Source: Thermoleophilia bacterium
Lineage (GTDB): Bacteria; Actinomycetota; Thermoleophilia; Miltoncostaeales; Miltoncostaeaceae
Length of the DNA stretch: 32,434 nucleotides
NCBI GenBank assembly: GCA_016780995.1
Contig: JADHKZ010000011.1
Location: forward strand, 1 to 32,434
Reading direction: 5' to 3'
Part shown: positions 1-32,434 of the stretch, one piece after another
How the letters are laid out: every line of letters starts with the position of its first letter
Numbering within the stretch: position 1 is the first letter of the stretch
Notes under the pieces: model-generated
Seen by the model: the letters and a program-made list of their open reading frames with translations, nothing else
The model's database searches: none
Told to the model about the DNA's origin: nothing
Made by a program: the position numbers and the translations under genes

Positions 1-590
1 CGTGATGCCAGCTCGGCCGCCATGTCGCGTGCGCGCGCCAGGTGATCGTCCACGTGATTGAGCCGCAGCTCGGCGCGGTGGCGACGGCGCTTGGGACGCC
101 CGGTGCCCGCCGCCTCATCGAGGATGGCCCGGAGGTCGGTGGGCTTGCTCTGACAGATGGCATCCACCTGCCCCTGGCGGATGATGGACAGCGACTGCGG
201 GCCGAGCCCCCGGGTGGAGAGCGAGTCGAGCACGTCCACCAGGCGCACCGTGGAGCCACTGAGGCGGTACCCGGAGTCGCCGGCGCGCGTGAGCCTTCGC
301 GACACGCCGAGCTCGGCCGGCCCCTCGCCCATGCCGCCCTCGAGGATGATGGCCACCTCGGCCATGCCCACCGGCTGGCGGCCGTCGCCACCTGAGAACA
401 GCACGTCCTGCATGCCCGGAGCGCGCAGCTTGCCCGCGCGCTGCTCGCCGAGCGCCCAGGCGATGGCCTCGGAGATGTTGCTCTTGCCCGATCCGTTGGG
501 GCCCACGATCACGTTGAGGCCCGGGCCGAACTCGAGGTCGACCGGGTCGGCGAACGACTTGAAGCCCTTGATGCGCACGCGCTTCAGCAT
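1..590 (-). CDS. smc: Chromosome segregation ATPase SMC, N-terminal part (cut by window edge)
   Basis: This is the N-terminal head of SMC, the ATPase that with ScpA and ScpB compacts and segregates the nucleoid. The first residues, MLKRVRIKGFKSFADP, are the standard SMC opening. The Walker A motif GPNGSGKSN spans residues 30-38, followed by SEAIAWALGEQ. The Q-loop region and the stretch SIIRQGQVDAI also fit SMC heads. About 196 codons are visible; the coiled coils, hinge and C-terminal head (ABC signature, Walker B) lie beyond the left edge. The ATG at 588-590 follows the rnc stop by 4 bases, with an AGGAGG-type ribosome site about 9 bases upstream, so it is probably co-transcribed with rnc. 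In many actinobacteria mutM (fpg) lies between rnc and smc; it is absent here. Confidence 0.96.
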   Translation of the reverse strand, partial: MLKRVRIKGFKSFADPVDLEFGPGLNVIVGPNGSGKSNISEAIAWALGEQRAGKLRAPGMQDVLFSGGDGRQPVGMAEVAIILEGGMGEGPAELGVSRRLTRAGDSGYRLSGSTVRLVDVLDSLSTRGLGPQSLSIIRQGQVDAICQSKPTDLRAILDEAAGTGRPKRRRHRAELRLNHVDDHLARARDMAAELAS

Positions 591-594
591 GTGA

Positions 595-1350
595 TCAGCC
601 CTCCTGCCCCAGATGACGGAGCGCGGCAGCCGCGGCCTCCTGCTCGGCGGCCTGCTTGGAGCGGCCCGATCCGGTGCCAAGTTCGCGGTCCCCCTGCAGC
701 ACCCGCGCGTGGAACGTGCGGTCCTGGGGCGGGCCGTCGTGGCCGGTGATCTCGTACCGCACGGATGCGCCCGAGCGGCCCTGCACGTGCTCCTGCAGCG
801 TGCTCTTGGAATCCATCATGCGGCTGGGGGCGGCATCGAGCGCCGATGCGAACGCCCCCAGCACCGCGCTGGTGGTGGCGCCTGCACCCGGCCCCAGCCA
901 TCCCGCACCGATGACCGACTCGGCCAGCGCCGCCTTGACGTTGCGACTGGCCGCCATGGCGGCCGCCTCATCGGCGCGCCCGCGGGGCGCCGCATCCACC
1001 ATGGCCTGCGGAAGGCGGCAGGCCTCGGCCACCACGGCGCATGCCTCGCGCGAGACCACCTTCTGGCGCATGCGGGTGAGCTCGCCCTCGGTGCGGTCGG
1101 GGTGCCGCGTGTAGAGCGCGGTGGTCACGATGACGCCGAGGACCGCATCGCCCAGGAACTCGAGCCGCTCGTACGAACCGGACCTGCGGGGGGCCCACTC
1201 GCGATGCGTGAGGGCCTCCTGCCGGAGGTCGGGGTCGAGCAGCTCCAGCAGCCCGGCGAGGTCACGTGGGTGCTGTCCGGGGGCCTCAGGAACCGGAGCG
1301 CGCGACGATGTAGTCGACGGCGTTGCCGACCGTGACGATCTTCTCGGCAT
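595..1350 (-). CDS. rnc: Ribonuclease III
   Basis: RNase III cleaves double-stranded RNA, chiefly the rRNA precursor, as a Mg-dependent dimer. The signature [12 protein letters not shown] (residues 61-72) holds the equivalents of E. coli E38, E41 and D45. EGELTRMR follows, and a dsRNA-binding domain fills the last 75 residues (STLQEHVQG to [12 protein letters not shown]). In the second metal-binding motif, E. coli D114-x-x-E117 reads A141-L-A-E144, so one conserved aspartate is replaced by alanine. Only Glu144 of that pair remains. The only ATG, GTG or TTG start in frame upstream of the conserved region is ATG 1350. It lies inside acpP, a 65-base overlap, with GGACGAGG just before it. A later CTG start near the acpP stop is possible. 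The length, 251 aa, is normal. Confidence 0.93.
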
Positions 1351-1534
1351 CCTCGTCCGGGATCTTGACCCCGAACTTGTCCTCCATCTCCATGATCATC
1401 TCGACCAGGTCGAGGGAGTCGGCGTTGAGGTCCTCCTGGAAGGAGGCGGTCTCCACCACCTCGGACGCATCGACGCCCAACTGCTCGACGAGGATTGACT
1501 GAAGCTCGGAGAGGGCCTGCGCTCGTTCCACCAT
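1286..1534 (-). CDS. acpP: Acyl carrier protein
   Basis: This small acidic protein of 82 aa carries growing acyl chains on a 4'-phosphopantetheine arm in type II fatty acid synthesis. The attachment serine is S40 in the [15 protein letters not shown] segment, the canonical DSL motif at the start of helix 2. Acidic helix II residues that dock partner enzymes are present. The ATG at 1532-1534 has a strong ribosome site (AAGGAG) two bases before it. The gene lies between plsX, which takes acyl groups from ACP, and rnc, the usual bacterial order plsX-acpP-rnc. The 84-base gap upstream, unlike the tight spacing elsewhere in this run, leaves room for its own promoter, fitting the high ACP demand. 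Confidence 0.97.
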
Positions 1535-1575
1535 TGCTCCTTCAGGGCGTGGGTGAGGTACCGGTGACGCGCGCC

Positions 1576-1581
1576 AACGTA
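1576..1581 (-). promoter_or_regulatory. Possible -10 element for acpP
   Basis: On the minus strand the hexamer TACGTT lies 41 bases upstream of the acpP start, inside the 84-base plsX-acpP gap. It fits the TAnnnT pattern seen before other leading genes in this window and would give a leader of about 35 bases containing AAGGAG. No clear -35 was seen, so this is tentative. Confidence 0.3.
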
Positions 1582-1618
1582 CCAGCGCACCCGGACGCCC
1601 CCGCGCCCCGCCCCGCGC

Positions 1619-2614
1619 CTAGGAGCCGGCGGCCAATCCGGCCTGGATGTGGCCCGTGACGTCGCCGCGAAGGCCCTGCGCGGCACGCAGGATGCCGTTG
1701 GCCATGCCGCGGGTGCCGGTGTTGCCATGGCCGATCATCGAGATGCCCCGCACGCCCAGCAGGTAGGCGCTGCCGTACTCCTCGGGGTCGATGTGCTTGC
1801 GCAGGTCCTTGAACACCGGCATGCCCAGGGCGCCGGCCACCTTGCCCCGCACGCTGGAGGTGAGGCCACGCTTGATCTCATGGAAGATCATGGCGGCCGT
1901 GCCCTCGTACAGCTTCAGCGCCACGTTGCCGGTGAAGCCGTCGGTCACGATGATGCGCGCCTTGCCCTTGGGGATGTCGCGCCCCTCGATGTTGCCGATG
2001 AACCCCGGGGTGCCCTCCAGCAGCGCGTAGGCCTCCTGCACCAGCTCCGTGCCCTTGCCGGCCTCCTCACCGATGGTGAGGATTCCCACGGTGGGCTCGT
2101 GGATGCCCAGGATGTCGCGACCCAGCACGCGGCCCATCACGGCGAACTGAGCCAGGTACTCGGGCTTGCACTCGGCGTTGGCCCCGCCGTCGATCATGAC
2201 GATGGGCCCCGCGATGGACGGCATGGGCACGGCCAGGCCGGGCCGGATGACCCCGGGGAGGCGGCGCAGGATGAGCGTGCTGGCGGCCAGCATGGCGCCG
2301 GTGTGGCCCGCCGAGATGACGGCCCCTGCGCGGCCCGCCTGCACCTGCCGGCATGCCACCACCATGGAGGCGTCCGGCTTGGAGCGCACGGCCTTGACGC
2401 CATCCTCGGCCGAGTGGATGCGGTCGGCGGCGTGGACGATCTCTATGTTGCCGGGCACGTCGCCGTGCTGGGCGAGCGCGCGCTCGAGGGCGGGCTCGTC
2501 GCCCACAAGCAGGATGTCAACGCCCTGGCGCGCGGCCTCCACGGCACCGGCCACGGGAACGAGTGGTGCCTTGTCGCCGCCCATCGCATCGACGGCGACG
2601 ACGACATCCCCCAT
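1619..2614 (-). CDS. plsX: Phosphate acyltransferase PlsX
   Basis: PlsX converts acyl-ACP and phosphate into acyl-phosphate, the donor for glycerol-3-phosphate acylation by PlsY at the membrane. The N-terminus MGDVVVAVDAMGGDKAP is the family hallmark. Further conserved blocks are ISAGHTGAMLAAS, MIDGGANAECKPEYLAQFA, IGEEAGKG and DGFTGNVALKLYEG. The length, 331 aa, is typical. The reading frame is open further upstream through rpmF, but ATG 2612-2614, 5 bases after the rpmF stop, matches the family start. It is very probably translated from the rpmF transcript. The partner PlsY is not in the window; plsC and gpsA are, in another operon. Confidence 0.96.
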   Translation of the reverse strand: MGDVVVAVDAMGGDKAPLVPVAGAVEAARQGVDILLVGDEPALERALAQHGDVPGNIEIVHAADRIHSAEDGVKAVRSKPDASMVVACRQVQAGRAGAVISAGHTGAMLAASTLILRRLPGVIRPGLAVPMPSIAGPIVMIDGGANAECKPEYLAQFAVMGRVLGRDILGIHEPTVGILTIGEEAGKGTELVQEAYALLEGTPGFIGNIEGRDIPKGKARIIVTDGFTGNVALKLYEGTAAMIFHEIKRGLTSSVRGKVAGALGMPVFKDLRKHIDPEEYGSAYLLGVRGISMIGHGNTGTRGMANGILRAAQGLRGDVTGHIQAGLAAGS

Positions 2615-2619
2615 CGGGA

Positions 2620-2799
2620 TCAGGCGCCGGTGTCGACGACCGCGCGGCCCTTGTAGTGACCGCACACCATGCAGACATGGTGCGGCATCACGGGAGCCGT
2701 GCAGCGCGGGCAACGACCGAGGCGGGTGGCCTGGATCGAATGGGTGGCGCGTCGCTTGTCGCGGCGGGCACGAGAGGTCTTGCGCTTGGGAACTGCCAA
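2620..2799 (-). CDS. rpmF: Ribosomal protein bL32 (TTG start)
   Basis: This 59-aa basic protein of the large ribosomal subunit starts with (M)AVPKRKTSRARRDKRR, the universal bL32 N-terminus. It carries a zinc ribbon made of C30-x2-C33 and C43-x2-C46, so it is the zinc-binding (C+) form. The start is TTG at 2797-2799; the ribosome site AGGAG sits 5 bases upstream and no ATG or GTG is available in register. It is the first gene of the rpmF-plsX pair, an arrangement conserved across bacteria. A promoter with a good -10 box lies 40 bases upstream. Confidence 0.95.
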   Translation of the reverse strand: MAVPKRKTSRARRDKRRATHSIQATRLGRCPRCTAPVMPHHVCMVCGHYKGRAVVDTGA

Positions 2800-2838
2800 C
2801 GTGGCTCCTGGTCGGGACCGGGTCCGGAACGACGCGGG

Positions 2839-2868
2839 AGGTTAGCGCCTCGCGGGCGGCGCGGGCAA
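2839..2868 (-). promoter_or_regulatory. Predicted promoter of rpmF-plsX
   Basis: On the minus strand, TTGCCC (2863-2868) and TAACCT (2839-2844) are separated by 18 bases in the 88-base gap after the DUF177 gene. This is the best -35/-10 pair I could find in the window. The predicted transcript would start near 2832, giving a leader of about 33 bases with the AGGAG site of rpmF. Confidence 0.5.
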
Positions 2869-2887
2869 CCCGACCGGCGAACGGGGT

Positions 2888-3448
2888 CTATTCGGGTGCG
2901 CCCTCGTCGCCGCCGAGGCGCTCGCGCAGCTCGGCAAGTGCCGCCCACCGGGGGTCGCCCTCGTCGTCTGTGCAGTCGCATGGGCCGGCGTTCAGATCGG
3001 CGCCGCACCTCGCGCACAACCCGGCGCACTCCTCGCGGCACAGGACCGACATGGGCAGTACCTCGGCGACGGCGTCACGCGCCCAGGCCGCCACGTCCAG
3101 CTCCATGCGCGTGGGCCCCGATAGGTACTCGCAGTCCAGGTCCTCGTCGGGCTCGTCGGCCTCGCCGCGGCCCGATGCCTGGAACTCGCGGGCGTCCACC
3201 ACCACGTCCAGGGCGGATGGGGCGAGGCAGCGCTGGCACGGACCGCGCAGTGACGCGGCGAACCGCAGCCGCAGGCCCAGGCCGGATCCCGACGACGCCA
3301 CGTCGATGCGCGCGTCCACCTCGGGGGGCTCCGGCTCATAGCGCTGCCCCCCGAGGGTGATGGGGTCCAGCGGGACGTCGACGTCCGCCCTGGCGCCCGC
3401 CCCGGGCGCCAGGTCCAGCCTGCGGAGGTCGATGACCCCCTCGGACAT
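2888..3448 (-). CDS. DUF177 (YceD-family) protein
   Basis: This is a member of the DUF177/YceD family, whose genes commonly sit next to rpmF; the family has been linked to 23S rRNA or ribosome metabolism. The 186-aa product has the conserved cysteine pairs of the family: C71-x2-C74 in GPCQRCL, then C137, C141, C145, C148, C157 and C159 in a segment that includes GLCARCGADLN. These could bind zinc. The start ATG 3446-3448 follows the stop of the upstream coiled-coil gene by 4 bases. The frame is open further upstream, but those codons lie inside that neighbour. The molecular role in this organism is not known. Confidence 0.88.
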   Translation of the reverse strand: MSEGVIDLRRLDLAPGAGARADVDVPLDPITLGGQRYEPEPPEVDARIDVASSGSGLGLRLRFAASLRGPCQRCLAPSALDVVVDAREFQASGRGEADEPDEDLDCEYLSGPTRMELDVAAWARDAVAEVLPMSVLCREECAGLCARCGADLNAGPCDCTDDEGDPRWAALAELRERLGGDEGAPE

Positions 3449-3452
3449 CGGG

Positions 3453-3953
3453 CTAGTAGCCGGAGGAGGACTCGTCGGCGACGAACGGGCCATCGCCGGC
3501 GCGGTCCTCGGACGGACCCTGCAGCCGCTCGCGACCGCGGCGCACCGCGGCCGTGAACTTCTCCAGGTTCACCTCGAGCGTGCCCAGCACCTCGTCGGCG
3601 TAGTCCTCGGCGCCCAGGCGCACTTCGCGCTCGCGCATGCGGGCGTCATCCAGGAGGTCGGCCGCCTGCTTCTCAGCGAGCTTCACCACCTCCTGCTGCG
3701 ACGCCTGGCGCTCGGCCTTGTCCTTGGCCTCCTCCACGATGCGGTCGGCCTCGCGCTTGGCCTCGGCCAGCATCTCCTGGCGTTCCTTCACGATCCATCG
3801 CGCCTGCTTGATCTCCTCGGGGATCGTGGCGCGCATCTGGTCGAGGATGTCGTACACGGCCTCGCGGTCGATGCGCACCTGGTCCGTGAGCGGCACCGCG
3901 CGCGCGTTGTGCACGAGGTCGTCGAGCTTGTCGATGAGGGCGAGAACATCCAT
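3453..3953 (-). CDS. SepIVA/DivIVA-like coiled-coil protein
   Basis: This 166-aa protein has a short conserved N-terminus (MDVLALIDKLDDLVHNA), a central charged coiled coil (about residues 45-115, rich in E, K, A and R heptads) and a low-complexity C-terminus. It resembles DivIVA-type or ATP-synthase-b-like coiled-coil proteins. Its place between coaD and the DUF177-rpmF genes matches the mycobacterial septation factor SepIVA (Rv2927c), next to Rv2926c (DUF177) and rnc. A role in polar growth or septum-associated envelope synthesis is therefore plausible by synteny, not proven by sequence. ATG 3951-3953 has AAAGGA 6 bases upstream. The segment PLTDQVRIDREAVYDILDQM is the most specific part for a family search. 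Confidence 0.75.
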   Translation of the reverse strand: MDVLALIDKLDDLVHNARAVPLTDQVRIDREAVYDILDQMRATIPEEIKQARWIVKERQEMLAEAKREADRIVEEAKDKAERQASQQEVVKLAEKQAADLLDDARMREREVRLGAEDYADEVLGTLEVNLEKFTAAVRRGRERLQGPSEDRAGDGPFVADESSSGY

Positions 3954-3966
3954 GGGTCGTCCTTTG

Positions 3967-4467
3967 TCAGGCGGTGGGGCCGATTCGGTCACGGAGGGCC
4001 TGGGCCACATGCGCGGGCACCCACCCGCTCACGTCGGCCCCCCACGCGGCGGCCTCACGGACGCCGGAGGAACTGAGGAATGCCCACTCGGGCGAGGCGG
4101 GCAGGAACACCGTCTGCACCTCATCGGCGAGGCGGTGGTTGAACTGGGCCATCTGCGACTCGTAGTCGAAGTCGGCCGCGCTGCGGACGCCCTTGGCGAT
4201 GACGCTCGCGCCCACCTCGCGGGCATGCGTGGTGACCAGGCCGTTGAAGCCCGTTACCTGCACGTTCCCGAGATGTTCGACGCTTGCACGCATGAGGGTG
4301 ATTCTCTCGTCCGCGGTGAAGAGCGGCTGCTTCTTCTTTGATCCTTCGGCGACGGCCACCACGACCGACGAGAAGAGGCGCGAGGCCCGTTCCACGATGT
4401 CGAGGTGCCCGAACGTGACCGGGTCGTAGGTACCCGGACACAGGGCGATTCGCCCTTGGGTGCTCAT
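3967..4467 (-). CDS. coaD: Phosphopantetheine adenylyltransferase
   Basis: CoaD transfers AMP from ATP to 4'-phosphopantetheine, giving dephospho-CoA, the fourth step of CoA synthesis. The nucleotidyltransferase motif T18-F-G-H21 sits in PGTYDPVTFGHLD. The second signature, SSSGVREAA (from residue 132), is the ISSTxxR counterpart. The length, 166 aa, is exactly in the family range. The start ATG 4465-4467 overlaps the stop of rsmD by the ATGA tetranucleotide, and AAGGA lies just before it, so the two are translationally coupled. rsmD-coaD is a widely conserved pair. Confidence 0.97.
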   Translation of the reverse strand: MSTQGRIALCPGTYDPVTFGHLDIVERASRLFSSVVVAVAEGSKKKQPLFTADERITLMRASVEHLGNVQVTGFNGLVTTHAREVGASVIAKGVRSAADFDYESQMAQFNHRLADEVQTVFLPASPEWAFLSSSGVREAAAWGADVSGWVPAHVAQALRDRIGPTA

Positions 4468-5033
4468 GTTCCTTCTCCCGGCATCCAGATCACCGTGATC
4501 TCCGTATCCCCATACCGTCGCGTGGTGGTCCGTTCGACGTCGATCCCCGGAACCCCCTCGGGGCCAATGATCGCACCCCGGGCGTGCTCGATGGCCATCA
4601 CCGCCCCGGGGGCGGCCACCTGCGCCAGGGCAGGGGCCATCTCCTCCAGGATCACCGGCAGCAGGTCGTACGGCGGGTCGGCGAGCAGCAGGTCGTAGGC
4701 ATCGCCGGCCTCGGTGGCCTGGGACAGCGCCCCGCGCCACCCACGGCGCACCACGCGCAACTGGTCACCGAGCCCCAGCACCTGCGCATTGGCGCGCATG
4801 GCCTCGGCCGCGCCGCGATCGTCGTCCACGCAGGTGGCCCGCGCCGCGCCGCGCGAGAGGGCCTCGATGGCCAGCGCGCCCGAACCCGCGAAGAGGTCGA
4901 GCACCCGGGCTCCGTCCACCGGGCCGATGATGGAGAACAGCGCCTCCTTCACCCGGTCGGACGTGGGGCGGGTGCCCGTGCCCGGCGGGGCGAGCAGCCT
5001 CCTGCCCCCCAGGTGCCCGGCGATCACCCTCAT
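4464..5033 (-). CDS. rsmD: 16S rRNA (guanine966-N2)-methyltransferase
   Basis: RsmD methylates G966 of 16S rRNA using SAM. The 189-aa protein has the Rossmann SAM-binding motif DLFAGSGALAIEALSRGA (from residue 46) and the catalytic D119-P-P-Y122 of amino-methyltransferases. The N-terminus [13 protein letters not shown] and the PTSDRVKEALF segment are typical of the family. Its start overlaps the recG stop by 4 bases (ATGA) and its stop overlaps the coaD start the same way, placing it in the middle of a recG-rsmD-coaD operon. Confidence 0.96.
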   Translation of the reverse strand: MRVIAGHLGGRRLLAPPGTGTRPTSDRVKEALFSIIGPVDGARVLDLFAGSGALAIEALSRGAARATCVDDDRGAAEAMRANAQVLGLGDQLRVVRRGWRGALSQATEAGDAYDLLLADPPYDLLPVILEEMAPALAQVAAPGAVMAIEHARGAIIGPEGVPGIDVERTTTRRYGDTEITVIWMPGEGT

Positions 5034-7243
5034 GCGTCCAGCAGCCTGGGCATGTCGGGGAACGCCTGCCGCACGGCGGCTCCCAGCAGCACGTGCTCGG
5101 GGTGCTCCAGGCGGGGATCGCGCTCCAGCGCCACCTTGGCGATGCGCCGCGCCTGCGCGAGCGAGTGCCGATCGCGCGACAGGCGCGCGAAGCGCAGGTC
5201 AGTAGGGCCCGACTGCCGGAGCCCCATGATGCTGCCCTCGCCGCGGATGTCCAGGTCGATGTCCGCCAGCCGGAAGCCATCGCCCGTCTGCACCAGGGCC
5301 TCCAGGCGCCGCACGCCGTCCTCGGATGCCGGCTCGGCGAACACCAGGCAGGTCCCGGGGTGCTCGCCGCGCCCCACGCGCCCGCGCAACTGGTGCAGTT
5401 GCGCCAGCCCGAACCGGTCGGCGTCCTCGATGAGCATGACCGTGGCGTTGGGCACGTCGATGCCCACCTCCACCACGGTGGTGGCCACCAGCAGGTCGGT
5501 GTCGCCCGCGGCGAACGCGGCCATGGCCGCGCGGCGCTCGTCGGGCTTCTGCGCACCGTGGGCCAGGCCCACGCGGAAGTCGCGGAACGGGCCGTCGACA
5601 AGGCGCGCGGCCTCCTGCACCGCGGAGCGCGCATCCGTCCCGGCATCGCCCTCCGTCACCAGCGGGCAGATCACATAGGCCTGCCGGCCGGCGCGCAGTT
5701 CCGATCGCACCTGCTCGTAGGCGTGGTCGCGCTGGTCCTCGTGCACCCACTGGGTGGCGATCTCCTGCCGGCCAGGTGGCCGCCCACGGATGGCCGACAC
5801 GCGCAGGTCGCCGTACGCCGTGAGCGCCAGGGTGCGCGGGATGGGCGTGGCGGTCATGTAGAGCAGGTGGGCCGCGTCGGCGCCGTCACCCGCCTGCTCC
5901 GCCAGCGCCTGCCGCTGCTCCACCCCGAACCGGTGCTGCTCGTCCACCACCACCAGCCCCAGCCGATGGAACCGCACTCCGCCCACCAGCAGCGCCTGGG
6001 TGCCCACCACCACCGGCGCGGTGCCCGTGGCCACGGCCATCTCGCGCCGCTCGCGCTCGGCCCGGGGCACGTTGCCCGTGATGAGCACGGGAGCGATGCC
6101 CGCGGGTGCCAGCAGCTGGTCGAGGGTGCGCAGGTGCTGCTCGGCCAGGGTCTCGGTGGGCACGAGGATGGCGGCCTGGGCGCCGGCCTCCACGGCCTGC
6201 GCGCAGGCCAGCGCCGCCACCACGGTCTTCCCCGCCCCCACCTCGCCTTGCAGCAGGCGGCGCATGGGCCGCGGACGCGCCAGGTCGCGCGCCACCTGGC
6301 GCGCCACCCTCTCCTGCTCGCCGGTGAGGGTGAACGGCAGGCCCTCTCGCACCTTCGAGGTGATCTCCCCCGTCGGCGTGAGCGCCTGCGCGCGCCGTGC
6401 GGTCTCCTCGTGGCGCCGCACGGCGATGAGGCCCAGCTGCAGCACCAGGAGTTCCTCGAACGCCAGCCGGCGACGCGCCGAGCGCGGCTCGCGGGCGGAC
6501 CGGGGGAAGTGCATGGCCATCAGCGCGTCGGCCCGCGTGGGCAGTGACACCCGGGCGCGTATCCACGCCGGCAGCAGCTCGGGGGCGGCCGGCACGTACG
6601 GGCGCGCGGCGTCCACCATCTCCCGCAGCTTCCGGGCGGGCAGGTCCTCGGTGGCCGGGTACACCGGCACCAGGCCCTCCGTGTGCACGCCCGCCGAGGC
6701 CCCCGCGCCCAGCACCTCGTGCGCCCGCGCCGTGACCTGGCGCTGGGGCTTGAGCGCCACCTGGCCCCGGATCATCATCTGGTCGCCCGGCTGCAGCGCC
6801 TCGGCCAGGTAGGCCTGGTTGAACCACACCACGGTGATGGCCCCGGTGTCGTCATGCACCCGGGCCCGCACGATGCGCAACCTGCGCCTGCGGGTGGGCA
6901 CCACGGCGATGGAATCCAGCTCCACGCGGATGGTGGCCTCCTCGCCATCGGCCAGGTCGGCGATGGCGCGCGCGCTGTCGTAGGCCAGGTAGCGCGATGG
7001 CAGGTGCTCGGCCAGCTCGCCGATGTCGTGCAGGCCGATGGCGGCTGCCCTGCGCCGGGTGGCGTCGCCCACGCCGGGCAGCACCCCCAGGGGCTCGCGC
7101 CACCAGCCGGGGCCCGGACGCTGCGGACGCGCATGCCGCCCGGCCGAGGCGCGAGCCACCCCGAATGCGTCGCCCGGCACGCTCACGCTGGCAACCGGCG
7201 CCCGGTTGTGGCATCGTGCCCGGGTCGTGGCGCCCGGCGCCAT
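5030..7243 (-). CDS. recG: ATP-dependent DNA helicase RecG
   Basis: RecG is the SF2 helicase that regresses stalled forks and branch-migrates Holliday junctions. The order of parts is typical: an N-terminal helical segment with [15 protein letters not shown], the OB-fold wedge (about residues 100-165), Walker A GEVGAGKT (333-340), DEQH (434-437), [12 protein letters not shown], and a helicase C domain with [15 protein letters not shown] and QLRGRVGRG. The longest frame (737 aa) starts at 7243, but the first 22-28 residues have no family character. GTG starts at 7186, 7180 or 7159 are equally possible. The gene diverges from rpmB; the FakA/DAK2-type gene often found between rpmB and recG is missing. 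Confidence 0.96.
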
Positions 7244-7275
7244 CCCAGTTCTCCTACCCGAGGTATGTGGTCGAC

Positions 7276-7476
7276 ATGGCGAAGGTGTGCACCTCCTGTG
7301 GCAAGGGTCCCGCGTTCGGGAACAACCGCAGCCACTCCATGCGCGCGACGTCCCGTCGCTTCGACCCCAACCTGCAGAAGGTGCGCATCGTCGTGGGCGG
7401 CACGCCCACGCGCGCGTACGTCTGCACCCGCTGCCTGAAGGCCGGCAAGGTGCAGAAGGCCGTCTCCGGCACCTAG
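7276..7476 (+). CDS. rpmB: Ribosomal protein bL28
   Basis: This 66-aa basic protein of the large subunit begins [12 protein letters not shown] and carries two cysteine pairs, C5-x2-C8 and C50-x2-C53, the zinc-binding (C+) type of bL28. The core [20 protein letters not shown] is characteristic. It lies divergently from recG, as in many Gram-positive bacteria. Its stop codon TAG (7474-7476) overlaps that of the convergent ribH by 3 bases within CTAG. The 32 bases upstream hold no clear promoter; TACCCG at about 7257 is the closest to a -10, and there is only a weak GAGG ahead of the start. Confidence 0.96.
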
Positions 7477-7982
7477 GACCGGCGCGCCCCTCCCGGGCCC
7501 ATCGCCCGGGCGGCTGCCAGCAGGTTGATCATCGACACGGCCGCATCGGCGGCCTCGTCACCCTTGTTGCCCTTGTCCCCTCCCGCGCGCGCCGTGGCCT
7601 GGACCATGGTGTCGCACGTGAGGATGCCGAAGGCACACGGCACCCCGGTGTCCAGCGACACGCGCATGAGCCCGTGGGCCGACGCGTCGCAGACGTACTC
7701 GAAGTGCGCGGTCTCGCCGCGGATCACGGCCCCCAGGGCCATGATGGCCGCGTAGCGCCCGGTGGCCGCCAGGGCGGCTGCCGCGGCCGGGGCCTCGTAC
7801 GCCCCCGGGATCCAGTGCACGTCCACGCGCTCGGCGGGCAGGCCGCTCTCGCCCAGGCGCTCAACCGCGCCATCCAGTAGGGCCTGCGCCACCCCGCGGT
7901 GGAAGCCAGCCACCACGGCGGCCACGCGGACGTCGTCTACCTGCAGGCGCTCGGCGGGCGGCGCGGGATCGGTGCGGGCCAT
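7473..7982 (-). CDS. ribH: Riboflavin synthase beta subunit (lumazine synthase)
   Basis: RibH condenses 5-amino-6-ribitylaminouracil with 3,4-dihydroxybutanone 4-phosphate to form 6,7-dimethyl-8-ribityllumazine, usually in 60-mer or pentamer shells. The motifs are [20 protein letters not shown] (59-65), [16 protein letters not shown] with the catalytic H93, and [16 protein letters not shown] chose ATG 7980-7982 because the 169-aa product matches family length. The frame is open further but without homology. The other rib genes end 4.2 kb away at 12239, so this gene seems to need its own promoter. TAGCCT lies 8 bases before the start and there is no ribosome site, suggesting a leaderless message. 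Confidence 0.95.
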
Positions 7983-7990
7983 GGACGTGA

Positions 7991-7996
7991 AGGCTA
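7991..7996 (-). promoter_or_regulatory. Predicted -10 of a leaderless ribH transcript
   Basis: TAGCCT on the minus strand ends 8 bases before the ribH ATG, and no Shine-Dalgarno sequence is present. Transcription would begin at or next to the A of ATG. The same 66-base divergent region must also serve the hydrolase on the plus strand, where CACACT (8037-8042) lies 6 bases before its GTG. Confidence 0.45.
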
Positions 7997-8048
7997 CGCG
8001 GCACCCCGGCCGCATCGGCGGGGTGCGGCCATCTGCCACACTCGCGGC

Positions 8049-9887
8049 GTGCCGCGCATCCGCCCATTCCTTGCCCTCGCCGCCGCGGCCTGTGTCGCGC
8101 TCACCGCGGCCGCCACGGGCGCGGCCGATCCCATCGCCTTCAGCACCTGCAAGGGCCGCGCCCCCGTGCAGTGCGGCACCCTCACGGTGCCACTCGACCG
8201 CGCCGATCCCGCCAAGGGCACGCTGCGGCTGGCCGTGGAGCGACTGCCGGCCCGGCAGGCACGTCGCGGCGTGATGGTGCTGCTGGCGGGAGGTCCCGGC
8301 CAGGCCGGCACGCCCATCAGCCCCGACGACCCGGTGGCCGCGGCCATCCCCGGGTTCGACCTGGTGATGCTGGACCAGCGTGGCACGGGCAAGGGCGCCC
8401 TGCGCTGCCGGGCGCTCGACACGCCGGACTCATCTGAGACACCGGACGCCGTGGGGCGCTGCGCAACCCAGGTGGGCCCCAACCGGGCCTTCTACACCAC
8501 GCAGGACAGCGTGAGGGACCTCGACGACCTCCGCGCGGGCCTTGGCGCCGAGTCGTTCGCGCTGGGCGGCATCTCGTACGGCACGTACGTCTCGCAGTAC
8601 TACGCGCAGCAGTTCCCGTCGCGCGTGAGCCACCTGGTGCTCGACTCCGTGGTGGACCCGGCCACGCTCAATGGCATCAAGGTGCCGTTCTTCCAGTCGG
8701 CCACGCCCGTGCTCAACGACCTGTGCGCGAAGGGGCGGTGCCGCGGGGTGACCCCCGATCCGGTGGGTGATCTGGCGGCGCTGGTGCAGGCCACCGCCGC
8801 AGCACCCCTGCGCGGCAACCGCAGCACGGCATCCGGGAAGGTGGTGCGGTCGTCGGTCGGCGGGCCCGGCAACCAGGGGGACCTGCCCGCGCTGATGGCG
8901 GTGGGTGATCTCGACTCCACCACGCGCGCGCTGTGGCCGGGCGCGGCGCGCGCCGCCCGACAGGGCGACGCCGCCCCGATGCTGCGCCTCCTCACGTTGG
9001 CATCGGGCGGATCCGCGCCGCCGCCCACCGAGATCTCGAGCGCGCTGTTCTACGCCACCACCTGCGCCGACTCGGCGCTGCCCTGGACCAGCGCCACGCC
9101 CGTCGCCGATCGCCCCGCGTTGCTGCGCGGCCGGGCCGACGCCCTGGGCGCGGGCATGTTCGCGCCGTTCAGCGTGGACGTCGCGGTGGCCAGTTCCATC
9201 GCGGATTCATGCCGCCTCTGGCCCGAGGCATCGGTGGACCCCCTCCAGGTGGGCCCCCTGCCCGCGGTGCCCACCCTCCTGCTCGACGGCGGACAGGACA
9301 TGCGCACGCCGGTGGCATCGGCGCGCGCCGTGGCGGCGCGGTCATCGCAGCCGTCCCTGGTCATCGCGGCGGGCGCGGGGCACTCACTCCTCTACTCGTA
9401 TTCCTGCGCCCAGCGGCAACTGCGCAACCTCCTCTACGGCCGAGCCGTATCGGCCACGGCATGCAACCGCGAGGCTCCGGTGCCCACGGCCATCCCCGTG
9501 CCCCCGGCCACCCTCGGACAGGTGGCGCCCGCGGGCGCGCCCGGCACGGCGGGACGCGTGGCCCGCGCCGCCCGGCTCACCGTGCGCGACGGCGTGCTGG
9601 CCATGGACGCGGCCACCGGATCGGGGCTTGCCGCCCTGCCCGGGATCCGCGGTGGCCTGGCGCGGCAGCGCGGCGTCCTGGGCGAATCCATCTCCTACTC
9701 GCGCTTCAGCGCCGTGAAGGGCGTGCGCATCACGGGCACCCTGCGCTTCAACGGGTCCACCTTCCAGGGCGCGCTGCGGGTGGATGGTCCTGGGGCGTGG
9801 GACGGCACGCTCTACCTGGCGCGGGGAGGCGAGCGTGCCTACTCGGGCTCCATCGGCGGCGTGCCGGTGCGCATTCCCCTGGGCTAG
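8049..9887 (+). CDS. Secreted alpha/beta hydrolase (S33/TAP type) with extra C-terminal domain
   Basis: This is an exported serine hydrolase of the proline-iminopeptidase/tripeptidyl-aminopeptidase (S33) type, probably releasing short peptides or cleaving esters outside the cell; the substrate is unknown. The GTG start gives a signal peptide (MPRIRPFLALAAAACVALTA, cleavage near AATGA-ADP). Visible parts are the oxyanion loop LAGGPGQ (79-85), the nucleophile elbow G-I-S176-Y-G, acid D417 in DGGQDMRTP and base H445 in GAGHSLL. Cysteine pairs suit an oxidising location. Residues 475-612 form a Pro/Ala linker plus a Gly-rich, beta-like domain (RITGTLRFNGSTF to YSGSIGGVPVRI) that I do not recognise. 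There is no ribosome site before GTG 8049, so it may be leaderless. It converges on the next gene with 16 bases between them. Confidence 0.85.
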   Translation: MPRIRPFLALAAAACVALTAAATGAADPIAFSTCKGRAPVQCGTLTVPLDRADPAKGTLRLAVERLPARQARRGVMVLLAGGPGQAGTPISPDDPVAAAIPGFDLVMLDQRGTGKGALRCRALDTPDSSETPDAVGRCATQVGPNRAFYTTQDSVRDLDDLRAGLGAESFALGGISYGTYVSQYYAQQFPSRVSHLVLDSVVDPATLNGIKVPFFQSATPVLNDLCAKGRCRGVTPDPVGDLAALVQATAAAPLRGNRSTASGKVVRSSVGGPGNQGDLPALMAVGDLDSTTRALWPGAARAARQGDAAPMLRLLTLASGGSAPPPTEISSALFYATTCADSALPWTSATPVADRPALLRGRADALGAGMFAPFSVDVAVASSIADSCRLWPEASVDPLQVGPLPAVPTLLLDGGQDMRTPVASARAVAARSSQPSLVIAAGAGHSLLYSYSCAQRQLRNLLYGRAVSATACNREAPVPTAIPVPPATLGQVAPAGAPGTAGRVARAARLTVRDGVLAMDAATGSGLAALPGIRGGLARQRGVLGESISYSRFSAVKGVRITGTLRFNGSTFQGALRVDGPGAWDGTLYLARGGERAYSGSIGGVPVRIPLG

Positions 9888-9903
9888 TGCTGCCCCTGCA
9901 CGC

Positions 9904-11664
9904 CTAGTGCGCGTGCGCTGACACGTGGAGGCGGGCGCCCACGGCCACGCCCGCGAGCAGCAGGATGATCCCGGCGGCCTGCCAGGCACCCACGGGGCTC
10001 TCGCCCCATGCAAGCGCGGCAAGCACGGCGATGGGCGGCGCCAGCACCTCGAACAGCGCCACGCGCGTGGCGCCCAGGAGCGGCACCGCCCACGTGGCCA
10101 CCAGGATGGGCACCAGCGCGCCCAGGATGGCCACGTAGAGGATGCCCCCGAGCACGGCCTCGTTGGCCCACAGGTTGGTGCCCGGGAGCACGCCCAGCGC
10201 CGCCGCCAGCACTGCCGCGCACGCGGCTGCCACGGCGAACGTGGCGGCCACGGTCGGCCCCGTCCCGGCCTGTTGCCTGCACGCGAGCAGCGCGAGGAGC
10301 AGGATCGCGGTGCATGTCGATGAGCCGATGCCCAGCCACAGGCCCTCGGCGCCCAGGCCCGACAGCCAGCCGTCGCCCGGCGTGATGGCGTAGAAGCCCA
10401 CCAGCACCAACGCCAGGCTGCCCAGCACCGCCGCCGACACGCGCACCTGCCGTCGGGCCATTCCCACCGCCAGCAGCATCACCGGGGCCAGGCTGGCCAG
10501 CACGATGGCGCGGGTCACCTCGATATACGAGAGCGACATGAGGAACAACTCCTCCGCGCCGAAGGTGGCCGCGCCCGCCACCGCGGCCCAGGCCCACCAG
10601 CGGCCACCGGCCGATCGCACCGCGGCGACGTGCCCCCGGAGCCCGGTGCCCGCGAGCGCCCCCAACGTCACCACCAGCGCCATCAGCGTCCCCACCAACG
10701 TCACCTGCGCCTTGGGCACCACCACGATGAGCTCCGGCGCCACGATCGCCTCGCTCAGCCCCAGGGCCAGCCCGCCGCCCGCGAGCAGGCCCACGGCCAG
10801 GCCCAGGGTGGGCCGGGCCGGCACGGCGCCGGGCTCGCCCGAACCGATGGCACCGATGGCCATCAGCCCCACGGCCATCACCAACACGGCGGTCTGGTAG
10901 CTGAGCGACCGTGAGGTGACGTCATCGCCCCCAAAGGGTCCCCCTCCCTGCATCACCGTGGCGGCGGTGAACCCGAACACCAGCAGCGACGTGATGGCCG
11001 CCCCGCGCGGGCCCGCGCGCCCGGCCACCAGCGCCGCCACCAGGAGCAGCACGAGCAGCAGGCCGCCCCATTCGTCGGAGAACACGGCGTACGAGAGGCC
11101 CGCGACCGCCGCCAGCCCCACCGCCGCCTCCACAAGGCGTGGCCCGGGGATGGGGTCGCGCCACCGCCTGCCCAGCACCGTGACGGCGCCGCCCACCACC
11201 AGGAACCCGGTGGCCGTGGACAGGATCCACAGCGCCACCACGCTGCCCGTGGCGCCCTCCTCGGTGGATCCGATCGCCAGCAGCGTGGCGATGCCCAGTG
11301 CGCCCAGGGGAATGGCCGCGACCAGGCTGCCGGCCACGAAGCGCGCCACGTCGCGCAGGCGGCCCAGGCGGGTATCCGTGCCCAGCCGGTGGATGGCCCA
11401 TGCGGCCATCACCACGGCGAGCGCGTTGATGAGCACGATCGGCACCGATGCCGCGCTGAGCGGCCCATAGGCGGGGGCGGCAGCCATGCCGCCCACCACC
11501 AGTGCCGGCCACAGCCCGATGCCCCCGATCAGCAGGCCGGCCAGCCCAATGCCACCTGGCACCCAGATGCCGGCCACTCCGCTTCCGGGGCTCGACGTGA
11601 GCGCCGACAGGCCGTCCGCAGCGCCGAACGCCGCGCCCAGCAGCACCAGCCTCACCCCCCACAC
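9904..11664 (-). CDS. Fusion of a MASE1-like membrane domain with an EamA/DMT transporter
   Basis: This is a polytopic membrane protein of about 586 aa. The C-terminal half (about 275-580) is a 10-helix EamA (drug/metabolite transporter) domain. Its end, LFEVLAPPIAVLAALAWGES followed by AAGIILLLAGVAVG, is the family's typical last-helix pattern, and the first repeat has SYIEVTRAIVLASLAPVMLLA. The N-terminal half (about 5-235) has some eight helices; GIWVPGGIGLAGLLIGGIG and WPALVVGGMAA look like the MASE1 sensor domain. MASE1 usually precedes kinase or GGDEF outputs, so joining it to a transporter is unusual. Start codons are uncertain: GTG 11664, 11655 and 11646 all fit the first helix, and the frame is open up to 11862. 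Substrate and direction are unknown. Confidence 0.75.
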   Translation of the reverse strand: MWGVRLVLLGAAFGAADGLSALTSSPGSGVAGIWVPGGIGLAGLLIGGIGLWPALVVGGMAAAPAYGPLSAASVPIVLINALAVVMAAWAIHRLGTDTRLGRLRDVARFVAGSLVAAIPLGALGIATLLAIGSTEEGATGSVVALWILSTATGFLVVGGAVTVLGRRWRDPIPGPRLVEAAVGLAAVAGLSYAVFSDEWGGLLLVLLLVAALVAGRAGPRGAAITSLLVFGFTAATVMQGGGPFGGDDVTSRSLSYQTAVLVMAVGLMAIGAIGSGEPGAVPARPTLGLAVGLLAGGGLALGLSEAIVAPELIVVVPKAQVTLVGTLMALVVTLGALAGTGLRGHVAAVRSAGGRWWAWAAVAGAATFGAEELFLMSLSYIEVTRAIVLASLAPVMLLAVGMARRQVRVSAAVLGSLALVLVGFYAITPGDGWLSGLGAEGLWLGIGSSTCTAILLLALLACRQQAGTGPTVAATFAVAAACAAVLAAALGVLPGTNLWANEAVLGGILYVAILGALVPILVATWAVPLLGATRVALFEVLAPPIAVLAALAWGESPVGAWQAAGIILLLAGVAVGARLHVSAHAH

Positions 11665-11717
11665 GGGCCACCCGCACGCCGGTGTCAGGGGGTAACCCCG
11701 GGGCCGGGCAGCGCGGC

Positions 11718-11740
11718 AGCATAGCCGCGGGGAGTAGCCT
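11718..11740. promoter_or_regulatory. Divergent -10 boxes for the EamA fusion and the lipoprotein
   Basis: TATGCT on the minus strand (11718-11723) and TAGCCT on the plus strand (11735-11740) point away from each other in the gap between the two genes. They predict starts near 11711 and 11747. The plus-strand site would place transcription downstream of the ATG at 11682, which argues against that codon as the lipoprotein start. Confidence 0.4.
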
Positions 11741-11774
11741 CGATCATCAATCCCCGGGAAAGGACCCCCCTCAT

Positions 11775-12227
11775 ACGCGCCAGATCGCTGCCGGCTCCCT
11801 CGTCCTCGTGAGCGCCGTGGCGCTGGCAGGTTGCTTCGGCTCCGACGAGCCCACGCCGGCAACCCCTGCCACCACCCAGGCCGCGCCCGCCACCACCGCC
11901 GCGCCCCCGGCTGACGTGGTGGCCGACTACAAGACGCAGCTCACCGCTGCCGGCTTCTCCATCACCAGCGATGGCGGCGGGGGCGGCGGATGGGGCCAGT
12001 ACGGCGGATCCGACGCCGGCCTCAGCGCCAACAAGGGCACCGAGTGGGTGTCCGTGCAGGCCGGCGGCCAGTCGGGCAGCACCACCTACTTCGAGGTGTG
12101 CGTGGGCCCCAGCAGCACGTCGGTCAGTGACTGCGACAACGCATCGAACGACGACGACCAGGACCAGGGCCAGAACCAGGACGACCAAGGCCAGCAGGAC
12201 AACCAGGACCAGCAGCAGGACGGCTGA
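11775..12227 (+). CDS. Small lipoprotein with Asp/Gln/Asn-rich tail
   Basis: This is a secreted, lipid-anchored protein of unknown function, about 150 aa. A short basic n-region (RQI) and hydrophobic stretch lead to the lipobox L-A-G-C20. A Thr/Ala/Pro linker follows, then a small Gly-rich domain (YKTQLTAAGFSITSDG to TYFEVCVGPSSTSVSDC) with two cysteines, and a 30-residue acidic tail. No ATG, GTG or TTG lies just before the signal sequence. ACG 11775 is the in-frame codon 10 bases after GGGAAAGGA; ATG 11682 would add 31 residues and GTG 11808 would cut the signal. I chose ACG as the best fit, but a sequence error is possible. It converges on ribBA, 11 bases apart. Confidence 0.6.
   Translation, partial: TRQIAAGSLVLVSAVALAGCFGSDEPTPATPATTQAAPATTAAPPADVVADYKTQLTAAGFSITSDGGGGGGWGQYGGSDAGLSANKGTEWVSVQAGGQSGSTTYFEVCVGPSSTSVSDCDNASNDDDQDQGQNQDDQGQQDNQDQQQDG
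12149..12224 (+). repeat. Degenerate CAGGAC-type hexamer repeats in lipoprotein tail
   Basis: The 3' end of the lipoprotein gene is built from repeated units such as CAGGAC, CAGGGC, CAGAAC and CAGCAGGAC. They encode a tail made only of D, Q, N and G. Slipped-strand expansion or contraction in multiples of three bases is likely here, so tail length may vary between strains. Confidence 0.7.
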
Positions 12228-12238
12228 TCGGGGGGCGC

Positions 12239-13486
12239 CTAGTCGCTGCCCCCGGCGTCCAGGTCGAGCCCGTTGTGGTGCAGGATGTGGCCCATCTTGT
12301 CGCGCTTGGTCTGCAGGTAGCGCGCGTTGTGGTCGCCCGGCTCCACCTCGATGGGCACCCGCTCCACCACCTTCAGGCCGTAGCCCTCCAGCCCCACGAT
12401 CTTCTTGGGGTTGTTGGTGAGCTGCCGGATGGTGGAGAGCCCGAGGTCCACCAGGATCTGGGCGCCGATGCCGTAGTCGCGAAGATCGGCGGGGAAGCCC
12501 AGCTCCAGGTTGGCCTCCACGGTGTCGCGGCCGGCGTCCTGCAGCTCATAGGCGCGCAGCTTGTTGATGAGGCCGATGCCACGGCCCTCCTGCGCGATGT
12601 ACAGCAGCACGCCCTGGCCCTCGGCCTCGATCATCCGCAGCGCGGCGTGAAGCTGGTCGCCGCAGTCGCACCGCAGTGACCCGAACACGTCGCCGGTCAT
12701 GCACTCGGAGTGCACGCGCACCAGCACGTCCTGCTTGCCGGCCACGTCGCCCTTCACCATCGCCATGTGGTGCTTGCCGTCGATCAGCGACGTGTATCCC
12801 ACGGCGGTGAAGTCTCCGTACTCGGTGGGCAGCGGCACGGCCGCACCACGCTCGATGAGGCGCTCGGTGCGGCGCCGGTGCTCGATGAGGTCGGTGATGG
12901 TGATCATCTTCAGCCCGTGCTGCTGCGCGTAGCCGATGAGGTCGTCCACCCGGGCCATCTCGCCGTCGTCCTTCATGATCTCGCAGATCACGCCGGCGGG
13001 GATGAGGCCCGCCATGCGCGCCAGGTCGACCGCCGCCTCGGTGTGGCCCGCGCGCTCCAGCACCCCGCCGGGCTTGGCCCGCAGCGGGAACACGTGGCCG
13101 GGCTTCACCAGGTCGCCCGCGGTGGAGTCGGGGTCGATGGCCACCATGATGGTGCGCGACCGGTCGGGCGCGCTGATTCCGGTGGTGATGCCCTCGCGGG
13201 CCTCGATGCTCTCGGTGAACGCGGTCCCGAGCGGCGTCTCGTTGCGCTTCACCTGCTGCAGCAGGCCCAGCTGCTCGCAGCGCTCCTCGGTGAGCGCCAG
13301 GCACACCAGGCCGCGGCCGTGGGTGATCATGAAGTTCACGGCGTCGGGCGTGGCGAACTGCCCCGCGATGACCAGGTCGCCCTCGTTCTCGCGGTCCTCG
13401 GAATCCACCACCACCACCATGCGGCCGGCGCGGATGTCCTCGATGGCCTCCTCGATGGAGGAGAACGGGGTGGTCTGGGTGCTCAG
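12239..13486 (-). CDS. ribBA: Bifunctional DHBP synthase / GTP cyclohydrolase II (CTG start)
   Basis: RibBA makes both precursors of riboflavin: 3,4-dihydroxybutanone 4-phosphate from ribulose 5-phosphate (N-terminal RibB) and diaminoribosylamino-pyrimidinone phosphate from GTP (C-terminal RibA). RibB shows [11 protein letters not shown] (28-38), THGRGLVC and [17 protein letters not shown]. RibA shows [20 protein letters not shown], with zinc ligands C262, C273 and C275, plus AQEGRGIGL and LTNNPKK. The usual ATG candidate (13420) would begin five residues before [10 protein letters not shown] and delete the first helix. CTG 13484-13486 restores [20 protein letters not shown], has GGAGG 6 bases upstream and overlaps the ribE stop as CTGA. 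I therefore chose CTG, giving 415 aa. Confidence 0.93.
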
Positions 13487-14094
13487 GAGTGGCCTCCGCC
13501 GTCAGCGTGGGGGCGCACCAGCGCCTCCACGTACTTTGCCACCACATCGGCCTCCAGGTTGACCCTTCGGCCAACGGCATCGGGCCCCAGCGTGGTGGCC
13601 TGCATGGTGTGCGGGATGAGCGCGATGGTGAAGCCATCGGGCTCGCGCGATGCCACGGTGAGGCTCACGCCGTCCACCGTGATGCTGCCCTTCTCCACCA
13701 CGTAGCGCAGCACGTCATCCGGCGCGGCGATGGACATGAGCACGCCGTCGCCCTCCGGCGTGATGGACCTGACCGTGCCGGTGCCATCCACGTGCCCCTG
13801 AACGATGTGACCACCCAGGCGGTCGCCCACGCGCATCGCGCGCTCCAGGTTCACGGTGTCGCCCGCCTGCCGGTCGCCCACCGACGTGCGTCGCAGGGTC
13901 TCCTCCACGCAGTCCACGGCGAAGGCGTCGTGGTCCATGTACACCACGGTCAGGCATGCACCGTTGACCGACACCGAGTCGCCGATGGCCAGGCCGTCAC
14001 GCACCACGTCGCAGGCGATCACCATGCGGGCGCCCGCCGCGCTGGGGGTGCGCTCGCGCACCGTTCCCATCTCCTCCACCAGTCCGGTGAACAC
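13483..14094 (-). CDS. ribE: Riboflavin synthase alpha subunit
   Basis: RibE dismutates two 6,7-dimethyl-8-ribityllumazine molecules into riboflavin and the pyrimidine that RibH reuses. The N-terminus [10 protein letters not shown] is invariant in the family. Two lumazine-binding repeats are visible: [14 protein letters not shown] with ETLRRTSVG, and [14 protein letters not shown] with HTMQATTLG. Between them lies [13 protein letters not shown]. The length, 203 aa, is typical. The start is GTG at 14092-14094, with GGGAGGG about 9 bases upstream inside the end of ribD. The downstream ribBA start overlaps this stop codon. Confidence 0.97.
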
Positions 14095-14099
14095 CTGCG

Positions 14100-15245
14100 T
14101 CAGCCCTCCCCGGGAACGGGCCTCAGACGGCCCATCACCAGTACATCATCGCCCAGCCGCTCCACGCGCGGTGATCGGATGCGCGGGGCGTCGGCGATCT
14201 GGTCGGCGCCATGGCCGCGGGCCGCCATTGGTGCGCCATCGCCGCCGATCACCATCGGCGCCACCACCCACGCCAGCACGTCCACCAGGCCGGCCTCCAG
14301 CATGGCCCCGGCCACCGTGGGGCCGCCCTCCACCAGCACCGACTGCACCTCGCGGGCGCCCAGCGCGTCGAGGGCCTTCGCCAGGAAGTCCGCGCCGTGG
14401 TCGGCGGAGGTCAGGTCCACCTGCGCACCGGCCGCGCGCAGCGCGTCCACCCGCGCGGGATCGGCCGCTGATCCCGCCACCACCAGCACCGGCGCCTGGT
14501 CCAGGCTGCCCAGCAGCGCGCAGTCAGTGGCCAGGCGGGCATGGGGATCCAGCACCACGCGCAGGGCGGCACGGCCATCCGGCACCGGCACGTCGCGCGC
14601 CGTGAGCATGGGGTCGTCGGCCACGGCAGTGCCGATGCCCACGGCCACGGCATCCACCTGCGCCCGCCACCGGTGCACCAGTGCGCGGGCCTCGGGGCCC
14701 GATATCCACCGGGTGTTGCCGGTACGCGTGGCCACGCGGCCGTCCAGCGAGGCCGCCATCTTCAGCATCACCTCCGGGCGCCCGGTGGCGGCCCAGGTGA
14801 GGAAGGCCGACGCCGCCTCGCGCGCGCGAACGGCATCCTCGCCGTCGGCCACGGCCACCTCCAGGCCGGCCTGCTGCAGGATGCGCACGCCCTCGCCCCG
14901 GGTGCGCTCCAGGGGGTCGAGCGTGCCGATGACCACCCGGGTGATGCCGGCGTCGATGACCGCCTGCGTGCACGGCCCCGTGCGCCCGGTGTGCGAGCAG
15001 GGCTCCAGCGTGCACACCAGGGTTGCGCCCCGCGTGGCCTCCCCCGCCGCCGCGATGGCCACGGGCTCGGCATGCGCCAGGCCCGGGCCCTCGTGCCAGC
15101 CCTCGCCCACCACCTGCCCATCACGCATGATCACCGCACCCACCGACGGGTTGGGGCTCACCTGCCCACGCCCGCGCGACGCCAGTTCACATGCCCGGAT
15201 GAGCTGCGTGCGCTCCTCCGTGGTGGGGCGCCCGACGGGGCTCAC
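14100..15245 (-). CDS. ribD: Bifunctional riboflavin deaminase/reductase
   Basis: RibD deaminates the pyrimidine made by RibA and then reduces its ribosyl side chain with NADPH. The N-terminal zinc deaminase shows H58-A-E60 and PCSHTGRTGPC (82-92), with zinc cysteines C83 and C92. The C-terminal reductase begins at KMAASLDGRVA and includes NTRWISGPEAR, VGIGTAVADDPMLTAR and EGGPTVAGAML. The length, 381 aa, is normal. The GTG start (15243-15245) overlaps the rpe stop as GTGA, so expression is coupled to rpe. No FMN-riboswitch-like leader can fit here; any control must act further upstream. Confidence 0.96.
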   Translation of the reverse strand: MSPVGRPTTEERTQLIRACELASRGRGQVSPNPSVGAVIMRDGQVVGEGWHEGPGLAHAEPVAIAAAGEATRGATLVCTLEPCSHTGRTGPCTQAVIDAGITRVVIGTLDPLERTRGEGVRILQQAGLEVAVADGEDAVRAREAASAFLTWAATGRPEVMLKMAASLDGRVATRTGNTRWISGPEARALVHRWRAQVDAVAVGIGTAVADDPMLTARDVPVPDGRAALRVVLDPHARLATDCALLGSLDQAPVLVVAGSAADPARVDALRAAGAQVDLTSADHGADFLAKALDALGAREVQSVLVEGGPTVAGAMLEAGLVDVLAWVVAPMVIGGDGAPMAARGHGADQIADAPRIRSPRVERLGDDVLVMGRLRPVPGEG

Positions 15246-15916
15246 GCCGATGCGACCCGCTCCACCAGGTCGCGGTAGGCGGCCACCGGATCGTCCGCGC
15301 CGAAGATGGCCGAAGCCGACACCACCAGGTCGGCGCCGTAGGCACGCGCGTCCGCCGCGTTGGCCGGCCCGATGCCGCCATCCACCTGCAGGGCCACGCG
15401 GTCGGGCAGCAGGTCACGCAGGGCGGCCAGGCGCCCCAGGGTCTCGGGGATGAACGACTGGCCGCTGAACCCCGGGTTCACACCCATGCAGTTGACGTAG
15501 TCCACGCGCTCCAGCAGCGGGGCCACCGACTCCAGCGGGGTGCCCGGGTTGATGGCCAGGCCGGCCAGGCAGCCGGCCGCGCGGATCTCGCCCAGCAGCT
15601 GGTGGGGGTGCGGGTCGGCCTCCACGTGCACGCTGATCATGTCGGCGTGAGGGGCGAACCAGCCGATGGCATCGCCCGGGCGCTCCACCATGAGGTGCAC
15701 GTCCACCAGCGCCCCGGCGGGGCGGGCAAGCGACGCCACGCCACGCGTGGTCTCGGTGCCCAGCATGAGGTTGGGCACGAACCGCCCATCCATCACGTCC
15801 ACGTGCAGCACGCGCGCGCCGGCGTCGATGAGCGCGGACACCTGCTCACCCAGGCGCAAGGCGTCTGCGGACATGAGCGACGGGCACACCTGCGGGGCGT
15901 CGGGCAGCTGGGGCAT
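15242..15916 (-). CDS. rpe: Ribulose-phosphate 3-epimerase
   Basis: Rpe interconverts ribulose 5-phosphate and xylulose 5-phosphate in the pentose phosphate pathway. It is a TIM barrel of 224 aa. The visible motifs are CPSLMSAD, HVDVMDGRFVPN (38-49, with a metal and catalytic aspartate), DVHLMVERP, MGVNPGFSGQSF and LQVDGGIGP with the second aspartate. The start ATG 15914-15916 is 10 bases after the rsmB stop, and its ribosome site is weak. Ribulose 5-phosphate is also the substrate of RibB, which gives a metabolic reason for the rpe-rib linkage seen in actinobacteria. Confidence 0.95.
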   Translation of the reverse strand: MPQLPDAPQVCPSLMSADALRLGEQVSALIDAGARVLHVDVMDGRFVPNLMLGTETTRGVASLARPAGALVDVHLMVERPGDAIGWFAPHADMISVHVEADPHPHQLLGEIRAAGCLAGLAINPGTPLESVAPLLERVDYVNCMGVNPGFSGQSFIPETLGRLAALRDLLPDRVALQVDGGIGPANAADARAYGADLVVSASAIFGADDPVAAYRDLVERVASA

Positions 15917-15926
15917 CGGCGGCAGG

Positions 15927-17276
15927 TTATCGGGAGATGAGCCGGGCCACGAAGAATCCATCCGTGCCATGCACATGCGGCAGCAGGCGAAGCGTGCCGG
16001 GGAGCAACGGCGACTGCATGCCGGGGAACTCCGCAGACAGGTCGTCCACCCGGGCGCCCGACGCCTGCACCACGTCCTCGTCCTCCTGCCGCAGCAGGCT
16101 GCAGGTGGAATACACCACGCGACCCCCGGGGCGCACCACCTCCAGGGCGCGCGCCAAGAGCCCCTGCTGGATCTCCACCAGCGGGGCAAGGGCCTCCTCG
16201 CGGCGGCGCCAGCGGGCGTCCGGCCGCGACGAGAGCACGCCGGTGCCGGTGCACGGGGCGTCCACCAGCACGGCATCGAAGGGGCCGCCCGGCAGGGGCA
16301 CCTCTCGTGCATCGCCCTCGATCACGGTGATGTCGGCGCCCATGCGCTGCGCCTGCTCGCGGAGTGCCCGGGCACGTGATGCGTGCAGCTCCACCCCCAC
16401 CACCTCGGCACCGCCCTCGGCCAGCGCGCACAGCTGCGTGGCCTTGGCGCCGGGGGCGGCGCACATGTCGAGCACCCGCTCGCCCGGGCGCGGTATCAGC
16501 GCCCGCGCGGGGATCATCGACGCCCTGCTCTGCCCCATCACGCGGCCCTCGCGCCATGCCTGCGACTCCTCCAGCGCGAATGGCTGCTCCAGCACCATGG
16601 CCTCGGGCAGCAGGGGGTCGCCGTGCCACAGGGGCAGTTCGGCCTCGACCGCATCGCGGGGGCCGCGCAGCGTGTTCCACCGCACCGCCGACTCCGATGC
16701 GGTGTTGGCGGCCGCCATCACGCCCACGGCGTCGTCGGCGCCGAGCGACTCGGTGAGCCCATGCGCGATCCAGTCGGGGAACGAATGACGAAGCGCCACC
16801 TGGTCCGGCCCCAGCGCCGCGATGCGCGCCGGCCCCTCGGCGGCGATGCGGCGCAGCAGGGCGTTCACCAGGCCCGCACGCGCTGGCCCGCGCCCCCGCG
16901 GACCGGGCAGCGACCGGGCAAGGGTGACGGCCTGGTCCACGGCCGCCCAGTCCGGGGTGCCGTCGGACGAGATGATCTCGTAGGCACCCAGGCGCAGCAC
17001 GTCGCGCACGCCGGGCTCGATGCGCCCCGGGTTGTCGGCCACGCCGTCGATGAGCCAGTCGAGCAGGCGGCGCATCTGCACCGCGCCGAACGCCAGTCGC
17101 TGGGCCTGGTGGCGGTCGCGCGGGTCCACCCGCGCCCGCGCGCATTCGGCGGCCAGCGCCCTGTCGGCGTAGGCCCCCTCGTCCACGCGCCGCAGCACGC
17201 CCAGCGCGATGCGGCGTGCGGGCGATGCCTGGGCGCGCTGCTCGCGCGGATTCCTAGGACGTGAGCGCGAGGTCAC
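15927..17276 (-). CDS. rsmB: 16S rRNA (cytosine967-C5)-methyltransferase
   Basis: RsmB (Fmu/Sun) methylates C967 of 16S rRNA. An N-terminal NusB-like RNA-binding domain (about 18-145, with ALGVLRRVDEGAYAD and GLVNALLRRI) precedes the SAM-dependent domain. The latter has DMCAAPGAKATQL (from 270), DAPCTGTGVLSS (339-350) and the catalytic C392 in YSTCS. The length is 449 aa. The start is GTG 17274-17276, inside the end of fmt; the 23-base overlap is longer than others here, but no later start precedes the NusB fold. Confidence 0.95.
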   Translation of the reverse strand: MTSRSRPRNPREQRAQASPARRIALGVLRRVDEGAYADRALAAECARARVDPRDRHQAQRLAFGAVQMRRLLDWLIDGVADNPGRIEPGVRDVLRLGAYEIISSDGTPDWAAVDQAVTLARSLPGPRGRGPARAGLVNALLRRIAAEGPARIAALGPDQVALRHSFPDWIAHGLTESLGADDAVGVMAAANTASESAVRWNTLRGPRDAVEAELPLWHGDPLLPEAMVLEQPFALEESQAWREGRVMGQSRASMIPARALIPRPGERVLDMCAAPGAKATQLCALAEGGAEVVGVELHASRARALREQAQRMGADITVIEGDAREVPLPGGPFDAVLVDAPCTGTGVLSSRPDARWRRREEALAPLVEIQQGLLARALEVVRPGGRVVYSTCSLLRQEDEDVVQASGARVDDLSAEFPGMQSPLLPGTLRLLPHVHGTDGFFVARLISR

Positions 17277-18162
17277 CGCGATACCCCCTCAGGAATGCAT
17301 CGGCATGCATGCGGCCCTTGCCCGGCGGCTGCAGCTCCACGATCTCCAGCCCGCCCGACGCGGTGCCCAGCACCATGCGACCGGAATCGCGTACCAGACC
17401 CGGCACGGCCGCCGCGTTGGTGGGCTTGACCCGCCACACCTTGAACACCTGGCCGTCGATCCCCAGCGTGGCGCCGATGTGCGGCGACAGAGCGCGCACC
17501 TGGTTCCGGATCTCCACGGCGGTGCGGCGCGGGTCGATGGGGCGATCCTCGTCGGTGATCTTGGCGGCGATGCCGGCGCCCTCGCCGGGCTGCGGGGTGC
17601 TGGCGAGCGACCCGGCCTCCAGGGCGTCCAGCGCCCGCACCAGCGCGGGGCCCGATGCCTCTGCCATCTTCATCAGCAACGACCCGGCATCGTCGTCCCG
17701 CGCCAGCGGCACGGGCACCGACTCAATGATGGGACCGGTGTCGAGCCCGGCGTCCATGAGCATGATGGTGGTGCCCGTCTCGGTGACCCCATCCATGAGG
17801 GCGCGCTCCACCGGCGCGGCCCCCCGGTATGCCGGCAGCAGCGAGTAGTGCACGTTGATGCACGGCCAGCCGTCCAGCACATCGTCGCGCAGGATCTGCC
17901 CGAACGCCGCCACCACCAGCGCACCGCCCCCCGTGGCGCGCATGACATCGAGTGACTCGGGTGCGTTGATGGACGCGGGCTTGAGCAGGGGGATGCCGGC
18001 GTCCTCGGCGGCCTGGCCCACGGGCGTGGGCACGGGCTGCCTGCCGCGGCCCCGCGGACGGTCCTCGCGCGTGATGACCAGCGCCACCTCATGGCGAGAC
18101 GCCAGCAGGGCGCCCAGCACGGGCACCGCGGGAGCGGGGCTGCCCGCGAACATCACCTTCAT
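17254..18162 (-). CDS. fmt: Methionyl-tRNA formyltransferase
   Basis: Fmt formylates initiator Met-tRNA with 10-formyl-tetrahydrofolate. The N-terminal Rossmann domain begins MKVMFAGSPAPAVPVL. The catalytic block NVHYSLLPAYRGAAP holds the Asn and His, and MDAGLDTGPI the Asp. The C-terminal OB-like domain has a typical KVWRVKP strand. The length is 302 aa. It is 12 bases downstream of def, the enzyme that removes the formyl group, in the standard def-fmt order, and it overlaps rsmB. Confidence 0.96.
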   Translation of the reverse strand: MKVMFAGSPAPAVPVLGALLASRHEVALVITREDRPRGRGRQPVPTPVGQAAEDAGIPLLKPASINAPESLDVMRATGGGALVVAAFGQILRDDVLDGWPCINVHYSLLPAYRGAAPVERALMDGVTETGTTIMLMDAGLDTGPIIESVPVPLARDDDAGSLLMKMAEASGPALVRALDALEAGSLASTPQPGEGAGIAAKITDEDRPIDPRRTAVEIRNQVRALSPHIGATLGIDGQVFKVWRVKPTNAAAVPGLVRDSGRMVLGTASGGLEIVELQPPGKGRMHADAFLRGYRGDLALTS

Positions 18163-18174
18163 CGGAGGAGGGTC

Positions 18175-18726
18175 CTAGGCGCTCGGGAGCAGCGACTCGC
18201 GCAGCTCGGCGAGGGCGGCGCGCCGGTCCTCGGGCGTGGCGCGGTCGAGGATGAGGACGCCATCGAGGTGGTCCACCTCGTGCTGCACCACCCGCGCGGC
18301 GAAGCCCTCCAGCTCGGCCTCGAACTCTGTGCCGTTCAGGTCCTGCGCCCGCACGCGGATGGCCACCGCGCGTGAAACGTCGACGTTGACCTCGCCGATC
18401 GAGAGGCAGCCCTCCACGGCCACGTCCTCCTCATCGCTGCGCCAGGTGATCTCGGGGTTCACCAGCGCATGCGCCGGCTGGTCCTCGAACGGCTGGATGA
18501 CGATGAGCCTGCGCAGGCGGCCCACCTGCGGCGCGGCCAGGCCCACCCCGCGGCCGTCGTCCATGAGCCGCACCATCTCGTGCGCCTCGGCCACCAGCGC
18601 CTCGTCGAACACCTCGATCCGCTCCGCCGGGGTGCGCAGCACCGGGTCGCCGTACTGGCGGATGTGCTCCAGCGCGGCAAGCCGCGCCGCCTCGCGCTCG
18701 GGATCCTCGAATGACCGTCGTGCCAT
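18175..18726 (-). CDS. def: Peptide deformylase
   Basis: Def removes the N-formyl group from nascent proteins; it is a Fe/Zn metalloenzyme. All three motifs are intact: GVGLAAPQVG, EGCLSI with the metal cysteine, and QHEVDHLDG with the two metal histidines and catalytic glutamate. The 183-aa length, with a 20-residue N-terminal extension before QYGDPVLRTPA, is slightly long but common in actinobacteria. There is no ribosome site before ATG 18724-18726. TACCCT lies 6 bases upstream, which suggests a leaderless transcript starting here. Confidence 0.96.
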   Translation of the reverse strand: MARRSFEDPEREAARLAALEHIRQYGDPVLRTPAERIEVFDEALVAEAHEMVRLMDDGRGVGLAAPQVGRLRRLIVIQPFEDQPAHALVNPEITWRSDEEDVAVEGCLSIGEVNVDVSRAVAIRVRAQDLNGTEFEAELEGFAARVVQHEVDHLDGVLILDRATPEDRRAALAELRESLLPSA

Positions 18727-18732
18727 GTCATG

Positions 18733-18738
18733 AGGGTA
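18733..18738 (-). promoter_or_regulatory. Predicted -10 of a leaderless def transcript
   Basis: TACCCT on the minus strand ends 6 bases before the def ATG, and no Shine-Dalgarno sequence is present. A promoter here would separate the def-fmt-rsmB-rpe-rib unit from the kinase genes upstream, fitting the large hairpin between them. Confidence 0.45.
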
Positions 18739-18771
18739 CCACCGGCCCCGTGGGCCGAAACCGTGGTGGAC

Positions 18772-18880
18772 GCGGCGGGACCGGCATGGGCCGTCGACAA
18801 CTCGCCGACGCCGGCACCGGGCCTGCGGCCCGGTGATCGGCCCGGCTGCGGTAGTCGCCGGCCCATGCCGGTCCCCCCGC
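18772..18880 (-). repeat. 109-nt inverted repeat after the kinase gene, possible terminator or structured RNA
   Basis: Arms 18772-18793 and 18859-18880 are complementary at 21 of 22 positions, with 16 in a row perfect (18778-18793 with 18859-18874). Nested inside is a second hairpin, an 8-bp stem 18815-18822/18828-18835 with a 5-base loop CTGCG. The right arm ends exactly one base before the kinase stop codon. It therefore forms just after translation ends and could stop transcription, although no T tract follows. It might instead be a mobile repeat or a regulatory RNA; no second copy was noticed in the window. Confidence 0.7.
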
Positions 18881-20314
18881 TCAGCGCGGTGCGATCAACG
18901 AGGCCGGACGGGCCTCGGACAGCTCCTCGGCGGTCCTGGCGGGGGTGCCGTTCGTTCCGCGGATCACCAGGACGCGGTCCGGGTCACCTGCCCGCGCGCC
19001 GGGGACCTGGGCCACTGCCCAGGTGTCGCCGCGCAACAGGAAGTCGGTCACCTGGCGGGCGATGGCCACCGAGCCGTCGCCGGCGAGGCCCAGGTCGTCC
19101 ACGAGCAGGCCCGAGTCGGCCAGCGCCGAGGAGATCGACGTGGCGACCGCCTCGGGGGACCGGCCCGGGCCGGCGTTCACGGCGTATGCGGTGGCGCCGT
19201 CGATGGTGGTGGCCGCCACGCGATCCGCGGCGCGGCTGCCCGGGATGACATCGGCCGGGGCCTCGCGTCCCGTCACCTCGCCGCCCGGCGTGGGGATGGG
19301 CGGCAGCGGCACCTGCGCGGCGGGGGCGCTGGCCGTGGGGGAGCCCGGGCTCAGCAGCGCGTAGCCCGCGATGGATCCCCCCACCAGCACGGCGGCTGCG
19401 GCGCCCAGGGCCGCGATTCCCATTCCCCGCCGCACCCGACGGCGCGCGGGGGCCGGGGCGGCCTGCGCGTACGGGCGCGTGGCGTCGGGCGAGGGCATGG
19501 CCGCGGCCAGGGCGTCCACCAGCGCGGTGGCGCTGCGGGGGCGGTCGCGCGGGTCCTTGGACAGCGACTGCGACAGCACGCGCTCCACGCGCTTGGGGAG
19601 GGCGGGATTGATGGAGCGGGCGCGCGGCGGGGTGCGCTCCAGGTGTGCGAACAGCACGGTGCCCACCTCGGCGTCCGGGAACGGCCTGCGGCCGGTGAGC
19701 ACCTCGAAGGCCATGCACGCAAAGGCATAGAGGTCGGCCGACGGCCGGGCGCGGTCGCCCGCGATGACCTCGGGCGCCATGTACGCGGCGGTGCCGATCA
19801 TCTGCCCGGGCACCGTGGTGGTGTTGCCCACGGCGCGGGCCACGCCGAAATCGGCCAGCCACGCGTGGCCGTGGGGCTCCAGCAGCACGTTGGCGGGCTT
19901 CACGTCGCGGTGCAGCCGCCCCTCGGCGTGCGCGGCATCCAGTGCCGCGGCCACCTGCCGCAGCACGTCCAGGGCCTCATCCGCATGCATGGGCCCCGCC
20001 GCAAGGCGGTCGGCCAGCGTGCCGCCGGTGGCCAGGTGCATCACGATCCAGCCAGTGTCGGCCTCGCCCGCGTCCAGCACCGGGATGACGTTGGGATGCT
20101 CCAGCGCCACCAGGGCCTCGCACTCGCGACGGAATCGCGCGCGGAAGGCCGGGTCGTCCCACACGTGCGGGTGGAAGATCTTGATGGCCGCATCGCGGCC
20201 AAGCGATACGTGGGTGGCGCGGTGCACGGTGGCCTGCCCACCGCGCGCGATGGGCGGGCCCACGGCCCAGCGGCCGGCGATGACCCCGTATGCGGTGTCG
20301 GCGCCGGCCGTGAT
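18881..20314 (-). CDS. Transmembrane Ser/Thr protein kinase (PknB-like, no PASTA)
   Basis: This Hanks-type kinase has a cytoplasmic catalytic domain (about residues 14-275), a Pro/Ala/Arg-rich juxtamembrane stretch, one helix (about 298-321, MGIAALGAAAAVLVGGS) and an outside domain of about 155 aa of unknown fold. Visible catalytic parts, numbered from ATC 20314, are the glycine loop IARGGQATVH, K45 in AIKIF, H135-R-D137-VKPAN, D155-F-G and YMAPEV. The first standard codon, GTG 20261-20263, has no ribosome site and would cut into beta strand 1 (GRWAVGPPI). ATC 20312-20314 sits 5 bases after AGGAAGAGG, 2 bases beyond the upstream stop, so I chose it (477 aa). No PP2C phosphatase is present nearby. 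Confidence 0.85.
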   Translation of the reverse strand: MTAGADTAYGVIAGRWAVGPPIARGGQATVHRATHVSLGRDAAIKIFHPHVWDDPAFRARFRRECEALVALEHPNVIPVLDAGEADTGWIVMHLATGGTLADRLAAGPMHADEALDVLRQVAAALDAAHAEGRLHRDVKPANVLLEPHGHAWLADFGVARAVGNTTTVPGQMIGTAAYMAPEVIAGDRARPSADLYAFACMAFEVLTGRRPFPDAEVGTVLFAHLERTPPRARSINPALPKRVERVLSQSLSKDPRDRPRSATALVDALAAAMPSPDATRPYAQAAPAPARRRVRRGMGIAALGAAAAVLVGGSIAGYALLSPGSPTASAPAAQVPLPPIPTPGGEVTGREAPADVIPGSRAADRVAATTIDGATAYAVNAGPGRSPEAVATSISSALADSGLLVDDLGLAGDGSVAIARQVTDFLLRGDTWAVAQVPGARAGDPDRVLVIRGTNGTPARTAEELSEARPASLIAPR

Positions 20315-20316
20315 GG

Positions 20317-21135
20317 CTACCTCTTCCTCGGCAGGATGCGGCGGGCCGTGGCCAGCGCGCCGGAGGCCGCGGCCTCCCAGTCGGCGTCCGACCCGATGGC
20401 GATGTCTTGGCCGTCCAGCGCAAGGCGCGCGGAGCCGCCGCGGATGATGAGCTCGGCCTTGGTGTCACCCGTGCGCGGGAAGTTGGCCGTGGCGCCGTCA
20501 GGCGCCTGGTCGATGCGCGGGGCGGGCGACAGGTCGTTGAGCCCGAAGAAGGCGGCCGTGACGGCCTCACGGGCCTGCTCGGGCACCGTTGGCACGATGT
20601 CCTCCAGGCGGTACAGCTCGGCCACGTTGGGCGTGAGGAAGTACTCGGCCTGCTGCAGCACCAGCAGGTCGGTGCCCTCGGCGCTGCCGCGCTCGGGGCG
20701 CTCCTGCACCCAGTCGCGCACGCGCAGCCACGAGCAGTACCGGCTCTCGATGCCCGCGGACGACACGGCATCCATGTAGGGGCCCGGCTTGCGGTCGGCG
20801 GTGATGCCCATCACGATGACGCGACCGTAGTCGGACAGGTGGTCCGCAGCGGCCTTCAGGCGGTCCCCGATGTCGCCCTGGAACGTGAGCGAGGTCTGCA
20901 CCGCGAACGCCCAGGCCTTGTCGCGCTCCTGCACCACGATGTCGATGACGTCGTCGCCGGCCGGCGCGAACTCACGCACGATGGCGGTGTCCACCCCCTC
21001 GATGTCCTCGTCCAGGAACTCGCGCATGAGGGCCTGGCGGTGCGCGGGACCGCACAGGGCCAGGACGGAGGCGAGCACGTGCGTCCACTGGGCGCGGGGC
21101 TCTGACTGGGACGCGAAGATTCGCGGAGCGGGCAT
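20317..21135 (-). CDS. Unrecognised protein, possible inactive PD-(D/E)XK-like fold
   Basis: This soluble protein of 272 aa is one I cannot assign. Residues 30-105 look like a restriction-endonuclease-like core: helix QALMREFLDEDI, then DDVIDIVVQERDKAWAFAVQTS (61-82), which is D plus two strands, then a helix with RLKAAADHLSDYG. The usual E-x-K catalytic pair would fall at A-V-Q-T, so an active nuclease is unlikely. A second alpha/beta part (150-200) and a separate C-terminal segment (220-272, AELIIRGGSARLALDGQDIA) follow. ATG 21133-21135 has AGAGGTG upstream; the frame is open far into priA but without meaning. Its last codons AGG AAG AGG seem to form the ribosome site of the kinase, so the two are probably coupled. 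Confidence 0.7.
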   Translation of the reverse strand: MPAPRIFASQSEPRAQWTHVLASVLALCGPAHRQALMREFLDEDIEGVDTAIVREFAPAGDDVIDIVVQERDKAWAFAVQTSLTFQGDIGDRLKAAADHLSDYGRVIVMGITADRKPGPYMDAVSSAGIESRYCSWLRVRDWVQERPERGSAEGTDLLVLQQAEYFLTPNVAELYRLEDIVPTVPEQAREAVTAAFFGLNDLSPAPRIDQAPDGATANFPRTGDTKAELIIRGGSARLALDGQDIAIGSDADWEAAASGALATARRILPRKR

Positions 21136-21171
21136 CTGTGGCACCTCTGGTCGGGATCGTGGGCCGGGGGC

Positions 21172-21177
21172 AGGGTA
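21172..21177 (-). promoter_or_regulatory. Predicted -10 for the unknown gene and kinase
   Basis: TACCCT on the minus strand lies 36 bases before the ATG at 21135, in the 61-base gap after priA. It would give a leader of about 30 bases with AGAGGTG. The same hexamer precedes def and recQ in this window. Confidence 0.4.
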
Positions 21178-21196
21178 CCGGGAACGGGGGGCGGTT

Positions 21197-23434
21197 TCAG
21201 GTGTCCTGCGGGTCGACGTCCACGCCGATGCGCACGCCCGACCGTGACGCGGGTCCGCCGGGGGCATCCAGCACCCGGCGGATGACCGTGGTGAGGGTGG
21301 ATGCCCGGTCGGCCCGCAGGAGGATGGCCCGACGGGTGCGCCCGCGCAGGCGGTGCAGGCGCGACGGGCCACGCACCACCACGTCGGGATCGGTATCGGC
21401 GATGCCCTGGGCCACCTGTGCCGCCACGTCGTCCACGCGGTCGCGCGACTCGCCCTCCACCACGATGCGCGCCAGGTGCCCATGCGGCGGCATCCCGCGC
21501 GGCGCGCGGCGCTGCACCTCGCCGTCCAGGAACTCCTCCACCGCGTGCGCGGCGCCCAGTTGCACCGCCCGCGCGGCGGGCTCCCACGCCTGCACCACCA
21601 CGCGGGCGGGCTCGCCCCTGCGCCGCCCGGCGCGCCCGGCCAGCTGCACGATGAGCGAGAAGGTGCGCTCTTCGGCGCGGAAGTCGGCGTGCTGCAGGGC
21701 CGCATCGGCATCCAGGATGCCCGCCACCGTGACGGCGGGCAGGTCATGCCCCTTGGCCACCATCTGGGTGCCCAGCAGGATGGCCGGCCCGGGGCGCGAG
21801 AACTCCTCCAGCAGACCCACGATGCCCCCGCGCCGCGCGGCGGTGTCGGCGTCCAGCCGCACCAGGCGGGTGTCAGGCACCACGCGGGCCAGCTCCTGCT
21901 CCAGGGCCTGCGTGCCCGACCCCTGACGCCCCACGTCCACCGACCGGCACGACGGGCAGGCGGTGGGCGGCGTGCGCTCCAGGCCGCAGTGGTGGCATGC
22001 GAGCCGCTCCGTGCCCTCCTCGCGGTGCAGCACCATGGGCACGTCGCAGTCGGGGCAGCGGGCGATCCACCCGCACGACCGGCACAGGGTGGTGCGCGAG
22101 AAACCGCGGCGATTGAGCAGCAGGATGGCCTTCTCCCCCCTCTCGCCCGCCTCCTGCAGCGCGCGCGCCAGCGGGCGCGACACCGGCCCCGGCGGCTGGG
22201 TCCGCATGTCCACCACGTCGATGGGCGGCATCTCGGCCCCGTCGGCCCGGTGCGACAGGGTGATGTGCTCGAGCACGTGCCACGCCTCGGGGCGCGGTGT
22301 GGCGCTGCCGTACACCAGCGCCGCGCCGGTGTCGATGGCCCGGCGGTAGGCCACCTGCCGGGCGTCGTACCGCGGCGTGGAGTCCTGCTTGTACGACGCG
22401 TCGTGCTCCTCGTCCACGATCACCAGGCCCAGGTGTCGCACCGGCGCGAACACGGCGCTGCGCGCGCCCAGCACCACGTCGGCGTCGCCCGATGCGATGC
22501 GCCGGTACTCGGCCGCGCGCTCGGGCCCCGACAGCGCGGAGTGCCACACGGCCACCTTCTCGCCCAGCCGCGCGCGCAGGCGCCCCAGGAACTGCGGGGT
22601 GAGCGCGATCTCGGGCACCAGCACCAGCGACGACCGCCCGCGCTCGCGCGCCGCGGCGATGGCGCGCAGGTACACCTCGGTCTTGCCCGATCCGGTCACG
22701 CCATGCAGCAGCAGCGCCGACGCGCCCGGCAGGTCAATTGCCTCGGTGATGCGCCGCACGGCGCCCTCCTGCTCATCGGTGGGCGCGGGGGGCGCATCGG
22801 CCGGCGGAGCCGGCCCGAACCAGTCGAGCCCGCTGGCGTCCGCGCGCTCGGAGGCCAGGGTGATGTGGCCGTCGTCGGCCATGCGCCGGAGGGTGGGCAT
22901 GGTGGTGCCGGCCATGCGCACCAGATCGGCGGCCGGCAGGGTTCCCCCCGCCCCGCGCAGCTCGGCCAGCACGTCCGACCGACGCCCGCCGGGGTCGGGG
23001 GCGCCCTCCACCGCGCGCGCCACCAGCTGCCGTCGGCCCTGGCCCGTGGGAGCCCCCAGCGTGAACGTGCCGTCCGGGCCGCGCCGGAGCGCGCCCTCGG
23101 CGCCGGGCGGCAGCACCAGGCGCAGGCAGGCGCCCAGCGGCGCCAGGGTGCGCGCCGCCACCCAGCGGGCCAGCTCCAGCAGGTCGGGCCCCACCACGGG
23201 GGCGTCCACCACTCCCGCCACGGAGGCCAGGGCGCCCGCGTGCGTGGGGGCCTCGCGCCCCATCACCACGCCCAGCACCGCCCGGCGCCCCAGCGGCACG
23301 GCCACCAGCGCGCCGGACACCACGCCGGCCCCCAGGGCGGGGGGCACGGCGTAGTCGAGCGCCCGGTCCAGGGCGCGGGTGGCGACGAGGGGGACGACCT
23401 GGGCGGCCGCCCCCTCGTTCGCCGCGTCAGCCAG
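21197..23434 (-). CDS. priA: Primosomal protein N' (PriA helicase), probable CTG start
   Basis: PriA restarts collapsed replication forks. The 3'-DNA-binding domain, helicase core and zinc region are all present: Walker [32 protein letters not shown], and the eight cysteines CRSC, CPDC, CHHC and CPSC. A helicase C domain has [12 protein letters not shown] and QLAGRAGR. Mycobacterial PriA has lost helicase motifs; this one has not. The first standard start, GTG 23347, would remove LDRALDYAV, the conserved PriA N-terminal motif. CTG 23432-23434, overlapping the metK end by 8 bases, is the only in-frame CTG/ATG/GTG/TTG that keeps it, giving 745 aa. The gene follows metK, as in other actinobacteria. 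Confidence 0.94.
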
Positions 23435-24602
23435 CCTGCTCGTCCCCGATGGCCGTGCTCTCCCAGGTGAACTCGGGCTCGGTGCGGCCGAAGTGGCCGT
23501 ATGCCGCGGTCTTCTGGTAGATCGGCCGGCGGAGGTCGAGGTGGTCGATGATGGCGCCCGGGCGCAGGTCGAACTTCTCGTTGATCCACTTGAGGATCTC
23601 GTCGTCGGGACGCGTGCCGGTGCCGAACGTCTGCACGTTCACCGATACCGGGTGCGCCACGCCGATGGCGTAGGCCACCTGCACCTCGGCACGCGTGGCG
23701 AAGCCCGCCGCCACGACGTTCTTGGCCACCCAGCGGGCGGCGTACGCGGCGGAACGGTCCACCTTCGAGGGGTCCTTGCCCGAGAAGGCGCCGCCGCCGT
23801 GGCGCGACATGCCGCCGTAGGTGTCGACGATGATCTTGCGACCGGTCAGGCCCACGTCACCCATGGGGCCGCCCACCACGAACCGGCCGGTGGGGTTGAT
23901 GTAGTACGTGATGTCCTCGTTCCACACGCCGAAGTCCTCGAGCACGGGCTTGACCACCTCGCGGGTGATCTCCTCGTGCAGGAGCTCCTGCGACACGTCC
24001 TCCACGTGCTGGCTGGACACCACCACGGCCTGCACGCCCACAGGGGTCACGCCGTCGTAGCGCACGCTCACCTGTGACTTGCCGTCGGGCAGGAGGAACG
24101 GCATGGTGGTGCGGCGCAGGGCCGACATGCGCTCCACGATGCGGTGCGACAGCACGATGGGCAGCGGCATGAGCACCGGGGTCTCGTCGCAGGCGAAGCC
24201 GAACATCAGGCCCTGGTCGCCGGCGCCCTGCTCGTCGTAGCGGTCCTCTTCCCCGTGTGCGCGCTTCTCGTAGGCCGTGTCCACGCCCTGGGCGATGTCC
24301 GGGCTCTGCTTGTCGAGCGCCACCGACACGCCGCACGTGGCGGCGTCGAAGCCGTCCTTTGAGTTGACGTACCCGATGTGGGCGACGGTGTCGCGCACAA
24401 CGGCCGGGATGTCCACCTGCGCCGCGGTGGTGACCTCGCCCGCCACCATCACCTGTCCGGTGGTGATGAGGGTCTCGCACGCCACGCGGGACGAAGGGTC
24501 CTGCGCCAGCATGGCATCCAGGACGCCGTCCGAGATCTGGTCGGCAATCTTATCGGGGTGTCCCTCGGTGACCGACTCCGAGGTGAACAGGTACTCGCTC
24601 AT
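23427..24602 (-). CDS. metK: S-adenosylmethionine synthetase
   Basis: MetK makes SAM from methionine and ATP, supplying for example the RsmB and RsmD methyltransferases encoded nearby. The 391-aa protein has the N-terminal [16 protein letters not shown] with the catalytic histidine, [12 protein letters not shown], and the signature [22 protein letters not shown] 24600-24602 has a strong ribosome site (AAGGAG) 4 bases upstream and a TAGGGT -10 box 31 bases upstream. The leader is about 24 bases, too short for a SAM riboswitch. It is the first gene of a metK-priA transcript. Confidence 0.98.
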
Positions 24603-24625
24603 GCGGCTCCTTGCCTTTGGATCCA

Positions 24626-24662
24626 GCGGGGCACCCTACCAACGTCGGGTGGGGCGCCCCGC
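24626..24662 (-). terminator. Hairpin between the DUF3352 gene and metK
   Basis: GCGGGGC at 24626-24632 pairs with GCCCCGC at 24656-24662 (7 bp, perfect), and ACCC/GGGT extends it after a 5-base bulge. It lies 20 bases beyond the stop of the upstream lipoprotein gene, so it could terminate that transcript. No T tract follows. It also covers the predicted metK -10, so it might be an operator instead. Confidence 0.35.
24633..24638 (-). promoter_or_regulatory. Predicted -10 of metK
   Basis: TAGGGT on the minus strand lies 30 bases before the metK ATG and would start transcription near 24626. The short leader contains AAGGAG. No convincing -35 was seen. Confidence 0.4.
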
Positions 24663-24681
24663 CTTACGCAGGAGGCTGCCG

Positions 24682-26364
24682 CTACTTCTTCATGCCGATG
24701 ACCACGTCCACCGTGGGCGTGTCGCCGTCGGTGCTCCACGCGGCCACGTGCGAGATGGGCTCCAGGTTGGCGCGCTTCCGGGCGCCGTCCTTGCCCTCGA
24801 ACGCCCCGCCCTGCGCCATGAGGCGCGTGGCGCGGGTCATGTCCACATAGGCGAGCCCCGACACCTGGTCGGGCATGCCGGTGGTGGCGGCCTTGAAGCC
24901 GGGGGTGGATGCCAGCGAGGCGCCCGCCGGGCGCTGCGCCAGCACGCCGGCCACCGCACCGGCGCCATTGCCGATGGCGGCCAGGTTGCCGCGCACGCCC
25001 CAGGCCACTGAGCGGCCCTCGCCCAGTGAGATGGCCTGGCCCTTCACGGCGCCCTCGGCGAACGCGGTTGCCTTGCCCACCTTGAGCGAGTCGGGACCGA
25101 ACTGGCCAAGCGCCACCGGCACGCTCTTCGACAGTGCGGTGAGGCTCTTGGCGGCGCGGGCGCCGTCCTGCACCGTGAGCGCCAGCGCGGCGCGGGGCTT
25201 GGTGCCCGGGCCGGTGACCACCACGGCGTGCTCGCCGCCCGTGAGGTTGCGCAGGTCATCGGTGTTCACGCCCAGCAGAAGCGGCAGCTGGCCCGTGATG
25301 GCCTCGATCTGCTTCTTGGTCTCCTCCGAACCGCTGCCCGACGCCGACGACACCGCGGTGGCCACCGTGTCGGCCAGGCGGTTGAAGCCCAGGTAGGCCA
25401 CGGCGTCGGCCGGGGCCTGCGAGGTGAGCGTGGGCGCGTAGGCCATCTGGCGGGCCATGGGCGGCGCGTCCACCAGCACGGCCTTCATGCGCAGGCCATC
25501 CTTCTCGGCGGTCACCGACATGGCGGCCGCGCCCGTGAGCTCGCCGCCCGCCAGCGTGCCCACCTGCGGCACCACCTCACTCGCCGACTTGCCGGCCTCA
25601 TCGAGGTTCACGTACCCCATGGCGAACACATCATCCGGCAGCTTGGCCAGTGCGTCGTTGAAGCGGAACACGCCCGACAGCACGGCGTCGCCGCCCGCGG
25701 CATGGGCCTCGAGGGCCTCGTTCACCACCGCCTCGGTGGACCCGAGGATGAACGACTCCTCCGTGAGGGCGCCATACATGCCGGCCACGGGGTCGCCGTA
25801 GAGCGTGGCGCCATCCTTGGTGCCGGTCTCCTTCAGGCCACCTGGGTTCTTGGCGATGAGGGCCTTGAGGTCGGCCGACTTGCCCGGGGCGACCTGCAGC
25901 ACGGCCATCACGGGGGTGTCGGCGGCCTTGGCCGCGGCGCGCCCGGCCGCGGCGGCCGGGTTGGTGAGTGCGCCCGACAAGGCGTCGCCGGCCTCGGGGA
26001 TGTCGGTGACCGCCATGGCACCGGCATCGCCGAGCAGCGGCTGCACGTCGCGCTCCCAGTTGACGCCCTCGCGGGCAAGCGCCTTCTCGAGGTCGGCGCG
26101 CATGGAGCCGAAGCCGGGGAACATGCCGCCGAGGCGCTCGAGGTTGGTCCACTGCGGGCCCGAGGTGTCGGTGGACACCTGCAGGTACAGCGGGCTGTCG
26201 GCGGGGATGTAACCGGCGATGGACGCCGGGGCAGAACCCGCCGAGGCGCTGCTGCCGCAGCCCGCCATCAGCGCGGCGCCACCGGCGAAGCCGGCGGCGG
26301 CCACCACTGCCACCGGGATCATCGTGCGGCGGCCGAGGCGGCCGGATCGATTGGACGTGCTCAT
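24682..26364 (-). CDS. DUF3352-like lipoprotein
   Basis: This exported lipoprotein of 560 aa resembles the DUF3352 family, whose function is unknown. A basic n-region (SNRSGRLGRR), a hydrophobic stretch and the lipobox L-M-A-G-C36 predict lipid anchoring. After a Ser/Ala linker the domain starts IAGYIPADSPLYLQV, the typical DUF3352 opening. Two similar halves seem to follow, each with an AxAxLGFNRL or MGYVNLDEAG type strand and Gly-rich turns. The sequence is Ala/Gly-rich with few cysteines. ATG 26362-26364 has GGAGG upstream. It appears to be a single-gene transcript between gpsA and metK. Confidence 0.78.
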   Translation of the reverse strand: MSTSNRSGRLGRRTMIPVAVVAAAGFAGGAALMAGCGSSASAGSAPASIAGYIPADSPLYLQVSTDTSGPQWTNLERLGGMFPGFGSMRADLEKALAREGVNWERDVQPLLGDAGAMAVTDIPEAGDALSGALTNPAAAAGRAAAKAADTPVMAVLQVAPGKSADLKALIAKNPGGLKETGTKDGATLYGDPVAGMYGALTEESFILGSTEAVVNEALEAHAAGGDAVLSGVFRFNDALAKLPDDVFAMGYVNLDEAGKSASEVVPQVGTLAGGELTGAAAMSVTAEKDGLRMKAVLVDAPPMARQMAYAPTLTSQAPADAVAYLGFNRLADTVATAVSSASGSGSEETKKQIEAITGQLPLLLGVNTDDLRNLTGGEHAVVVTGPGTKPRAALALTVQDGARAAKSLTALSKSVPVALGQFGPDSLKVGKATAFAEGAVKGQAISLGEGRSVAWGVRGNLAAIGNGAGAVAGVLAQRPAGASLASTPGFKAATTGMPDQVSGLAYVDMTRATRLMAQGGAFEGKDGARKRANLEPISHVAAWSTDGDTPTVDVVIGMKK

Positions 26365-26400
26365 GTTCCCCAGGGACCTCCGACGCGATTTACAACGGGA

Positions 26401-26406
26401 AAGGTA
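26401..26406 (-). promoter_or_regulatory. Predicted -10 of the DUF3352 gene
   Basis: TACCTT on the minus strand lies 36 bases before the ATG, in the 107-base gap after gpsA. The leader of about 30 bases would contain GGAGG. No clear -35 was recognised. Confidence 0.35.
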
Positions 26407-26471
26407 GATCTGGTCGGTGCCCTCACCGATACGCGGCGGTAAAGGCTCGGTTCAGAACCCGCGCGCCTGCG

Positions 26472-27467
26472 TCACGCCTCGTTGGCGGGCGCCCGGCTCA
26501 TCAGCGACCGCAGGCACTCCTCCGGGGACCTGCCCTCGAACACCGCGGCCTCCACCTGCTCGGAGATGGGCAGCTCCACCCCGGCCTCGCGCGCGCGGGC
26601 CATGAGGGCCTGCACGGTGGCCACGCCCTCCACCACCTGCCCGACCTCCTGCTCCACCGATGCGGCGGGCATTCCGCGCGCGATCAGCTCGCCCGCCCGG
26701 CGGTTGCGGCTGTGGCGGCTGGTGCAGGTGGCGATGAGGTCGCCCATTCCGGCAAGGCCGCGGAAGGTGGCATCACGCGCGCCGGCCTGCGCGCCGAGCC
26801 GGCCCATCTCGGCCAGCCCGCGAGTGATGAGGGCTGCCTTGGCGTTGTCGCCGAAGCCCAGGCCGTCGGACATGCCCGCGGCCAGGGCGATCACGTTCTT
26901 GGCGGCGCCGCACAGCTCCACGCCCACCAGGTCGTCGTTCACGTACACCCGGAATGCCGGCCCCGACACCGCCTGCTGCACGCGCTCGGCCAGCCCGGGA
27001 TGGCCGCTCACCACCGCGGCGGCGGGCTGCCCGGCGGCGATCTCCTCGGCATGGTTGGGACCCGACAGCACCGCGAAGGGCGTACCGGGCGGCAGCACGT
27101 CGCCCCAGGCCTCCGACAGCACGCGACCCGTGCCCGGCTCCAGGCCCTTGGTGAGCGACAGCACGCCCGCGCCCGCGGGAATGCGCCCGGCGATGCGCCC
27201 CGCCTGCTCGGCCACCACGCGGCTTGGCAGGGCGATGACCACCATGGTGGCGCCGTCGAACGCCGCGGGGTCGTCCACGTGGGTCACCCGTACCTGCTCC
27301 GGCAGCGCCACGTCGCCCAGGTGAATGCGGTCGTGGCGGGTGTCGCGCAGCACGGCGGCCTGGTCGGCAGTGCGGCAGGCAAGGGACACGCGGGCGCCGG
27401 CCAGTGCCGCCACCCGGGCGAAGGTGCACCCCCATGCCCCGGCGCCCACCACCACCACGTCGCTCAC
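26472..27467 (-). CDS. gpsA: Glycerol-3-phosphate dehydrogenase [NAD(P)+]
   Basis: GpsA reduces dihydroxyacetone phosphate to sn-glycerol 3-phosphate, the backbone of phospholipids. The nucleotide-binding motif G8-A-G-A-W-G13 opens the protein. LSGPNHAEEIAAG and the catalytic lysine in GAAKNVIALAAGMSDGL are intact, as is NAKAALITRGLAEM. The length is 331 aa. The GTG start (27465-27467) overlaps the der stop as GTGA and has GAGGAG 6 bases upstream. Firmicutes and many actinobacteria have der-plsY-gpsA; plsY is missing from this slot. Confidence 0.97.
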   Translation of the reverse strand: MSDVVVVGAGAWGCTFARVAALAGARVSLACRTADQAAVLRDTRHDRIHLGDVALPEQVRVTHVDDPAAFDGATMVVIALPSRVVAEQAGRIAGRIPAGAGVLSLTKGLEPGTGRVLSEAWGDVLPPGTPFAVLSGPNHAEEIAAGQPAAAVVSGHPGLAERVQQAVSGPAFRVYVNDDLVGVELCGAAKNVIALAAGMSDGLGFGDNAKAALITRGLAEMGRLGAQAGARDATFRGLAGMGDLIATCTSRHSRNRRAGELIARGMPAASVEQEVGQVVEGVATVQALMARAREAGVELPISEQVEAAVFEGRSPEECLRSLMSRAPANEA

Positions 27468-28876
27468 CGTCGGCTCCTCACCTCGATGTCCACGGGGACC
27501 CCCGCCAGGTCGAACCGGTCGCGCAGGCGGTTCTCGAGCCAGAAACCGTAGTCGCGGGTCATGAGCGAGCGGTCGTTCACCTCCAGGCGGAACACCGGCG
27601 GGCCCACGCCGGTCTGCACCAGGAACCGCATGGACAGCCGCCTGTTGCCCTTGCGCGGCCCCGGCCGCTCCTCCGCCAACTCACGCAGGGTGGAGTTGAG
27701 GTCGTGCGTGGACAGGCGCGTGTGACTCTTTCCGTACAGGCGCAGCGCGGTGGGGATGATGCGGTCAAGCCCCTCGCCGGTGATCGCCGAGCACGCAACG
27801 ATGGGCGGGTGCTGGCGGCTCTTGCGCCGCACGCGCCCGGCAAGGTCGGCCAGGTCGGGCTTCGCCAGGTCCCACTTGTTGAGGGCGATCATGGTGGCGC
27901 AATGGTTCTGCGCCGCCTGGTCGCAGGCGGCCAGGTCGGCCTCGGTGATGCCCTCGGTGGCGTCGGCCACCACGATGGCCACGTCGGAGCGCTCGGCGGC
28001 CTCAAGCGCCCGCTGCTGGCTGTACACCTCCACCCGCTCGCGCATGCGGCCGCGGCGGCGCAGGCCCGCGGTGTCGATGAGCACGATCTCCTGGTCGTCC
28101 CATTCGATGATGGTGTCCACCGGGTCGCGCGTGGTGCCGGGCATGTCCTGCACGATCATGCGCTCCTCACCCAGCAGGGCGTTGAGGATGGAGCTCTTGC
28201 CCACGTTGGGGCGGCCCATGATGCAGAAGGCCGGAAGGCGCGACAGCGACTCGTCCACGGCCTCCACCTCGGGCAGGTTGTCCACCAGCAGGTCGAGGAA
28301 GTCGCCGATGTTGCGCCCGTGCAGCGCCGACACCGTGACCACCTCGCCCAGGCCCAGGCCCCACAGGTCCTGCGCGCGCATCTCGGCCTCGGCGTTGTCG
28401 CACTTGTTGGCCACCACGATTACCGGGCGATGCGACCGGCGCAGGCGCTCGGCCACCTCCAGGTCGCCGGGCGTGGCGCCCACCATGGCGTCCACCACGA
28501 ACAGGATGAGATCGGCCTCGTCGATGGCGCGGATGGCCTGCGCCGCGATGTCCCGGGCCATGGTCGACTCATCGGCCTCGTCGATGCCGCCGGTGTCGAG
28601 GATCTGGAACTGGCGGCCGTTCCACTCGGCCCCGCCCTGGCGGCGATCACGAGTGGCGCCGGGGCGGGAGTCCACCACGGCCTCGCGACGGCCGGTGAGC
28701 CGGTTGAACAGCGTGGACTTGCCCACGTTCGGGTAGCCCACCACGGCCACCACGGGCTGCCCCTGCGCCACGGTGCTGCCGCGCGCCGCGTGGCGCTCGC
28801 GCCCCCGCGGGCGGTCGGGCATTCCGGGTCGGGATGCCTTGGGGCGACCGCCCGGTGCGTCGGTGCCGTCGCTCAT
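27464..28876 (-). CDS. der: Ribosome-assembly GTPase Der (EngA)
   Basis: Der is a double GTPase needed for 50S subunit assembly. Two G domains are present: the first has GYPNVGKST (47-55), DTGG and NKCD; the second has GRPNVGKSS, DTAGLRRRGR and NKWD. A KH-like C-terminal domain follows (RLSMRFLVQTGVGPPVF). The 470-aa product carries a 40-residue basic, probably disordered N-terminal extension before the first G domain. ATG 28874-28876 overlaps the plsC stop as ATGA. The frame is open upstream through plsC, but that stretch is not coding in this register. Confidence 0.97.
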   Translation of the reverse strand: MSDGTDAPGGRPKASRPGMPDRPRGRERHAARGSTVAQGQPVVAVVGYPNVGKSTLFNRLTGRREAVVDSRPGATRDRRQGGAEWNGRQFQILDTGGIDEADESTMARDIAAQAIRAIDEADLILFVVDAMVGATPGDLEVAERLRRSHRPVIVVANKCDNAEAEMRAQDLWGLGLGEVVTVSALHGRNIGDFLDLLVDNLPEVEAVDESLSRLPAFCIMGRPNVGKSSILNALLGEERMIVQDMPGTTRDPVDTIIEWDDQEIVLIDTAGLRRRGRMRERVEVYSQQRALEAAERSDVAIVVADATEGITEADLAACDQAAQNHCATMIALNKWDLAKPDLADLAGRVRRKSRQHPPIVACSAITGEGLDRIIPTALRLYGKSHTRLSTHDLNSTLRELAEERPGPRKGNRRLSMRFLVQTGVGPPVFRLEVNDRSLMTRDYGFWLENRLRDRFDLAGVPVDIEVRSRR

Positions 28877-29580
28877 TCGTCGTCCGACGTGGCCATGGCG
28901 GTGGGCGGGTCCTGCACGGGTCCCCCGATCTCGGGCAGCAATTCGGCGATGGCGGCCATCATCCGGCGGGCCAGCTCGGCCGCCTGCTCGCTTCGCGGGC
29001 CCGTGAGGCCCTCCTTGGACACCGGCGGGCCGAAGACGACCCGCGACGGGCCGTGCTTCTGCTGGATGCCCCAGATGGCCGCGGGGATGACCGTGACGTC
29101 GTTGGGCAGCCCCAGCGACGCCGCCCCGGGATAGGGCTTGCGCAGCAGCTGGTCGCGTGACCGGGTTCCCTCGGGGAAGATGATCACGCACTCACCGCGC
29201 GCCAGAAGCCCCTTTGCGATGCGCATGGCCGTGCGGTCGGCCTGCCCCCGCTTGATGGGGAACGCGCCCAGCCTGCCGATGACCGCCTTCTGGATGGAGT
29301 GGACGAACAACTCGGACTTGGCCATGTAGTAGGCCCGCCGCGGGATGGCCGACCACCCCACCAGGAAGGGGTCGTTGTTGGTCATGTGGTTGCTCACGAT
29401 CAGCACGCCGCCGCGGCGTGGGATGTTGTCCTTGCCCCGCACCCTCCGCGCCCGGTACCAGGTGCGGAAGTACAGCGACAGCAGGTTGCGGCCGATCCAC
29501 CACAACCACGAGGCGATCCGGACATCATCTGCCGACTGCGGCGCGGACAGCCGGTCGTATGCGGTGTCCGCCCCGCTCAT
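28873..29580 (-). CDS. plsC: 1-acyl-sn-glycerol-3-phosphate acyltransferase
   Basis: PlsC adds the second acyl chain to lysophosphatidic acid, forming phosphatidic acid at the inner membrane face. The catalytic H65-x4-D70 is in NHMTNNDPF, and the substrate-binding motif FPEGTRS spans 135-141. An N-terminal amphipathic segment (ASWLWWIGRNLLSLYF) probably anchors it. The length is 235 aa. Its start overlaps the cmk stop and its stop overlaps the der start, both as ATGA. The cmk-plsC-der order is frequent in Gram-positive bacteria. Confidence 0.93.
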   Translation of the reverse strand: MSGADTAYDRLSAPQSADDVRIASWLWWIGRNLLSLYFRTWYRARRVRGKDNIPRRGGVLIVSNHMTNNDPFLVGWSAIPRRAYYMAKSELFVHSIQKAVIGRLGAFPIKRGQADRTAMRIAKGLLARGECVIIFPEGTRSRDQLLRKPYPGAASLGLPNDVTVIPAAIWGIQQKHGPSRVVFGPPVSKEGLTGPRSEQAAELARRMMAAIAELLPEIGGPVQDPPTAMATSDDE

Positions 29581-30239
29581 CGCGCCACCTCGCGGGCCAT
29601 GCCGGCGATGTGCTCCACCACCTGGTCAATGCCCATGCCGGTGGTGTCCACCACCACCGCGCCGTCCGCCACCACCAGCGGGCTCGCCGCGCGCGAGGAG
29701 TCGGCCTGGTCGCGGCGCTCAACGTCGTCCCGGATGCCGCGCAGGTCCACCCGCTCGCCGCGACCCACCAGCTCGGCATGCCGCCGGCGCGCGCGCTCGT
29801 CCACCGATGCGGTGAGGAACACCTTCACCTCGGCGGCCGGGAACACCACGCTGCCGATGTCGCGCCCGTCGCACACCCAGTCGCCGTGCTGCATCAGCTG
29901 GCGCTGGCGGGCCACCATCTGCTCGCGCACCGCGGGATGCGCCGCCACCTGCGACACCGCGGCGGTCACGTCGGCCTCGCGGATGGCCATGGTGACGTCG
30001 TCAGCGCCCATCATCACCCGCATGCCGCCCGGGCCGTCGGTGAGGGTGACGGGCTCATCGGCCGCCAGCGACGCCAGGGCCGGGCCGTCGTCCAGTGGCA
30101 CGCCGGTGCGCAGCGCCCGCAGGGTGAGCGCGCGGTACATGGCGCCGGTGTCCAGGTAGCCGATGTCCAGGGCACGCGCCACCGCGCGCGCCACCGTGCT
30201 CTTGCCCGCGCCGGCCGGGCCGTCGATGGCCACGATCAC
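29577..30239 (-). CDS. cmk: Cytidylate kinase
   Basis: Cmk phosphorylates CMP and dCMP with ATP. The P-loop GPAGAGKS (7-14), the NMP-binding DTGAMYRALTLRAL and DGRDIGSVVFP are all present. The length, 220 aa, is the normal long bacterial form. The start is GTG 30237-30239, overlapping the aroA stop as GTGA. The order aroA-cmk is common in bacteria. Confidence 0.97.
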   Translation of the reverse strand: MIVAIDGPAGAGKSTVARAVARALDIGYLDTGAMYRALTLRALRTGVPLDDGPALASLAADEPVTLTDGPGGMRVMMGADDVTMAIREADVTAAVSQVAAHPAVREQMVARQRQLMQHGDWVCDGRDIGSVVFPAAEVKVFLTASVDERARRRHAELVGRGERVDLRGIRDDVERRDQADSSRAASPLVVADGAVVVDTTGMGIDQVVEHIAGMAREVAR

Positions 30240-31546
30240 GCGGCCTCCGCCCCGATGGCACGCAGGTGGTCCGCGAAGCCCGGGTACGACACCGCGGCGG
30301 CGTCCATGCCCTGCACGGTCACGCCCGACTCGCTGGCCATGCCGGCAAGCGCCCCCAGCATGGCGATGCGGTGGTCGCCATGCGAGCGCACCTCGCCGCC
30401 GGGGATGGACATCTGGCCGCGCACCGCGAATCCGTCGTCCCGCTCCTCGGCGTCCACGCCCACCGCCGTGAGCAGCTCCACCACGGTGGCGATGCGATCG
30501 CTCTCCTTCACGCGCATCTCCCCGGCGCCGCTGACCACGGTGGTGCCGGCCGCAAGGGCGCCCAGCAGCCCCACCAGCGGCAGCTCATCCACCATGGAGG
30601 GCACCTCGTCGGCGGTGACCTCGGTGGCCTGCAGGATGGATCCGGCCCGGGCCGTCACGTGGCCCGCGGGCTCCCCGGCCACGTCGGGCCCCGGCTCCAC
30701 AACCACGTCGGCCCCCATGCGCTGGAGCACACGCAGCAGGCCGGTGCGGCCCGGGTTGAGATTGACGCCGGTCACGCGCACGCCGGGGTCGCCCCGCAGC
30801 ACGCCGGCCACGATCCAGAAGGCCGCGGAGGAGAAGTCGCCGGGCACGCGCAGGTCGGGCAGGCGCAGCCCCGGCACGGGGCCCTGAACCCCCACCATGC
30901 CGTCACGCTCCATCACGTCCACGCCCGCCGCGCGCAGCATGCGCTCGGTGTGGTCGCGCGAGGGCACCGGCTCGTGCACCCAGGTATCGCCCTGGGCATT
31001 GAGCCCTGCCAGCAGGAGGCAGCTCTTCACTTGCGCGCTGGCAACCGGCAGGCGGTGCACCATGCCGTGCAGGGGCAGGCCCGGGCGCACGGCGAGCGGC
31101 GGCCTGCCGCCATCGGCCGGGATGACCGCCGCGCCCATGGCACTGAGGGGGTCGGTCACCCGGGCCATCGGACGCCCGCGCAGCGATGCGTCGCCGTCCA
31201 GCACGGTGACCTCGCCCGGCGGCTGGCCCACGATGATCCCGGTGAGCAGGCGCATGAGCGTGCCGGCGTTCATGCAGTCGATGACCGGGGGCGATGACAG
31301 CCCGCGCACCCCGCGGCCGGACACCACCACGCGGCCGGATGCGATGTCGCCCTCCACCCCCGCGCCCAGCGCGCGCACGGCTGCCAGCGTGGCCCGGGTG
31401 TCCTCGGAGTCGAGGGGGGCGTCCACCACCACGGGACCGCCCGACAGCGCGCCCAGCAGGAACGCGCGGTGGGTGATGGACTTGTCGGGCGGCACGGCGA
31501 TCGTGCCCGCGACGGCGGTGGCCGGGCGGATGGTGAGGCTGCTCAT
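30236..31546 (-). CDS. aroA: 3-phosphoshikimate 1-carboxyvinyltransferase (EPSP synthase)
   Basis: AroA joins phosphoenolpyruvate and shikimate 3-phosphate in the sixth step of the shikimate pathway. The 436-aa protein shows PPDKSITHRAFLL with catalytic K22, NAGTLMRLL (93-101), GDFSSAAFW, MVDELPLVGLL and ESDRI. E. coli G-N-A-G-T-A-M-R-P reads M-N-A-G-T-L-M-R-L here, so Leu replaces the proline (as in class II enzymes) and Met replaces the Gly before Asn. The start ATG 31544-31546 has no ribosome site; TAGGAT ends 9 bases upstream, suggesting a leaderless transcript. It leads the aroA-cmk-plsC-der-gpsA operon. Confidence 0.97.
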   Translation of the reverse strand: MSSLTIRPATAVAGTIAVPPDKSITHRAFLLGALSGGPVVVDAPLDSEDTRATLAAVRALGAGVEGDIASGRVVVSGRGVRGLSSPPVIDCMNAGTLMRLLTGIIVGQPPGEVTVLDGDASLRGRPMARVTDPLSAMGAAVIPADGGRPPLAVRPGLPLHGMVHRLPVASAQVKSCLLLAGLNAQGDTWVHEPVPSRDHTERMLRAAGVDVMERDGMVGVQGPVPGLRLPDLRVPGDFSSAAFWIVAGVLRGDPGVRVTGVNLNPGRTGLLRVLQRMGADVVVEPGPDVAGEPAGHVTARAGSILQATEVTADEVPSMVDELPLVGLLGALAAGTTVVSGAGEMRVKESDRIATVVELLTAVGVDAEERDDGFAVRGQMSIPGGEVRSHGDHRIAMLGALAGMASESGVTVQGMDAAAVSYPGFADHLRAIGAEAA

Positions 31547-31555
31547 CGGGGGTGG

Positions 31556-31585
31556 ATCCTAGGGGTCCGGCGGGGGCGCTACCCT
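31556..31585. promoter_or_regulatory. Divergent leaderless promoters of aroA and recQ
   Basis: The 48-base gap holds TAGGAT on the minus strand (31556-31561) for aroA and TACCCT on the plus strand (31580-31585) for recQ. Each box ends exactly 9 bases before its ATG, and neither gene has a Shine-Dalgarno sequence. The two -10 boxes are only 18 bases apart, so the polymerase sites must overlap and compete. Confidence 0.5.
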
Positions 31586-31594
31586 CGGCCGCCC

Positions 31595-32434
31595 ATGAGC
31601 GCCCTGCAGGACCTTCCCGTGGACCCGGTGGCCGACCTGGCTCACCTGCTGGCGCGCGCCGAGGCCGCCGGGCGCATGGACCCGGGTTCGGCCTCCGCCG
31701 CCGACCGGTTGCTGGACCGCCTGCGAGACGACTGGCGCGACCTGGCGGGCGAGGCCCGCGGGGCCTTAGGGCGCATCGCCGCGCCCCTGCGCGCCCGCCG
31801 CGACGCCCTGGATGGACCGGTGGCACCCCACCCAGGCGAGCCCCGTCCGCTTCGTGACGTGCTGGCCGACCTGAGGGTGCAGGCGCTGCGCCCGGGGCAG
31901 GACCGTCCCATGTTGGCGGCGCTGGCCGGCACCGACAGCCTCGTGGTCATGCCCACCGGATCGGGCAAGTCGCTGTGCTTCCAGGCGCCGGCGTTCGCGT
32001 CGGGCGGGCTCACGGTGGTGGTGAGCCCCCTCATCGCCCTCATCCAGGACCAGCACGACCGCCTGGCCGCTGCCGGCCTGCCCGTGGCCATGGTGACCAG
32101 CCTGCAGTCGCCGGCCGACCAGCGCGCGGCCATCGACCGCATCGCCGGCGGACAGGTGCGTCTTGTGCTGTGCGCCCCGGAGCGGTTCGCGCACGAAGCC
32201 TTCGTGCGGGCGGTGCAGGCCAACCCCGTGGACCTGCTGGCCATCGACGAGGCCCACTGCGTGTCGGAGTGGGGGCACGACTTCCGCCCGGAGTACCTGC
32301 AGCTGGCGCGGCTGCGCGAAGTGCTGCGCCCGCGCGCGGTGATGGCCCTCACCGCCACCGCCACGCCGGCGGTGTCCGACGAGATCGTGGCGCGCCTGGG
32401 GCTGCGCGACCCGGTGACGGTGCGCACGGGGTTC
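31595..32434 (+). CDS. recQ: RecQ-family ATP-dependent DNA helicase, N-terminal part (cut by window edge)
   Basis: This is the first 280 codons of a RecQ helicase, a 3'-5' DNA unwinding enzyme in recombination and repair. The aromatic-rich motif 0 region is represented by ALRPGQDRPM. Walker A is MPTGSGKS (119-126), motif Ia is SPLIALIQDQ, motif II is DEAHCVSEWGHDFRPEY (from 218) and motif III is ALTATAT. About 85 residues of charged helical sequence (AHLLARAEAAGRMDP to LRARRDAL) precede the helicase; E. coli RecQ has none of this length. The frame stays open to the right edge, so the RQC and HRDC domains cannot be judged. Codon 58 is TTA, rare in this GC-rich DNA. Confidence 0.93.
   Translation, partial: MSALQDLPVDPVADLAHLLARAEAAGRMDPGSASAADRLLDRLRDDWRDLAGEARGALGRIAAPLRARRDALDGPVAPHPGEPRPLRDVLADLRVQALRPGQDRPMLAALAGTDSLVVMPTGSGKSLCFQAPAFASGGLTVVVSPLIALIQDQHDRLAAAGLPVAMVTSLQSPADQRAAIDRIAGGQVRLVLCAPERFAHEAFVRAVQANPVDLLAIDEAHCVSEWGHDFRPEYLQLARLREVLRPRAVMALTATATPAVSDEIVARLGLRDPVTVRTGF

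Follow-up and report, generated by a model that had tools for sequence, protein, structure and literature searches.

A MASE1 sensor domain joined in one reading frame to an EamA/DMT permease in a restricted lineage of Thermoleophilia

The window, that is, the whole stretch of 32,434 nucleotides analysed here, corresponds to contig C27 of a genome of 1.67 Mb and 96% completeness. Its minus strand carries a gene in which a MASE1 domain is fused to a transporter of the EamA/DMT type, close to three genes of riboflavin synthesis. The gene, the segments of its product and the surrounding genes are as follows.

9904..11664, minus strand: MASE1-EamA fusion gene (type A), 586 amino acids from GTG (reading frame, Pfam, codon use)
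10846..11649, minus strand: MASE1 domain, residues 6-273, with ten hydrophobic segments (Pfam, topology, profile-profile comparison)
10807..10839, minus strand: linker GEPGAVPARPT, predicted to be cytoplasmic (topology analysis)
10381..10806, minus strand: EamA/DMT repeat 1, residues ~287-428, with five hydrophobic segments, divergent (second Pfam EamA stretch and topology; boundaries set by hand)
9940..10344, minus strand: EamA/DMT repeat 2, residues 441-575 (Pfam)
12239..13420, minus strand: ribBA (DHBP synthase and GTP cyclohydrolase II), upstream of the fusion gene and on the same strand
13483..14094, minus strand: riboflavin synthase (ribE)
14100..15245, minus strand: ribD
11757..12227, plus strand: putative lipoprotein whose tail is rich in Q and D, encoded in the interval from ribBA to the fusion gene, start approximate
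7899..9887, plus strand: TAP-like alpha/beta hydrolase, the most frequent neighbour of the fusion gene and transcribed towards it

The fusion is encoded, as the initial annotation had stated, by a single uninterrupted frame. It opens with GTG 11664 and its stop lies at 9904, and codon use in this frame is strongly gene-like (GC3 0.90). The start codon is uncertain: the longest ORF containing the gene spans 9904..11862 on the minus strand, the in-frame extension upstream of GTG 11664, up to 11862, shows no conservation in orthologues, and most orthologues start at an ATG ~16 codons before that GTG, a site at which the window lacks an in-frame ATG. Downstream, the next gene is the convergent alpha/beta hydrolase, in agreement with the earlier statement that no kinase or cyclase follows. 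Within the protein, the only output that follows MASE1 is enzyme-free, namely EamA, with no kinase, cyclase, GGDEF, EAL, phosphatase or soluble domain. The lipoprotein candidate has no match in Pfam.

Both halves of the protein had been named by eye, and both names proved correct. Pfam MASE1 (PF05231) covers residues 6-273 with 72.5 bits against a cut-off of 29.8 (E 4e-20; profile positions 4-294 of 299), and profile-profile comparison of the fused N-terminal half with 30 other MASE1 domains yields 99.8% over 274 columns (E 3e-30). In NCBIfam, the MASE1 part of the kinase EspC matches the same half (E 5e-22). Pfam EamA (PF00892) is detected at residues 441-575 and in a second stretch, with 21.7 bits (E 3e-4), which in the window copy is under the cut-off of 28.2; the EamA score lies above the cut-off in the paralogue described below and in several relatives, loci L013, L058, L060, L061 and L062 exceed the cut-offs of both families, and each of the 11 orthologues in the genus has a match to both. 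Against free EamA proteins, the C-terminal half gives 99.4% over 223 columns in profile-profile comparison (E 3e-21), and weak profile matches connect it to the solved relatives LicB (7b0k) and SLC35B1. Direct comparison of one repeat with the other is weak, though there are two Pfam EamA stretches and segments 11-20 show alternating loop charge. The possibility that MASE1 represents a third EamA-like unit was rejected, the comparison showing no relation, and no arrangement of two EamA halves was found. Because each half matches its own family and MASE1 against EamA gives nothing, the protein is, as judged from its sequence, a MASE1 domain plus a whole DMT permease and not two EamA units.

By alignment-averaged hydropathy, either half of the fusion has ten membrane segments, ~20 in all, and this holds for both subfamilies; ten MASE1 segments have also been proposed for DgcE (PMC6510439). 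The count is corrected from the about 18 helices of the initial annotation to ~20, with 18 to 20 as a fair range, since the second hydrophobic segment is weak and possibly a re-entrant stretch. Arginine and lysine are concentrated in even-numbered loops, so that each half is predicted to have both termini inside, in both subfamilies, which suits a cytoplasmic position of the ~11-residue joint. AlphaFold2 models reached a mean pLDDT of 49 for the whole fusion (nine sequences) and 48 for the EamA half alone (single sequence); neither is usable.

The same architecture, which the initial annotation had proposed to count among genomes, is present at full length in 15 of the 20 genomes of the genus (Thermoleophilia; Miltoncostaeales), with at least one copy each, and in 4 of the 16 genomes of a second family of the same class, listed outside Miltoncostaeales. 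None of the 22 other genomes of the order has a full-length fusion, and no full-length match came up in the remaining genomes among 399 of the class, 396 of the phylum and 394 of another class, searches in which the best three candidates per genome were scored. No match was obtained among plasmids and none among viral contigs, and no prior description of MASE1 and EamA together was found in the open-licence papers searched. The genomes of the close relatives are all metagenome assemblies, under names such as Miltoncostaeales, Thermoleophilia or Actinomycetota bacterium. This draft status, together with the EamA score of the window copy, might be taken to indicate an artefact of assembly or annotation, an idea that deserves practically no credence: the same stop-free joint recurs in 19 genome assemblies, two subfamilies and two bacterial families, and the orthologues refute it. 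On this sequence evidence, the fusion is real and conserved, is restricted to a few lineages among the genomes searched, and combines two known families in an apparently new way. In several genomes of the genus the gene is missing or reduced to remnants: G018 has a type A remnant (L036, G018:C2, about 6562-6722) flanked by ribBA and the hydrolase, and fragments of type B occur in G003 (L115, G003:C72, 4680-4973) and G004. Such decayed copies at or near the usual sites suggest recurrent loss.

In other sampled Actinomycetota, MASE1 precedes a histidine kinase, GGDEF or SpoIIE domain, or is free-standing. All ten other MASE1 proteins that were scanned for output domains carry kinase, GGDEF or phosphatase-type outputs, and separate scans recovered free MASE1 proteins without an output domain in the phylum. 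The latter (L077, L092, L105, L106 and others) are encoded by members of the phylum with large genomes, measure ~340-400 amino acids and end in a charged, helix-like C-terminal tail.

The fusions form two subfamilies, type A, to which the window gene belongs, and type B. Both consist of full fusions, and the source genome encodes one of each. Sequence identity between type B copies and the window protein is 22-26%.

G000 contig C13:1571-3340: type B paralogue, a second, strongly diverged MASE1-EamA fusion (L020, L034), beside a convergent multicopper oxidase gene and with a sigma-factor-like gene nearby

Pfam run alone reports no MASE1 in this type B copy, and a direct MASE1 search gives 19.9 bits (E 2e-4), below the cut-off; the protein aligns over its whole length with copies that match MASE1. 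It is the sole other MASE1 protein found in the source genome, which has one further EamA protein beyond the two fusions. In the tree of the MASE1 half, all fused copies lie on one side of a branch (support 93/98) once two long rows are removed; with these rows included, DgcE intruded among the fused copies. The tree of the EamA half, for which the free EamA comparators were picked by similarity, likewise has a branch that separates the fused copies from all others (support 90/91). Since both half-trees agree in this respect, a single fusion event followed by duplication fits the data, neither support being decisive. In both bacterial families, type B genes lie near an rpoD-like sigma factor gene (named by eye), which argues for common descent. 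Type B converges on a multicopper oxidase gene.

Among close orthologues, dN/dS is 0.16-0.35 in the MASE1 and EamA halves alike; by this measure both halves are under purifying selection, and MASE1 is preserved to about the same degree as the permease. Type A retains many hallmark residues of the domain (W34, P36, W52-P53, N80, R102, D105, W146, E179, R216, P243-F244 and Q257), and comparison with 30 other MASE1 domains shows that further conserved residues are lost, among them the aspartate of the WWxGD motif, which is replaced by T or S. Type B has fewer conserved residues than type A and additionally lacks the conserved N, R, D, E and Q of signalling MASE1. Because the fused domains are without some residues that signalling MASE1 keeps, the original sensing function may have changed or disappeared. 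The loss of several signalling-specific residues would also be expected if MASE1 were merely an inert anchor, dimerisation or turnover element of the permease, and proteolytic turnover of DgcE does need its MASE1 region, yet two LacY helices can substitute for it (PMC6510439). We consider this explanation quite unlikely, given that the MASE1 half is about as conserved as the permease half and that many of its hallmark residues persist in type A.

Type A genes are often situated behind ribD-ribE-ribBA and converge on the TAP-like hydrolase. Six genomes have the gene at this rib site. In G012 and G006 it follows ribBA immediately, in the window, G007, G013 and G015 variable genes intervene, and the copies of G003 and G016 are found elsewhere, beside a helicase-like gene. 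Several known riboflavin transporters were recognised through clustering with rib genes or through an FMN riboswitch (PMC4418817), and the location might accordingly mark type A as a flavin transporter, a claim about substrate that would be compatible with the regulated permease that we favour below. However, no FMN riboswitch was detected in the window (Rfam), in which the fusion differs from the riboflavin transporters RibN and ImpX; spacing and intervening genes vary, and two copies lie away from the rib genes altogether. Moreover, the sequence TATCCT, resembling a -10 element, occurs in five orthologues just ahead of the start codon and suggests that these have their own leaderless promoter. 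A flavin substrate therefore appears very improbable, and neither the rib site of type A nor the neighbourhood of type B points to a particular substrate. No conserved operon partner of the fusion was found.

For two decades MASE1 has been viewed as a sensor that serves kinases and enzymes of cyclic-di-GMP metabolism. What the domain responds to and how it relays the signal have been unclear since it was named, and in the fusion its only covalent partner is a permease. Because this permease is the sole module attached to MASE1, a transporter tuned by MASE1 is the most economical reading. In our estimation there is an even chance that the protein transports a small metabolite through a ten-helix DMT permease and that MASE1, as a membrane-embedded module, regulates this permease. 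The C-terminal half would then be a complete ten-helix permease carrying the metabolite across the membrane, with outward transport or exchange being likelier by analogy with the DMT family. The N-terminal half would serve as a regulatory input or docking module within the membrane, reading membrane or redox state, a ligand or a partner protein, and its state would change the activity, stability or assembly of the permease. The functional proposals of the initial annotation, a ligand-gated exporter or a transport or binding role for MASE1 itself, are reasonable as hypotheses. Compared with ordinary EamA/DMT permeases, the C-terminal half has the same ten segments and two EamA stretches, but those proteins are free and ~300 amino acids long, whereas the fusion has an extra ten-segment sensor domain in front. 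Compared with signalling MASE1 proteins (UhpB, DgcE and YfgF; kinases, SpoIIE and GGDEF/EAL proteins), the N-terminal half matches the whole domain, with about ten segments and many conserved residues, but some of these residues are lost and a ten-helix permease takes the place of the cytoplasmic output.

What has been reported for individual MASE1 proteins fits, by analogy, a docking or input role of the fused domain. UhpB, in which the MASE1 match was confirmed by Pfam (E 2e-16), is a kinase activated by UhpC, a transporter-like sensor of the MFS fold (PMC7607045); RdcA, the activator of DgcE, docks on the MASE1 domain of that protein (PMC6510439); and MASE1 of YfgF acts independently of c-di-GMP and, according to one proposal, favours the excretion of aspartate (PMC3718329). 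The UhpB-UhpC pair of Escherichia coli resembles the fusion in that a MASE1-bearing protein acts with a membrane protein of transporter fold, and differs in comprising two proteins, an MFS instead of a DMT fold and a histidine kinase output. The same precedents admit an alternative in which the EamA half would be a receptor derived from a transporter, with MASE1 as its docking platform, and the protein would pass a signal to another protein in the cytoplasm, in the way that UhpC uses UhpB. In that pair, glucose-6-phosphate is sensed by the MFS homologue UhpC, which interacts with the kinase that bears MASE1. In DgcE, the MASE1 domain brings in a soluble GTPase, and the source genome encodes several GGDEF proteins as possible partners. 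Nevertheless, no conserved kinase, cyclase or RdcA-like GTPase was recognised near any copy in the gene calls and in a restricted series of Pfam scans, and both EamA repeats are retained; we regard a receptor as unlikely.

Free-standing MASE1 proteins share with the fusion the lack of an enzymatic output, but have no permease attached. Their occurrence in the phylum and in 20 genera reported previously (PMC3718329) would accord with MASE1 itself being a substrate-binding or transport module, for example similar to an ECF S-component or with the fold of bile-acid/arsenite transporters, that hands its ligand to the permease or works beside it. Weak matches were obtained to QueT in 2 of 4 free MASE1 proteins scanned (E 8e-4 and 2e-3, below the cut-off) and between the MASE1 profile and SLC10A1 (E 8e-4). 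Neither kinship was upheld: at E 0.1 QueT matches none of the 30 trimmed MASE1 domains, and profile-profile comparison of MASE1 with 21 SBF-family proteins (PF01758) performs no better than with shuffled or reversed columns. With no relation seen between MASE1 and EamA either, such a module seems decidedly unlikely. The QueT family itself was found in none of 148 genomes of the class that holds the free MASE1 proteins.

For a permease regulated by MASE1, the absence of an enzymatic output has a practical side, since with the permease as only partner the function of MASE1 could be read as a change in transport. The fusion further suggests that sensor domains may be recruited for direct control of transporters. 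A broader proposition, which we advance tentatively and with more doubt than conviction, is that MASE1 is at root a sensor for, or coupler to, membrane transporters, of which the fusion would be the covalent case, gated in cis without phosphorylation or second messengers.

Finally, the gene content of the interval between ribBA and the fusion (window 11664-12239, loci L024-L028) varies between genomes in the manner of a small insertion hotspot. In the second family, an EamA-like gene (named by eye) comes next on the same strand after the fusion (L112:5000-6022, L113:8358-9407).
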